64,000 nt of DNA from Rubrivivax sp. (GTDB taxonomy: Bacteria > Pseudomonadota > Gammaproteobacteria > Burkholderiales > Burkholderiaceae_C), in the NCBI GenBank assembly GCA_022843905.1, contig JALHMT010000006.1, positions 186,001-250,000 of the forward strand, in the 5' to 3' direction. Under the pieces are notes generated by a model. That model was not told the DNA's origin and searched no databases. It saw only the letters and a program-made list of their open reading frames with translations. Within the stretch, counting starts at the first letter, position 1; each line of letters starts with the position of its first letter. Shown here piece by piece: positions 1 through 64,000 of this stretch. The position numbers were made by a program, and so were the translations under genes.

Positions 1-1503
1 TGTCACGTCATCGACGCCCACGCCGTGACGCTGCAGCGCGATGGTTTTGCCAGCGTGACGCCGGCGCGACTGGGCGTGGTGGCGCTGGACGAAGGCGGCG
101 AGGGCGACGACCCTGTCACGCCTGCGCTGCGCGAGCGGCTGGCCATCCAGCTCGACATGGATGCACTGCAGCGCCTGCGTGTGATGCCGCCGGCCTCGGA
201 CAGCGATGCGAGCGACGCCGCCGGCACCGAAGCCGCCCGCTCGCGCCTGGCGGCCGTGGTGGTCGACGACACGATGCTGCGCACGCTGTGCGAAGCTGCA
301 TTGGCGCTGGGCGTGCCTTCGCTGCGCGCCTCGGTGCAGGTGCTGGCCGTGGCACGAGCCGCCGCTGCCCTGGCGGGCCACGAGCAGGTGCAGGCCGACG
401 ACGCGGCGCTGGCCGTCCGCCTCGTGCTGCTGCCGCGCGCCACGCGGCTGCCCTCCGGCGAAGACGCCGAATCGGATCCGGCCCCGCCTGAACAAGCCGA
501 TCTGCCGCAGGAGCCGCCACCGCCGCAGGAAGCGAACGAATCGAATGACGAAGCAGAGCCGCCTCCGCCGCCGCCCGTGCCTGACGAAGGCTTGCCCGAG
601 CAGGTGCTGCAGGCCGCCATGGCCTCGCTGCCTCCCGATCTGCTGGCCCTGATGGTTTCGCAGGGGGCCGCGCAGCGTCGCGCCGCGGGCGGCCGGGCCG
701 GGGCCCGACAGGCTTCGCGTCTGCGCGGACGGCCTTTTGGTTCGCGCCGCGGCGAGCCGCGCGGCGGCGCGCGCATCCACCTCATCGACACCTTGCGAGC
801 GGCCGCACCCTGGCAGGCCGTGCGCGCCCGCGAACGTGCTGCCGCCTCGGGCAACCCGGTCGTCGGCAAGGTCGACGTACGCAAGCAGGACCTGCACATC
901 ACGCGCTTCCGCCAGCGCAGCGAGACGACGACGATCTTCGTCGTCGACGCTTCGGGCTCGGCCGCACTGCACCGGCTGGCCGAGGCCAAGGGCGCGGTCG
1001 AGTTGCTGCTGGCCGAGTGTTACGTGCGGCGCGACCGCGTGGCGCTGATCGCCTTTCGTGGCGGCGCCGGCGGCCCCGGCGGCAATGGCGCCGACCTGCT
1101 GCTGCCGCCCACGCGCTCGCTGGTGCGCGTCAAGCGCTCGCTGGCCGCCCTGCCGGGCGGCGGCGGCACGCCGCTGGCGTCGGGGCTCGATGCCGCGCGC
1201 CAAGTGGCCGAGGACGTGGCCCGGCGCGGCGGCACGGCCGTGGTGGTGCTGCTGACCGACGGTCGCGCCAACCTGGCACGCGACGGCTCTGCGGGCCGCG
1301 AGCAGGCCGCCGCCGATGCGCTGGCTTCGGCGCGGCTGTGGCGGTCCAGCCCGGCGGCGTGCCTGCTGCTCGACACCTCGCCGCAGCCGCGCCGCGAAGC
1401 GCGTGATCTGGCCGAGGCGATGGGCGCGCGCTACCTGCCGATGCCCCACGCGGACGCGAAGAAGATGTCGCGTGCCGTGCAGGCCGCCACGGCGGGCCGC
1501 TAG
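1..1503 (+). CDS. bchD: Magnesium chelatase subunit D, 5'-truncated
   Basis: This is the C-terminal 500 residues of BchD, the platform AAA+ subunit that works with BchI and BchH to insert Mg into protoporphyrin IX, the first committed step of bacteriochlorophyll synthesis. The frame is open from base 1, so the start lies upstream, presumably behind bchI. A Pro/Glu-rich acidic linker (about bases 470-600) joins the degenerate AAA part to a C-terminal integrin-I (von Willebrand A) domain, whose metal-site motif DASGS is read near base 950. The stop is TAG at 1501-1503. It is convergent with bchO, whereas in Rhodobacter bchO follows bchD in the same direction. Confidence 0.95.
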   Translation, partial: CHVIDAHAVTLQRDGFASVTPARLGVVALDEGGEGDDPVTPALRERLAIQLDMDALQRLRVMPPASDSDASDAAGTEAARSRLAAVVVDDTMLRTLCEAALALGVPSLRASVQVLAVARAAAALAGHEQVQADDAALAVRLVLLPRATRLPSGEDAESDPAPPEQADLPQEPPPPQEANESNDEAEPPPPPPVPDEGLPEQVLQAAMASLPPDLLALMVSQGAAQRRAAGGRAGARQASRLRGRPFGSRRGEPRGGARIHLIDTLRAAAPWQAVRARERAAASGNPVVGKVDVRKQDLHITRFRQRSETTTIFVVDASGSAALHRLAEAKGAVELLLAECYVRRDRVALIAFRGGAGGPGGNGADLLLPPTRSLVRVKRSLAALPGGGGTPLASGLDAARQVAEDVARRGGTAVVVLLTDGRANLARDGSAGREQAAADALASARLWRSSPAACLLLDTSPQPRREARDLAEAMGARYLPMPHADAKKMSRAVQAATAGR

Positions 1504-1567
1504 GCGGTCAATCCGCCATCCGTTACGTGGTTTGGCGGTGCAGATCGCGCCGCGCCGACCCGGCCCC

Positions 1568-2488
1568 TCAAGCTGTCGCCGAGGACGGGCTCGGCCCGGC
1601 CGCAGTGGGGGGGGTTGCCGTCAGTGCAAGCAAGAGGTCGGCCACGCGCCGGGGCGCCTCTTCGTGGGCCAGGTGGCCCAGGCCCGCCAGCCGGTGCAGC
1701 ACGGCGCCGGGCCAGCGCCGTGCCAGCCGCTCGGCCTGCTCCGGCGGCACGGCGCGATCACGCTCGCCCACCAGCAGGTGCACCGGGTGCGGCCAGCCCT
1801 GCAGGCGCCGCTGCAGCGCTGCCAGGTCCCAGTCGGCCATCATCGCCAGCACGCCGGCGATGTGTGCCGGCGACCGCATCAGCCGCGCGTACCACTGGGC
1901 GCCGGCGGCGTCGAGCGTGGAGCCGGTGGAGTCGATGAGACGCTGCACCGCGGTGCTGTCACGCGCCTGTCGGGCGGTGAACCAGGGCACCAGCGGGTTC
2001 AGCGCCAGCAGCCTGGCCAGCGGCGCGTAGAACAGCCCTGCCCAGCCGTCGAAGGGCAGCAGTGCGGCGTTCAAGCCGATCAGCGTCTGCGATCCAGCGG
2101 CCTCGGGCGGCCCGTCGAGCGCCCAGTGCAGCATCAGCGCTGCCCCGGCGGAGTGGCCCAGCACCACCCGGGGCTCGGCCTGCATCGCCCGCAGCAGGGC
2201 GGCCAGGGCCGCGGACATGCCCGGCAACGAGCGCTGGCGCGCCGGCAGCGCGTCGGTGAAGGCATGGCCGGGCAGGTCGGGGATCAGCACACGCCAGTGC
2301 GGGGCCAGCAGCGGCGCCAGCGTGCGCCAGCTGTGCGAGGACGCGCCGGTGCCGTGCAGCAGCAGCAGCACGGGGCCGTCGCCCAGGCTCTGCACGTGCC
2401 AGCGCAGGCCGCCGGCGTCGATGAAGCGGCTGTGCTCGCGCAGCGGCCAGTCGGCCCCGTCGATCGACCAGTCCAGGCGGCGCGTCAT
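1568..2488 (-). CDS. bchO: BchO, alpha/beta hydrolase of the Mg-chelatase locus
   Basis: This 306-residue alpha/beta-hydrolase fold protein matches BchO, a PGC protein of unproven biochemical role that is linked to the Mg-chelatase step. Visible features are the oxyanion-strand LLLLHGTGASSHSW, the nucleophile elbow GHSAGA, and a C-terminal GLGHLAHE holding the catalytic His. The length fits the family. It lies 64 bp from the end of bchD on the opposite strand and is divergent from the heme oxygenase gene. Assignment rests on sequence pattern plus position beside bchD; a generic hydrolase would be the alternative. Confidence 0.88.
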   Translation of the reverse strand: MTRRLDWSIDGADWPLREHSRFIDAGGLRWHVQSLGDGPVLLLLHGTGASSHSWRTLAPLLAPHWRVLIPDLPGHAFTDALPARQRSLPGMSAALAALLRAMQAEPRVVLGHSAGAALMLHWALDGPPEAAGSQTLIGLNAALLPFDGWAGLFYAPLARLLALNPLVPWFTARQARDSTAVQRLIDSTGSTLDAAGAQWYARLMRSPAHIAGVLAMMADWDLAALQRRLQGWPHPVHLLVGERDRAVPPEQAERLARRWPGAVLHRLAGLGHLAHEEAPRRVADLLLALTATPPTAAGPSPSSATA

Positions 2489-2643
2489 GCCGGGGCGCGC
2501 CGAGCCCCGCAGCGCGGCGCCCTGTGCGCTGCACCGTCGCGCAACGTGATCGAATCGTCCTGCGGAAGACCTGGCATGCTCGAATTGTTGCGCAGGCGTG
2601 GCGGCCTGCCGCTGACAATGCGGGACCGCTTCATCCGAACGCC

Positions 2644-3309
2644 ATGTCGTCGACGCCTCTTCCCCTGGCCGCGCGCCTGCGCAGCGCCACCCACGCCCTG
2701 CACACGCAGGTGGAACGCAGCGGCCTGATGGCTCGTCTGCTGCGTGGCCGCCTGAGCCGGCCCGGCTACGTGCTGATGCTGCGCAACCTGCAGGCCCTGT
2801 ACGTCGCGATGGAAGCGGGCCTGCAGCAGCACGCCTCCCACCCGGCGCTGCAGCCGCTGCAGTGCGGACCGCTGTTCCGCGGCGACGCCTTGCGGCGCGA
2901 CCTGCTGGCCCTGCACGGCCCGGGCTGGCAGGCCGAACTGCCGCTGGCGCCGGCCGCCGAGGCCTATGTCCGCCGCCTGCTGTCGCTCGCGGCCGAGTGG
3001 CCCGCCGGCCTCGCAGCCCATGCCTACGTGCGATATCTGGGTGACCTGAGCGGCGGCCAGGCGCTCAAGCGCATCGTCAGCGCGCACTACGCGCTGGCGC
3101 CTGGCGAAGGCACGGCCTTCTACGACTTCGGCGCACCGGCCGATGTCGCCCAGCGCGCCAGCGCGCTGCGTGCCGCGCTCGATCTGATCGCCGCCGACGA
3201 GCACACCGCCAGCCGCCTGGTCGACGAAGCCTGCGCGGCCTTCGCTGCCCACGGGGACCTGTTCGAACAACTGGCGGCGATGGGCGAGACCGGCGACGCG
3301 CTGGCCTGA
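2644..3309 (+). CDS. Heme oxygenase (biliverdin-forming)
   Basis: A 221-residue biliverdin-producing heme oxygenase of the HmuO/BphO type. The N-terminal helix with LRSATHALHTQVE carries the proximal-His region, and YLGDLSGGQALKR is the distal-helix glycine motif that bends over heme. The ATG at 2644 is preferred over upstream starts because family homology begins at LAARLRSATH. It converges on the bacteriophytochrome gene, only 11 bp away. That placement suggests its product is the biliverdin chromophore for the phytochrome rather than iron scavenging. The symbol bphO or hmuO would both be defensible. Confidence 0.92.
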   Translation: MSSTPLPLAARLRSATHALHTQVERSGLMARLLRGRLSRPGYVLMLRNLQALYVAMEAGLQQHASHPALQPLQCGPLFRGDALRRDLLALHGPGWQAELPLAPAAEAYVRRLLSLAAEWPAGLAAHAYVRYLGDLSGGQALKRIVSAHYALAPGEGTAFYDFGAPADVAQRASALRAALDLIAADEHTASRLVDEACAAFAAHGDLFEQLAAMGETGDALA

Positions 3310-3320
3310 ACTGCCGCTGT

Positions 3321-5507
3321 TCAGCGCCGCGACGACAGTTCGCGGATGCGCCCGTACAAGGCCGTGGCGCGGCGGGTCGAGGCTTCCAGCTCCTGCAGCA
3401 GGTGTGCCACCGGACCGCTGGCGGCGCCGTCGGCGATGTCCATCGCGGCCACGCTGGCGTTGGTCAGGATGGCGCCGATGACGGCGTCGATCTCGTGCGG
3501 TGCGGCGGCCGGGGCTTCGCTCCAGCGCCGTCCCTCGGCCGCCAGGCTCAGGGCGCGTTCGAGCTGCTGGCGCGCGGCGGCAGCACGACGCACTTCGCGC
3601 TGGTCGGTGAAGATCAGGATCACGCCCAGCAGCGTGCCGTCGCGGCCGTGCACGCGTTCCGCCCTGAGGGCCACCGGCAGCCCGGGTGCAGGGCCCCGTG
3701 CCAGCGCCAGTTCGCCGCGCCAGGTGGGCGATTCGTGTCGCAGGCCCAGCAGGGCGCGACTCAATGCGTCGGGCTCGGTGAACAGCGCAGCCAGGCCGTC
3801 CGCGCCGCCCAGGCTTGCCGCCGTGGCGCCGCTGAGGGCGGTGAATGCGGCGTTGGTGAACAGCGGGCGCCCCTGGCCGTCGGTCAGCAGCACCGGTTCC
3901 AGCGAGTCCTGCATCTTCTCGCGCACGCTGGCCAGCTGGTGTTCGGCGATGAGCAGCCGCACCGCATGCACCTGCAGGATGATGTCGACCAGTGCTGCGC
4001 CGATGGCCCGGCCCAATGCCAGCTCTGCAGTGGTCCAGGACAGGGCGGTGCCGCGCACGATCTCCGACCAGGCCGCGAAGGAGCGTCGCGGCGACAGCTC
4101 CAGCGGGTTGTCGTTGACCATCGGCTTGCTCGGGTCGCCGGCCCAGGTGACGGTGAGAAGCTGCTCCTTGCGGAACCACATCAGGTAGTCGGGCTGCGAG
4201 GCCGACAGCCGCACCGCCAGCACGCCGCTGGCCAGCGGCGAGAGCGACGCCAGCGCCGGGTTGGCGCGCGCGACGGCGTTGCAGGCGAAGGGGGCCTCGG
4301 TGTACTGCGAGTCGACCCAGCGCAGCAGCTCGCGCAGCTCGGGCGTGGACGGCACCTCGCCCGACGGCAGGATCTCGCCGTCGCTGAACAACGCGGCGCC
4401 GGTGGCTTCGAGCGGCTGCAGCAGCGTGCGCGGGTTGCGGAACAAGGCCAGGCGCCAGTCGCCTTCGTTGGACGTTGCATCGACCAGCCGCTGCTCCAGC
4501 CGCCGCACCATCACCGCCACCTGGGCATGGGCGTAGTTCTCGATGGCGGCGATGCGCGTGGAGATGACCTCGGCCAGCAGGTCGGCCGTGGCCCGCACGG
4601 CCAGGCGCAGGTTGCGCGGGCTGTAGTGGTGCGCCGCCACCAGGCCCCAGAGCCGGCCCTCGCGCACCAGCGACACCACCAGCGTGCCGGTGACGCCCAT
4701 GTTCTTGAGGTACTGCAGGTGCAGCGGCGACATGCTGCGCAGGTAGCTCATCGACAGGTCGAGGTCGGTCGGCGAGGCGGCCGCATCGGCGCACAGCAGG
4801 GGCGATGGCTGGTAGTGCACGTCGACCAGCACGCGCACGCGGTTGCGCACGTAGAGTTCGCGGGCGCGCTGGGGGATGTCGGTGGCCGGGTAGTGGTGGC
4901 CCAGCAGCGAGTCCAGGCGTGGGTGACGGGCCTCGGCGATGATCTTGCCGTGGCCGTCGGCGTCGAACTTGTAGACCATCACCCGGTCGTAGCCGGTGAG
5001 ATCGCGGAAGCAGGTCGCGGCGGCGTCGGCCAGCGCGCCCACCGACGGCGCGCCGCCCAGTCGGTCGAGCGCCTGGGCCACCAGCGCCATCAAGGTGGAC
5101 TCTTCGATGTCCACCGTCTCGATGTCGTGCCCTGGCGGGGGCAAGGGCTCGAGTTCGATCACCAGGCCCGTGCCGGCCACGCGGTGCACGGCGCCTTCCC
5201 AGCGGCGTTCGGCGCCCTCGGTGCGGGTGAGACAGCGCAGCGGCGCCGGCTCGTACAGTTCCCCCTCCGCTGCGGCGCGGACCTGATCGGCCAGCGTGCC
5301 GCCGAAATGCGCCAGGCGCGACTTCAACAGGCGTTCGACCGGCAGCCCCAGCAGGGTGGCGGCGTTGGCCGAAGCCTGCATCACGGCGCCGCCCGGCTCT
5401 TCGACGAGCAGCAACAGACCGTGCGGCTGAACCGATCCCGTCAGGTGGATCAGTTCGCGCTCGCAGTTGCTCAGGTCGGCCTGGCCGAAACGCGGACTCT
5501 CGCTCAC
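3321..5507 (-). CDS. bphP: Bacteriophytochrome photoreceptor without kinase (PAS-GAF-PHY-PAS)
   Basis: A 728-residue red/far-red photoreceptor. Cys15 in LSNCERELIHLTGS is the biliverdin-attachment site of the PAS-GAF-PHY core. The GAF domain (about 135-300) has PATDIP in place of the usual PASDIP motif. The PHY tongue PRRSF (PRxSF) lies near 470. The output is not a histidine kinase: a further PAS domain (about 505-620) and a roughly 100-residue helical tail follow. This architecture and size resemble the Rhodopseudomonas palustris BphP1 / Bradyrhizobium ORS278 type, which antagonises PpsR by direct binding. The GTG start at 5507 is chosen because homology begins there; the frame is open upstream but does not look like protein. 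It sits 65 bp downstream of a ppsR gene on the same strand. Confidence 0.95.
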   Translation of the reverse strand: MSESPRFGQADLSNCERELIHLTGSVQPHGLLLLVEEPGGAVMQASANAATLLGLPVERLLKSRLAHFGGTLADQVRAAAEGELYEPAPLRCLTRTEGAERRWEGAVHRVAGTGLVIELEPLPPPGHDIETVDIEESTLMALVAQALDRLGGAPSVGALADAAATCFRDLTGYDRVMVYKFDADGHGKIIAEARHPRLDSLLGHHYPATDIPQRARELYVRNRVRVLVDVHYQPSPLLCADAAASPTDLDLSMSYLRSMSPLHLQYLKNMGVTGTLVVSLVREGRLWGLVAAHHYSPRNLRLAVRATADLLAEVISTRIAAIENYAHAQVAVMVRRLEQRLVDATSNEGDWRLALFRNPRTLLQPLEATGAALFSDGEILPSGEVPSTPELRELLRWVDSQYTEAPFACNAVARANPALASLSPLASGVLAVRLSASQPDYLMWFRKEQLLTVTWAGDPSKPMVNDNPLELSPRRSFAAWSEIVRGTALSWTTAELALGRAIGAALVDIILQVHAVRLLIAEHQLASVREKMQDSLEPVLLTDGQGRPLFTNAAFTALSGATAASLGGADGLAALFTEPDALSRALLGLRHESPTWRGELALARGPAPGLPVALRAERVHGRDGTLLGVILIFTDQREVRRAAAARQQLERALSLAAEGRRWSEAPAAAPHEIDAVIGAILTNASVAAMDIADGAASGPVAHLLQELEASTRRATALYGRIRELSSRR

Positions 5508-5572
5508 TGTCGAAGTGTGGGGCCTGAAGCCCGTTGGCGCCACCGGGAAGCCCCGGCCGCAGGAGTTGGACT

Positions 5573-7030
5573 CTAGTTCAGGAAGGTCGGGGGCGTGCCG
5601 CCGCTGCTGTAGGGGCCGGTGCCGAACAGCCCGAGCGCGCCGACGCGCATGGCAAGTTGCTCGGTGGTCATGCCCAGCATGTCGGCGGCAAGCGCCAGAT
5701 TGCCGTCGCTGCGTGCCAATGCCGCTTCGATGAGGTGCCGCTCGGCCATGTGGCTGACTTCGTGCAGCAATTGCGGCAAGGGGGCCGCGCCGATCTGCAG
5801 CACCAGGTCGTGCAGGGCGTCGGCCATGTCGACCGCTGCACGCGGCAGGGCCGCGACCGTGGGTTTCACGCGGCGGATGCTCAGGCCGACCGATTCCTGG
5901 TCGCTGTCGTCCAGCAGGGCCGCGGACACTTCGATCTCGGCCCGCTGGCCGGTCGCCTGCCCGATGATGGCCCGCTCGTGCGAGGCGATGCCCTGCCGCC
6001 GCGTGAGCGCCAGGATGGCGGCGAGCCGGCCGGCCGGGTCGCCCAGCAGTTCTGCCAGCGTGCGACCCAGCACGTGCGGTTCCTGCGTCAGCCCGCACAG
6101 CGTGACGAAGCTCGGGTTGGTGATCAGCACGCGGCCTGCGGTGTCGGTGACCACCAGCGCGTCGGGCATGCGGTCGACGAAGTCGATGACGCGGTCTTCG
6201 CTGCTCTGCACGCCCTGATGGGCACGCGCCATGCGGGCGCGCACCAGCAGCAGCAGGCTGTCGCCGGCGCGGAACGGCGTGGCCGAGATGTCGACGGCGT
6301 GGGTCTGCGGATGCGGCTGGGCGAGCCGGGCGCGGATCTCGCCCGGTTTGCCGGTGGTGCGGGCCGACACCAGCAACTGGTTGACCGCCGGCCTCGAGCC
6401 GCGTTCTATGCCCGACACGGCTTCGCGGTCGACCGGTGTCTCGCCCTGCGAGGCGAACAGCGCCACGGCGGAATCGTTGGCTTCGAGAACCTTCAAGGTG
6501 CGCGCGTCGACGATCATCACGGCGTCGGTGGCGACCTGGAACAGCAGGCGGTAGCGGGCCTCGATCTGGCGCTGCTTCCAGTAGCTGCGTTCCATTTCCT
6601 GCTGCGCGTCGATCAGTCGCTGCTGGATGGCCGCCACCGTGCGCAGGTCGCGCCCGACCGCCAGCACCGGGCCCTGGGTGCCGAGCCGGATGGCCGAGTA
6701 CGCGACCGGCAGGTCGTCACCCCCCGGTGTGGGGTGGTTGACCTCGCGGCGGCGCGTCACGCCGGTGGAGCGAACCTCATCGAGCAGCTGTTCGACCTTG
6801 CGACGCGTCTCGCCGGTGACGGTCTCGGCCCAGGGCCGGCCGATCCAATCGATGGCCGGGCTGGAAAGGTTGGCCGCGCCGACGGCGACATTGCGGATGA
6901 CGCCTTCGGCATCGATCACCAGAGCGATGTCGCTGGCGATGGACACGAAGGTCTGCGCCAGCTCGGGCGCCAGCGCTGACAGCGCTCCCAGGTCGGGCGT
7001 TTGCGGGGGGAACTTCGGGCTGTCGGTCAC
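5573..7030 (-). CDS. ppsR: PpsR/CrtJ-family regulator, phytochrome-linked copy
   Basis: A 485-residue multi-PAS transcription regulator of the PpsR/CrtJ family: an N-terminal PAS-like region (FVSIASDIALVIDAEGVIRN), a Q-linker helix, two further PAS domains, and a C-terminal Fis-type helix-turn-helix at about 433-468. The recognition helix reads TTEQLAMRVGALGL, whereas the canonical one (seen in the second ppsR of this window) reads SRQSLYVKLRRYGL; the Cys of the HTH region is also missing. It may therefore bind DNA weakly, bind a different site, or act as a partner. The GTG start at 7030 follows GAGGCGGGG; an in-frame ATG at 7078 would add 16 residues. It is co-directional with bphP. Confidence 0.92.
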   Translation of the reverse strand: MTDSPKFPPQTPDLGALSALAPELAQTFVSIASDIALVIDAEGVIRNVAVGAANLSSPAIDWIGRPWAETVTGETRRKVEQLLDEVRSTGVTRRREVNHPTPGGDDLPVAYSAIRLGTQGPVLAVGRDLRTVAAIQQRLIDAQQEMERSYWKQRQIEARYRLLFQVATDAVMIVDARTLKVLEANDSAVALFASQGETPVDREAVSGIERGSRPAVNQLLVSARTTGKPGEIRARLAQPHPQTHAVDISATPFRAGDSLLLLVRARMARAHQGVQSSEDRVIDFVDRMPDALVVTDTAGRVLITNPSFVTLCGLTQEPHVLGRTLAELLGDPAGRLAAILALTRRQGIASHERAIIGQATGQRAEIEVSAALLDDSDQESVGLSIRRVKPTVAALPRAAVDMADALHDLVLQIGAAPLPQLLHEVSHMAERHLIEAALARSDGNLALAADMLGMTTEQLAMRVGALGLFGTGPYSSGGTPPTFLN

Positions 7031-7251
7031 CCTGTGACCCCGCCTCGGCACATCTGAACCACGAAGACCCCACTCCATTGCCGCTGTCGGTGAAGGGCCC
7101 GCACCTTAGCACATGGCACAGGGGCGGGTGGTCCTGCCGGGCCCGGGCGGCTGCCGCGACGGTTCGCGGCCCGGTATCGCACTTGCCGATACCCCGGAGG
7201 CCCGCGTCCACCACCTCGTTGTTGCGAGCCTTCCAGCCAGGGTCTGTCTTG

Positions 7252-7280
7252 TTGACGGGTCCTGCACAGGTGTCTATCCT
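7252..7280 (+). promoter_or_regulatory. Putative sigma70 promoter of the crtEF operon
   Basis: TTGACG at 7252-7257 is followed after 17 bp by TATCCT at 7275-7280. The -10 lies inside the first PpsR box. The spacing and position (about 80 bp before the crtE start) make it a good candidate, read by eye only. Confidence 0.5.
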
Positions 7281-7288
7281 AGCTGACA
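7271..7288. promoter_or_regulatory. PpsR/CrtJ binding site, box 1 (crtE/ppsR)
   Basis: TGTCTATCCTAGCTGACA is a perfect TGT-N12-ACA palindrome, the known PpsR/CrtJ target. It is 8 bp from a second perfect box, the tandem arrangement used for cooperative binding. Confidence 0.85.
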
Positions 7289-7304
7289 CAAGGTGATGTC
7301 ACAA
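7276..7304 (-). promoter_or_regulatory. Putative promoter of ppsR-bphP, divergent from crtE
   Basis: On the minus strand TTGTGA (7304-7299) is followed after 17 bp by TAGGAT (7281-7276). Both PpsR boxes overlap it, which implies autoregulation of the ppsR-bphP pair. The leader to the GTG at 7030 would be about 240 nt. Confidence 0.4.
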
Positions 7305-7314
7305 GTGGGTGACA
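7297..7314. promoter_or_regulatory. PpsR/CrtJ binding site, box 2 (crtE/ppsR)
   Basis: TGTCACAAGTGGGTGACA is a perfect TGT-N12-ACA box, 8 bp after box 1. It overlaps the putative -35 of the divergent ppsR promoter. Confidence 0.85.
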
Positions 7315-7358
7315 CCATCTCTCGATTGACCCGATGGCGACAGGCCGAGAGGAGCTCC

Positions 7359-8252
7359 ATGGATCCGACCACACGCATTGCCCAGGCGCTGGGCGCCGCG
7401 GTCAGGGGGGCTGAAGGCGCGGGCTGTCCGCCCCGGCTCGCGGCAGCGGTGCGGCACTCGGTGTTTCCCGGCGGGGCGCGCATCCGGCCCAAGCTCTGCC
7501 TGGCGGTGGCGCTGGCCCATGGTGACGACGACCCGGCGCTGAGCGATGCCGCCGCCGTGGCCGTCGAGCTGCTGCACTGTGCATCGCTGGTGCACGACGA
7601 CCTGCCTTGCTTCGACGATGCCGCCACGCGGCGCGGCCTGCCGTCCGTACACGCCGCCTACGGCGAACGGCTGGCCGTGCTGGCCGGCGACGCTCTCATC
7701 GTGCTGGCCTTCCAGGCGCTGGGCGAAGCCGGGTCGGCGCACCCGCAACGACTGCCGGCGCTGCTGTCGCTGATGGCGCGCGGTGTGGGCATGCCGCACG
7801 GCATCGCCGCCGGCCAGGCCTGGGAGTGCGAGCCCCAGGTCAAGGTGCGCGACTACCAGCAGGCCAAGACCGGCGCGCTGTTCGCTGCCGCCACGATGTG
7901 CGGCGCGCTGGCCGCGGGCGCCGACGCCCGCCCGTGGCGCGCCCTGGGCGAATGTCTCGGCGAGGCCTACCAGGTGGCCGATGACATCCGCGACGTTGCG
8001 GCCGACCCCGTGCTGATCGGCAAGCCCGTGGGACGCGACATCGCCTTGGGGCGCCCCAGCGCAGCCCGCGAGCGCGGCCTGATGGGTGCCGTGAACGACT
8101 TCGAGCGCCTCGTCGAGGCGGCCGTCGATGCCGTTCCGGACTGCCGCGGTGCGACCCACCTGCGCGCCCTGGTGCGAAGCGAGTCAGAGCGTCTCGTGCC
8201 GGCCGAGATGCGGGCCGAGATGCGGGCCGGGTCGGCGCGCGCCGCGGTCTGA
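7359..8252 (+). CDS. crtE: Geranylgeranyl diphosphate synthase
   Basis: CrtE condenses isopentenyl diphosphate with farnesyl diphosphate to the C20 precursor used for both carotenoids and the bacteriochlorophyll tail. The 297-residue protein has the first Asp-rich motif DDLPCFDD and the second motif DDIRD (in YQVADDIRDVAAD), both needed for Mg-diphosphate binding. The ATG at 7359 follows a clear Shine-Dalgarno GAGAGGAG. It is the first gene of the plus-strand superoperon and sits directly under the tandem PpsR boxes. The C-terminus ends in a short duplication (AEMRAEMRAG) from a 12-bp tandem repeat. Confidence 0.96.
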   Translation: MDPTTRIAQALGAAVRGAEGAGCPPRLAAAVRHSVFPGGARIRPKLCLAVALAHGDDDPALSDAAAVAVELLHCASLVHDDLPCFDDAATRRGLPSVHAAYGERLAVLAGDALIVLAFQALGEAGSAHPQRLPALLSLMARGVGMPHGIAAGQAWECEPQVKVRDYQQAKTGALFAAATMCGALAAGADARPWRALGECLGEAYQVADDIRDVAADPVLIGKPVGRDIALGRPSAARERGLMGAVNDFERLVEAAVDAVPDCRGATHLRALVRSESERLVPAEMRAEMRAGSARAAV

Positions 8253-8319
8253 CCCCCTCATCGACGTCGGCCCTGCGGGGGCGGCGTCGGTGGCCCCTTC
8301 CAGCCAACACCGGACTCTC

Positions 8320-9462
8320 ATGCAACTGCAACCCACCCTTGCCACCGCCGCGCCGCGGGGGCTGCTGGAGCGCTGGCGTGCCTGGCGCGACCGCACCGTG
8401 CGCGACCCCGGCTTCCAGCAATGGGCCGCCCGCTTCCCGTTGACCCGTCCCATCGCGAGGCGTCGCGCGCGCCAGCTGTTCGACCTGGTGGCCGGCTTCG
8501 TCTATTCGCAGGTGCTGCTGTCCTGTGTACGCCTGAAGCTGTTCGAGATGCTGGCCGAGGGCCCGATGAGCGCGGAGCAGATCGCCGGCCGCACCAAGCT
8601 GCCGCTGGACGGCGCGCTGCGACTGCTCGATGCCGCCGTCTCGCTGCGCCTGCTGGCGCGTCGCGAGGGCGGCTACGGCCTGGGCGCCCTGGGCGGACCG
8701 ATGGTCGGCAACGAAGCCCTGCTGGCCATGGTGGAGCATCACGCCACGCTGTACCGTGACCTGGCCGATCCCGTGGCGCTGCTGCGCAGCGGCGGACAAG
8801 GCACCGAGCTGGGCGCCTACTTCCCCTATGCCGGCGCCGAGCGCCCGGGCGAACTGCCGAGCGACCAGATCGCCGCCTATTCGGCGCTGATGACGGCCTC
8901 GCAACCTTTCGTGGCGCAACAGATCCTGGGCGCGTATTCCTTCCAGCCGCACCGTGTGCTGCTCGACGTGGCCGGCGGCGAGGGCCGCTTCGCCGGCTCG
9001 GCGGCGCTGGCCTGGCCGCACCTCGAAGTGCGTGTGTTCGACCTGCCCGCGGTGGCCGAGCGTGCGCGCGGGCGTTTCGCCAGCATGGGCCTGTCCGGCC
9101 GTGCCAGTGCGTTCGGCGGCGACTTCCTGGTCGACCCCCTGCCGCCGGGTGCCGACGTCGCGACGCTGATCCGCGTCGCACACGACCACGACGACGAACG
9201 CGTGATGAACCTGCTGCGCAAGGTGCGCGCCGCGCTCGTGCCGGGCGGCACCCTGATCCTGGCTGAACCCATGGGTGGCACGGCCGGTGCCGAACCGATG
9301 GGTGACGCCTACTTCGGCTTCTACCTGCTGGCCATGGGCCGCGGCCGGCCGCGAACGCGCGACGAACTGGTGGCCATGCTGCAACAGGCGGGCTTCAGCG
9401 GGGTGCGCAGCCTGCCCACTCCGCTGCCCCTGCAGGTGGGTGTGCTGTGCGCGCGGGTCTGA
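8320..9462 (+). CDS. crtF: Hydroxyneurosporene/demethylspheroidene O-methyltransferase
   Basis: CrtF adds the 1-methoxy group in the spheroidene pathway using S-adenosylmethionine. The 380-residue protein has the N-terminal winged-helix dimerisation part of plant-type O-methyltransferases and a C-terminal Rossmann fold with the SAM motif LLDVAGGEGRFAG and later LVPGGTLILAEPMGG. The start is the ATG at 8320, 67 bp after crtE, so the two are probably co-transcribed. Its end is followed by the 186-bp bchC promoter region. Confidence 0.95.
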   Translation: MQLQPTLATAAPRGLLERWRAWRDRTVRDPGFQQWAARFPLTRPIARRRARQLFDLVAGFVYSQVLLSCVRLKLFEMLAEGPMSAEQIAGRTKLPLDGALRLLDAAVSLRLLARREGGYGLGALGGPMVGNEALLAMVEHHATLYRDLADPVALLRSGGQGTELGAYFPYAGAERPGELPSDQIAAYSALMTASQPFVAQQILGAYSFQPHRVLLDVAGGEGRFAGSAALAWPHLEVRVFDLPAVAERARGRFASMGLSGRASAFGGDFLVDPLPPGADVATLIRVAHDHDDERVMNLLRKVRAALVPGGTLILAEPMGGTAGAEPMGDAYFGFYLLAMGRGRPRTRDELVAMLQQAGFSGVRSLPTPLPLQVGVLCARV

Positions 9463-9506
9463 CGGGCCGCCGGTGCGAGTGCGCGGGGCCGGGAATCCGA
9501 GCAAGG

Positions 9507-9550
9507 TGTAAATCGGACTTGACACTCTGGCAAGTAAGCGTAGAGTGACA
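9507..9550 (+). promoter_or_regulatory. bchC promoter with PpsR box pair
   Basis: A perfect PpsR box TGTAAATCGGACTTGACA lies at 9507-9524, and its last six bases form a consensus -35 TTGACA (9519-9524). After 16 bp comes TAGAGT (9541-9546), a -10-like hexamer. Exactly 8 bp after the first box, 9533-9550 reads AGT-N12-ACA, a second box with one mismatch. The same geometry as at crtE supports true PpsR control of the bchC-X-Y-Z-puf superoperon. Confidence 0.8.
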
Positions 9551-9648
9551 TTTGACCGAGCGCCCATGAAGAGAACAGCACCTCCCCCCCGTCCCGAAGC
9601 CACGCCGTGCGCTGCTTGTCATGAGCCTGCCGGCACCCGGAGTTGCCC

Positions 9649-10599
9649 ATGAAGTCCAACGCCATCGTCCTCGAACGTCCCGAGCACCTGTCGCTCGAAA
9701 GCCTCGAACTGACGGCGCCGGGCGAGGAAGACCTGCTGGTCGAGGTCGACTGGAGCGGCATCAGCACCGGCACCGAACGCCTGTTGTGGAATGGCCGCAT
9801 GCCGGCCTTTCCCGGCATGGGCTACCCGCTGGTGCCGGGTTACGAATCCGTCGGCCACGTCATCCATGCCGGCGCGAAAGCCGGCCACGCCGTCGGCGAC
9901 ACCGTCTTCGTGCCCGGCGCCAACTGCTATGGCAGCGTGCGCGGCCTGTTCGGCGGCTCCGCCTCGCACGTCGTCGTGCCCGGTCGCCGTGCCGTCACGG
10001 TCGACGCCGCACTCGGCGAACGCGCCATCCTGCTGGCCCTGGCGGCCACGGCCTATCACGCGGTCTCCTGCGGCGGCAAGCGCGAGAAGATCGTGCCGCC
10101 CGACCTCATCGTCGGCCACGGCGTTCTCGGCCGACTGCTGGCGCGCATGACGGTGGCCGCGGGCTTCGAACCCACGGTGTGGGAAGTCAACCCGACACGC
10201 GCCCAGGGTGGTGAGGGCTACCGCGTGGTCAACCCGGAAGACGACACACGCCGCGACTACCGCGCCATCTACGACGTCAGCGGCGACGCCTCGCTGCTCG
10301 ACACCCTCATCGGACGCCTGGCGCCGGGGGGCGAAGTGGTGCTGGCCGGCTTCTACAGCGAACGCGTGTCCTTCTCTTTCCCGCCCGCCTTCATGAAGGA
10401 AGCGCAGATCCGCGCCGCTGCCGAATGGCAGCGCCCGGACCTGCTGGCCACCAAGAAGCTGATCGACGACGGCGTGCTGTCGCTCGACGGCCTGATCACC
10501 CACCGCGAGACGGCCGCACACGCCGACGCGGCCTACCGCACTGCCTTCGGCGATGCGGCCTGTCTGAAGATGATCCTCGACTGGAGACATTCCGCATGA
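9649..10599 (+). CDS. bchC: Bacteriochlorophyllide a dehydrogenase
   Basis: BchC oxidises the 3-hydroxyethyl group to the 3-acetyl group of bacteriochlorophyllide a. The 316-residue protein belongs to the zinc-type medium-chain dehydrogenase superfamily, with the GTERLLWNG and VPGYESVGHV segments of the N-terminal domain and a nucleotide-binding part around LIVGHGVLGRLLARM. ATG 9649 is preferred; a TTG two codons upstream is also in frame. The stop overlaps the bchX start by ATGA, so the two are translationally coupled. Confidence 0.96.
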   Translation: MKSNAIVLERPEHLSLESLELTAPGEEDLLVEVDWSGISTGTERLLWNGRMPAFPGMGYPLVPGYESVGHVIHAGAKAGHAVGDTVFVPGANCYGSVRGLFGGSASHVVVPGRRAVTVDAALGERAILLALAATAYHAVSCGGKREKIVPPDLIVGHGVLGRLLARMTVAAGFEPTVWEVNPTRAQGGEGYRVVNPEDDTRRDYRAIYDVSGDASLLDTLIGRLAPGGEVVLAGFYSERVSFSFPPAFMKEAQIRAAAEWQRPDLLATKKLIDDGVLSLDGLITHRETAAHADAAYRTAFGDAACLKMILDWRHSA

Positions 10600-11615
10600 G
10601 CAGCTCGCACCAGACGCCCTCGGTGTCGCCCATCCAGATCGTGATGAAGGCGCAGTTGCGCGCCGAAGCCGCGATCGAACCCGATCCCGTCTCCACCTCG
10701 CCGGCCAGCAAGACGACGCAGATCATCGCGATCTACGGCAAGGGCGGCATCGGCAAGAGCTTCACCCTGGCCAACCTGAGCTACATGATGGCGCAGCAGG
10801 GCAAGAAGGTGCTGCTCATCGGCTGCGACCCCAAGAGCGACACGACCAGCCTGCTGTTCGGCGGAAAGGCCTGCCCGACCATCATCGAGACCAGCAGCAA
10901 GAAGAAGCTGGCCGGCGAGGCGGTGGCCATCGGCGACGTCTGCTTCAAGCGCGACGGCGTCTACGCCATGGAACTCGGCGGCCCCGAGGTCGGCCGCGGC
11001 TGCGGCGGGCGCGGCATCATCCACGGCTTCGAGACGCTGGAGAAGCTCGGCTTCCACGACTGGGGCTTCGACTACGTGCTGCTCGACTTCCTGGGCGACG
11101 TGGTGTGCGGCGGCTTCGGCCTGCCCATCGCACGCGACATGTGCCAGAAGGTCATCGTCGTGGCCAGCAACGACCTGCAGTCGCTCTACGTGGCCAACAA
11201 CGTCTGCAGCGCGGTCGAATATTTCCGCAAGCTCGGCGGCAACGTCGGCGTGGCCGGCATGGTCATCAACCGCGACGACGGCACCGGCGAGGCCAAGCTT
11301 TTCGCAGAACACGCCGGCATCCCGGTGCTGGCCACCATCCCGGCCAACGAGGACATCCGCCGCAAGAGCGCGTCCTACGAAATCATCGGCCGTCCCGGCA
11401 CGCAGTGGGCGCCTCTGTTCGAAGAGCTCGCCACCAACGTCGCCATCGCGCCGCCGGTGCGGCCGAAGCCGCAGACGCAGGACCAGCTGCTGGGCCTGTT
11501 CAGCGCCGAAGTGACCGGCCGCGACTTCAAGATGGAGCCGGCGACGATCTTCGACATGGTGGGCAAGAACGAGATCGTCAAGCCGACGCTCGAAGTCGTA
11601 TATGACGCCGCGTGA
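10596..11615 (+). CDS. bchX: Chlorophyllide a reductase, iron protein BchX
   Basis: BchX is the NifH-like ATP-dependent reductase component of chlorophyllide a reductase, passing electrons to BchYZ to reduce ring B. The 339-residue protein has the P-loop YGKGGIGKS near residue 47, and the two Cys regions that bind the intersubunit 4Fe-4S cluster, GRGCGGRG and GDVVCGGFG. It overlaps bchC by 4 bp. Its end overlaps the first possible bchY start by 14 bp. Confidence 0.97.
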   Translation: MSSSHQTPSVSPIQIVMKAQLRAEAAIEPDPVSTSPASKTTQIIAIYGKGGIGKSFTLANLSYMMAQQGKKVLLIGCDPKSDTTSLLFGGKACPTIIETSSKKKLAGEAVAIGDVCFKRDGVYAMELGGPEVGRGCGGRGIIHGFETLEKLGFHDWGFDYVLLDFLGDVVCGGFGLPIARDMCQKVIVVASNDLQSLYVANNVCSAVEYFRKLGGNVGVAGMVINRDDGTGEAKLFAEHAGIPVLATIPANEDIRRKSASYEIIGRPGTQWAPLFEELATNVAIAPPVRPKPQTQDQLLGLFSAEVTGRDFKMEPATIFDMVGKNEIVKPTLEVVYDAA

Positions 11616-13239
11616 GTCCATGAGCGCGGGGCTCCCCCTCACCCCAGCCCTCTCCCCCGCGAGCGGGGGAGAGGGTGCCGTCACCCCTGCCGCCGCGTCA
11701 CTCCCTCTCCCGCTGGCGGGAGAGGGCGGGGGTGAGGGTGGGCAGATCGCAGACGGCCTCGGCTGTCACTCCGGCAAGGACATGATGCATGCCGCCGCGC
11801 AGGCCGCGGGCAAGAGCGAAGTCCTCGCGCAGTACGCCAAGGACTACCCGCTGCCCGAAGGCGCGGGGCCGCACGACCAGCCGCAGAGCATGTGCCCGGC
11901 CTTCGGTTCGCTGCGCGTGGGCTTGCGCATGCGCCGCACCGCCACCATCCTGTCGGGCTCGGCCTGCTGCGTCTACGGGCTGACCTTCACCTCGCACTTC
12001 TACGGGGCACGCCGCAGCGTGGGCTACGTGCCTTTCAACAGCGAGTCGCTGGTCACCGGCAAGCTGTTCGAGGACATCCGCGAGGCCGTCTACGCCCAGG
12101 CCGATCCGGCCCAGGTCGACGCCGTCGTGATCATCAACCTGTGCGTGCCGACCGCCAGCGGCGTGCCGCTGCAGCTGCTGCCCAAGGCCATCAACGGCGT
12201 GCGCATCATCGGCATCGACGTGCCCGGATTCGGCGTGCCGACGCATGCCGAGGCCAAGGACGTGCTGGCCGGTGCCATGTTGCGCTACGCCCGCACGGAA
12301 GCCGAAGCCGGCCCGGTGATGGCGCCGCGCAATGGCGTCTCCGACAAGCCCACGGTGAGCCTGCTGGGCGAGATGTTCCCGGCCGACCCGGTCGGCATCG
12401 GCATGATGCTGGAGCCCATGGGCCTGGCCACCGGACCGGTGGTGCCCACCCGCGAGTGGCGCGAGCTGTACGCCGCGCTCGACTGCGCTGTGGCCGCCGC
12501 GATCCACCCCTTCTACACCGCCAGCGTGCGCGAGTTCGAGACGGCGGGCCGCCCCATCGTCGCCTCCGCCCCGGTCGGCCACGACGGCACCGAGGCCTGG
12601 CTGCAGGCCATCGGCCGCGCCTGCAACGTGCCGCAGGCGATGATCGACGCGTCCAAGAACAAGTGGCTGCGTGCCATCAAGGGCGCGCTGTCGGCCAAGC
12701 CGATCAAGGGCCGCGTGACGGTCAGCGGCTACGAAGGCAGTGAACTGCTGGTGGCGCGCCTGCTCATCGAGAGCGGCGCCGAGGTGCCTTACGTGGGCAC
12801 CGCCTGTCCGAAGACACCCTGGTCGGCCCCCGACCTGGAATGGCTGCAGGCCAAGGGCGTGCACGTGCAGTACCGCGCTTCGCTGGAGCAGGACATCGCC
12901 GCGGTGCGCGAGTTCCGCCCCGACCTGGCCATCGGCACCACGCCGGTCGTGCAGGCCGCCAAGCAGGCCGCGATTCCGTCGCTGTACTTCACCAACCTGA
13001 TCTCGGCGCGCCCGCTGATGGGCCCGGCCGGTGCCGGCTCGCTGGCCCAGGTGGTCAACGCCGCCATTGCCAACAAGGCGCGCTTCGACACCATGCGCGA
13101 GTTCTTCGACGGCGTGGGCACGGGCGACCGTGCCGGCGTGTGGGAAGACGTCCCGGTGGAGCGCCCCGAGTTCCGTGCCGAGACCAAGCGCCAGGTCATC
13201 AAGATGATCAAGAAGCGCAAGGCCGAGGAGATGATATGA
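11602..13239 (+). CDS. bchY: Chlorophyllide a reductase subunit Y
   Basis: BchY is one of the two NifDK-like catalytic subunits of chlorophyllide a reductase. Family homology starts at GCHSGKD near residue 54 and continues through the conserved DQPQSMCPAFGSLRVGL and GSACCVYGLTFTSHFYG, which supply cluster-ligand Cys. The first ~50 residues (with LTPALSP and LPLAGEGGGEGG) are encoded by an inserted double-hairpin repeat and have no counterpart expected in the family. Possible starts are ATG 11602 or ATG 11620, in frame with each other; no strong ribosome site separates them. ATG 11780/11783 downstream would remove the conserved GCH and is less likely. Confidence 0.93.
   Translation: MTPRESMSAGLPLTPALSPASGGEGAVTPAAASLPLPLAGEGGGEGGQIADGLGCHSGKDMMHAAAQAAGKSEVLAQYAKDYPLPEGAGPHDQPQSMCPAFGSLRVGLRMRRTATILSGSACCVYGLTFTSHFYGARRSVGYVPFNSESLVTGKLFEDIREAVYAQADPAQVDAVVIINLCVPTASGVPLQLLPKAINGVRIIGIDVPGFGVPTHAEAKDVLAGAMLRYARTEAEAGPVMAPRNGVSDKPTVSLLGEMFPADPVGIGMMLEPMGLATGPVVPTREWRELYAALDCAVAAAIHPFYTASVREFETAGRPIVASAPVGHDGTEAWLQAIGRACNVPQAMIDASKNKWLRAIKGALSAKPIKGRVTVSGYEGSELLVARLLIESGAEVPYVGTACPKTPWSAPDLEWLQAKGVHVQYRASLEQDIAAVREFRPDLAIGTTPVVQAAKQAAIPSLYFTNLISARPLMGPAGAGSLAQVVNAAIANKARFDTMREFFDGVGTGDRAGVWEDVPVERPEFRAETKRQVIKMIKKRKAEEMI
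11636..11738. repeat. Double-hairpin (REP-like) repeat inside the bchY reading frame
   Basis: Two perfect hairpins lie side by side: 13-bp arms at 11648-11660/11663-11675 (CCCTCTCCCCCGC and complement) and 11-bp arms at 11703-11713/11716-11726 (CCCTCTCCCGC and complement). An outer 10-bp stem pairs CCCTCACCCC (11636-11645) with 11729-11738, closing a cloverleaf-like fold. Such GC-rich palindromic units are common between genes of Burkholderiales; here the unit is read through in frame. A related half-unit occurs at 19015-19038. Confidence 0.85.
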
Positions 13240-13300
13240 CCCCCCCCCGTAGCGCCTTCGGCGCTTCCCCCCGGGGGGGCGGCGCCAGCGGCCCGGCGAA
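13240..13300. repeat. GC-rich palindromic intergenic repeat between bchY and bchZ
   Basis: The 112-bp gap between bchY and bchZ begins with a C8 run, a small hairpin AGCGCC-TTC-GGCGCT (13251-13265), then CCCCCC-GGGGGGG and a GCGGCGCCAGCGGC stretch. It resembles dispersed repeats of Burkholderiales and the elements at 31436-31715. It has no T-tract and need not stop transcription. Confidence 0.6.
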
Positions 13301-13351
13301 GCCGGTTCCGCGGCCCCCGCTTGATCGGTCGCAGCCGATGGAGATCGTGGC

Positions 13352-14827
13352 ATGAGCTTCGTCATCGATCACGACCGTGCCGGCGGCTACTGGGGCGCCG
13401 TCTACGTCTTCACCGCCATCAAGGGCCTGCAGGTCATCATCGACGGCCCGGTGGGCTGCGAGAACCTGCCGGTCACCTCGGTGCTGCACTACACCGACGC
13501 GCTGCCGCCGCACGAGTTGCCCATCGTGGTGACCGGCCTGGGCGAAGAGCAACTGGGCCGCGAAGGCACCGAAGGCTCGATGAAGCGGGCTCACGCCGTG
13601 CTCGACCCCGACCTGCCCAGCGTCGTCGTCACCGGCTCGATCTCCGAGATGATCGGCGGCGGCGTCACGCCCGAAGGCACGACGATCCAGCGCTTCCTGC
13701 CGCGCACCATCGACGAAGACCAGTGGCAGTGCGCCAACCGCGCGATGTACTGGCTGTGGACGCAGTACGGCCTGCGCAAGGTGCCCGAGCGCACGCCCTT
13801 CGAGCAGCGCCCGGCCGGCGAGAAGCCGCGCGTCAACCTCATCGGCCCCTGCTACGGCACCTTCAACATGCCCAGCGACCTGGCCGAGATCCGCCGCCTG
13901 GTCGAGGGCATCGGCGCCGAGGTGAACATGGTGTTCCCGCTCGGCAGCCATCTGGCCGATGTCGCCAAGCTGGTGGACGCCGACGTCAACGTCTGCATGT
14001 ACCGCGAGTACGGCCGCATGCTGTGCGAAGCGCTGGAGCGCCCGTACCTGCAGGCGCCCATCGGACTGCACAGCACCACCGCCTTCCTGCGCGAACTCGG
14101 CCGCCTGCTGCACCTCGACCCCGAGCCCTTCATCCAGCGCGAGAAGCACACCACCATCAAGCCGGTATGGGACCTGTGGCGCTCGGTGACGCAGGACTTC
14201 TTCGGCACCGCCAACTTCGGCGTGGTGGCCGGCGAGACCTACGCCCGCGGCCTGCGCCACTTCCTGGAAGACGAGCTGGGCCTGCCCTGCAACTTCGCGG
14301 TGTCGCGACTGGCCGGGCAGAAGACCGACAACCAGACCGTGCGCGAGCTGGTGCACACGAAGACGCCGCTGGTGCTCTTCGGCAGCTACAACGAACGCAT
14401 GTACCTGTCCGAGAAGTCGGGCGGGCACGGCCCGAAGCCGGCCTACATCCCGGCGTCGTTCCCCGGCGCCATCATCCGGCGCGCCACGGGCACGCCCTTC
14501 ATGGGCTATGCCGGCGCCACCTACGTCGTGCAGGAGTTCTGCAACGCGTTGTTCGACGCGCTGTTCCACATCCTGCCGCTGGGCACCGAGCTCGACAAGG
14601 TCGAGCCGACGCCGGTGCGCGAGCGCCAGGAACTGCCCTGGGACGACGACGCCAAGCTGCTGCTCGACGACAGCGTCGAGGCGCAGCCGGTGCTGGTGCG
14701 CATCTCGGCCGCCAAGCGCCTGCGTGACCACGCCGAAGGCGAGGCCCGGCGCCACGGCGAAACGCGTGTCACGGCACAGCGGCTCGCGCTGTCCTGTGGT
14801 GTCGCTCTGCCGGGAGTGCCGGCATGA
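13352..14827 (+). CDS. bchZ: Chlorophyllide a reductase subunit Z
   Basis: BchZ is the second NifDK-like catalytic subunit of chlorophyllide a reductase, pairing with BchY. The 491-residue protein shows the conserved N-terminus [17 protein letters not shown], the cluster-region GPVGCENLP, and [15 protein letters not shown]. The ATG at 13352 matches the family start. It ends 165 bp before pufB, where Rhodobacter would carry pufQ; no pufQ is seen here. It closes the bchCXYZ block and likely reads into puf. Confidence 0.97.
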
Positions 14828-14878
14828 CGACCCTCGGCACCAGGCTTCGCCCGGGCCTGGCGCCCCTCACACGATCGT

Positions 14879-14899
14879 CCCGGTGCGCCCCGCACCGGG
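14879..14899 (+). promoter_or_regulatory. Hairpin in the bchZ-pufB intergenic region
   Basis: CCCGGTGCG and its complement form a 9-bp stem with a CCC loop. There is no U-tract, so it may protect the processed puf mRNA 5' end rather than terminate. I found no perfect PpsR box or TTGACA element in 14828-14992. Confidence 0.45.
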
Positions 14900-14992
14900 C
14901 GCACCCAACGTCGCGGCATCCGGCCGCGGCTGCCCCCGTCGCGCGGGCATCACGCGCGTCTGGCCGCAAGGCCAAGCTGAAGGAGTTTTCCG

Positions 14993-15139
14993 ATGGCTGA
15001 AACAAAGGGCTCGATCTCGGGCCTGAGCGACGACGAGGCCCAGGAGTTCCACAGGTACTACATCCAGGGGTTTATCGGCTTCACGGCAATTGCCTTGGCA
15101 GCCCATATGCTCGTCTGGATCTGGCGCCCCTGGCTCTGA
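14993..15139 (+). CDS. pufB: Light-harvesting 1 beta polypeptide
   Basis: A 48-residue LH1 beta apoprotein. His20 and His38 stand at the conserved -18 and 0 positions; His38 ligates B870 bacteriochlorophyll. The C-terminus WIWRPWL is the standard beta-chain hydrogen-bonding aromatic motif. The ATG at 14993 follows GAAGGAG at a good distance. Base composition is less GC-rich than the flanking bch genes, as is usual for highly expressed antenna genes. The next gene is not pufA but an LH1-beta-like ORF. Confidence 0.97.
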
Positions 15140-15175
15140 TCACCTGAACGTTTGACCCGATAACAGGGGACCACC

Positions 15176-15400
15176 ATGGCCGTTATTCATAAAGAACTAT
15201 CGCACTCGGTGACGGAGCATGATTTCCGAAGCTTCGGGATCATTTTTGCACTGGGTTTTGCGGTGTTTCTCGTGATTGCCTTGATCGGGCAATTGCTGGG
15301 TTGGCATTGGCGTTCCTGGTTGCCGGGGGCTGAAGGTGCAAGATCGATTTTTGGCGGCGTTAAAGCTGGTGTTTACACCTTCATGTCGCACTTACTGTAG
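15176..15400 (+). CDS. LH1-beta-like single-span protein without ligand His, between pufB and pufA
   Basis: I do not recognise this 74-residue gene as a named PGC member. It has a polar N-terminus (1-19), one membrane span (about 20-42) and a 25-residue tail ending FMSHLL. Aligning on the W-R-x-W-L motif, residues 30-49 match the end of PufB at about half of positions (I-A-L, L, W-x-W-R-x-W-L), but the bacteriochlorophyll ligand His is Gln39 and the His at -18 is Gly21. By hand count it is about 50 percent GC, clearly lower than the bch genes. It is 36 bp after pufB and 12 bp before pufA with its own start, so it is probably translated with them. A structural LH1 subunit, ring-opening PufX-like role or decayed paralogue are all possible; function is unproven. 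Confidence 0.85.
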   Translation: MAVIHKELSHSVTEHDFRSFGIIFALGFAVFLVIALIGQLLGWHWRSWLPGAEGARSIFGGVKAGVYTFMSHLL

Positions 15401-15412
15401 GAGCTTGGAATC

Positions 15413-15619
15413 ATGTGGAGAATTTGGCGTCTGATCGACCCGCTTCGTGCGCTCGTCGCACAGGCAGTTTTCTTGTTCGGCCTGGCAGCGATGATTCACC
15501 TCATCCTGCTGAGTACCAACAAGTACAACTGGATGGATGGCCCGGCGGCTGCAAAGCCGGTGGCATCGGTGACCTCACCGATGCCAGCCTCCGTGGCTTC
15601 GCTGACCTTGACGAAGTAG
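15413..15619 (+). CDS. pufA: Light-harvesting 1 alpha polypeptide
   Basis: A 68-residue LH1 alpha apoprotein. It has the typical N-terminus [10 protein letters not shown], a single membrane span, His29 in MIHLILL as the B870 ligand, and Trp40 in NKYNWMDG. The Ala/Val/Pro-rich tail from about residue 44 is encoded by DNA that also folds into a strong mRNA hairpin. It lies only 12 bp after the unknown LH1-like ORF and 116 bp before pufL. Confidence 0.97.
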
Positions 15620-15627
15620 CTTTCGTC
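15562..15627 (+). promoter_or_regulatory. Paired mRNA hairpins at the pufA 3' end
   Basis: GGCATCGGTG (15562-15571) pairs with CACCGATGCC (15576-15585), a 10-bp stem with a 4-nt loop inside the pufA coding end. A second stem GACGAA(G)/(T)TTCGTC spans 15610-15627 over the pufA stop. In other purple bacteria hairpins between pufA and pufL block 3' decay and give excess antenna over reaction-centre mRNA; these are placed for the same role. Confidence 0.65.
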
Positions 15628-15735
15628 GAGCCAGTGGCATCGGGCGGGGTCGGAACGACTCCCGGCTTCGCCCGCTTGCAAGTGCAAACTCACCGTCGGA
15701 CAAGGTCCTCTGCACCCGGCGGATGGAGATAGAAA

Positions 15736-16575
15736 ATGGCAATGCTGAGTTTCGAGAGAAAGTACCGCGTTCGCGGTGGAACCCTCGTCGGTGGCGATCT
15801 GTTTGATTTCTGGATGGGCCCGTTCTACGTGGGTTTCTTCGGCGTCACGACGGCTTTCTTCTCGTTCGTCGGTACTGCCCTGATTTTCTGGGGTGCCAGC
15901 CAGGGTCCGACCTGGAATCCTTGGCAGATCAACATCGCTCCGCCCGATCTCTCTTATGGGCTTGGAATTGCCCCGCTGCTGGAGGGGGGCTTGTGGCAGA
16001 TCATCACCGTGTGTGCCATCGGTGCCTTCGTGTCGTGGGCGCTGCGCGAGGTGGAAATCTGCCGAAAACTCGGCATGCAATACCACGTGCCGATCGCCTT
16101 CGGTTTTGCCATCTTTGCCTATGTGACGCTGGTGGTGATCCGTCCGGTGCTGCTGGGCGCATGGGGTCACGGCTTCCCGTACGGCATCTTCAGTCACCTC
16201 GACTGGGTGTCTAACGTGGGTTACCAGTACCTGCACTTCCACTACAACCCGGCGCACATGCTGGCGATCACCTTCTTCTTCACGACGACGCTGGCGTTGT
16301 CGATGCACGGTGGCCTGATCCTGTCGGCGAGCAACCCGCCCAAGGGTGAGCAGGTGAAGACCACCGACTCCGAGGACACCTTCTTCCGCGACGCCATCGG
16401 CTACTCGATCGGCTCGCTGGGCATCCACCGCCTGGGCTTGTTCCTGGCGCTGGCAGCGGTGTTCTTCAGTGCCGTCTGCATCGTGATCAGCGGTCCGTTC
16501 TGGACACGCGGCTGGCCCGAGTGGTGGGGCTGGTGGCTGAACCTCCCGATCTGGAGCCAATGGCCGCTGAAGTGA
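15736..16575 (+). CDS. pufL: Photosynthetic reaction centre L subunit
   Basis: A 279-residue L subunit of the type-2 reaction centre, binding the special pair, accessory bacteriochlorophyll and quinone with PufM. The N-terminus [20 protein letters not shown] and the segments [18 protein letters not shown] and GILFF-type helix (here [14 protein letters not shown]) match the family, with five predicted spans. A ribosome site GGAG precedes the ATG. It is followed 16 bp later by pufM. Confidence 0.98.
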
Positions 16576-16591
16576 GCCGCAGGAGAACACC

Positions 16592-17587
16592 ATGCCCCAA
16601 TTCATGCCTGAGTATCAGAACCTCTTCACCACCGTCCGCGTCGCGGGACCGTCCCACCTGGGGGTTCCGCTGGCCAAGGGCGACGACATCCGGATCGGTT
16701 CCCCGCCGATCCAGGTGCCCTTCTTCGCCCGCCTGGGCATGGCCCAGATCGGGCCGGTCTACCTCGGGACGCTGGGCGTGGCCTCGTTGTTCCTGGGCAC
16801 GCTGGCCTTCGTCATCATCGGCATGAACATGTTCGCGTCGGTGGGCTGGGACCCGGTGCAGTTCGTGCGCCAGCTGTTCTGGCTGTCGCTCGATCCGCCG
16901 GCGCCCAAGTACGGCCTGGGGCTGGCGCCGCTCAACGAAGGCGGCTGGTGGAACATCGCCGGCCTGTTCCTCACCGTGTCCATCCTGCTTTGGTGGGCGC
17001 GCATGTACCGCCGGGCCCGCGCGCTCGGCCTGGGCACCCACGTCGCCTGGGCCTTCGCCGCGGCGATCTGGCTGTTCCTGGTGCTGGGTCTGATCCGCCC
17101 GGTGATGATGGGCAGCTGGTCGGAGGCCGTGCCCTTCGGCGTGTTCTCGCACCTCGACTGGACAGCGGCCTTCTCCATCCGCTACGGCAACCTCTTCTAC
17201 AACCCCTTCCACGCGCTGTCGATCGCCTTCCTGTACGGCTCGACCCTGCTCTTCGCGATGCACGGCGGCACCATCCTGGCCGTCAGCCGCTTCGGCGGGG
17301 AACGCGAGCTGGAGCAGATCGTCGACCGCGGCACGGCCTCCGAACGCGCGGCGCTGTTCTGGCGCTGGACGATGGGCTTCAACGCGACGACCGAGTCGAT
17401 CCACCGCTGGGCGTGGTGGTTCGCCGTGTTGTGCCCGCTGACCGGCGGCATCGGCATCCTGCTCACCGGCACGGTGGTCGACAACTGGTACCTGTGGGCG
17501 GTGCAGCACGGTGTTGCGCCCCCGTATCCCGCGCAGTTCGGCAACATGGTCGACCCGGCCGCAGCACTCCAGGGAGCCAAGCCGTGA
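16592..17587 (+). CDS. pufM: Photosynthetic reaction centre M subunit
   Basis: A 331-residue M subunit, partner of PufL. The family segments [14 protein letters not shown]-like entry, [32 protein letters not shown] and [14 protein letters not shown] with the non-heme Fe and quinone-A ligands are visible. Five membrane spans. Its TGA overlaps the GTG of pufC (GTGA), so the cytochrome is translationally coupled. Confidence 0.98.
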
Positions 17588-18948
17588 ACGCCTTGACCCG
17601 AATCACCACCTTCGTGCTCACCGTGGGCGCTGCCGTGCTGCTCGCGGGCTGCGAGCGTCCCCCCGTCGACACCGTGCAGTCGGGCTACCGCGGCACCGGC
17701 ATGGAGCAGGTCTACAACCCGCGCCTGCTGGCCGCCCAGGTGCCGTTGAACCAGGCGCCGCCCCTGATCCCCCAGGGCGGGCCGGAAGGTCCGAAGGCCA
17801 AGGACGTGCTGCAGAACGTGAAGGTGCTGGGCGACCTGAGCATTGCTCAGTTCACCAACAGCATGGTCGCGATCACGGCCTGGGTGTCGCCCAAGGAGGG
17901 CTGCAACTACTGCCACGTTCCCGAGAACATGGCCGACGACTCCAAGTACACCAAGATCGTGTCGCGTCGCATGCTCGAGATGACGCAGAAGATCAACGCC
18001 GAATGGACACCCCACGTGGCGGCCACCGGTGTGACCTGCTACACCTGCCACCGTGGCGAGCCCGTGCCGTCGAAGATCTGGTTCACGGCCAAGGCGCAGG
18101 ACCAGGGGCCCAAGTTCATCGGCAACCGCAATGGCCAGAACGCGCCCGTGGGCAACGTCAAGGCCGGCTCGCTCGATGTCGATCCGCTCACTCCCTACCT
18201 GCTGAAGACGTCCGACATCCGGGTGGTCGGCAAGACGACGCTGCCCAGCGACCACGTGGCCTCGATCCAGGCGACCGAGAGCACCTACTCGCTGATGATG
18301 CACTTCTCGTCCTCGCTGGGCGTGAACTGCACCTATTGCCACAACTCGCGCAACTTCGGCAAGTGGGAAGAGAGCCCGCCGCAGCGGACGACGGCCTGGC
18401 ACGGCATCCGCATGGTCAACGACCTGAACAATGCCTTCCTGGTGCCGTTGACCTCGACCTTCCCGGCCAGCCGCCTGGGCCCGACGGGCGACGTCGGCAA
18501 GGTGTCCTGCGCGACCTGCCACCAGGGTGCCTACAAGCCTCTGTACGGGGCGGCGATGGCCAAGGACTACCCCGCAATGCTGCGGGCGCCCGCGGCAGCC
18601 ACCGCCACGCTGCCCGCGCCGGTGGCCGAGGCGCTGCGCTCGGTGCTGTACTTCGACGTCGGCTCACCCGTGCTCAAGGGCGAGCAGGAAGTCGGTCTGG
18701 CGCAGCTCATCGCCTCGATGAAGAGCACACCGGCCACCACGGCCACCATCTCGGGCTTCCACTCGGCGGCCGGCACGCTGACGCAGAACCAGGAGCTGGC
18801 CAAGCAGCGTGCCTTCACCGTGCGTGACTCGCTGCTGGCAGCGGGCATCGCCGAGTCGCGCGTGACGCTGGCCAAGCCGCAACAGACCGAAGCCAACCTG
18901 GCCGGTGAGGATCCGACGGCACGGCGCGTCGAGGTCACGATCAAGTAG
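17584..18948 (+). CDS. pufC: Tetraheme reaction-centre cytochrome with C-terminal OmpA-like domain
   Basis: PufC is the membrane-anchored tetraheme cytochrome that re-reduces the special pair. The lipobox LLAGC gives lipidated Cys23. Heme motifs are CNYCH (107), CYTCH (152), CTYCH (249) and CATCH (309), so the cytochrome body ends near 335. The remaining residues 350-454 form an OmpA/MotB-like domain: [11 protein letters not shown], then [31 protein letters not shown], and ARRVEVTI. The peptidoglycan-binding Asp expected in GHTD is replaced (GFHS), while the Arg in KQRA remains. With 454 residues it is about 100 longer than usual PufC. No stop or frameshift separates the parts. Confidence 0.95.
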
Positions 18949-19014
18949 CGCAGGGCGGCGCCCGCACAGGCCGGAGAGGTTGATGCATCGTCCAGCTCCC
19001 CTGTCCGGCGGGCA

Positions 19015-19038
19015 GCCCCTCCTTCTCGGGGGAGGGGC
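19015..19038. repeat. Palindromic repeat between pufC and crtA
   Basis: GCCCCTCC (19015-19022) and GGAGGGGC (19031-19038) form an 8-bp stem with an 8-nt loop. It resembles one arm of the bchY repeat. Its right arm also looks like a Shine-Dalgarno site for a GTG at 19042, which could extend crtA, but that may be accidental. Confidence 0.55.
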
Positions 19039-19137
19039 CGCGTGAAGCCCGCCGCAGCGCACGCGGTGCGACCGATCACGCGAGCGCCGGCGCCATCCGA
19101 GGAGCCCTTGGGAGCGTCTCCGCGGCGGCGAACCGGC

Positions 19138-19842
19138 ATGCCGAGTACGGCGCGCCGTGTCGGTGCCGTGGCCGTGCTGCTGCTGGTCGACGCCCATCGT
19201 TCCGCGCGCCTGTGGGCCTGGTCGCGCCTGGTGCTGGGTCAGTGGCCCCTGCGCGGCATTCCGGGCCTGGGCTTCTCCAAGGTGCTGGGCAGCGGTGCAC
19301 ACGGCGGTTTCGGCATCGCGCCCAGCGGGACCCACCAGGGACTGTTCCTCGTGTTCGACGACGAAGGGCATGCGCGGGACTTCATCGCTGCCTCGCCGGT
19401 CATGGCCGGCTACAGGCGGCACGCCCGCGAGATCTGCGTGGCCTTGCTGCGGGCCTGCTCCAGCAAGGGCAGCTGGTCGGGTGCTGCGATGGACGTCAGC
19501 GCGGCGGCGCCGGGCAGCGGACCGATCGCCGCGCTGACGCGCGCGTCGATCCGACCGCGCCATGCGCGCGAGTTCTGGAAGCTGTCACCACCGGCCGAGC
19601 TGTCGCTGGCAGCGCAACCCGGCTGCCTGCTGGCGGCGGGTCTCGGCGAAGCGCCAGTGCTGCGCCAGGCCACCTTCAGCCTGTGGACCAGCGCCCAGGC
19701 GATGGATGCCTATGCGCGAACCGGTGCGCACCAGCAGGCCATCGCCGCGTCGTATCGCGGCAACTTCTTCTCCGAATCCATGTTCGTGCGCTTCGTGCCG
19801 ATCGAAGTGCATGGCGTCTGGCAAGGGCAGCGCCATGGCTGA
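19138..19842 (+). CDS. crtA: Spheroidene monooxygenase
   Basis: CrtA introduces the 2-keto group that turns spheroidene into spheroidenone under air. The 234-residue protein carries the family pattern LPGVGFxKVLG-like stretch (here IPGLGFSKVLGSG), FWKLSPPAEL and the C-terminal FFSESMFVRFVPIE. ATG 19138 is chosen because homology begins just after it (VGAVAVLLLVDAHR); an in-frame GTG at 19042 after a GGAGGGG sequence would add 32 residues. The gene overlaps crtD by 8 bp. Confidence 0.9.
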   Translation: MPSTARRVGAVAVLLLVDAHRSARLWAWSRLVLGQWPLRGIPGLGFSKVLGSGAHGGFGIAPSGTHQGLFLVFDDEGHARDFIAASPVMAGYRRHAREICVALLRACSSKGSWSGAAMDVSAAAPGSGPIAALTRASIRPRHAREFWKLSPPAELSLAAQPGCLLAAGLGEAPVLRQATFSLWTSAQAMDAYARTGAHQQAIAASYRGNFFSESMFVRFVPIEVHGVWQGQRHG

Positions 19843-21415
19843 TGCACTGCGCGAGCATCGGGTGGTGGTCATCGGCGCCGGCATCGGCGGGCTGGTCAGC
19901 GCCCTGCTGCTGGCGCGACAGGGCCTCCGCGTGACGCTGGTCGAGGCTGCCGACGCCCCGGGCGGCAAGATGCGCCAGCTCCACGTCGGCCCGGCCGCCA
20001 TCGACTCGGGCCCGACCGTGTTCACGATGCGCTGGGTGTTCGAGCAGATCCTGGACGCCGCCGGCTTCTCGATGGACGAACTGCCGGCGCTGCAGCCACT
20101 GGACGTGCTGGCGCGCCACGCCTGGCGCGGACAGGACGCGCGGCTCGACCTGCACGCCGATCAGCGGCGATCCGCCGAGGCCATCGGCGCCTTCTCCGGT
20201 GCGGCCGAGGCCCGTCGCTTCCTGAGCTTCTGTCGCCAGGCACGCGAGGTCTACCAGGCGCTCGAGGCGCCCTACATCCGCGCCGCGCGCCCGAGCCTGA
20301 TCTCGATGGCACGCGACCTCGGCCCCGGCGGCCTGGCCACGCTCACGCGGCTGGGTCCCTTCGCCAGCCTGTGGCGAGCGCTGGGCAGGCACTTCCATGA
20401 CCCGCGCCTGCGGCAGCTGTTCGGGCGCTACGCCACCTACACCGGCTCATCGCCCTGGGAGGCGCCTGCCACGCTGATGCTGGTGGCCCAGGTCGAACTC
20501 GACGGCGTCTGGTCGGTCGACGGCGGCATGCACGCCGTCGCACAGACCTTCGCCCGGCTGTGCGAGTCGCGCGGCGTCACGCTGCGCTACGGGGCGCCCT
20601 GTGAACGCATCGTCGTGCGGGGCGGCCGTACCAGTGCCGTTCAGCTGCGCGGCGGCGAAGAGCTGGCGGCCGACTCGGTGGTCTTCAACGGCAGCCCGCA
20701 GGCCCTGGTCGACGGGCTGCTCGGCGACGACGTGCGCTGCGCGGTACCCGGCCTGCCGGTGGCCCGGCGCTCGCTTTCGGCCGTGACCTGGTCGGCGCAC
20801 ACGGCCACCGCGGGCTTCCCGCTGGTGCGTCACAACGTCTTCTTCGACAGCGACTACGCCGCCGAGTTCGACGACATCTTCCGCCGCCGCCGCCTGCCGC
20901 GCGGCGGCACCGTCTACGTGTGCGCCCAGGACCGTGCCGATGACACGGCCCTGGCCGCCGGCACGCCCGAGCGCCTGCTGTGTCTGGTGAATGCACCCGC
21001 CGATGGCGACACGCGACCTTTCGATGCCCTGGAGACCGACCCGTGCGAACAACACAGCCTGGAGCTTCTGCGTGGCTGCGGCTTGCAGATCGAGATGAAC
21101 CCGGCGCAGGTGCATCGCACGACGCCGCGGGACTTTCATCGCCTGTTTCCGGCCAGTGGCGGGGCGCTGTATGGCCAGGCGACGCACGGCTGGATGTCGT
21201 CGTTCCAGCGCCCGGGCGCGAGCTGCCGGGTGCCGGGCCTGTTCCTGGCCGGGGGCGGAGTGCACCCGGGACCGGGGGTGCCGATGGCAGCGCTGTCGGG
21301 ACAGTGGGCGGCCGCGACCCTGATGGCACACCTCGATTCGACCAGCCGGTCCCGCCGGGGGGCTACCTCTGGTGGTACGTCGACGCCATCAGCGACGACG
21401 GCCGTCACGCCCTGA
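19835..21415 (+). CDS. crtD: Hydroxy/methoxyneurosporene desaturase
   Basis: CrtD adds the 3,4 double bond in the spheroidene pathway. The 526-residue FAD enzyme has the dinucleotide motif VVIGAGIGGLVSALLLARQG at its N-terminus, the CrtI-family signature region TYTGSSPWEAPATL, and the C-terminal flavin segment GLFLAGGGVHPGPGVPMAA. The last ~30 residues are low-complexity Ser/Thr/Arg because the frame runs over the start of crtC; the overlap with crtC is about 112 bp. A frame end this far into crtC is unusual but no earlier stop exists. Confidence 0.93.
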   Translation: MADALREHRVVVIGAGIGGLVSALLLARQGLRVTLVEAADAPGGKMRQLHVGPAAIDSGPTVFTMRWVFEQILDAAGFSMDELPALQPLDVLARHAWRGQDARLDLHADQRRSAEAIGAFSGAAEARRFLSFCRQAREVYQALEAPYIRAARPSLISMARDLGPGGLATLTRLGPFASLWRALGRHFHDPRLRQLFGRYATYTGSSPWEAPATLMLVAQVELDGVWSVDGGMHAVAQTFARLCESRGVTLRYGAPCERIVVRGGRTSAVQLRGGEELAADSVVFNGSPQALVDGLLGDDVRCAVPGLPVARRSLSAVTWSAHTATAGFPLVRHNVFFDSDYAAEFDDIFRRRRLPRGGTVYVCAQDRADDTALAAGTPERLLCLVNAPADGDTRPFDALETDPCEQHSLELLRGCGLQIEMNPAQVHRTTPRDFHRLFPASGGALYGQATHGWMSSFQRPGASCRVPGLFLAGGGVHPGPGVPMAALSGQWAAATLMAHLDSTSRSRRGATSGGTSTPSATTAVTP

Positions 21416-22260
21416 GCATCATCGCCTTCGTCGGAAGTGTCTTCTCTCCCTACTACGCCTGGGCCCTGGGCCGGAATCCGTCGACCGAGGCCGAAAACCA
21501 CTGCGCCGTCAACGTCGCGCTGTACGGCGATGCCGGGCGCCGCTGGACCATGACCGAACGCAGCAAATCCAGTGTCGAGCGCAGTGCGCGCGGATTCCGC
21601 GTCGGCCCGAGCAGCCTGCGCTGGGACGGACGATCGCTGGTCATCGACCTCGACGAGGTCGGCATGCCGATCCCGCAGCGTGTGCGCGGCCGCGTGCGCG
21701 TGTGGCCGCAGGGGCTGTCGAGCTTCGTGGCACCGCTCGACGACGGCGGCCGCCACCGCTGGGGCCCGATCGCACCCTGCGCCCGGGTCGAAGTCGAACT
21801 CGAGCAGCCCGGGGCGCGCTGGGCGGGCCACGCCTATCTCGACAGCAACGAAGGCGACGAGCCGATCTCCCGGCCCTTCCACGAGTGGGACTGGTCGCGC
21901 GCCAGCCTGCGAGACGGCAGCACCGCCGTGATCTACGACGTGCGCCAGAAGCAGGGGGCCGACCGTGTCATCGCCCGGCGTTTCCGTGCCGATGGCCGCA
22001 GCGAGGACTTCCAGGCGCCACCGCGCCAGCAGCTGCCGCACACGAAGTGGCGCATCCCGCGCGCGATGCGCAGCGAGCCGGGCGATCCGGCCCGCGTGGT
22101 GCAGACGCTGGAAGACACCCCCTTCTACAGCCGTTCGCTGCTCAGCTCGCAGCTGCTGGGCGAACGTGTCACCTCCGTGCACGAGTCGCTCAGCGTGCCG
22201 CGCGTGGTCTCGCGCACGGTGCAGCTGATGCTGCCCTGGCGCATGCCCCGCGTGCGCTGA
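21304..22260 (+). CDS. crtC: Carotenoid 1,2-hydratase (hydroxyneurosporene synthase)
   Basis: CrtC hydrates the 1,2 double bond of neurosporene/lycopene ends, giving the 1-hydroxy group later methylated by CrtF. The protein has the conserved GGYLWWYVDAISDDGRHAL, the block IIAFVGSVFSPYYAWA, and later NEGDEPISRPFHEWDWSRA. No ATG stands before the conserved region, so GTG 21304 (318 residues) is the likeliest start, lying inside crtD; its ribosome site is weak, suggesting coupling to crtD translation. pucC follows 25 bp later. Confidence 0.9.
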   Translation: MGGRDPDGTPRFDQPVPPGGYLWWYVDAISDDGRHALSIIAFVGSVFSPYYAWALGRNPSTEAENHCAVNVALYGDAGRRWTMTERSKSSVERSARGFRVGPSSLRWDGRSLVIDLDEVGMPIPQRVRGRVRVWPQGLSSFVAPLDDGGRHRWGPIAPCARVEVELEQPGARWAGHAYLDSNEGDEPISRPFHEWDWSRASLRDGSTAVIYDVRQKQGADRVIARRFRADGRSEDFQAPPRQQLPHTKWRIPRAMRSEPGDPARVVQTLEDTPFYSRSLLSSQLLGERVTSVHESLSVPRVVSRTVQLMLPWRMPRVR

Positions 22261-22285
22261 ACCACGACGGACCCGCGACAACACC

Positions 22286-23740
22286 ATGAAGCCCATCGGC
22301 CGCACGCTGCTGCAGACCTGGGCGTCCTTCGGGCCGCGCTTCCTGCCGTTTGCAGACGCTGCCACGCCCGATCTGCCGCTGACCCGGCTGCTGCGCCTGT
22401 CGCTGTTCCAGGTCTCGGTGGGCATGGCCCTGGTGCTGCTGGTGGGCACGCTCAACCGGGTGATGATCGTCGAGCTCGGCGTTCCTTCGTCGCTGGTGGC
22501 CGTGATGATCGCGCTGCCGGTGGTCTTCGCGCCGATGCGTGCGCTGATCGGCTTCCGGTCCGACACCCACCGCTCGGCCTTTGGCTGGCGCCGCGTGCCC
22601 TACATCTGGAAGGGCACCATGGTGCAGTTCGGCGGGCTGGCCATCATGCCCTTCGCGCTGCTGGTGCTTTCAGGCGGAGGCACCTCGCAGGAGTGGCCCG
22701 CATGGATAGGCCATTTCGGCGCCGGCCTGGCCTTCCTGCTGGTCGGTGCCGGGCTGCACATCACGCAGACCGCGGGCCTGGCGCTGGCCACCGACATCGC
22801 GCCGCAGGAATCGCAGCCCCAGGTCGTCGGCCTGATGTACGTGTCCCAGCTCGTCGGCATGGTGGTCAGCGCGCTGGCCTTCGGCGCACTGCTGGAGGAC
22901 TTCACCCCCGCACGGCTGGTGCAGGTCATCCAGGGCGCGGCGGTGGTCACCATCGTGCTCAACGCGGTGGCGCTGTGGAAGCAGGAGCCGCGCGACCGCT
23001 CGCGCTTCACGCAGCCGCGGCGCGATCCCACCTTCCGCCAGAGCTGGGACAGCTTCATGCAGGGTGAGCACGCGCTGCGCCGTCTTGCCGCGGTGGGCCT
23101 CGGCACCATGGCCTTCAGCATGCAGGACGTGCTGCTCGAACCCTACGGCGGCCAGGTGCTGGGCATGACCGTCTCGTCGACCACGCAGCTGTCCGCGACG
23201 CTGGCTGTGGGCGGCCTGCTGGGCTTCGGCCTGGCCTCGCGCGTGCTCGCCGGCGGTGCCGATCCCTTCCGCATGGCCAGCGCCGGTGCGCTGGTCGGCC
23301 TGCCGGCCTTCGCCATCGTGATCGCCGCGGCGCCCCTGCACTCGCCGATGCTGTTCGCGTTCGGCGTCTGGCTGATCGGTTTCGGCGGCGGCCTCTTCGC
23401 CCACGGCACGCTGACGGCCACCATGAGCCGCGCGCCCAAGGACCAGGTCGGGCTGGCGCTGGGCGCCTGGGGCGCCGTGCAGGCCACGGCGGCCGGTGTC
23501 GCGGTGGCCTGTGGCGGCGTGCTGCGCGACCTGGTGTCTGCAGCAGGCGCCAGCGGTCGGCTGGGCACGACGATGGCCACATCGCACAGCGCCTACGCCG
23601 TCGTCTACGCCGTCGAGATGCTGTTGCTACTGGCCACGCTGGTGGCCATGGCGCCCTTGCTGCGTCCCGCTGGCGACCGGGCATCGGCCCGTGCTGCGCT
23701 GCCAGTCATCCCCCCACCTTCCTCGAAGGAGGCGACATGA
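22286..23740 (+). CDS. pucC: PucC-type light-harvesting assembly transporter (BCD family MFS)
   Basis: A 484-residue, 12-span protein of the BCD (bacteriochlorophyll delivery) family. It shares GTLNRVMIVELGVPSSLVA, FRSDTHRSAFGWRRVPYIW and LEPYGGQVLGM with LhaA, the other full-length copy in this window. Members are needed for LH1 or LH2 assembly. Its place behind crtC, away from puhA, suggests the LH2-associated PucC rather than LhaA, but the LH2 genes themselves are 3.6 kb away on the other strand. The stop overlaps the next ORF by ATGA. Confidence 0.88.
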   Translation: MKPIGRTLLQTWASFGPRFLPFADAATPDLPLTRLLRLSLFQVSVGMALVLLVGTLNRVMIVELGVPSSLVAVMIALPVVFAPMRALIGFRSDTHRSAFGWRRVPYIWKGTMVQFGGLAIMPFALLVLSGGGTSQEWPAWIGHFGAGLAFLLVGAGLHITQTAGLALATDIAPQESQPQVVGLMYVSQLVGMVVSALAFGALLEDFTPARLVQVIQGAAVVTIVLNAVALWKQEPRDRSRFTQPRRDPTFRQSWDSFMQGEHALRRLAAVGLGTMAFSMQDVLLEPYGGQVLGMTVSSTTQLSATLAVGGLLGFGLASRVLAGGADPFRMASAGALVGLPAFAIVIAAAPLHSPMLFAFGVWLIGFGGGLFAHGTLTATMSRAPKDQVGLALGAWGAVQATAAGVAVACGGVLRDLVSAAGASGRLGTTMATSHSAYAVVYAVEMLLLLATLVAMAPLLRPAGDRASARAALPVIPPPSSKEAT

Positions 23741-24315
23741 TCGACACCCGCAGCGAGGCGCTTTCTGCCTTGCCGCCAGGCGGCTCCGCGGCCGCCTCTT
23801 CGAGTTCCACGAACCCCCCTTCACGACCAGGATCCCCCATGGACCAACGACTCTTCTGGGGCACGCCCCACACCGACACCGACGTCAACGCCTTCGAGAC
23901 CGCTGCCCGCGCGCGGGCGCACGATGTCGCCGCCGGCAAGTACGCTGCTGCGACGCTGGTCGAACAATCGCTGGAACAGATCGCCCGGCGCTCCATCGGG
24001 CTGGTGATCTTCGCCACGCTGCTGGCCATGGTGATGATGCTGCTGGCCTACCAGACCGGCAGCAGTGCCTCGGCCCTGTTCACGCAGCTCAACCGCTGGG
24101 GCTTCGTGATGGTGATGGCCAGTTGCCTGCTGCTGCTGCCCAACCTCGGACTGATGTGGGCGTCCGACGCGCGGCTGACCTATGCAGACCCGCGCCAGGC
24201 CTACCTGTTCTCGATGAAGGCCCACAAGTCGCGCGCGGCACGCTACACCATCGCCCTGTGGCTGATCTTCGTCGCCACTGCGATGACGCTGCTGTCGGTG
24301 GCGCGCTTCTCCTGA
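23737..24315 (+). CDS. Unknown three-span membrane protein at the superoperon end
   Basis: I do not recognise this 192-residue protein. It starts at ATG 23737 after a strong AAGGAGG site, coupled to pucC. A Ser/Pro/Ala-rich leader (1-35) precedes MDQRLFWGTPHTDTDVNAFETAARA; three hydrophobic stretches follow at about 88-110, 122-144 and 167-190. ATG 23839 (MDQRLFWG) is an alternative start and would remove the low-complexity leader. Its placement after pucC suggests a role in antenna assembly or membrane biogenesis, by context only. Confidence 0.8.
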   Translation: MIDTRSEALSALPPGGSAAASSSSTNPPSRPGSPMDQRLFWGTPHTDTDVNAFETAARARAHDVAAGKYAAATLVEQSLEQIARRSIGLVIFATLLAMVMMLLAYQTGSSASALFTQLNRWGFVMVMASCLLLLPNLGLMWASDARLTYADPRQAYLFSMKAHKSRAARYTIALWLIFVATAMTLLSVARFS

Positions 24316-24347
24316 AGCCGGCACCCCGCCGGCAGGTCCCGCGGGGT

Positions 24348-24854
24348 TCAGCCGGGCGCCGGGCCTTCCACGGCTGCGCTGGTCGGTGCCGGCGCTGGCG
24401 GTAGCGTCGGCGCGGCCGCAGGCGCAAGCTGCGGCATCGTCAAGGCGCGCTGCACGAAGGCATCGAGCAGGGTGTCGGCGATGCGGTCGAACATCGAGCC
24501 GGACAAGCGTGTCATCAGTGCGCTGTCGAACTGGTAGTCGAGCTCGAACGCGACCTTGCAGGCATCGGGTGTCAGTGCCGTGAGCTGCCATTGCCCATCA
24601 AACCGCCTGAAGGGCCCCCGTTCCAGGTGAATGGCCATGAACTCCGGCCGGCGTTTGGGGTTGCGCGTGCGGAAGTCGAACTTCAGACCGTGCCAGCGAA
24701 CCTGCAGGTCGGCCGAAACGATCTGCTCGTCGCGCGCGACGATGGTCGCTCCGGCACACCAGGGCAGGAACTGCGGGTAGTGCTCGGCCGCCTCGATCAG
24801 ATCGAAGAGCGCCGTGGCCGGTCGAGCCACCAGGGCCGAGCGTCTCAGCTGCAT
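24348..24854 (-). CDS. SRPBCC/START-like protein (RatA/COQ10 type)
   Basis: A 168-residue polyketide-cyclase/START-fold protein similar to bacterial RatA and mitochondrial COQ10 quinone-binding proteins. The family pattern is clear: LFDLIEAAEHYPQFLPWCAG, RTRNPKRRPEFM and LDYQFDSALMTRLSG. The C-terminal 25 residues are an Ala/Pro tail. ATG 24854 begins at the family start. It is downstream of tctC and menA; a quinone-related role would fit menA, but the family is also annotated as a toxin and this cannot be settled here. Confidence 0.82.
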   Translation of the reverse strand: MQLRRSALVARPATALFDLIEAAEHYPQFLPWCAGATIVARDEQIVSADLQVRWHGLKFDFRTRNPKRRPEFMAIHLERGPFRRFDGQWQLTALTPDACKVAFELDYQFDSALMTRLSGSMFDRIADTLLDAFVQRALTMPQLAPAAAPTLPPAPAPTSAAVEGPAPG

Positions 24855-24871
24855 GGGTCGGAGGCGCGGCT

Positions 24872-25888
24872 TCAGAGCCGCGCCACGCGGCCTTCGTCGA
24901 CCAGCGGCCGGTACAAGGCCGTGTCGCTGTCGATGCGGGCACGCACCGCCTCGGGTGCAGACGGCGTCATCTCGAAGCCGGCGCGTTCGGCCTGGCCGCG
25001 CACTTCGGGCGTGGCCATCACCTGCAGCAGGTCCTGGCGAAGGCGCTGCAGCACGGGCGCCGGCGTGCCGGCCACGGCCATCAACGCCGCCCAGGGGTGC
25101 ATCTCCACCGGTGGGCCGCCGGCCTCGCTCAGGGTCGGGATGTCCGGATGGCCCGCCAGCCTGGCGCGTGCGGCCACGGCCAGCGGTCGCAGCTTGCCGC
25201 GGGCATGCAGGCCGGCCGCGGTGTTCATCCCGATCGCGGTGAGGTCGACCTCGCTGGAGGCCAGCGCGGTGAACAGCATGCCCGTGTCCTTGAAGGGCAC
25301 GTGCAGCATCTGCACGCCTGCGGCGCGCGCGAAACTCTCGACAGCGACATGGCTGGCGTGTCCGTTGCCCAAGGTCGCGTAGCTCACGCGGCCCGGTGCG
25401 CGGCGGGCCTCGCCGATCAGCTCCTCGAGTGAGCGGAATCGGCTCCCACCACCCACCCACAGCAGGAAGGTGGCGCGGAACAGCATCGTCAGCGGTGTCA
25501 GATCGCGTCGAGGGTCGTAAGGCAGCTTGTGATGCAGCAGCGGGTTGACGGCCAGTGTCGCCGTGTCGGCCAGGAACATCGTGTGGCCATCAGGCGCCGT
25601 GCGGCGCACCTCTGCAAAGGCGATGATGCCCGAGGCGCCTGGCTTGTTGTCGACGATCACCGGCTGGTCCCAGCGCTGGGACAGCTGCTCGGCCACGCTG
25701 CGAGCCACCACGTCGGGGCCGATGCCCACCGAGTAGGGGACGACGATGCGCACCGCCTGCCTGGGAAACGGCTGGTCGCGTGCCGCTGCTGCGCTGGAGG
25801 CCGCGCCCACGACTGCCCAGGGGCAGGCCAGGGCGGCCACGCATTGGCGGCGCGACAGGCGCAGCCCGGTCGTTGGCCGTCGGTCCAT
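24872..25888 (-). CDS. TctC/Bug-family extracytoplasmic solute receptor
   Basis: A 338-residue periplasmic binding protein of the tripartite tricarboxylate transporter (Bug) family, very numerous in Burkholderiales. It has an N-terminal Tat/Sec-like leader (LRLSRRQCVAALACPWAVVG), then FPRQAVRIVVPYSVGIGPDVVARSVAEQL and DNKPGASGIIA, the classic Bug opening. No tctAB membrane genes are adjacent, so it is an orphan receptor. Its ATG overlaps the menA stop. Its location inside a PGC is unusual and suggests insertion. Confidence 0.9.
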   Translation of the reverse strand: MDRRPTTGLRLSRRQCVAALACPWAVVGAASSAAAARDQPFPRQAVRIVVPYSVGIGPDVVARSVAEQLSQRWDQPVIVDNKPGASGIIAFAEVRRTAPDGHTMFLADTATLAVNPLLHHKLPYDPRRDLTPLTMLFRATFLLWVGGGSRFRSLEELIGEARRAPGRVSYATLGNGHASHVAVESFARAAGVQMLHVPFKDTGMLFTALASSEVDLTAIGMNTAAGLHARGKLRPLAVAARARLAGHPDIPTLSEAGGPPVEMHPWAALMAVAGTPAPVLQRLRQDLLQVMATPEVRGQAERAGFEMTPSAPEAVRARIDSDTALYRPLVDEGRVARL

Positions 25889-26829
25889 CAGGTCACCGTC
25901 CGGGCGAGGAGCGCACCCGCCGACAGCAGCGTGGCGAACCACAGTTCCAGCCGGAAGCTGCGGAAGAGGATCTGATTGAAGGCCGTGCCGCGTGGGCAGC
26001 GCACGAAGTCGCGCTGCAGTTGCAGGGCGGCCGGCAGCAGCAGCAGAGGCAGCAGCAGGGCGGGCGAGCCGGCCAGCCAGGCCATCAACGGCAGCATGGC
26101 GAAGGGACCCAGCAGCAGCATGCCGAACAGGCGTCTGGAGGCGGCTTCGCCGAAGGTGACGGCGAAGGTGCGGCGGCCCACCAGACGGTCGTGCGCGATG
26201 TCGCGGTGGTTGTTGACGGCCAACGCCGCCGCGGCCAGCGCGCCGATGGCCACCGATGCCATGACCGTGACCACGCCCACGCTTCCCGTGAGCACCCAAT
26301 CCGAACCCATCACCGCCACGAGGCCGAAGAATACGAACACCGTCAGCTCGCCGAAGGGCGTGTAGGCGATGGGCCGTGGCCCGCCCATGTAGGCCAGCGC
26401 AGCGATCAGCGAGGCTGTGCCTATGGCCAGCACCGGCCAGCCGCGCCAGGCCACCAGGGCCACGCCGACGACCACCGCCAGCAGCGCCACCATCACGATG
26501 CCGGCTCGCACGTGGCGGACACTGAGCCAGCCGTTGGCGGTGGCGCGCGGCAGGCCCGTACGTGTGCCGCTGCTGTCGCCGCCGCGGACGGTGTAGCCGA
26601 CGTCGTTCTGCATGTTGGTGACCACCTGCATCAGCAGCGCAGCGGCCAGCACCAGGAGTGCGGCGATCCAGTCGATCTGGCCGCTGCGCTCGAAGCCCAG
26701 GGTCGCACCCACCAGCACGGGACTGAGGGCCACGGGCAGGCTTCGGGGCCGCACGGCGACCGACCAAGCCTGGATGGAGCCGGTCCTGATGGCAGGTGTG
26801 TGGTCCACGGTCGCGCGGTCGACGCTCAT
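25888..26829 (-). CDS. menA: 1,4-dihydroxy-2-naphthoate polyprenyltransferase
   Basis: A 313-residue UbiA-superfamily integral membrane enzyme that attaches the polyprenyl tail to 1,4-dihydroxy-2-naphthoate in menaquinone synthesis. The first Asp motif NMQNDVGYTVRGGD and the second NNHRDIAHDRLVGRRT are those of MenA rather than UbiA or BchG. Eight to nine spans. Rubrivivax is known to hold menaquinone beside ubiquinone, which fits. It overlaps the tctC start by 4 bp. No other men gene is in the window. Confidence 0.88.
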   Translation of the reverse strand: MSVDRATVDHTPAIRTGSIQAWSVAVRPRSLPVALSPVLVGATLGFERSGQIDWIAALLVLAAALLMQVVTNMQNDVGYTVRGGDSSGTRTGLPRATANGWLSVRHVRAGIVMVALLAVVVGVALVAWRGWPVLAIGTASLIAALAYMGGPRPIAYTPFGELTVFVFFGLVAVMGSDWVLTGSVGVVTVMASVAIGALAAAALAVNNHRDIAHDRLVGRRTFAVTFGEAASRRLFGMLLLGPFAMLPLMAWLAGSPALLLPLLLLPAALQLQRDFVRCPRGTAFNQILFRSFRLELWFATLLSAGALLARTVT

Positions 26830-26945
26830 GTCCCTTCCTTCGTGCGGATGGCCGGAAAGAATCGCATGGTTCGATTCTGTGTCGCGGCCTGGAACGGCCC
26901 TTGAGTCAGATCAAGCGAGGCCGGTCGGAGGGGCGTGTCGCTGCA

Positions 26946-27287
26946 TCAACCCGATGGCTTGAGCAGCCAGGCGACGACCGCCTTGACGTCGGCATCGTTC
27001 AGCTTCCTGGCGTCGGTGGGTGGCATGGGAACCGGGCCCCACACGCCCTGGCTGCCTTTGCGGACGCGCTGGGACAACAGGGTCACGGCGTTGGCCTGCC
27101 CCTGGTACTTGACAGCGATGTCGCGCCAGGAGGGGCCCAGCAACTTCTTGTCGGGGGCGTGGCAGACGTTGCAGCCGCCCTTTTCTGCGAGCTGTTGGGA
27201 GGCGTGGACCGGAGCGCCTGCGGACAGCAGCAAGCTCAGCACTGCGGCAGCCGGCATCCAGGCGAAAAGCGGGAGGTGGATGGGCAT
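26946..27287 (-). CDS. Small periplasmic class I cytochrome c
   Basis: A 113-residue secreted cytochrome of the c8/c551 type. A signal peptide ends near VHAS (residues 27-30), the heme motif CNVCH is at 39-43, and Met88 in GPVPMPP is the sixth-ligand candidate. In betaproteobacterial phototrophs such small cytochromes donate electrons to PufC, so this is a candidate donor; that role is inferred from location between menA and pucBA. Confidence 0.88.
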   Translation of the reverse strand: MPIHLPLFAWMPAAAVLSLLLSAGAPVHASQQLAEKGGCNVCHAPDKKLLGPSWRDIAVKYQGQANAVTLLSQRVRKGSQGVWGPVPMPPTDARKLNDADVKAVVAWLLKPSG

Positions 27288-27320
27288 CGGATCATCTCGC
27301 GCAGTTCCATCACTCCATGA

Positions 27321-27359
27321 AAACAGGGGCCGGGATCCTCAGACGCCCGGCCCCCGTTT
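27321..27359 (-). terminator. Rho-independent terminator of pucBA
   Basis: Read on the minus strand, GGGGCCGGG (27354-27346) pairs with CCCGGCCCC (27334-27326) around an 11-nt loop, followed by TGTTTT. It lies 27 bp after the pucA stop. Confidence 0.85.
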
Positions 27360-27385
27360 CGAGGGCTCGATCAAGCCTCGGCCCG

Positions 27386-27607
27386 CTACTGCTTGGGTGC
27401 AGCTGGGGCCTGTGCCGTGATCGTGGACGTGTCCGTCACGGCCGCAGCCTTGGCTGGGGTTGCCTTGCCTTGCAGGAAGGCGGGAACCCACTGCGTCTTG
27501 GTGAGCAGCTGGTAGTGGACGAACAGCGAGGTCACCACCACAGCGCCGAGGAAAATCGGGACGCCGATGGTGGGGTTGACGACACGCCAAATCTTGCCTT
27601 GGTTCAT
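27386..27607 (-). CDS. pucA: Light-harvesting 2 alpha polypeptide, B800-820-like
   Basis: A 73-residue LH2 alpha chain. [17 protein letters not shown] matches the family N-terminus, whose Met1 region ligates B800; His31 is the B850 ligand. Numbered in register with the Rhodoblastus acidophilus chain, positions 44-45 are Phe-Leu instead of the Tyr-Trp that hydrogen-bond the B850 acetyl groups. Phe44-Leu45 is the combination of the low-light B800-820 (LH3) complex. An Ala/Thr/Pro tail follows residue 50. It is 10 bp downstream of pucB. Confidence 0.95.
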
Positions 27608-27617
27608 GATGTTTCCT

Positions 27618-27779
27618 TTACTTGAGCCACGGCGAATAGACGTAGGCGAAGAAGTGCGCGATGAGCGCAATCAGGCCGAAGATTCGAGTTCCCTCGACCA
27701 GGCCGCGTTGCAGCTCTTCGGCTTCCGGTGTCGTCAGGCCGGACGGCCAGACGCGGTCGGGATCTTCATTGATGGGCAT
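27618..27779 (-). CDS. pucB: Light-harvesting 2 beta polypeptide
   Basis: A 53-residue LH2 beta chain, too short for a standard ORF list. It starts [20 protein letters not shown]; His42 in [10 protein letters not shown] is the B850 ligand, and the end SPWLK is typical. The conserved His of the EELH motif near the B800 pocket is Gln24 (EELQRGL), while Arg32 (EGTRIF) that contacts B800 is kept. The order pucB-pucA is standard. No second pucBA copy is in the window. Confidence 0.94.
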
Positions 27780-27874
27780 AACCCGTACTCCTCTAGTGAC
27801 ATACCGTGCTGTACCCGCACGAGGGCTTTTTCGTGGCGGGAAGGGCCACTCATTCCCCCTTTACCACGAGGGAA

Positions 27875-27941
27875 ACTCTACGTCGGCCGTCGGCTTGCGT
27901 CAATTCGTATTGACACTCAACGCTGTCATACATCAATGACG
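27875..27941 (-). promoter_or_regulatory. pucBA promoter with two near-match PpsR boxes
   Basis: On the minus strand the boxes read CGT-N12-ACA (27941-27924) and TGT-N12-ACG (27915-27898), each one base off consensus and separated by 8 bp. The second ends in TTGACG (27903-27898), a -35, followed after 17 bp by TAGAGT (27880-27875), the same -10 as at bchC. The transcript would begin about 90 nt before pucB. Confidence 0.65.
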
Positions 27942-27998
27942 CTGGCGCCTTCTCGGGCCGGCCTGATGGGAAGGCCCCCGCGGGGCCCCTGAATGCGT

Positions 27999-29048
27999 TC
28001 ATCGCGGGCTGCCGTGCTGCAGGGCCTGGCGTTCGCAGAGCTGGATGACCCAGCCCACGCGCTCGTCGAAGCTGCGTACCGGGGGCGGCAGCGGGACATG
28101 GACCGCTGCGGCATCGACCAGAAACTGAACCTGGGGCAGCGCAGGATGGCGTTCGCGCCCACGGCGCGGCGGCACCAGGGCGGCCCCGGTCGCTCGTGCA
28201 ATGAGCGCCAGCTTGCGTTGCCTGGACACCACGGCACGGCGGGCGATGGAATCCAGCCCGTTGCGTTCGAGCTCGCGGCCGATCTCGGCATACACGAGGC
28301 GCGCAGCGTGGATGGCCGGCCGGCAGTCGCGCGGCAGCGCCGCGATGCCATGCTCGGCGCTTTCGTACAGCGTGTCGGCGGTCTTCAGCAGGCGCTGGAT
28401 CACGGAAGCCATGGCCGCGTCGAAGCGCGGCGCGGCCAGCCAGTCCTGCGGCTCGATGCCGGCCTCACGCAGCCACTGACGCGGCAGGTACAGGCGGCCG
28501 TTGCGGGCGTCTTCGCCAACGTCGCGGGCGATGTTGGTGAGTTGCATCGCAACGCCGAGGTCGCAGGCGCGCGCCAGCGCGTGTTCGCAGCGGGTGCCCA
28601 TCACCAGGGTCATCATCGCGCCCACCGTGCCCGCCACCCGGGCGCCGTAGGCCTGCAGCTCCTCGATCGACTCGTAGCGCCGGCCGGTGGCGTCCCACAG
28701 GAAGCCGTCGAGCAGGGCGTCGAGCAGTTCGCGCGGGATGTGGAAGCCATGCACCACGCCGGCCAGCGCACGGTCGCAATCGATCGCCTGGGGCCGGCCC
28801 GCGTAGACCGCATCGAGCCGCTCCTGAAGCTGCCGCATGGCCGTGCCCGGGCACTCGCCAAGGTCGATCAGGTCATCGGCGACACGGCAGAAGGCGTAGA
28901 GCGCGCGCGCCGGGCCGCGCACACGCGCCGGCAGCAGCAGCGAGGCGGCGAAGAAGGTCTTCGAACCGCTGCGCATCAGCTCGCGGCAGGCCGCAGCGTC
29001 GCGGGCGCGCAGGGCGTGGGGGGCAAGCTCAGGCGAAGCTGTCGACAT
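27999..29048 (-). CDS. crtB: Phytoene synthase
   Basis: CrtB joins two geranylgeranyl diphosphates to phytoene. The 349-residue squalene/phytoene synthase has the first Asp motif CRVADDLIDLGE and the second LTNIARDVGEDARNGRLYLP, both catalytic Mg sites. It overlaps the crtI end by 20 bp and is the last gene of the minus-strand superoperon before the pucBA promoter. Confidence 0.97.
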   Translation of the reverse strand: MSTASPELAPHALRARDAAACRELMRSGSKTFFAASLLLPARVRGPARALYAFCRVADDLIDLGECPGTAMRQLQERLDAVYAGRPQAIDCDRALAGVVHGFHIPRELLDALLDGFLWDATGRRYESIEELQAYGARVAGTVGAMMTLVMGTRCEHALARACDLGVAMQLTNIARDVGEDARNGRLYLPRQWLREAGIEPQDWLAAPRFDAAMASVIQRLLKTADTLYESAEHGIAALPRDCRPAIHAARLVYAEIGRELERNGLDSIARRAVVSRQRKLALIARATGAALVPPRRGRERHPALPQVQFLVDAAAVHVPLPPPVRSFDERVGWVIQLCERQALQHGSPR

Positions 29049-30603
29049 GCGGAATCACCGTTTCCAAGGCCTTGGCCGACATCAGCACGCCGGGCACGCC
29101 GGCACCCGGGTGCGTTCCCGCACCCACCATGAACAGGCCCTGCACGTCCTCGCTGCGGTTGTGCGGGCGGAAGTAAGCGCTTTGCAGCAGGATGGGCTCG
29201 GGCCCGAAGGCCGCACCCTTGAAGGACAGCAGCCGGTCGTGGAAGTCCTGCGGCGTGGTCACTCGAGAGGCAACGATCTCCGCGCCCAGGCCGGGCAGCA
29301 CGGTCTGCTCCAGACGCTGCTGGATGGCCTGGCGGTAGGTCTCCGCGAAGGCCGGCCAGTCGGTGCCGCTGTCCAGGTGGGGCACCGGGGCCAGCACGTA
29401 GAAGGCGTCGTGTCCGGCTGGCGCCATGCCGGGATCGGTGGCGCTGGGGCGGTGCAGGTACAGGCTGAAGTCCTCGGCCAGATGGTGCCGCTTGAAGATG
29501 TCCTTCAGCAGGCCCTCGTAGCGCGGGCCCAGCACCATCATGTGATGCGGCACGTCGTGGAACTGCTTCTTCGTGCCGAAGTACCAGACGAACAGGCTCA
29601 TCGAATAGGCCGCCTTGTCGATGCGGCGGTCGCTCCAGTGGCGCCGGTGCTGCGGCTCGATCAGGTGGCGGTAGGTCCAGGCCACGTCCCCGTTGCTGAC
29701 CACGATGTCGGCCCGGTGCTGCTCGCCGTTGGCGAGTTCGATGCCGGTGGCGCGGCCGTTGCTGACGTTGATGCGCCTGACCTCGGCGTTCAGGCGCAGC
29801 GGCACACCGCGCTCGGCCAGCAGCCCGACCAGGCCCTGGACCAGCGAGCCCGTGCCGCCCATCGCCCAGTGCACGCCGTAGCGTCGCTCCAGCGTGTTGA
29901 TGAGGCTGTAGACGCAGGTCACCGAGAACGGGTTGCCGCCGATCAGCAGCGGGTGGAAGCTCATGACGACCCGCAGCTTCGGGTCGCTCAGGTGGCCGCA
30001 CACCATGCGGTAGATGCTGCGCCAGCCGCGCATCTTCACCAGAGAAGGCACGGCCGCCAGCAGGTCGCCGATGCCGTCGTAGGCCTGTGCGCCCAGTTCC
30101 TCGAAGCCGAGCTTGTAGCAGACGGCGGCTTCCTCGAGGAAGCGCTCGTAGCCCGGCAGGTCGGCGGGGCAGAAACGCGCCACCTCGGCGCGCATGGCCT
30201 CGGCGTCACCGCTGTAGTCGAACCAGGTGCCGTCGTCGAAGCGGATGCGGTAGAACGGGTCGAGCGGGCGCAGGTCGATGTCGTCGGACATCCGGCGCCC
30301 GCACAGCGTCCACAGCTCTTCGAGCATGAAGGGCGCGGTGACGATGGTCGGGCCGGCGTCCCAGGTGAAGCCGTCCTGCTTCCAGACGTAGGCACGGCCG
30401 CCGGGGGCGTCGAGCTTCTCGAAGATCTCGACGCGGTAGCCCATGCAACTCAGGCGCACCGCGGCTGCCAGGCCACCGAAGCCGCTGCCGATGACGATGG
30501 CCTTGGGCGCTCGACCGCCGCGGCGGACGCCGGCTGTCGTCGAGGGGGACGCGGGCCGTCCGCCGCCCAAAGGGGCCTCAGCGGGCGTGAAGTAGCTTTT
30601 CAT
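29029..30603 (-). CDS. crtI: Phytoene desaturase
   Basis: CrtI desaturates phytoene to neurosporene and/or lycopene. The 524-residue FAD protein has the dinucleotide motif IVIGSGFGGLAAAVRLSCMG at about residue 36 and the C-terminal signature LFMVGAGTHPGAGVPGVL. A basic Ser/Thr/Gly-rich leader of about 30 residues precedes it. It overlaps puhE by 26 bp and crtB by 20 bp, so all are co-translated. Confidence 0.97.
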   Translation of the reverse strand: MKSYFTPAEAPLGGGRPASPSTTAGVRRGGRAPKAIVIGSGFGGLAAAVRLSCMGYRVEIFEKLDAPGGRAYVWKQDGFTWDAGPTIVTAPFMLEELWTLCGRRMSDDIDLRPLDPFYRIRFDDGTWFDYSGDAEAMRAEVARFCPADLPGYERFLEEAAVCYKLGFEELGAQAYDGIGDLLAAVPSLVKMRGWRSIYRMVCGHLSDPKLRVVMSFHPLLIGGNPFSVTCVYSLINTLERRYGVHWAMGGTGSLVQGLVGLLAERGVPLRLNAEVRRINVSNGRATGIELANGEQHRADIVVSNGDVAWTYRHLIEPQHRRHWSDRRIDKAAYSMSLFVWYFGTKKQFHDVPHHMMVLGPRYEGLLKDIFKRHHLAEDFSLYLHRPSATDPGMAPAGHDAFYVLAPVPHLDSGTDWPAFAETYRQAIQQRLEQTVLPGLGAEIVASRVTTPQDFHDRLLSFKGAAFGPEPILLQSAYFRPHNRSEDVQGLFMVGAGTHPGAGVPGVLMSAKALETVIPHVDSFA

Positions 30604-31426
30604 CGGCCTCGATCGTTGGGGTGGCGGCGGTGGTCGTCCTGGCTGCCGTCGCAGCAGGGGCCTTCCGGGTCTGCTGCCGGATGGCCCATCGCCACAGCGC
30701 GGTGGCCTCGATGGGCAGCACGAGCAGCCAGTGCTCCAGGATGGCCAGCACGAGCAGCGTGGCCACCAGCAGTCCGCCGCTGCTGCCGGCGCTGCCGGCG
30801 GGGAACCGGAGCGCCTGTTCGATGACGACCACGGCCACGACGGTGGCCGCCACGACGGCGAACGGGAACAGCAGGTTCATCGTGCGGCGCCGGAAGTAGC
30901 TGCCCATGTAGCTCAGGTGCGCGGGCAGCAGCTCGATGCTCAGGTTGCGCACGCCGAGAAAGACGTTGAGCTTGGCGCTGATGCGCATCACCCACAGCAC
31001 CAGGAAGGTGTACAGACCGACCAGGTTGGGTGCGTCCCAGGTGATGGCCACGATGACCAGGCCCGAGGCGAGGATGGCCAGTTCATGCCACAGGATCGCC
31101 TGCACGGCCTGAACGAAGCGTAGCCAGCCCCGGGCGCCGGGCGTGGCCGCCTGCCGGCGCGGGCCGGTGACCCAGCCCGTGAGGAAACTCAGCTCGTGCC
31201 AGCCCCACACGAGCAGTGCGCAGGTGAAGGCGCAGAACACGGCCGCCGGTGTGTCCAGCGTGGCGGTGTGGGCCAGGCCCCAGAAGGATCCCAGCGCGAG
31301 CAGGGTCGACAGCAGGTGGCTCCACCGGAAGGTGGTGCGCGGCAGTCCGTCGAGCAGCAGCACGATGCCGGTGGAGAACCACCAGACGAAGATCGCGAAG
31401 CCGATCGGCAGCAGCAGGTCAGTCAC
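30578..31426 (-). CDS. puhE: Photosynthetic complex assembly protein PuhE
   Basis: PuhE (DUF3623 family) is a polytopic membrane protein that affects reaction-centre and bacteriochlorophyll levels in Rhodobacter. The 282-residue sequence has about seven hydrophobic spans and the conserved GLPRTTFRWSHLLST, WGWHELSFLTGW and ISAKLNVFLGVRNL. The Ala/Thr-rich C-terminus overlaps crtI. Between its start and acsF lies the direct-repeat region. Confidence 0.92.
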   Translation of the reverse strand: MTDLLLPIGFAIFVWWFSTGIVLLLDGLPRTTFRWSHLLSTLLALGSFWGLAHTATLDTPAAVFCAFTCALLVWGWHELSFLTGWVTGPRRQAATPGARGWLRFVQAVQAILWHELAILASGLVIVAITWDAPNLVGLYTFLVLWVMRISAKLNVFLGVRNLSIELLPAHLSYMGSYFRRRTMNLLFPFAVVAATVVAVVVIEQALRFPAGSAGSSGGLLVATLLVLAILEHWLLVLPIEATALWRWAIRQQTRKAPAATAARTTTAATPTIEADEKLLHAR

Positions 31427-31435
31427 ACGAAACTA

Positions 31436-31715
31436 CCTCGATCAAGCTTCCCCCCATGGATCCGGCTTTGCCGGGCCATCGGGGGGCGGCATGCGGCGAG
31501 GACGCCGCATGCGCTCGTAGGCGACAAGCAGTCCGCAGGGACTGCTTGTCGTCCGACTCGCCCCCCTTGGGGGGTAGCGAGCGAAAGCGAGCTTGGGGGC
31601 AACACTTCACCGGGTCGAAACCCTCGATCAAGCTTCCCCCCATGGATCCGGCTTTGCCGGGCCATCGGGGGGCGGCCCCCTTGGGGGGTAGCGAGCGAAA
31701 GCGAGCTTGGGGGCA
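31436..31715. repeat. Direct repeats of a GC-rich element between puhE and acsF
   Basis: A 55-bp unit (beginning CCTCGATCAAGCTTCCCCCC) occurs at 31436-31490 and 31622-31676 with no difference seen. A 40-bp unit (CCCCCTTGGGGGGTAGCGAG and on) occurs at 31562-31601 and 31676-31715. The whole gap of 294 bp holds no gene. Such units are typical dispersed repeats of this group; two nearly complete copies suggest duplication in place. Confidence 0.85.
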
Positions 31716-31720
31716 CCATG

Positions 31721-32797
31721 TCACCACGCCGGAGCCACGCGGACCTGCTGAGGCAGGTCGTGGCGCTTCACCGGCAGCAGGTACAGCTTTGCGAAGGCTG
31801 CGAAACCCAGCACGGCGATGCCGGCCTGCTGGATCTTGCCGATGACGCCGCCGCGGGCCTTGGCGGCGTCCATGCGCTGTTGCAGAGCGAACAGGCGGTC
31901 CATGCCGGCGCGGAAGGCCGGGGCGTCGATGTCCAGCGAGATCGGGAAGACCTGCTTGGAGATCTCGTTGGTGATGGCGAACACCTTGTAGTCGTAGTCG
32001 GTGGCGTCCAGGCCCATCGCCTCCTTGAGCATCGGCCGCGTGTGGTCGCGCACGTACATCGTGGCGTACACGGCCAGCAGGAAGAAGCGGATCCACAGCA
32101 CGTTGCCGCCGCGCAGCAGGTGCGGGTTGGCGCGCATGATCAGCGCGAACGACTCGCCGTGGCGGAACTCGTCGTTGCACCAGCGCTCGAACCACTTGAA
32201 GATCGGGTGGAAGCGCTTGTCGGGGTTGCGCTCGAGCTGGCGGAAGATCGTGATGTAGCGCGCGTAGCCGATCTTCTCGGACAGGTAGGTCGCGTAGAAG
32301 ATGTACTTGGGCTTGAAGTAGGTGTAGGCCTTGGTGCGCTTCAGGCCGCCAAGGTCCAGGCCCAGGCCGAAGTCCTTCAGCGACTGGTTGATGAAGCCCG
32401 CATGGCGCGATTCGTCGCGCGCCATGAAGCGCATCAGCGCCTTCACGTCGGGGTTGGTGACGTTCTTCTGGATCTCGTTGTAGAGCACGCAGCCCGAGAA
32501 CTCCGAGGTCACCGAGGTGATCAGGAAGTCGAGAAACTCGGCGCGCAGTTCCGGCGACACCTGCGAGAAGCGCTCGGCGACTTCGGCGGCGAACTCCGGC
32601 GTGCGCTGGAAGTGGTCGTGGTTGTTGTCGCCTTCGTACTCGGCCATCATCACGTCCCACTCGGCGCGGATGCCCGAGACGTCGATGCGGTCCATCGCGG
32701 CATAGTCCGTGGTGTAGAAGCGCGGGCTCAGCAGCGTGCTTTCCTTGGCCTTGCGGGCGGCTTCGTCGGGGGTGTCGATGGTGTGTACGGCGCTCAT
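31721..32797 (-). CDS. acsF: Aerobic Mg-protoporphyrin IX monomethyl ester cyclase
   Basis: AcsF is the oxygen-dependent di-iron oxidative cyclase that forms ring E. The 358-residue protein has the di-iron ligand motifs [10 protein letters not shown] and [11 protein letters not shown], and [15 protein letters not shown] upstream. It stands between puhC and puhE, the usual betaproteobacterial position. No anaerobic bchE gene is present in this window. Confidence 0.97.
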
Positions 32798-32814
32798 GGA
32801 AGCTCCAGTTCAGT

Positions 32815-33279
32815 TCAGCGGCCGGGGGCCGGATGCGGTGAGACCGTCAGCAGGCGCGCGAAGGTGCCGGCATTGGTCGGTCCAAAGGATTCGAGGTCGA
32901 TGCGTTGCCCGGTGGCCGGGTCGCTCAGGGTCAACCGGCCGTCGGCACGGCCGATGAGTTCGAAGGCGGCTTCAGGTCCGAGATCGCGCATGCGGCGCTC
33001 GCGAGCCAGCGCACGCAGCGCGCCGCGCAGGAAGCCTGCCTCGCCCTGCACACGCTCGATCTCCTGGCCGGTCCTGCCGTCGATGACGGCCACGCTGCCG
33101 TCGCTTCGGTCTTCGAAGCGCAGGCTGCGCGTGGACACCGGACCCGCATCGGGGCTGCGGATCTCCACGCCCGACAGCCGCACCGCGGCGACGCCGGCGA
33201 TCGAGACCAGCACCAGGGCGGCCAGGGCCATCAAGAGGCCGCGGGGCAGGTGTTCCGGAGGATGCTGTGCTGTGCTCAT
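32815..33279 (-). CDS. puhC: Photosynthetic complex assembly protein PuhC
   Basis: PuhC is a single-span protein that helps reorganise the RC-LH1 complex in Rhodobacter. The 154-residue sequence has an N-terminal span (LLMALAALVLVSIAGVAAVRLSG interrupted by no charge) and a periplasmic domain with STRSLRFEDRSDGSVAVID and GFLRGALRALARERR. ATG 33279 is chosen as family start; the frame runs 20 codons further upstream. It is 31 bp after puhB. Confidence 0.9.
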   Translation of the reverse strand: MSTAQHPPEHLPRGLLMALAALVLVSIAGVAAVRLSGVEIRSPDAGPVSTRSLRFEDRSDGSVAVIDGRTGQEIERVQGEAGFLRGALRALARERRMRDLGPEAAFELIGRADGRLTLSDPATGQRIDLESFGPTNAGTFARLLTVSPHPAPGR

Positions 33280-33310
33280 CGCGTGTTCCGTCAGTCGGGT
33301 CGGTTCGTGG

Positions 33311-34021
33311 TCACCGGCCGGCCAGCGCGGGATGTGCACCCGCGTTGTCCTGGCGACCAGGTGCTGTCGACGGTGCGGCTGTGCCTTCGCCGAAGCTCTG
33401 CGTACCCGCCGACAGCCCGGTGCTGCGCGACCAGGCGTCCGCCAGCAGGGCTGCCACTTCAGCCGCTTGCGGCACGCTGCGCAGCATCGGCTCGGGCTGG
33501 GCCAGCTTCCACGGGCGGGCGTGCGGCCACAGATGCAGCCAGGCGATGCGGTCCTTGCCGTTCAACGTCAGCGGCAGGTCGCCGCTGCCGTTGGCGTCCA
33601 GCCGCAGGCCGGCACCGACGATGCGCTTGAAGGGAATGTTGAAGGTCAGCGTCAGCACGATGCCGATGCGCATCACGACGCGGCGGTCGGTGATGGTGTA
33701 GACCGTGCCGCGCGCCGACAGCCAGGCCACCAGGCTCAGCAGGCCGATCGCGGTGGCGCCCAGCAGCGCCATCCAGAGCAGCGAAACCAGCATGTCGCGG
33801 GCGCCAGCGCCGGAGCCCAGCAGCACTGTCAGGCGAAGCCCTGCCAGCACCGTGAAGTAGACGACCAGCTTGCGCACGTGGAAGGCGCGTCGCGCCAGCA
33901 TGCGCCAGTCGGGGCTGCCCTGCCACAGCAACTTCTCGCCAGCGGGCAGGGCCTCGGGCAGCCCGCGCTGCGGCTCGAACTCGTGTTCGTGGCCGCTGCC
34001 GTGTCGGTGGCCGGAGCTCAT
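33311..34021 (-). CDS. puhB: Photosynthetic complex assembly protein PuhB
   Basis: PuhB is a PH-like-domain membrane protein needed for reaction-centre assembly. The 236-residue sequence has a His-rich N-terminus (HRHGSGHEHEFE), the opening LPAGEKLLWQGSPDW, two to three spans, and the PH-type core TVYTITDRRVVMRIGI. It follows puhA by 58 bp. Confidence 0.92.
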   Translation of the reverse strand: MSSGHRHGSGHEHEFEPQRGLPEALPAGEKLLWQGSPDWRMLARRAFHVRKLVVYFTVLAGLRLTVLLGSGAGARDMLVSLLWMALLGATAIGLLSLVAWLSARGTVYTITDRRVVMRIGIVLTLTFNIPFKRIVGAGLRLDANGSGDLPLTLNGKDRIAWLHLWPHARPWKLAQPEPMLRSVPQAAEVAALLADAWSRSTGLSAGTQSFGEGTAAPSTAPGRQDNAGAHPALAGR

Positions 34022-34079
34022 CGGACGACCCTCCGCCCTGCGAACATCGGGATTCGCACCCGGGAGAAACCCGGCGCGC

Positions 34080-34838
34080 TCACAGCAGCGGCTCCGTGCG
34101 GCCGGCCACGGCGTACAGCGTGCCGCCGCCGTAGTAGGCCTGGATCTTCTCTTCCTCGAGCATGGTCACGACGTCGGACTGGCGGGTTCCGGGGACCAGG
34201 GCGAACTGGCCGCCCGTGACCGCCTCGACCCTCACCTCGCGGCGCGAGACGCGGGCGAAGTTCATCGGCACCAGCACGCGGCGGCCGGAGCCGGCCACTT
34301 CGATCTCGAGATAGCGGAACAGGTTCTCGGCGGTGTCCACCCACAGGTCGACCACCTTGCCGCCGGACACGCCGTCGGTGCCGACCACCTGCAGGCCGCG
34401 CGGATCGGTGTCGCCGCGCACGATGCCGTAGCCGGCAGCGGCGCGCATCGGAATCACCTTCGGCTGCCCTTCGTAGTCCTCGTCGGGGCGATCGGCGCGC
34501 TCTGTCCAGGCGCCGGGGCCGACACCGTCGAGCATCGGGTTGCCGGTCGGTACCAGCGGGGCGCCGGCCCAGCGGTGCGCGGGCTGCGCTGCCAGCACCT
34601 GGGTCGACGGGCTCGGGTTGGGCACCGTCACGTCGCCATGGCTGGTCTTGTAGACCTTGGGGTCCGGGATCGGCCAGCCGGAGATCTTGCCGCGGCCGCT
34701 CTCGGTCTCCATCGGGTAGCCCTCGCGGTGGTTCTCGCGCACGAGGTAATAGATCAACCCCGCGAAGAAGATCCAGAAGAGGTACAGCACGAACTGTGCA
34801 ATGTCGATGTTCTGCGTGATGGCGCCGGTGGTTCCCAT
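34080..34838 (-). CDS. puhA: Photosynthetic reaction centre H subunit
   Basis: PuhA caps the reaction centre on the cytoplasmic side and shapes proton entry to QB. The 252-residue protein has one N-terminal span (AQFVLYLFWIFFAGLIYYL), followed by RENHREGYPMETESGR, and a cytoplasmic beta domain with GGKVVDLWVDTAENLFRYLE. It is 25 bp after lhaA. Confidence 0.97.
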   Translation of the reverse strand: MGTTGAITQNIDIAQFVLYLFWIFFAGLIYYLVRENHREGYPMETESGRGKISGWPIPDPKVYKTSHGDVTVPNPSPSTQVLAAQPAHRWAGAPLVPTGNPMLDGVGPGAWTERADRPDEDYEGQPKVIPMRAAAGYGIVRGDTDPRGLQVVGTDGVSGGKVVDLWVDTAENLFRYLEIEVAGSGRRVLVPMNFARVSRREVRVEAVTGGQFALVPGTRQSDVVTMLEEEKIQAYYGGGTLYAVAGRTEPLL

Positions 34839-34863
34839 GGAGGTCTCCTTCTGAGGGCGGGGT

Positions 34864-36312
34864 CTAGCCTGGAAGGTCGGCCAGACCGAACTTGTGACCG
34901 GCCGCCCGGGTGGGCAGGCCGTGTGAGCGGACGAGCGGGCCGATCGCGATCAGCGCCGCGAACAGCAGGTAGAGCTCGATGTGGTAGACGAAGCTGTAGC
35001 CGGTGACGGGGTCCTGCAGGGCCGTGCCCAGCGCACCGTGGGTGGCCAGCGACGAGACGACGTCGCGCACGGCGCCGCCCGCGGCGATTGCCACGCCGGC
35101 CGCCGTGGCCTGCACCGCGCCCCAGGCGCCGAGTGCCAGCCCGACGTGTTCGGGCTGTTCCAGCGACATGGCGGCGGTGAGTGTGCCCACCGCGAACATG
35201 CCGGCGCCGAAGCCGATCATTGCGGTGCCGCAGCGGAACAGCCAGGGCGCGTCGAGCGGCGCGGCGAAGATCACCGCGGCGAAGGCCGGCAGCCCCACCA
35301 GCACGCCGACGGCCGCCACGCGGTAGGGGTCGCCGCCACGCGTCAGCCAGCGCGCGGCCAGCGCGAAGGCCGCCAGAGCGCCCAGTGCCATCACCGCCGT
35401 CAGGGCGCTGGTGGCGCCCACGCTGAGCTTGAGGATCTCGCCGCCGTAGGGCTCGAGCACCACGTCCTGCATGTTGAACGCTGCCGTGCCGAGGGCGACG
35501 GTCCACAGGAAGCGTCGAGCGCGGGGCTGGGCGATGAAGCTCTTCCAGCGCGGCCCGAAGGGGCTGACCGCATCGGTGACGCGGTAGCGGCGTGTCGGGT
35601 CGCGTGCTTCCTGTTTCCAGACGGCCCAGGCGTTGAAGGCCACGGCGGCCATCGCGGCGCCCTGCACCACCTGCACCAGACGAGTGGGCGTGAAGTCGGC
35701 CAGCATCAGGCCGAAGATCGCGCCGCCGCCGACCATGCCCACGAGCAGCATGACGTACATCAGGGCCACCACACGCGGACGGGCCTCGACCGGCGCGAGG
35801 TCGGTGGCCAGCGCCAGCCCGGCAGTCTGCGTGGTCTGCAGGCCGGCGCCCACGAGCAGGAAGCTCAGTGCCGCGGCGACGTGGCCGACCCACAGCCACT
35901 CGGTCAGCGTGCCCTGACCCGACAGCAGCAGCAGCGCGAAGGGCATGATGGCCAGGCCGCCGAACATCAGCAGCGAGCCCAGGCCGACGTAGGGCACGCG
36001 GCGCCAGCCGATGGGCGAGACGTAGGTGTCGGAACGGTGGCCGATGAAGGCGCGGAAGGGCGCCGCCACGATGGGCAGGGCCACCATCAGCGCCACCAGC
36101 CAGGCGGCCACGCCCAGCTCGATGATCATGACGCGGTTGAGCGTGCCCACCATCAGCGCCGTGCACATGCCCACTGTCACCTGGAACATCGACAGCCGCA
36201 TCAGCCGGCCCAGCGGCAGCTCCTTCGTCGCGGCATCGGCGAAGGGCAGGAAGCGCGGACCCAGGCGCTTCCAGTGGCGCGCGAATCGGGAGGGCTTGCT
36301 CGAGGTCGACAT
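34864..36312 (-). CDS. lhaA: LH1 assembly protein LhaA (BCD family MFS)
   Basis: A 482-residue PucC-family membrane protein. Placement directly before puhA and after bchM identifies it as LhaA, which promotes LH1 assembly. It has GTLNRVMIIELGVAAWLVAL, HRSDTYVSPIGWRRVPYVG and LEPYGGEILKLSVG. ATG 36312 is the family-like start; the open frame upstream to 36471 lies in bchM. Confidence 0.93.
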   Translation of the reverse strand: MSTSSKPSRFARHWKRLGPRFLPFADAATKELPLGRLMRLSMFQVTVGMCTALMVGTLNRVMIIELGVAAWLVALMVALPIVAAPFRAFIGHRSDTYVSPIGWRRVPYVGLGSLLMFGGLAIMPFALLLLSGQGTLTEWLWVGHVAAALSFLLVGAGLQTTQTAGLALATDLAPVEARPRVVALMYVMLLVGMVGGGAIFGLMLADFTPTRLVQVVQGAAMAAVAFNAWAVWKQEARDPTRRYRVTDAVSPFGPRWKSFIAQPRARRFLWTVALGTAAFNMQDVVLEPYGGEILKLSVGATSALTAVMALGALAAFALAARWLTRGGDPYRVAAVGVLVGLPAFAAVIFAAPLDAPWLFRCGTAMIGFGAGMFAVGTLTAAMSLEQPEHVGLALGAWGAVQATAAGVAIAAGGAVRDVVSSLATHGALGTALQDPVTGYSFVYHIELYLLFAALIAIGPLVRSHGLPTRAAGHKFGLADLPG

Positions 36313-36329
36313 CGGGGTCTCTGGCCGTC

Positions 36330-37030
36330 TCAGCGGCGCAGCAGTTCCAGCGCGTGCGACTTGTAGAAGCCGCTGGCCACGCGCTGGTGGCGCGTCTCGT
36401 TCCAGGAGGCCAGTGACGGTGACCCGCGCAGGGCCTGGGTGAGGGCGGTGTGGGCCACCGGCTCGATCCACGGCGCGCGGTCGCCGCGCGGGAACAGACG
36501 GCCCACGGTGATCATCGCGGCCAGCAGCGGCGTGCGCGGGGCGAAGGTGAAGATCATCGAGGTCGAGGTGCGGTCGGCCAGGCGCGACAGCGCTGCGACG
36601 GCGTCGGTGGCGTCGTAGTGGATGAGCGAGTCCATCGCCACCACGTGGTCGAAGTGTCCCAGGGCGGGATCGAGCATGTCGCCGCTGCGAAACTCGACCG
36701 AGCCGCCGTTCGGGATCTCGGGCAGGCGCTCGCGTGCCAGGTCGACCAGCGTGGGCGAGAGGTCGATGGCCACCACCTCGGCGCCGCGCCGCGCGGCTTC
36801 CACCGCCAGAGCCCCGGTGCCGCAGCCGGCGTCCAGGATGCGTTTGCCGCGCAGGTCCTGCGGCAGCCAGGACAGCAGCGTGCCGCGCATGCGGTCGCGG
36901 CCCTCGCGCACGGTGGCCCGGATGCGGCCCACCGGCGCGTCGGAGGTCAGGCGCGCCCAGGCCTGGACCGCCGTGCGGTCGAAGTAGTGTTCGATCTGAC
37001 CGCGACGGGTGCGGTAGCTGACGTGTTCCA

Positions 37031-37031
<1 letters not shown>
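36330..37031 (-). CDS. bchM: Mg-protoporphyrin IX O-methyltransferase
   Basis: BchM methylates the 13-propionate of Mg-protoporphyrin IX, giving the AcsF substrate. The 233-residue SAM enzyme has motif I LDAGCGTGALAVEAARRG, then VVAIDLSPTLVDLAR. It starts at ATG 37031, overlapping the bchL stop (ATGA). The N-terminal HYFDRTAVQAWARL is family-typical. Confidence 0.96.
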
Positions 37032-41773
<4,742 letters not shown>

Positions 41774-41799
<26 letters not shown>

Positions 41800-43453
41800 C
41801 GTAAAGGGTCTCGACGGTGATGGTGGCCACGCCACGTTCCCGGGCATAGCGCTCGGTGTTGCGGCGGGCCTTGCCGCGCACGAAGAAGGGAATCTTCTGA
41901 AGTTCTTTCTCGGCCTCCGGCGCCCAGCGCGGGTCGACCGGGCCGACAGGCTGTGCGGCGGCCTGCACCACCGCAGCGGTGGCAAGCACGGCCGCCGGCG
42001 CGCTGCTCATGGCCGCTTCGATGGCGGCTGCTGCCAGCACGGCGGTGGGCTGCGAGCCGGCCTCGGCGGCGGGTGCGGGCTCTGCGGCGCTGCGCGGGGT
42101 GTTGGCCGAGCCCAGGTGCGACGGCGCCGCGTCGCCGTGGAATTCGAAGTCGTCGCGGAACATGTGCAGCAGGTGCTCTTCCAGGCCCATCATCAGCGGG
42201 TGCACCCAGGTGTCGAACATCACGTTCGCACCTTCGATGCCCATCTGCGGCGCGTAGCGGGCCGGGAAGTCCTGCACGTGCACGGGGGCAGAGATGACGG
42301 CACAGGGCAGGCCCAGGCGCTTGGCGATGTGGCGCTCCATCTGCGTGCCCAGCACCAGTTCCGGGTGGGCCTCGGCAATGGCGGCCTCGACCTCGAGATA
42401 GTCGTCGCTGATCAGCGGCTCGACGCCGTAGCGCTTGGCGGCGTCGCGGATCTCGCGTGCGAACTCGCGGCTGTAGGTGCCCAGGCCGACGACGGTGAAG
42501 CCCATCTCGTCGGCAGCCACCCGGGCTGCGGCCACGGCATGCGTGGCGTCGCCGAAGACGAAGACGCGCTTGCCGGTGAGGTAGGTGCTGTCGACCGACT
42601 TCGAATACCAGCGCGCACGCCCGTCGGTCAGGGCCAGGGCGGCCGTGCCGTCGACGCCGGCCAGTTCAGCCACGCGGCGGATGAAGTCGCGCGTGGCGCC
42701 CAGGCCGATCGGCACGATGTCCACGCGCGGCTGCTTCCAGGTGCGCTCCAGCCACTGCGCGGCGACGCCGGCCACTTCCGGGTACAGCACGACGTTGAAG
42801 TCGGCGTCGGGCAGGCGCTTCAGGTCGGCCGGGGTGGCGTTCATCGGCGCGACCACGTTCACGTCGACGCCCATCGAGGCCAGCAGGCCGGTGACTTCCT
42901 TGACGTCGTCGCGGTGGCGGAAGCCCAGGGCCGTGGGGCCGAGCAGGTTGCAGCTCGGCCGACGACCTTCGGCGCGGGCCGGGCGGGTCAGCATCGGCGG
43001 GGTGCCGGCGGCCGGCTTGGCCAGCGTGCGCACGAGCTGGTAGAAGGTCTCGGCCGCGCCCCAGTTTTCCTTGCGCTGGTAAGACGGCAACTCGAGCGCG
43101 ATGACGGGGATGGGCAGGTGCAGCGCTTCGGCCAGACCGCCTGGATCGTCCTGGATCAGCTCGGCAGTGCACGACGCGCCGACGATCATGGCCTGCGGCT
43201 GGAAGCGGTCGTAGGCCTGGCGCACCGAGGACTTGAAGAGATCGGCCGTGTCACCGCCCAGGTCGCGCGCCTGGAAGGTGGTGTAGGTGACCGGCGGGCG
43301 CTCGGCCCGGCGCTCGATCATCGTGAACAGCAGGTCGGCGTAGGTGTCACCCTGCGGCGCGTGCAGCACGTAGTGCAGTTCGCGCATGGCCGTGGCCACG
43401 CGCATCGCTCCCACGTGGGGCGGTCCTTCGTAGGTCCAGAGGGTCAGTTGCAT
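41774..43453 (-). CDS. bchB: Dark protochlorophyllide reductase subunit B
   Basis: BchB is the NifK-like subunit that with BchN reduces protochlorophyllide ring D. It begins [20 protein letters not shown], shows [17 protein letters not shown], and ends with the small C-terminal domain [19 protein letters not shown]. Between the catalytic core and this domain is an Ala/Pro-rich stretch of about 65 residues (roughly 435-500), longer than I expect for the family. Total 559 residues. Confidence 0.96.
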
Positions 43454-43472
43454 GGGTCGTCTCGCGGCGCGA

Positions 43473-45351
<1,879 letters not shown>

Positions 45352-45538
45352 TTAAGAAAGACTGACGATACCGTTCGACCCATGCTGGCAGAACCCTCCG
45401 CCCCACTCAGACCGGTGCCCGGCGCTTCGCGTGCAACGGCGCCGGGGCTGCGAATTCGCTGCCGCATCCTCGTTTCCGAGGCGCGTCAATGAGTCTTCCT
45501 TGCTGCACTGCGGCGGCCCTTCAGGAAACAACGGGGCC

Positions 45539-45580
45539 TGTTAAACACGCTTTGACACCCCGTCGCAACAGGCGTACAAA
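45539..45580 (+). promoter_or_regulatory. Putative promoter of aerR-ppsR
   Basis: TTGACA (45552-45557), 17 bp, TACAAA (45575-45580). Upstream TGT at 45539 and ACA at 45555 make a TGT-N13-ACA, one base too wide for a standard PpsR box. The transcript would have a leader of about 150 nt to the GTG at 45738. The rest of 45287-45737 holds nothing else I can support. Confidence 0.5.
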
Positions 45581-45737
45581 CCAGTCCACCGATGCACAGC
45601 CCCGCCTTTTCGACGAAGGATGGGCTCGAACTCCAGGCCTCTCGGACCCGCCCCGGCTGCACGCGACAGCGTCACCCTCGTCGAGCCCTTGTTCCCAGCA
45701 GGACGCCAGCGGCATCACACAACCGAGGAGACGCGGC

Positions 45738-46643
45738 GTGACAGACCTGAATGAATTGCGCAAGTCCGGCCGGCTGACCGGCCAACCCGACGACACCTGG
45801 CTGCGCCACGATCGCGTGGAAGGGGCTGCCAACGCGGGTCGCCTGTCCGGTCCGCGTGCCGTCAGTGCCGCGCGCATCGAAACCCTTTTCCGCACCATCG
45901 AGACGGAGATCATTCCCCGCCTGATGCTGCTGCACGGCGAAGGCGGTGCAGTGCAGCGGCCGTCCGCAGACGCCTCACTGGTCATCGAAGAGTCCCACGT
46001 CGTCGAGTTCGCCGACCTTGCGCTCAAGGGCGACGCCGCGGCAGGCGGCTACCTCGAGGCACTGCTGCTGCGCGGCGCGCCGCTCGAAGCCATCTATCTG
46101 AACCTGCTGGCTCCAGCCGCCCGCCGCCTGGGCGACCTGTGGAGCGCCGACCTGTGCGAGTTCACCGACGTCACCGTGGCACTCGGCCGCATGCAGGCGC
46201 TGCTGCGCGGCCTGTCGGCCGACATGAAGCTGCCGCGCAGCGCGGCCGCCAGCGGCCGCCGTGTGCTCTTCGTGCCCGCTCCCGGAGAACAGCACACCTT
46301 CGGTCTGTCCATGGTCTGCGACTTCTTCCGCGCCGGCGGCTGGGACGTCTGGACCGAAGCCCCCGCGCCCGCCGACACCGTGATCTCCCTGGTGCAGGAG
46401 CGCTGGTTCGACCTGGTCGGTTTTTCGATGGGCCATGACCGCGGCATAGCACCCACGGTCGAGCTGATCCGCGGCATCCGCAAGGCCTCGCACAACCGGG
46501 CCGTCAAGATCCTGGTGGGTGGTCCCCTGCTCATCGACCGACCGCAGATCGCCACGCTCGTCGACGCCGACGGCATGGCACTCGACGCGGCTCAGGCCAT
46601 GTCCGTGGCCGATGAAATGGTCAGCGCCCGCCCAGCAGTCTAG
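45738..46643 (+). CDS. aerR: AerR/PpaA-type B12-binding photosynthesis regulator
   Basis: A 301-residue cobalamin-binding regulator of the PpaA/AerR family, known to bind B12 and modulate CrtJ/PpsR. A helical domain (about 85-165, with LLAPAARRLGDLW and FTDVTVALGRMQ) precedes a B12-binding Rossmann domain with APGEQHTFGLSMV at 181-193; His186 is in an E-x-H-x-x-G motif instead of the classical D-x-H-x-x-G. GTG 45738 follows GAGGAG. The frame is open for 83 more codons upstream, so a longer form, as in Rhodobacter AerR, cannot be excluded. Its TAG abuts the ppsR start. Confidence 0.9.
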   Translation: MTDLNELRKSGRLTGQPDDTWLRHDRVEGAANAGRLSGPRAVSAARIETLFRTIETEIIPRLMLLHGEGGAVQRPSADASLVIEESHVVEFADLALKGDAAAGGYLEALLLRGAPLEAIYLNLLAPAARRLGDLWSADLCEFTDVTVALGRMQALLRGLSADMKLPRSAAASGRRVLFVPAPGEQHTFGLSMVCDFFRAGGWDVWTEAPAPADTVISLVQERWFDLVGFSMGHDRGIAPTVELIRGIRKASHNRAVKILVGGPLLIDRPQIATLVDADGMALDAAQAMSVADEMVSARPAV

Positions 46644-48152
46644 GTGAGCGCGGACTTCACCCACCCAGAAGCGTTCAAAGCAGTGAAGACGGTGAAGCGT
46701 GTCGACGGGCTTGGCGAGCCGTCGCGCCGCGCATTCCAGTCGCCCAAGAAGTCTCTGGACGCTCTCGACGCCGAGGAGGCGGGCGGGCTGATCGAGGCCG
46801 CATCCGATCTGGCCCTCGTGCTCGACAGGAAGGGCGTCATCCAGGATCTGGCCGTGGGCAGTGATGACATGCCGCTGGCCGGCGCGTCGGACTGGATCGG
46901 CCGCCCCTGGGTCGACATCGTCGCCGTCGACAGCCGCCCCAAGGTCGAGTCGCTGCTGAACGACACCGCGGCCAAGGCTGCCGATGCGCGCCGCTGGCGC
47001 CACATCAACCACCCGATGCTGGGCGGAGCCGACCTGCCCATCCTGTGTTCGGCGGTCACCGTCGGCCCGCGCGGCCGCGTTGTCGTCATCGGCCGCGACC
47101 TGCGCGCGTTGGCGGCCGTGCAACAACGCCTGGTCGACGCACAGCATGCGCTGGAGCGCGACTACTGGCGTCTGCGTCACCTCGAGACGCGCTACCGCCT
47201 GCTGTTCGACATTTCGCCCGAGGCCATCCTCATCGTCGATGTGCTCAGCGGCAAGGTGATGGAAGCCAACCCCGCGGCGCTGGAACTGCTGGGCATGGCG
47301 CAGCGCCGCATCGTCGGGCAGGCGTTTCCCGTGGGCCTGGACGACAAGGGCGGTCGGGCGGTCGCCGCCATGCTGGCACGCGTGCGCAGTTCCGGCCGCA
47401 GCGACGAGGTCAAGGTGCGCCACCCCAAGGGCCTGGGCGACATCACGCTGCACGCCGCCATCTTCAAGCAGGAAGACGCGCAGCACTTCCTGGTGCGCCT
47501 GGTGTCGGTGCAGCCGCAGACGGTCACGGCCAGGGCCGGTCAGCAGGCCTTCATGCAGGTGATCGAGAACGCTCCCGACGGCTTCGTCGTCACCGACCCC
47601 GAGGGCCGCGTCCTGCAAGCCAACGCAGCCTTCGTCGAACTGACGCAGCTCACCAGCGACAACCAGCTGCGCGGGCAATCACTGGACCGCTGGCTGGCCC
47701 GGCCCGGTGTCGATCTCAACGTCATGCTCGCTACCCTGCGCCAGCAGGGCTCGGTGCGGCTGTTCAACACCAGCATGCGCGGCGAGCACGGTGCGGTGGC
47801 CGAGGTCGAGATCTCGGGTGTTTCCGTGCTCGAAGGCGAAACCCCCTGCCTGGGCTTCACCGTACGCCATATCGGGCGTCGGCTGACCACCGACTCCCAG
47901 GCCGCCAAGTCCGCGCCCCGCTCGGTGGAGCAGCTGGCCCAGCTCGTCGGCCGCATGCCCCTGAAGGACCTGGTGCGCGAGTCCACCGACCTCATCGAGC
48001 AGCTGTGCATCGAGGCGGCGCTCGAACTGACCCAGGACAACCGCGCGTCTGCCGCCGAGATGCTGGGTCTGTCGCGCCAGAGCCTGTACGTCAAGCTGCG
48101 CCGTTACGGCCTGGGCGATCTGAACAGCGGCGACGGCGCCACGAACCGCTGA
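46644..48152 (+). CDS. ppsR: PpsR/CrtJ aerobic/light repressor, canonical copy
   Basis: A 502-residue PpsR: N-terminal region with IEAASDLALVLDRKGVIQDLAVG, two PAS domains (about 175-290 and 300-410), and a Fis-type HTH at 455-490 reading AAEMLGLSRQSLYVKLRRYGL, the standard PpsR recognition helix. Cys455 at the HTH entrance is placed like the redox-sensitive Cys of CrtJ/PpsR. The GTG start directly follows the aerR stop, so the antirepressor and repressor are coupled. This copy, rather than the phytochrome-linked one, should bind the TGT-N12-ACA sites. Confidence 0.96.
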   Translation: MSADFTHPEAFKAVKTVKRVDGLGEPSRRAFQSPKKSLDALDAEEAGGLIEAASDLALVLDRKGVIQDLAVGSDDMPLAGASDWIGRPWVDIVAVDSRPKVESLLNDTAAKAADARRWRHINHPMLGGADLPILCSAVTVGPRGRVVVIGRDLRALAAVQQRLVDAQHALERDYWRLRHLETRYRLLFDISPEAILIVDVLSGKVMEANPAALELLGMAQRRIVGQAFPVGLDDKGGRAVAAMLARVRSSGRSDEVKVRHPKGLGDITLHAAIFKQEDAQHFLVRLVSVQPQTVTARAGQQAFMQVIENAPDGFVVTDPEGRVLQANAAFVELTQLTSDNQLRGQSLDRWLARPGVDLNVMLATLRQQGSVRLFNTSMRGEHGAVAEVEISGVSVLEGETPCLGFTVRHIGRRLTTDSQAAKSAPRSVEQLAQLVGRMPLKDLVRESTDLIEQLCIEAALELTQDNRASAAEMLGLSRQSLYVKLRRYGLGDLNSGDGATNR

Positions 48153-48160
48153 CACCGACC

Positions 48161-48174
48161 GGGGCTGCAGCCCC
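48161..48174. terminator. Weak palindrome after ppsR
   Basis: GGGGCTGCAGCCCC followed by TTTGT. It is short and only partly terminator-like; it overlaps nothing coding and separates ppsR from the bchG promoter. Confidence 0.3.
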
Positions 48175-48176
48175 TT

Positions 48177-48242
48177 TGTCGCTTCGGGTTGACCTTCAAA
48201 GCGTAAACCCAAGTTGACACAGCAGGACGTCGGGACAAGAAT
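48177..48242 (+). promoter_or_regulatory. bchG promoter region with two near-match PpsR boxes
   Basis: TGT-N12-ACC (48177-48194) and CGT-N12-ACA (48202-48219) are each one base off consensus, separated by 7 bp. The second ends in TTGACA (48214-48219). AAGAAT (48237-48242) lies 17 bp on as a possible -10; if used, transcription would begin around 48249. Confidence 0.55.
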
Positions 48243-49137
48243 GTCCCGCATGGCCCGCCCTGCGATTTCGGCTGTTGCCGAACTGTTCAAGCCGATCACC
48301 TGGTTCCCACCGATGTGGGCCTTCGGCTGCGGTGTGGTCGCATCGGGCCTGCCGCTGGGTGACCGCTGGGTGCTCATCGTGCTGGGCATCCTGCTGGCCG
48401 GCCCGATGGTGTGCGCCACGAGCCAGGCCGTGAACGACTGGTTCGATCGCCACGTCGATGCCATCAACGAACCCAACCGTCCCATCCCCTCGGGGCGCAT
48501 CCCCGGGCGCTGGGGCCTGTACATCGCCATCGGCTGGACCGTGGTGTCGCTGCTGTGGTCGATGGCGCTCGGCCTGTGGGGTTTCCTGGCCGCCGCGCTG
48601 GGCCTCGTGCTGGCCTGGGCCTACAGCGCGCCGCCGGTGCGCCTGAAGCGCAACGGCTGGTGGGGCAACGCCGCCTGTGCCGTCAGCTATGAAGGCCTGG
48701 CCTGGGTGACCGGTGCGGCGGTGATGGCCTGGGGCACGATGCCGCATTCCAATTCGCTGCTGCTGGCCGCGCTGTACAGCGCCGGTGCGCACGGCATCAT
48801 GACGCTCAACGACTTCAAGTCGGTCGAAGGCGACAAGCGCATGGGCATCGGCTCGCTGCCGGTGCGCCTGGGCATCGATCGCGCCGCGCTGACGGCCTGC
48901 TGGATCATGCTGCTGCCGCAGGTCGTCGTGATCGGCCTCCTGCTGCACTGGCAGACGCCCTGGCATGCCGCCGGCGTGACGGCGCTCGTCATCGGACAGG
49001 TGCTGATGATGAGGCGTTTCGTCGCCGATCCGCGGGCACAGGCCACCTGGTACAGCGGCTTCGGCGTGCCCTTGTTCGTGCTGGGCATGCTGGTCAGCGC
49101 TTTCGCCTTGCGCGCAGTCGCGTCAGCGGGGGCCTGA
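48241..49137 (+). CDS. bchG: Bacteriochlorophyll synthase
   Basis: BchG esterifies bacteriochlorophyllide a with geranylgeranyl (later reduced to phytyl) diphosphate. The 298-residue UbiA-type membrane enzyme has the Asp motif NDWFDRHVDAINEPNRPIPSG and the second NDFKSVEGDKRMG. ATG 48241 is used; ATG 48250 (MARPAIS) is possible and would fit a near-leaderless transcript from the promoter above. It is 2 bp from the next gene. Confidence 0.97.
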   Translation: MSRMARPAISAVAELFKPITWFPPMWAFGCGVVASGLPLGDRWVLIVLGILLAGPMVCATSQAVNDWFDRHVDAINEPNRPIPSGRIPGRWGLYIAIGWTVVSLLWSMALGLWGFLAAALGLVLAWAYSAPPVRLKRNGWWGNAACAVSYEGLAWVTGAAVMAWGTMPHSNSLLLAALYSAGAHGIMTLNDFKSVEGDKRMGIGSLPVRLGIDRAALTACWIMLLPQVVVIGLLLHWQTPWHAAGVTALVIGQVLMMRRFVADPRAQATWYSGFGVPLFVLGMLVSAFALRAVASAGA

Positions 49138-49139
49138 GC

Positions 49140-50549
49140 GTGAGCAGCCGGGGCTTCGGTTGGGCCCAGGTCGCCAGGCTCGGCCTCGTGCAGGCCTGCC
49201 TCGGGTCCGTCATCGTGCTCATCACGTCCACGCTCAACCGCGTGATGGTGGTCGAACTGGCCCTGCCGGCGCTGTTGCCGGGCGTGCTGGTGGCCTTGCA
49301 CTACATGGTGCAGATGGCGCGCCCCCGCATGGGCCATGGCACCGACGTCGGTCGCCGATGCACGCCGTGGATCATCGGCGGCATGGCCGTGCTGTCCTCG
49401 GGGGGGGCGCTGGCCGCGCTGGCCACCGTGTGGATGGGGACGAACGTGCTCGGCGGCACGGTGCTGGCCGTGCTTGCGTTCTCGTTGATCGGCCTGGGCG
49501 TCAGCGCCTGCGGCACGTCCCTGCTGGTGCTGCTGGCCAAGCGGGTCGACGCACCGCGCCGCGCGGGTGCCGCCGCCCTGGTCTGGCTCATGATGATCAT
49601 GGGCTTCGTCATCACCGCCAGCGTGGCCGGCAAGCTGCTCGACCCCTACTCGCCCGAGAGGCTGCTGGCCGTCACCTGCGGTGTCGCGCTGCTGGCCTTC
49701 CTCATCACGCCGCTGGCCTTGTGGGGGCTGGAGCGCCAGGGCGCTGCCGAGGCGGCCACCGAGGAGACGCGGCTGCCGGCCCACGCCTTCCGCATCGCGC
49801 TGCGCGAGGTCTGGGAAGACAACACCGCGCGCCGCTTTGCCATCTTCGTCTTCGTCTCGATGCTGGCCTACAGCGCCCAGGATCTCATCCTGGAACCTTT
49901 CGCCGGCACGGTGCTGGGCTACACGCCGGGCGAGTCGACCAGCCTGTCCGGTCTTCAGCACAGCGGCGTGCTGGTCGGCATGCTGCTGGCCACACTGGCC
50001 GGCCGCGAATGGCGCGGCCGTCGATTCGGCTCGCTTCGTCTGTGGACGGCCTGGGGCTGCGCGGCGTCGGCCCTTGCCATGGCGGGCCTGGTGATGGCCG
50101 GCATCGTCGGCACGGCCTGGCCGTTCAAGCCCACGGTCTGGCTGCTGGGGGTGGCCAACGGGGCCTTCTCCATCGCCGCGATCGGCTCGATGATGCAACT
50201 CGCCGGCCAGGGCAAGAGGGCCAGTGAAGGGGTGCGAATGGGCCTGTGGGGTGCTGCGCAGGCGATCGCCTTCGGTCTCGGCGGCCTCATCGGCACCGGT
50301 GCCAGCGACCTGGCGCGATGGTTCATCGCCAACCCGGGAGTCGCCTACTCCAGCGTCTTCGCGCTCGAAGCGCTGGCCTTCGTCGTCGCCGGCCTGCTGG
50401 CCTGGCGCATCGACACATCCACCGGCGGGGGCGTCGTTGCGCCCGCGTCTACCGCCCGGGGCAACGACCCCGGGCTTCAGCCAACGCGTGCGGGGCCGGC
50501 TTCGGAAGCCGCTCCGCTCGCCTCGGCGCAGCCAGGGGCTTCGACATGA
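49140..50549 (+). CDS. PucC-like BCD family transporter of the bchG-bchP operon
   Basis: A 469-residue 12-span member of the BCD family, the divergent branch found between bchG and bchP in many PGCs (called bch2 or ORF428). ITSTLNRVMVVELALPALLPG is the family opening, and LILEPFAGTVLGYTPG the central motif. The role is unknown but likely pigment or antenna delivery. Starts at GTG 49140; its Ala/Pro-rich tail (last 45 residues) overlaps bchP by ATGA. Confidence 0.9.
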   Translation: MSSRGFGWAQVARLGLVQACLGSVIVLITSTLNRVMVVELALPALLPGVLVALHYMVQMARPRMGHGTDVGRRCTPWIIGGMAVLSSGGALAALATVWMGTNVLGGTVLAVLAFSLIGLGVSACGTSLLVLLAKRVDAPRRAGAAALVWLMMIMGFVITASVAGKLLDPYSPERLLAVTCGVALLAFLITPLALWGLERQGAAEAATEETRLPAHAFRIALREVWEDNTARRFAIFVFVSMLAYSAQDLILEPFAGTVLGYTPGESTSLSGLQHSGVLVGMLLATLAGREWRGRRFGSLRLWTAWGCAASALAMAGLVMAGIVGTAWPFKPTVWLLGVANGAFSIAAIGSMMQLAGQGKRASEGVRMGLWGAAQAIAFGLGGLIGTGASDLARWFIANPGVAYSSVFALEALAFVVAGLLAWRIDTSTGGGVVAPASTARGNDPGLQPTRAGPASEAAPLASAQPGAST

Positions 50550-51769
50550 ACACGCAGGACACCTATGACGTCGTGGTGGTGGGCGGCGGCCCATCGGGTG
50601 CCACTGCAGCGCACGATCTTGCCCTCCAGGGCGTGCGCGTGCTCCTGCTCGATCGTGCCGGTCGCACCAAGCCCTGCGGGGGCGCCATCCCGCCGCGCCT
50701 GATGCGCGACTTCGACATCCCCGAATCGCTGCTCGTCGCGCGCGCCCGCTGCGCTCGAATGATCTCGCCGTCCGACGTCAAGGTCGACATCCCCATCGAA
50801 GGCGGTTACGTCGGCCTCGTCGACCGCGACACCTTCGACGAGTGGTTGCGCCAGCGCGCCACCGATGCCGGCGCCGAGCGCCGCACCGGCACCTTCGAGC
50901 GCATGGAGCGTGATGCCGATGGCGTGCGCCGCGTGCATTTCTCTGCACACGACCCGGGCCACCGCCATCAGGCGCAGCCGCAAAGCGTACGGGCGCGCTG
51001 CATCATTGGCGCCGACGGCGCGCGCTCCGAAGTGGCGCGCCAGTCGGTGGCCGGCTGGGATCGCGGCAAGTTCGTCTTCGCCTACCACGAGATCCTTCGT
51101 TCGCCCGCCGCGACCGAGCAGCCTGCCAGCGCGCCCGTCGACTACGACGGCTCGCGCTGCGACGTGTACTACCGCGGCACGCTGTCGCCCGACTTCTACG
51201 GCTGGGTGTTCCCGCACGGCGACACCATGAGCGTCGGCACGGGCAGTGCGGACAAGGGCTTTTCGCTGCGTGCGGCCGTGGGGCGCCTGCGCGAGGCCAG
51301 CGGACTGTCGCAGATGGAGACGCTGCGCCGCGAAGGCGCGCCGATTCCACTGAAGCCGCTGCCGCGCTGGGACGACGGGCGCGACGTGGTGCTGGCCGGC
51401 GACGCCGCCGGCGTGGTGGCACCGGCCTCGGGTGAAGGCATCTACTACGCCATGCTCGGGGGCCGGCTGGCCGCCGACGCCGCCCGCGAGTTCGTGAAGA
51501 GCGGCAATCCCAAGGCGCTGGCGCTGGCGCGCAGGAACTTCATGAAGGAGCATGGCCGCGTCTTCTGGGTGCTGGGCATGATGCAGCACTTCTGGTACCG
51601 CGACGACAAGCGCCGCGAGCGCTTCGTCAGCATCTGCAAGGACAAGGACGTGCAGCAGCTCACCTTCGACGCCTACATGAACAAGCGTCTGGTGCGCTCC
51701 AAGCCGATGGCGCACGTGCGCATCTTCTTCAAGGACCTGGCCCACCTGTTCGGGTTGGCCCGGGTTTGA
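50546..51769 (+). CDS. bchP: Geranylgeranyl reductase
   Basis: BchP reduces the geranylgeranyl tail of bacteriochlorophyll to phytyl. The 407-residue FAD enzyme has VVVVGGGPSGATAAHDLA at the N-terminus, KPCGGAIPPRLM, and the FAD-binding GDAAGVVAPASGEGIYYAM. It starts by ATGA overlap with the transporter. Its TGA overlaps the TTG of a small membrane ORF. Confidence 0.96.
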   Translation: MNTQDTYDVVVVGGGPSGATAAHDLALQGVRVLLLDRAGRTKPCGGAIPPRLMRDFDIPESLLVARARCARMISPSDVKVDIPIEGGYVGLVDRDTFDEWLRQRATDAGAERRTGTFERMERDADGVRRVHFSAHDPGHRHQAQPQSVRARCIIGADGARSEVARQSVAGWDRGKFVFAYHEILRSPAATEQPASAPVDYDGSRCDVYYRGTLSPDFYGWVFPHGDTMSVGTGSADKGFSLRAAVGRLREASGLSQMETLRREGAPIPLKPLPRWDDGRDVVLAGDAAGVVAPASGEGIYYAMLGGRLAADAAREFVKSGNPKALALARRNFMKEHGRVFWVLGMMQHFWYRDDKRRERFVSICKDKDVQQLTFDAYMNKRLVRSKPMAHVRIFFKDLAHLFGLARV

Positions 51770-52095
51770 ACCCGGCCGCAGTGCCGTTCGCGAGCTTCGG
51801 CACCACGGGACCCTTGGATCTGCTGGGCTGGAATGCCGGCTGGGCGCTGCTGTTTGCCGACGCCCTGCTGTTGCTGCTGCTGCTCGAAGGCGCGGCGCTG
51901 GTCTGGTGGCTTCGGCGCGGGCGCCACGCCGTGGGGCCCGGTGACATCGTCTGGGCGCTGCTGGCCGGCCTCGGGCTCACCGCTGCGCTGCGGCTGGCGG
52001 TGGTGCAGGCGCCGTTGGGCGCCATCGTGATGTGTCTGGCCGGCGCCGGGGCGGCGCACGCGGTCGACCTGTGGCGGCGCCTGTCGCGGCGCTGA
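51766..52095 (+). CDS. Small hydrophobic protein after bchP, unknown
   Basis: Unrecognised 109-residue protein with three hydrophobic stretches (about 22-48, 60-80, 82-100) and a basic end RRLSRR. The TTG start at 51766 overlaps the bchP stop; a GTG at 51781 is the alternative. Coupling to bchP makes it probably the last gene of the PGC operon. It could be a membrane assembly factor, but nothing in the sequence shows a function. Confidence 0.65.
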   Translation: MNPAAVPFASFGTTGPLDLLGWNAGWALLFADALLLLLLLEGAALVWWLRRGRHAVGPGDIVWALLAGLGLTAALRLAVVQAPLGAIVMCLAGAGAAHAVDLWRRLSRR

Positions 52096-52131
52096 ATCGG
52101 TCCGGCGAGGGCGCGGCCGGACGGCTGCTGG

Positions 52132-52656
52132 TCAGTGCAGGCCGCTGAACACCGTGCGGCTGGCTTCCATGACGGTCATGCCGCTGCTGTTGAGCGTGCG
52201 GGCCTGTGCTTCTTCCTGCGTGGCCACGCGCACGTCGCGCACCCTGGCATGCAGCCGCAGCGACATGCCGGCCAGCGGGTGGTTGCCGTCCAGCACCACG
52301 TGCGAAGGGTAGACCTCGGTGACGACATAGATCACGTCCTGCGGCATGTCGGGCGTCTTTGCACCCGGCGGCAGTCCTTCGAAGGCCATGCCGGCCTCGA
52401 GATCCTGGGGAAACAGCTGGCGGTCCTCGAAGCACACGAGTCCTGCCTTGTAGTCACCGAAGGCATGCTCGGGTTCCAGGTGCAGGTGCACCTCGTCGCC
52501 GGCCACGTGCCCGGCCAGCGCTTCCTCGACCTTGGGCAGCAGGTCGTCACCGCCGAAAAAGAACTCGACCGGTTCGGACAGTTCGTCGATGGGACGGTCC
52601 TGGCCGTCGGAAAGTGTCCACGTCAGGCTGACGACGCAGGGAGATTCGATCTGCAT
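52132..52656 (-). CDS. SlyD-like FKBP peptidyl-prolyl isomerase
   Basis: A 174-residue FKBP-type isomerase/chaperone of the SlyD group. It shows VSLTWTLSDGQDRPIDE, GGDDLLPKVEEALAGHVAGDE and HAFGDYKAGLV, the FKBP body with inserted IF domain. It lacks the His/Cys-rich metal-binding tail of E. coli SlyD. It is divergent from the RoxA-like gene by 39 bp and marks the start of non-photosynthetic chromosome. Confidence 0.9.
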   Translation of the reverse strand: MQIESPCVVSLTWTLSDGQDRPIDELSEPVEFFFGGDDLLPKVEEALAGHVAGDEVHLHLEPEHAFGDYKAGLVCFEDRQLFPQDLEAGMAFEGLPPGAKTPDMPQDVIYVVTEVYPSHVVLDGNHPLAGMSLRLHARVRDVRVATQEEAQARTLNSSGMTVMEASRTVFSGLH

Positions 52657-52695
52657 GGCGCAATGATCGCATGGAGGCTGTCGCAGAATCTCCGG

Positions 52696-53841
52696 ATGGA
52701 CATCGACAGCCCGGCCACATTTCTCGCAGGACTGACTCCGGCGCAGTTCATGCGCCGCCACTGGCAGCGCCAACCCCTGCTGGTGCGGCAGGCCTTCCCC
52801 GGCCAGCGGCCGCCGGTCTCGCGGGCACGCCTGTTCGAGCTGGCGGCGTCGTCCGATGTCGAGTCCCGGCTGGTGCAGGGCCAGGGCCGCGATTGGAAGG
52901 TGCGCTGCGGACCCCTGCCGCGCCGTGCGCTGCCGCCGGCAGCGCGTGCGAACTGGACTCTTCTGGTGCAGGGCCTGGATCTGCACGCGACGGCGGCGCA
53001 CGAGATGCTGGCCCCCTTCCGCTTCATTCCCCAAGCGCGCCTTGACGATCTCATGATGTCCTGGGCCAGCGATGGCGGCGGTGTCGGGCCCCACCTCGAT
53101 TCCTACGATGTCTTCCTGATCCAGGTGCAGGGCCGCCGACGCTGGCAGATCGGCCGCCCGGCCGACGATGCCTTCGTCGAAGGACTGCCGCTGAAGATCC
53201 TGCAGCACTTCGAGCCGGAGCAGGAATGGGTGCTCGAGCCGGGCGACATGCTCTACCTGCCGCCGCGCTGGGCCCACGACGGGGTTGCACTGGGCGAGTG
53301 CATGACCTGTTCGGTGGGGTTTCGCGCCCCGGCACGTGGCGCGCTGGCGCGCGAACTGCTGCAGCGACTGGCCGACGACGGCGACGACGACGGGGCCGTC
53401 GACCCTCTCTACCGCGATGCGGGCGAGCCCGCCACCGGTGCGTCCGGCGAGATACCGCAGCGCCTGCAGGCCTTCGCCAGGCAGTCCGTCGAGCGGTTGC
53501 TGAGCCGGCCCGACGCCCTCTCGCGAGCTCTGGGCGAGGTGCTGACCGAGCCCAAGCCCCGCGTCTGGTTTGCCGCGCATGACGGGGCTGCGGCAGACCC
53601 GGGCCCGCGGGCGGCCGGGGTTGCGCTCGCGCCGGGCTCCCGCATGCTGTACGACGATCGCCATGTGTTCCTCAACGGCGAGTCCTATCGCGCCGGCGGC
53701 CGAGACGCGCGGCTGATGCGAAGTCTGGCCGATCGTGGCAGCCTGAGTGCTGCCGAACGCAGGAGACTGAGCGCAGCAGCGCAGGAGCTGCTGTGCACGT
53801 GGCTGGAAGACGGTTGGTTGCTGCAGGAGGATGACGCATGA
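52696..53841 (+). CDS. Cupin-type ribosomal protein hydroxylase (RoxA/YcfD family)
   Basis: A 381-residue JmjC/cupin 2-oxoglutarate oxygenase resembling RoxA, which hydroxylates an Arg of ribosomal protein L16. The iron site is HLDSYDVFLIQVQG (His-x-Asp) with the distal His in LPPRWAHDG; the C-terminal winged-helix half is also present. The start ATG 52696 follows no strong site. It overlaps the next gene by 4 bp. Confidence 0.88.
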   Translation: MDIDSPATFLAGLTPAQFMRRHWQRQPLLVRQAFPGQRPPVSRARLFELAASSDVESRLVQGQGRDWKVRCGPLPRRALPPAARANWTLLVQGLDLHATAAHEMLAPFRFIPQARLDDLMMSWASDGGGVGPHLDSYDVFLIQVQGRRRWQIGRPADDAFVEGLPLKILQHFEPEQEWVLEPGDMLYLPPRWAHDGVALGECMTCSVGFRAPARGALARELLQRLADDGDDDGAVDPLYRDAGEPATGASGEIPQRLQAFARQSVERLLSRPDALSRALGEVLTEPKPRVWFAAHDGAAADPGPRAAGVALAPGSRMLYDDRHVFLNGESYRAGGRDARLMRSLADRGSLSAAERRRLSAAAQELLCTWLEDGWLLQEDDA

Positions 53842-54362
53842 ACGACCGGGTTGACGAAAAGGGCGAAGACATCCCGCCGGAGGGGCCGCCCCTCATCACC
53901 TCGCGACAGGAGTTCGCCCAGGCGATACGGTGGTCCCTGCGTGCCTCGGCCAAGGCGGGTGCACGCCGCATCCTCTGGGTCGATCCCGACTTCGCCGACT
54001 GGCCCCTGGGTGACCCTGAACTGCTGCAATCCCTGACGGCCTGGTTGCGCCAACCGATGCGGCAGCTGGTCATGCTGGCCCAGAACTACGATGCCGTGCC
54101 GAGGCGGCATGCCCGGTTCGTCGAATGGCGCAGAAGCTGGTCGCATGCCGTCGACCCGCGCACGCCGGAAGAAGTGCCGGCCTCGATGCACCCGAGCTGG
54201 GCGCTCGACGACACGTCCGTGTGCGTCGAGCTGATCGACAGGGTGCGCTGGCGCGGTCGTTGCACCCTCGATGTGCGTCAATCCAGGCTGATGCACGAAC
54301 AGATCGACGCCATCCTGCAACGCTCCAGCCCCGCTTTTCCAGTAAGCCAGTTGGGCATCTAG
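53838..54362 (+). CDS. Conserved hypothetical protein downstream of the RoxA-like gene
   Basis: A 174-residue soluble protein that I cannot name. It carries ILWVDPDFADWPLGDPELLQSL and PRRHARFVEWRRSWSHA, patterns common to a Burkholderiales family always next to the cupin hydroxylase. ATGA overlap shows co-translation. No catalytic motif or signal peptide is evident. Confidence 0.8.
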   Translation: MNDRVDEKGEDIPPEGPPLITSRQEFAQAIRWSLRASAKAGARRILWVDPDFADWPLGDPELLQSLTAWLRQPMRQLVMLAQNYDAVPRRHARFVEWRRSWSHAVDPRTPEEVPASMHPSWALDDTSVCVELIDRVRWRGRCTLDVRQSRLMHEQIDAILQRSSPAFPVSQLGI

Positions 54363-54564
54363 GGATTAGCCCTAGTTCGGGCTATACTCATGGGCTAGGC
54401 TCGGCGACGAAGTGTTACGAAGTTTCGGCATCCTCCAAGGGTCGAAACCCCGGGGATGTCGCGCCGTGTCTTCTGGATGGGTCTCTGAGAGTTCTCGAAG
54501 AGCGCCCTCATCAGCTTGAAGTCTTGCCCGAAGTCGATCGACCCATTATTCCGAGGACCTACAA
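54363..54564 (+). promoter_or_regulatory. 202-bp leader region of the Ala-rich lipoprotein
   Basis: AGCCC-tagttc-GGGCT (54368-54383) could end the upstream operon. TATACT (54383-54388) is a good -10 with no clear -35. A 5' leader of about 170 nt would follow; I see no known riboswitch in it. Confidence 0.35.
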
Positions 54565-54819
54565 ATGAACAAGTCTCTCCTGTTGGCTGTGCTGGTTTCT
54601 TCCGTCGCCCTGGCCGCTTGCGGCAAGAAGGAAGAAGCGCCTGCTCCGGCACCGGCTCCTGCCGCTGCCCCCGCTCCTGCTCCCGCTCCCGATCCGGCTC
54701 CCGTGGCTGCCGCCGCTTCGGCTGTCGACGCTGCCGCTTCGGCCGTCGGTGCTGCCGCCTCGGCCGCCGGTGCCGCAGTCGACGCCGCCAAGGCTGCCGC
54801 TACGGCCGCTTCGAAGTAA
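54565..54819 (+). CDS. Small Ala/Pro-rich lipoprotein
   Basis: An 84-residue lipoprotein: signal peptide with lipobox LAAC (Cys20), a short charged start GKKEEA, a proline-alanine stretch (27-46), then a helical Ala-rich part with repeated AASAV/AASAA units and a final AAKAAATAASK. The composition resembles Lpp-like or entericidin-type envelope spacers, but no specific family is claimed. Followed directly by a strong terminator, so it is monocistronic. Confidence 0.88.
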   Translation: MNKSLLLAVLVSSVALAACGKKEEAPAPAPAPAAAPAPAPAPDPAPVAAAASAVDAAASAVGAAASAAGAAVDAAKAAATAASK

Positions 54820-54846
54820 GTCTTCCGCAGGCCTTCGGGCCTTCGA

Positions 54847-54880
54847 AACGAAAAAGCCGCCCTCGGGCGGCTTTTTCGTT
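54847..54880. terminator. Bidirectional Rho-independent terminator
   Basis: AACGAAAAAGCCGCC-CTCG-GGCGGCTTTTTCGTT: a 15-bp arm including A5/T5 tracts on both sides. It serves the lipoprotein (plus) and bamC (minus), which converge here. Confidence 0.95.
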
Positions 54881-54892
54881 GCGCGGCGACGC

Positions 54893-56026
54893 TCACTTCA
54901 GATCGTTCACCAACTGCGCAACGATGCGCTTGGTGTTGTCGCTGGTTTCGGCGACACCCGCGGAGTTCAGCACCGTGACCACCGTCTTGTCGCCGGCGGC
55001 CTTGACCGCGATGCGGTACCGCAGCGCTGGCGCCGGGCCGCTGGCGCCGAACAGGCGCGAGAAGAAGCTCGGCTCGCCCTTTTCGATGTCCTTCGGGTCG
55101 ACGTAGCGCACGAAGTAGATGCCCGCAGCCCGGTCCCGGTCTTCGACCGAAAAGCCGCTGCGGTCCAGCGCCAGGCCGACACGTCGCCAGGCGCGGTCGA
55201 AGCCTTCGTCCATTTCCAGCGCGGCATTGCCGCCGGAGCCCAGGATGCGCGCCCGTGGCGTGGCTTCCGGTGCACTGGCCACCGCGCTGCGAGCGACTTC
55301 CTCCTTCGTGCCCAGGCGCACCATCAGGCGGCTGAGCAGTTCGGCCTCCAGGCTGGGATCGGTTTCGCGAAAGCGCCAGACCGTGCTGTCCTTGGCCTCG
55401 TTGGCCCAGACCTCTTCCATCCCGCGGTGGCTGATGTAGATCTCGCTGCCGCCGGGGACGCGCTCGATGCGCGTGCGGAAACGGTCGCGTTCGCCCGAAG
55501 AGTAGAAGGAATCCAGCGCGCGGCCGATCACCGCACGGATCGGGTCCATGGGGATCTTGGCGCGGTTCTCGGCCCAGTCGGTCTCCATCACGCCGGCTTC
55601 GGCGCTTTCCCTGTCGATGGCGAAACCGCGCTCCAGCCAGAACGCGCGCACCTGCGGCCAGAGCTGCTCGGGCGTCATGTCGACGACCAGCCAGCGCTGG
55701 TTGCCCAGGCGTTCGACGCGGATCGGCCCCACGGCTGCCGGCGCCACGGCCTGGCCCGTGGCCACTGCGGCGGCCGGAGCGCCCGTGCTGGCGGCCGCAC
55801 TGACCACGCCGCCCGGCAACTGGTAGCGGCTGTCGCGAGCCAGCTGGGTCAGGTCGGGCGGCACTTCCAGGCCCTTGGTCTGTGTCTTGGCGCTGCTGCG
55901 GTAATCGATCTTCTCGCCGCCCAGCAGGGTCTGGACGCTGGAACAGCCGCCCAGGGTCAGCAGGGCAGCCAGCGCAGTGGCAAGCCTCAGGGGCCGGCGG
56001 TGTTGCACGAAGGGGGAACGGTTCAC
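54893..56026 (-). CDS. bamC: Outer membrane assembly lipoprotein BamC
   Basis: A 377-residue BamC (NlpB) homologue of the beta-barrel assembly complex. Lipobox LTLGGC gives Cys28; the conserved unstructured opening VQTLLGGEKIDYRSSAKTQT follows, then two helix-grip domains, the second ending TKRIVAQLVNDLK. GTG 56026 is used, preceded by GGAG. dapA lies 71 bp upstream on the same strand, the usual dapA-bamC order. Confidence 0.92.
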   Translation of the reverse strand: MNRSPFVQHRRPLRLATALAALLTLGGCSSVQTLLGGEKIDYRSSAKTQTKGLEVPPDLTQLARDSRYQLPGGVVSAAASTGAPAAAVATGQAVAPAAVGPIRVERLGNQRWLVVDMTPEQLWPQVRAFWLERGFAIDRESAEAGVMETDWAENRAKIPMDPIRAVIGRALDSFYSSGERDRFRTRIERVPGGSEIYISHRGMEEVWANEAKDSTVWRFRETDPSLEAELLSRLMVRLGTKEEVARSAVASAPEATPRARILGSGGNAALEMDEGFDRAWRRVGLALDRSGFSVEDRDRAAGIYFVRYVDPKDIEKGEPSFFSRLFGASGPAPALRYRIAVKAAGDKTVVTVLNSAGVAETSDNTKRIVAQLVNDLK

Positions 56027-56097
56027 GGGCGGTATCTCCAGCGCGGCGCTCGAACGTCGAGTGCAGGCAGGTTCGAGAGGTGGAAGGGCCAGAAGGT

Positions 56098-56982
56098 TCA
56101 GCGCTGGAGGCCGCTGTCGCGCAGTGCCTGCCCGACGAGCGTTTCGCCGGCGGCGCTCAGCGGCACGATGGGCAGGCGCGTGGCGGCCCCGCACAGCCCC
56201 AGGCGTGCCATCGCCCACTTGGTGGGCGCGGGGCTGGGCTCGCAGAAGAGCTGACGGTGCACCGGCAGCAGTTGCAGGTGCAGGGCAGCGGCGCGCTTGA
56301 CGTTGCCCTCGATGGCCGCCATGCACATCTCGTGCATCAGGCGCGGCGCGATGTTGGCAGTGACGCTCACGTTGCCCTGGCCGCCCAGCAGCATCAGGGC
56401 CACGGCCGTGCCGTCATCGCCCGAATAGATGGAAAAGCCTCTGGGCGCGTGCTTGATGAGCCAGGCCGCACGTTCGATGTTGCCGGTGGCTTCCTTGATG
56501 CCCACGATGCCGGGGATCTGCGCCAGGCGGATCACGGTGTCGTGCTGCATGTCGGCCACGGTGCGGCTGGGCACGTTGTACAGCACCATCGGGATGTCGA
56601 CCGACTCGGCAACGGCGCGGAAGTGCTGGTAGATGCCTTCCTGCGAGGGCCGGTTGTAGTAGGGCACGACCTGCAGCACGCAGCTGGCTCCCACGCTCTT
56701 GGCGAACCGCGTCAGCTCGATGGCTTCGCTGGTCGCGTTGCCGCCGGTGCCGGCCATGATGGGCAGGCGCCCCGCGGCATGTTCGACCGCGACGCGCACG
56801 ATCTCGCAATGTTCTTCCACCGACACGGTGGGCGATTCGCCGGTGGTGCCCACCACGCAGACGCAGTCGGTGCCTTCGGCGATGTGCCAGTCGATGAGGC
56901 GGCGCAGCGCCGGGTAGTCGATGCTGCCGTCTTCCTGCATCGGCGTGACCAGGGCCACGATGCTGCCAACGATGGGGTTCAT
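56098..56982 (-). CDS. dapA: 4-hydroxy-tetrahydrodipicolinate synthase
   Basis: DapA condenses pyruvate with aspartate semialdehyde in lysine and meso-diaminopimelate synthesis. The 294-residue TIM barrel has [11 protein letters not shown], the catalytic Tyr in [11 protein letters not shown], and the Schiff-base Lys in VGIKEATGN. It is upstream of bamC and downstream of a small methyltransferase gene. Confidence 0.97.
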
Positions 56983-57012
56983 GCGGTTCGCTTCCTTCGG
57001 AATCGGCCGATT

Positions 57013-57588
57013 TTAGCCGCCGGACCCGGGTGAAGCTCCGTAGGAAGGTCCGATCCGGTGGCGCGGGTGTTCCGGCCCGCCTTCGCACGGTGCCAGGGCG
57101 GCCACGCGCTGCACGTAGCGCGGCGGTTCGTCCTCGTAGCCGTCTTCGTAGGCCACGATGCGCCAGCCAGCGCATTCGCGCAGCAGTTCGCCGTGCTGCA
57201 GCAGGAAGTCGGGGCGCGAAGGCCTGCCGATGATCTGGTGCCCGTCGGCGAAGGTCTCGTGGATCAGCACTCCGCCTGGAGCGACCGTGGCGCGCAACAC
57301 CGGCCACAGCGGTCGCCACAGGTAGTTGGTGATCACGACGGCATCGAAGCTGCGGCCGGCCAGCGGCCAGGGCCCGCCCTCGATGTCGGCCACGATCACC
57401 TCGGCGATCCCGGTCAACGGCTGAACGGCGGCGGTGTCGCGGTCCAGCCCGGTGACAGCGAAGCCGCGCGACGCCAGCCAGCGCACGTGGCGCCCACTGC
57501 CGCAGGCCAGATCGAGCACGCGGCCGCCCGGCGGGATCAGGGCCGACCATCGAGTGACCCAGGCCGAGGGCGGTGAATTGCCGTGCAT
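57013..57588 (-). CDS. Class I SAM-dependent methyltransferase
   Basis: A 191-residue Rossmann methyltransferase with motif I VLDLACGSGRHVRWLASRG and acidic loop VTGLDRD. The short length and YLWRPLWPVL segment resemble TehB-like proteins; the substrate is unknown. It lies 30 bp before dapA and is probably co-transcribed. Confidence 0.85.
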   Translation of the reverse strand: MHGNSPPSAWVTRWSALIPPGGRVLDLACGSGRHVRWLASRGFAVTGLDRDTAAVQPLTGIAEVIVADIEGGPWPLAGRSFDAVVITNYLWRPLWPVLRATVAPGGVLIHETFADGHQIIGRPSRPDFLLQHGELLRECAGWRIVAYEDGYEDEPPRYVQRVAALAPCEGGPEHPRHRIGPSYGASPGSGG

Positions 57589-57610
57589 GAAGTTCGGGCC
57601 CTCTTGTCGA

Positions 57611-57739
57611 TCAGAAGCAGGCCCACACCCTGTTGGCCAGATCGACCACGGTATGCGGGTTCAGGTAGGCAGAGAACACGACCGCCAGCAGCGCTGCCGC
57701 GCCGGCCCACGACACCCACCTGACGAGGTTCGGTTTCAT
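57611..57739 (-). CDS. 42-residue single-span membrane protein
   Basis: Starts by ATGA overlap with the MFS gene. The product has one span (WVSWAGAAALLAVVFSAYL) and ends VVDLANRVWACF. Overlap, start codon and sensible composition support a real small gene; no function is known to me. Confidence 0.7.
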   Translation of the reverse strand: MKPNLVRWVSWAGAAALLAVVFSAYLNPHTVVDLANRVWACF

Positions 57740-58953
57740 GCCGGCTGGGGGGCAGCGCGTGCGATGGGGCCTTCGCGCACCGGCAGGTTGACCAACGTGG
57801 CCATCACGCTCAGCGCCACGGCCAGCCACCAGACGACGGTGTAGCTGCCGGTCATGTCGTAGAGCTTGCCGCCCAGCCAGACCCCCAGGAAGGAGCCGAC
57901 CTGGTGGCTCAGGAAGACGAAGCCCCCCAGCATGGACATGTACTGCACACCGAAGATCTGCGCCACGATGGCGTTGGTGGGCGGCACCGTGGACAGCCAC
58001 AGCACGCCCATCGTCGCTGCGAAGAGGTACACCGACCACGGCGTCAGCGGTGCCAGCACGAAGAGGGTGATGACGATGCCGCGTCCCAGGTAGATGGCCG
58101 CCAGGATGTGGCGCTTGGCCAGACGTTGCCCGAGCGCACCCGCAGCGTAGGTGCCGATGACGTTGAACAGGCCGATCAGTGCCAGCGCCGTGGTCGCGAC
58201 CTCGGGCGACAGGCCGTGATCCTTCAGGTAGCTGGGCATGTGGATGCCGATGAAGACGACCTGGAAACCGCAGACGAAGTAGCCGGCCATCAGCAGCCTG
58301 AAGCTCGGGTAGGCAAAGGCCTCGCGCAGCGCCGCGCCGATGCTCTGCTGCGGGCCGCTGGCTGCGGCACGCGCCGGTTCCTTCAGGCCCAGGGCCAGCG
58401 GGATCATGGCCAGCGCCAGGCAGCCCAGCACGAACAGCGCGTTCTGCCAGCCCCAGGTGCCGATCAGCCAGTTTTCCACCGGCACCATCAGGAACTGGCC
58501 GAAGGAGCCGGCCGCGGCCGTGACCCCCATCGCCCACGACCGTCTGGCCGGATCGACGTTGCGCGCGATGACGCCGTAGACCACGGCGTAGGTGGTGCCG
58601 GCCTGCGCCATGCCGATCAGCACGCCGGCGCCGCCGGTGAAGGCCGCGCCCGACGTCGCCAGCGCCATCGTCACCAGGCCGCCGGCGTAGAGCAGGGTGC
58701 CGATGATCAGCACCCTGAAGGCGCCGAAGCGGTCGGCCACCATGCCGGCCACCGGCCCGGCCAGGCCCCAGGCGATGTTCTGCACCGCCATCGCGAAGGC
58801 GAAGGTCTCGCGCGTCCAGCCGCGCTCCATGGTGATGGGTTGCAGCCAGAGACCGAAACCATGCCGGATGCCCATCGACAAGGTGACGATGGCGGCGCCG
58901 CACACCAGCACCTGAAGCATCGACAGCCGGACGGGGGTCGAAGCGGGATTCAT
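57736..58953 (-). CDS. MFS transporter
   Basis: A 405-residue, 12-span major facilitator. The early stretch [23 protein letters not shown] is typical of the monocarboxylate/oxalate-formate antiporter-like branch. Substrate unknown. It is divergent from dadA by 77 bp, so a link to amino-acid or keto-acid transport is possible but unproven. Confidence 0.85.
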
Positions 58954-59030
58954 TCAGGGATTCTCTCGGAAAACGCTGCACGTCTGCAGGTGGCGCCCGG
59001 CTACAGTGCCCCGATCCCCAGGAGGCGCGT

Positions 59031-60332
59031 ATGAAGGTGCTTGTGCTCGGCAGCGGTGTGATCGGTGTCTCGACGGCCTACTACCTGGCGCGCTCCGGGC
59101 ACGAGGTCGAGGTCTGCGACCGCCAGCCGGGACCGGCGCTCGAAACCAGCTTCGGCAACGCCGGCGAGGTGTCGCCCGGCTACTCGGCGCCGTGGGCCGG
59201 CCCGGGCGTGCCGCTGAAGGCCATCAAGTGGATGCTGATGACGCACAGCCCGCTGGTCATCTGGCCCTTGCTCGACCCCGCGATGTGGCGCTGGGGCGCG
59301 ATGATGCTGGCCAACTGCACCGAGCGTGCCTATGCGCTGAACAAGAGCCGCATGGTGCCCATCGCCGAGTACAGCCGTGACTGCCTGAAGGCCTTGCGCG
59401 CCGAGACCGGCATCGCCTACGACGACCGCGCGCAGGGCACGCTGCAGCTGTTCCGCACGCAGGCGCAGATGGACGGCATCGCCAAGGACGTCGAGGTGCT
59501 GCAGCAGTACAAGGTGCCCTTCGAGGTGCTGGACCGCGAGGGTTTCGTCAAGGTCGAGCCGGCGCTGCGGCTGACGCAGGAGAAGTTCGTCGGTGCGCTG
59601 CGCCTGCCCGGCGACGAGACCGGTGACTGCTTTCTGTTCACCAAGCGCCTGGCCGAGATGGCGCAGCAGCTCGGCGTGCGTTTCCACTACGGCACCGAGA
59701 TCCTCGGCCTGGAGAAGGAAGGCCAGCGCATCAGCGGTGTGCGCACGGCCGGGGGCACGAAGCGCGCCGACCGGTACGTGATGGCGATGGGCAGCTTCTC
59801 GCCGCTGCTGCTGAAGCCACTGGGCATCGACGTGCCCGTGTACCCCGTCAAGGGCTACTCGATCACGGTGCCGATCACCGATGCCGCATGCGCGCCCGAG
59901 TCGACCATCATGGACGAGACGCACAAGGTGGCGGTCACGCGCCTGGGCGACCGCATCCGCGTGGGCGGCACGGCCGAACTGGCCGGCTACAGCAACGCAC
60001 TGCGGCCGGCAAGGCGATCCACGCTGGAGCACGTGGTGACCGACCTCTTCCCGCGCGGCGGTGATGTCTCGAAGGCCAGCTTCTGGTGCGGCCTGCGTCC
60101 GATGACGCCCGACGGCACGCCCATCGTCGGCCCGACGCCCATCGACAACCTGATGCTGGCCACCGGCCATGGCACCTTGGGCTGGACCATGGCTGCAGGC
60201 ACCGGCCGCATCATCGCCGACCTGGTGTCCGGGCGTGAGCCCGAGATCGACACGGCAGGCTTGTCGATGGCGCGTTACCGCAAGGCCTGGCGCGGCCCGC
60301 AGCCGTCGCTGGCGCCCGGCGTGCCGGCCTGA
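59031..60332 (+). CDS. dadA: D-amino acid dehydrogenase
   Basis: DadA oxidises D-amino acids to keto acids, feeding electrons to the respiratory chain. The 433-residue FAD protein has [21 protein letters not shown], the signature [22 protein letters not shown], and the C-terminal [16 protein letters not shown] and [20 protein letters not shown] 59031 is preceded by AGGAGGCG. Confidence 0.96.
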
Positions 60333-60400
60333 ATCGCCTTGCGGACGGTGCGAAGAGACGGCAACATGCGCGGGCCGAAGCACTGCCTTGCGAACCCGTC

Positions 60401-60859
60401 TTGATCACACCGGCCATCCATCATCTCTGCGACCTGCCGCAGCATCGCCTGGCGGTCGCGTCGCTGATCCATCACGAGTTCTGGACCGAGGTGGCTGGTG
60501 CCAGCGTGCAGGGCATGCACGATCGCCTGGGCCAGGCGGCCAGCCCCGATCGAGTGCCCCTCTGCCTGGTGGCGCTGCACGAAGGCCAGCCGATCGGCGT
60601 GGTGAACCTGGTCGACAACGACGACGACGATCACACCGACTGGCACCCCTGGCTGGCCGGCATGGTGGTGGCCGGTGAGTGGCGCGGGCAGGGCGTGGGT
60701 TCGGCCCTGGTGCTGGCCCTGGTGGGCCACGCCCGGCGCCTCGGATTCGAACGCCTGTGGTTCGGTACCGATGGCCCGGGCTTCTATGAACGTCTGGGCG
60801 CCGTGCGCCACCTGCAGCCGCGCGAGGGCTTCTGGTTCATGCGTTTCGATCTGGCCTGA
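60401..60859 (+). CDS. GNAT family acetyltransferase
   Basis: A 152-residue GNAT acyltransferase; the acetyl-CoA loop is VAGEWRGQGVGSALV (motif A). The start is a TTG at 60401; homology begins near IHHLCDLPQHR. Substrate unknown. Confidence 0.82.
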   Translation: MITPAIHHLCDLPQHRLAVASLIHHEFWTEVAGASVQGMHDRLGQAASPDRVPLCLVALHEGQPIGVVNLVDNDDDDHTDWHPWLAGMVVAGEWRGQGVGSALVLALVGHARRLGFERLWFGTDGPGFYERLGAVRHLQPREGFWFMRFDLA

Positions 60860-60901
60860 TCGGCCTGCCTCGACCCGGGGACGCAGCGGCTTGGTCGTGT
60901 C

Positions 60902-61075
60902 TCAGCGCCCGCGCTGCGGCACCTCCGGCGCACCGCCGCCGTCGGTCAGGTGATGGCGGCCCCGGCCGTGACCGTGGAAGGGCAGCACCACGCAGGCGGT
61001 GAGCAACTGGCTGGCCAGGATGAGGCTCAGCCACAGCAGGCGACGTTGGGGTCCTCGTTGCATTCGTTTCTCCAT
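60902..61075 (-). CDS. Small putative lipoprotein
   Basis: A 57-residue product with a signal peptide and lipobox LLTAC, followed by a His/Gly/Arg-rich stretch (LPFHGHGRGRHH). ATG 61075 is chosen as the residue before the signal. Length and composition make it a weak but reasonable gene. Confidence 0.55.
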   Translation of the reverse strand: MEKRMQRGPQRRLLWLSLILASQLLTACVVLPFHGHGRGRHHLTDGGGAPEVPQRGR

Positions 61076-61264
61076 CGACGCCGACAGTGGCGCGTGGCTG
61101 AAAAACGCCTTGCCGGGAACGGCGTTGACCCCGGGCTGTTGCTGGCAGGTAAAGGTCTTCGAAGGGCGACGATGCGTCGATCGTGATGCATTCACGGCCC
61201 GCTCAGGACACATGTCATCGTGTGTATCCGACAGGCTCTTCGCCCCACTTCCGGGCGGATACTG

Positions 61265-61372
61265 ACCGTGCTGAAAAGGGCAAAGCCCGCGAAAGCGGGT
61301 GACGCAAAGTCAACGGTCTAAAGGGCACGGCGAGTTGCACGGCTCCATGACGGCAGGACCGCCAGTGCATGT
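61265..61372 (+). ncRNA. Cyclic di-GMP-I riboswitch (GEMM-I)
   Basis: The conserved GEMM-I core is present in order: AGGGCAAA, a GC helix closed by a GAAA tetraloop (GCCCGC-GAAA-GCGGGT), GACGCAAAG, and GGTCTAAA, followed by a second helix with CATGACGGCAGGACCGCC carrying the tetraloop-receptor side. It lies in the leader of the subtilase gene, about 105 bp before its ATG, so it should tune secreted protease expression to c-di-GMP. Boundaries are approximate. Confidence 0.9.
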
Positions 61373-61478
61373 CTTCCCCGAAGAACATGCGGGCTCGGTG
61401 CGCCTCGCGGCGCGCGAGCCGGAGCAGACCTGCCCGTCATGGAGCCGACCTCGCCATCGCCCAGGTGATGGAGTAGAG

Positions 61479-63245
61479 ATGTCGAAGCAAGGTTTGTCGA
61501 AGTGTCTGGGCCGCTTGTCGGTAGTGTCCTGTGTGGTGTTGTCGGCGGGTGCGCCCGTGGTGGCAGCGCCGCCGTCCCCGCTCGAAGAGTTCGCCCCGGG
61601 CCGCGTGCTGGTGCAGATGCGCGCCGGCCTCGACGACGCGCAGGTGGGCCGCCTTGCACGAGAACAAGGTGCATCGAAGGCGCGCCGGCTCGGCCGCAGC
61701 GATGTGCACGTCGTCGAACTGGAGGCCGCGGGCGGCGAGCGTGCGCTGCTCGAGCGCCTGAAGCGGCACCCGCACGTGAAGTCGGCCGAACTCGACCGCC
61801 GTGTCGCTGCCGCCCTGTCCACCAACGACCCCTACCTCGGCAGCCAGTGGCATCTGGGCAAGATCGGTGCGACCACGGCCTGGGAGCAGACGCAGGGCAG
61901 TGCGGTCCGCATCGCGATTCTCGACACCGGCATCGATGCCGCCCACCCGGATCTGGCCGGGCGGCTGGTGCCCGGCTGGAACGTCGTCGACAACAACGCG
62001 ACCACCAGCGATGTGCACGGGCACGGCACGGCCGTCGCCGGCGCTGCTGCCGCCGCCATGAACAACGGCATCGGTGTCGCCTCGGTGGCGGGGCAGGCGC
62101 TGCTGATGCCGGTGCGCATCGCCGACGCCAATGCCTACGCCTACTGGAGCAACGTCGCGACGGGCTTGTACTGGGCGGCCGACAACGGTGCCCGCGTGGC
62201 CAACGTCAGCTACAACGGCGTGGCCGCCAGCACCACGGTGCAAGCGGCCGCGCAGTACTTCAAGAACAAGGGCGGGCTGGTGGTGGTGGCCGCCGGCAAC
62301 AACAACGTCGACGAAGGCATCGTGCCGAGCACGGCGCTGATCGCCGTCTCGGCGACCGATGCCAACGACGCGAAGACGAGCTTCTCGAGCTGGGGGCAGT
62401 TCGTTGCCTTGTCGGCGCCCGGCATCAACATCTGGACGACGGTCCGCGGCGGCGGCTACCAGGCCTGGTGGGGCACCTCGATGGCCAGTCCCGTGGTCGC
62501 AGGCGCGGTGGCCCTGGTGATGGCGCGAAACACGAACTTGTCGGCCGGTCAGGTCGAGAGTCTGCTGTTCTCGACCGCGGTCGACCTCGGTGCCGGCGGG
62601 CGCGATCCGGTGTTCGGCCATGGCCGCCTGAACGCGGCGGCGGCCATCACGGCGGCTGCGACCTCGGTGCCGCCGCAGGACACCCAGGCGCCGACGGTCC
62701 GCATCGCTGCACCGCTGGGCAGCAGCACGGTGTCGGGCCTGGTGCCGGTCAACGTCGAGGCCAGCGACAACGTCGGCGTCACGCGTGTGGATCTGGTGGT
62801 CAACGGCAAGGTCGTGGCCAGCGATTCGGCTGCACCGTTCGGATTCTCCTGGGACGCGTCGACGGCTTCGACCGGCATGGTCTCGCTGAACGCTGTCGCC
62901 GTGGATGCTGCCGGCAATGCCGCCGCCTCGGCGCCGGTCAGCGTCAACGTCGCCTCGGCACAGAAGGACACCACAGCGCCGACCATCACCCTGCGCAACC
63001 CCACCCAGGGTGTCACGGTGTCGGGCACGGTGCAGGTGCAGGTGGCTGCCAGCGACAACAGCGGCAGCGCCGGCATCTCCATGACCCTGGCCATCAATGG
63101 CAAACAGGTGGCCAAGGCCAGCGGTGGATCGCTCAGCTACAGCTGGAACACACGCAAGCTTGCGCCGGGCACGCACAGCCTGGCCATCGTGGCGCGTGAT
63201 GCTGCCGGGAACCAGTCCACGCAGGCGATCAGCGTGCGTCGATAA
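61479..63245 (+). CDS. Secreted S8 subtilisin-like serine protease
   Basis: A 588-residue subtilase. Signal peptide (1-30), I9-like propeptide (about 40-105), catalytic Asp149 (AILDTGID), His182 (HGHGT) and Ser334 (GTSMASP), with the oxyanion Asn in VAAGNNN. Two Ig-like repeats follow at about 395-480 and 490-588, each opening with DTxAPT and closing with AxDAAGN. It is preceded by a c-di-GMP riboswitch. ATG 61479 is used; the earlier open frame is the riboswitch region. Confidence 0.93.
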   Translation: MSKQGLSKCLGRLSVVSCVVLSAGAPVVAAPPSPLEEFAPGRVLVQMRAGLDDAQVGRLAREQGASKARRLGRSDVHVVELEAAGGERALLERLKRHPHVKSAELDRRVAAALSTNDPYLGSQWHLGKIGATTAWEQTQGSAVRIAILDTGIDAAHPDLAGRLVPGWNVVDNNATTSDVHGHGTAVAGAAAAAMNNGIGVASVAGQALLMPVRIADANAYAYWSNVATGLYWAADNGARVANVSYNGVAASTTVQAAAQYFKNKGGLVVVAAGNNNVDEGIVPSTALIAVSATDANDAKTSFSSWGQFVALSAPGINIWTTVRGGGYQAWWGTSMASPVVAGAVALVMARNTNLSAGQVESLLFSTAVDLGAGGRDPVFGHGRLNAAAAITAAATSVPPQDTQAPTVRIAAPLGSSTVSGLVPVNVEASDNVGVTRVDLVVNGKVVASDSAAPFGFSWDASTASTGMVSLNAVAVDAAGNAAASAPVSVNVASAQKDTTAPTITLRNPTQGVTVSGTVQVQVAASDNSGSAGISMTLAINGKQVAKASGGSLSYSWNTRKLAPGTHSLAIVARDAAGNQSTQAISVRR

Positions 63246-63387
63246 GGATCCTCGTCAGCCCGATGCCCGCGCTTGCGGGTAGCATGCCCGGAAGCGCTCC
63301 CAGCAGGATTTCGTGCGAGGCTTCGACGAGGCCGCGTCGATGCCCGCGTCGGAACATCCCCGGGGGCCATGCTCCGGGAGAGTGATA

Positions 63388-64000
63388 GTGCGTGATGCAG
63401 CCCCCCCTGCGACCCCGAGGGCGCTTCGAGCGCCCCGCTGGGTTCAGCGTCTTCGCGTGGGCACGCCGGTCGCCACACTGTGTGTCCTATTGATGGCCTG
63501 TTCACCGCAGGTCGACCCGCAGGCGGCGGTGAAGTCGGCGCGAAGCCACCTCGACCAGGGCAGGGCCGTGGATGCCGCCATCGAGGCCAAGCGAGCGCTG
63601 CAGATCGACCCCACCTTGTCGGAAGCGCGCTTCCTGCTGACCCTGGCCCTGATGGGCAGTGGCGACGTGCCCGGAGCCGAGCTGGAACTGCGGCGCGCCA
63701 TCGAGCGCGGTTGGCCGATGACCCAGAGTGCGCCCTTGCTGGCCACGCTGCTGACGGCGCAGGGCAAGCACAAGGAACTGGTGGCCGAGCTCTCGGCACA
63801 GTCGCTGGACGACCCCGCAGCGCATGCCCAGTTGCGCACCCTGCTGGCCGCGGCACTCTCGCGCACCGGCAAGCCCGCCGAGGCGGAAAAGGTCATCGAC
63901 GAGTTGTTGCAGGCCCAGCCGGCGCATCGGCCCGCCCGTCTCGAAAAGGCCCGGCTGCTCGCTGCGACTGGCAAGGGGCCTGCGGCGCTGCGCGTAGTCG
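63388..64000 (+). CDS. TPR-repeat lipoprotein, 3'-truncated
   Basis: An open frame from GTG 63388 (after CGGGAGAG) to the window end, at least 204 codons. A basic leader and hydrophobic stretch end in the lipobox LLMAC (Cys38), then TPR-like repeats begin: AAVKSARSHLDQGRAVDAAIEAK and on. The opening resembles the PEP-CTERM-system TPR lipoprotein PrsT, but no exosortase gene is visible, so the name is not claimed. Confidence 0.8.
   Translation, partial: MRDAAPPATPRALRAPRWVQRLRVGTPVATLCVLLMACSPQVDPQAAVKSARSHLDQGRAVDAAIEAKRALQIDPTLSEARFLLTLALMGSGDVPGAELELRRAIERGWPMTQSAPLLATLLTAQGKHKELVAELSAQSLDDPAAHAQLRTLLAAALSRTGKPAEAEKVIDELLQAQPAHRPARLEKARLLAATGKGPAALRVV

Follow-up and report, generated by a model that had tools for sequence, protein, structure and literature searches.

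In Rubrivivax gelatinosus an open reading frame termed ORF2 is located upstream of pufA, and its function is given as unknown (PMC12817894, citing Nagashima 1994). In the available parts of that paper ORF2 is aligned with PufA, PufA1 and PufA2 only, and section 8 is silent on any kinship with the LH1-beta subunit (PMC12817894). In Roseateles depolymerans a major transcript of 1 kb carries ORF74 together with pufB and pufA, and carbon starvation was found to alter these three loci most (PMC10037100). A mutant without the sigma factor SP70 retained 0.71, 1.09 and 2.34% of the pufA, pufB and ORF74 transcripts, respectively (PMC10037100). Judged by place and length, the gene analyzed here is the same gene as these two, and the R. 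gelatinosus DSM 1709 orthologue is found at L027:8001-8222. The original prediction knew of no described gene at this position, but ORF2 and ORF74 are both in print (PMC12817894; PMC10037100). No statement that ORF2 is a beta paralogue was found in the open-access literature searched, as far as its texts were available. The gene itself is not new; what is new relative to the literature searched is its identity as a ligand-free beta with a selected tail, and its exchange with a PufQ-like gene.

A second described system is PufQ. Rhodobacter sphaeroides (Rba. sphaeroides) without pufQ has 6% of the wild-type bacteriochlorophyll (BChl), and the C-terminus of PufQ is predicted to be cytoplasmic (PMC5725709). 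The same paper raises the question of how the haem/BChl branch is regulated in purple bacteria that have no PufQ orthologue.

The gene between pufB and pufA

The window, i.e., the whole stretch analyzed, is 64,000 nucleotides of Rubrivivax sp. DNA and carries the gene order bchX-bchY-bchZ-pufB-ORF2-pufA-pufL-pufM-pufC, where the names bchX, bchY and bchZ are putative assignments by family. ORF2 has 74 codons and starts with ATG. It is separated by 36 bp from the pufB stop codon (ending at 15139) and by 12 bp from the pufA start at 15413, and these coordinates agree with the 74-codon gene and the spacers originally predicted. The features of the region are:

14993..15139, + strand: pufB, 48 aa, short form ending in WRPWL with both His present (NCBIfam pufB_517_ASD E 3.8e-23; Pfam LHC E 3.9e-13)
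15165..15169, + strand: AGGGG, Shine-Dalgarno-like, 6 nt 5' of the ORF2 start (sequence inspection)
15176..15400, + strand: ORF2/ORF74, 74 aa, paralogue of LH1-beta lacking the pigment ligand (homology, alignment, orthologue counts)
15230..15298, + strand: ORF2 codons 19-41, predicted single transmembrane span (AlphaFold2 helix 17-41, model mean pLDDT 71.8; beta homology)
15290..15292, + strand: ORF2 codon 39, Gln at the BChl-ligand position (alignment)
15323..15397, + strand: conserved 25-residue tail of ORF2, PGAEGARSIFGGVKAGVYTFMSHLL, with a predicted helix 58-73 (alignment, AlphaFold2, entropy, dN/dS)
15401..15412, + strand: 12-bp spacer between ORF2 and pufA, of the same length as the spacer between a long pufB and pufA where ORF2 is absent (gap survey)
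15413..15619, + strand: pufA, LH1-alpha (NCBIfam pufA_517_ASD E 6.3e-19)
15605..15740, + strand: hairpins between pufA and pufL, downstream of pufB-ORF2-pufA (RNA folding energy -56.1 kcal/mol, z -2.28; as low a value in 4 of 200 shuffles)
15736..16575, + strand: pufL (Pfam Photo_RC E 3.4e-99)
16592..17587, + strand: pufM (Pfam Photo_RC E 2.4e-108)
17584..18948, + strand: pufC, tetrahaem cytochrome gene starting with GTG, its product carrying an OmpA domain at the C-terminus (CytoC_RC E 1.7e-139; OmpA E 1.9e-10)

The hairpins at 15605-15740 would suit a stable pufB-ORF2-pufA message. The GTG start of pufC overlaps the pufM stop. Inspection of 12 loci by eye found the end of PufC to be similar to that of the window in five of ten relatives with a detected PufC (L024, L029, L031, L038 and L043) and unlike it in R. 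gelatinosus (L027).

Relationship of ORF2 to LH1-beta

A phmmer search of ORF2 against PDB chains placed LH1-beta chains at the top (8z81_B, E 3.6e-10; 9m8m_B, 1.3e-9; 7xxf_B, 2.8e-9). The best of these matches scored only 43 bits, and the PDB therefore holds no chain of the ORF2 family. The profile comparison by hhalign of ORF2 with long PufB gave E 4.1e-23, with control values of 0.0026 for PufA, 0.19 for PufX and 0.11-0.15 for reversed profiles. Both searches bear out the LH1-beta homology first proposed from the window. The slight likeness to PufX that had also been proposed was not supported, the PufX value (from a profile of three sequences only) being no better than those of the reversed controls. 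The NCBIfam pufB model NF040862 scored ORF2 at 18.4 bits (E 0.0015), short of its curated cut-off of 61, and no ORF2 match was listed for Pfam LHC (PF00556).

Ungapped alignment from the WRxWL motif pairs Gln39 of ORF2 with the ligand position and Gly21 with position -18, which confirms the original reading of both replacements. Among 123 ORF2 sequences the ligand site was occupied by Gln in 92, Thr in nine, Ala in five, Leu in five, Ser in four, Lys in three, and Gly, Met, Glu, Cys and His in one each. Since the site is otherwise varied and has His only once, no pigment ligand has been kept. Almost any residue was found at position -18, with His in four of the 123. The Ala at -4 was retained in 118 and the W-R pair in 119. 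The single sequence with a ligand-site His (L186, genome G172) has no His at -18.

ORF2 thus has the PufB homology of an LH1 antenna beta and lacks the ligand His, the -18 His and a score at the curated cut-off. It is a paralogue of LH1-beta, most likely one that no longer holds pigment and is not itself an antenna subunit; the variable ligand position supports the earlier view of a non-pigmented product. Gln is able to ligate chlorophyll in other proteins, and an alternative antenna beta binding BChl through Gln39 would agree with the prevalence of Gln at the site. However, sister sequences have Thr, Ala, Leu, Ser, Lys, Gly, Met or Cys at the same site and the -18 His is lost as well, and we consider such an antenna role very unlikely.

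Conservation of ORF2 and the three operon states

Orthologues of ORF2 (E <= 1.7e-10) were found in 39 of 81 genomes of the same genus, the genome of the window included. When matches to PufB itself were counted as well, the numbers were 45 of 81 in the genus (E <= 0.01) and, at E <= 0.001, 63 of 399 in the family, 48 of 399 in the order, 9 of 369 in the class and 20 of 398 in the phylum. Named carriers (21 loci on genome contigs) were R. gelatinosus DSM 1709 and IM 151, R. benzoatilyticus JA2, Piscinibacter aquaticus, Rubrivivax pictus and metagenome bins. One puf operon (L032) lies in a metagenome bin that bears the name Bordetella parapertussis, probably a misnomer. Counting by reaction-centre genes (PF00124), a check that is not biased by ORF2, gave 44 of 349 genomes of the order. 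Thirty-four of the 44 carried ORF2, five had a long PufB without ORF2, three (all of family group f23) had a short PufB without ORF2, and two were at contig edges. ORF2, a gene whose nature had been unknown, is hence carried by 34 of the 44 sampled Burkholderiales with reaction-centre genes. It occurred in nine family groups (f1, f2, f3, f8, f10, f13, f18, f20 and f30), and none was seen after pufB among the 23 class or phylum genomes with a match outside Burkholderiales.

The tail of ORF2 comprises the 25 residues from P50 to L74 and ends in SHLL. It was exactly 25 residues long in 115 of 117 distinct ORF2 sequences, and in those 115 its mean entropy was 1.10 bits compared to 1.83 for the span. 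Estimated from 62 overlapping and non-independent pairs from 58 loci, dN/dS was 0.09 for the W-R pair and tail of ORF2, 0.24 for its span and 0.11 for the span of PufB. The tail is, judged from these sequence measures, the constrained part of ORF2 and under strong selection, and the distinctive SHLL-ending tail noted originally is supported in both its fixed length and its conserved residues. AlphaFold2 modelled helices at 17-41, 45-48 and 58-73.

A match of at most four bases to the anti-Shine-Dalgarno sequence was found for 57 of 123 ORF2 genes, compared to 11 of 142 pufB and 7 of 141 pufA genes. The third-position GC content of ORF2 in the window was 0.55, compared to 0.74-0.94 in pufB, pufA, pufL and pufM. 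The poorer ribosome sites and the low third-position GC fit, weakly, with less ORF2 product than beta. The deviating GC content would also fit a chance or decaying open reading frame that is transcribed and functionless, as would the frequency of such frames: of 1723 stretches of 273 nt drawn at random from the window, 40 (2.3%) contained a complete + strand frame of at least 70 codons. The length of ORF2 is therefore by itself weak proof of a gene, and conservation is the proof. Against a chance frame stand its presence in nine family groups and the low dN/dS, which make it extremely improbable.

We compared 142 puf operons from 140 Burkholderiales genomes. ORF2 was accompanied by a short PufB in 123 operons and by a long PufB in none; of the remaining 19, 12 had a long PufB and seven a short PufB, both without ORF2. 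PufB in the 123 ORF2 operons ended 0-2 residues past WRxW[LFI], while the 12 long PufBs had 26-27 extra residues. Genes were counted as PufB by having both His, so that the presence of these residues is true by construction. All seven short-PufB operons without ORF2 had a PufQ-like gene (about 75-90 codons, 68-89 bits) upstream of pufB, and none scoring at least 10 bits was found there in the 12 long-PufB operons or the 123 ORF2 operons. This absence is weaker for five ORF2 loci in which the sequence ahead of the pufB end is shorter than 700 nt (L076, L079, L084, L088 and L205). No operon had two of ORF2, long PufB and PufQ-like gene, and each therefore has one of the three.

Left out of the 142 were the orthologue in G072, L160/G018 (no puf operon seen), repeats of genomes already counted (L163, L165, L166, L167, L170 and L171), weak matches in long frames judged to be unrelated (G096, G808, G050, G036 and G066), reaction-centre genes at contig ends (G617 and G766) and loci L024-L044, many of which repeat these genomes under names. 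ORF2 of G524 was on another contig than the reaction-centre genes. Two copies of the puf operon (L153 and L154) were found on different contigs of one genome, G062.

The association between ORF2 and PufB length in the 142 operons gave a Fisher p of 6e-13 with kinship ignored. On a PufL tree of 138 of the 142 the states were mixed, with 10 changes in all, and an independent-pair test found two to three pairs on supported branches, which is not significant. Outside Burkholderiales a PufQ-like gene and a long PufB were found together at L102, L114, L115, L116, L120, L124 and L219, and a short PufB with no PufQ-like gene detected at L106, L107, L125, L126 and L224 (Novosphingobium). Because of this coexistence and these lone short PufBs the exclusion is not a general rule, and both observations count against a PufQ-class role of ORF2.

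The spacing of the genes bears on the origin of ORF2. With all starts chosen by script, the gap between ORF2 and pufA was 10-22 bp with a median of 12 (n=122). Where ORF2 is absent and pufB is long, pufB and pufA were 11-12 bp apart in 12 of 12. ORF2 therefore occupies the place of the end of a long pufB. The gap between pufB and pufA was 32-73 bp in the seven short-PufB operons without ORF2, and that between a short pufB and ORF2 ranged from -19 to 99 bp (median 29, n=123). Five of the 12 long PufB tails (three of group f30 and one each of f11 and f43) scored 26.7-30.6 bits against the profile of the ORF2 tail, a level reached by 0 of 200 shuffles; the other seven had no clear match (-1.5 to 4.4 bits, reached by 4 to 115 of 200 shuffles). 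The ORF2s formed one clade with SH-aLRT 99 (61 thinned rows, 56 columns). The sequences thus support descent of ORF2 from a long-tailed beta. In the simplest reading a long pufB would have been duplicated in tandem, after which one copy would have retained the pigment and shed the tail while the other retained the tail and shed the pigment.

Proposed role and comparison with known systems

PufQ-like single-span proteins are encoded upstream of pufB in the seven Burkholderiales operons and at several alpha- and gammaproteobacterial loci, and have a tail pattern like SVFGEAKAAANxxxPFAFM. Their genes were seen between bchZ and pufB at L143, L144 and L145 (f23), L140, L153, L154 and L155, and at L218:1620-1841. 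In Thiodictyon a PufQ-like protein at the place of pufQ is annotated as hypothetical, and none of the PufQ-like proteins scanned reached a Pfam or NCBIfam cut-off. The profile for the upstream scan was built from 16 seeds, including L140, L143, L145 and L153; the non-seed genes at L144, L154 and L155 scored 85.6, 79.7 and 69.7 bits against it.

With an hhalign profile of 13 seeds, from which two annotated PufQs and L103 were excluded, the PufQ-like proteins matched ORF2 at E 8.3e-15 and long PufB at 5.7e-14. The match to bona fide PufQ was moderate (E 3.2e-6, probability 88%). ORF2 against bona fide PufQ (six sequences) gave E 0.0024, which is not above the PufA control of 0.0026, and the comparison of bona fide PufQ with long PufB gave the control-level value of 0.1. 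The link to PufQ therefore runs only via the PufQ-like proteins. The Pfam PufQ model PF05398 listed no match to ORF2 at E <= 10, in a program whose filters drop most weak matches, and found nothing above its cut-off in genomes G003 and G171. Full-length PufBs scored 46.6-54.4 bits against the PufQ-like profile when long (n=12) and 4.9-33.9 bits when short. Searched against two whole genomes, a PufQ-like profile of eight sequences without ORF2 had ORF2 as its top match in both (E 3.4e-10 in the genome of the window and 1.2e-11 in R. gelatinosus G003), with the next matches at 0.22 or worse.

ORF2 probably aids the building of the antenna rather than light capture, and it may stand in for pufQ, which is missing from its usual place. 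Our favoured explanation, which we hold to be evenly balanced between right and wrong, is that ORF2 is a former long-tailed pufB that now serves as a PufQ-class helper of LH1 assembly and/or BChl supply. We lean to it because ORF2 and an upstream PufQ-like gene never co-occur in the 142 operons, and because the PufQ-like profile ranks ORF2 first in two genomes. If the beta topology is kept, ORF2 would insert as one span with the N-terminus in and the C-terminus out, and its tail would act as the PufQ-class helper of the operon beside a tail-less PufB.

The main rival, to which we give a clearly smaller but still substantial chance, is that ORF2 is a stable subunit of the RC-LH1 core that carries no pigment, placed in or beside the ring like PufX, protein-W or gamma in other cores. 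Its tail would lie on the periplasmic face and touch the cytochrome or adjacent betas, and the subunit would influence how the ring closes and how quinones pass. The beta homology, the co-transcription with pufBA and the purifying selection agree with such a subunit, and the retained Ala at -4 (118 of 123) and W-R (119 of 123) would make beta-like packing possible. An opening in the ring through which quinones pass, or a cap over the reaction centre, as originally proposed, would be possible. However, ORF2 has no PufX likeness, no solved chain above 43 bits is available to place it in a core, and operons without ORF2 and long PufB hold PufQ-like genes rather than genes of known ring subunits.

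A narrower form of the helper explanation is that ORF2 is a detached assembly tail, by which Burkholderiales would supply the insertion-stage beta tail as a separate peptide. The mature beta of Rps. palustris comprises Ser2-Ala53, its C-terminus being cut off (PMC7806223), and the encoded length is 65 residues (PDB chain length). Removal after synthesis fits a tail used for assembly only, as do the fixed length and conservation of the ORF2 tail. The whole ORF2 span is, however, kept under selection (dN/dS 0.24), and this form is unlikely when taken separately, its probability overlapping with that of the broader PufQ-class explanation.

More tentatively, and with somewhat less confidence than the helper role itself, we suggest that the LH1-beta tail, the PufQ-like proteins (and via them PufQ) and ORF2 carry one functional module born in the LH1-beta family. 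In the Burkholderiales examined each puf operon would have a single source of this module, one gene out of the three, and ORF2 would be the stand-in for PufQ in purple bacteria that lack it. Since ORF2 and PufQ-like genes exclude each other here, the question raised in PMC5725709 is open to deletion and complementation. A ligand-free beta with a selected tail is also a named target for structural work on RC-LH1, the nearest solved chain being at 43 bits.

Compared to known systems, ORF2 is closest in sequence to long-tailed PufB (PF00556, NF040862), with which it shares the span sequence and WRxWLPG. It differs from PufB in lacking both His, in scoring below the family cut-off or without a listed match, and in being a separate gene beside a pigment-binding PufB. 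In some RC-LH1 cores PufX, protein-W and gamma occur as small membrane proteins without pigment. The pufX gene directly follows pufM, whereas ORF2 precedes pufA and pufM is followed by pufC. Protein-W has three transmembrane helices, whereas a single span-length helix is predicted in the AlphaFold2 model of ORF2, and the gamma-like peptide of Rhodopila has 22 residues compared to 74 in ORF2. With PufQ (PF05398) and the PufQ-like proteins ORF2 has in common one span, a conserved tail and a place in the puf operon. PufQ is encoded on the other side of pufB, between bchZ and pufB, whereas ORF2 lies after pufB. The tail of ORF2 would be periplasmic by beta homology whereas the C-terminus of PufQ is predicted to be cytoplasmic (PMC5725709), which counts against the PufQ reading.
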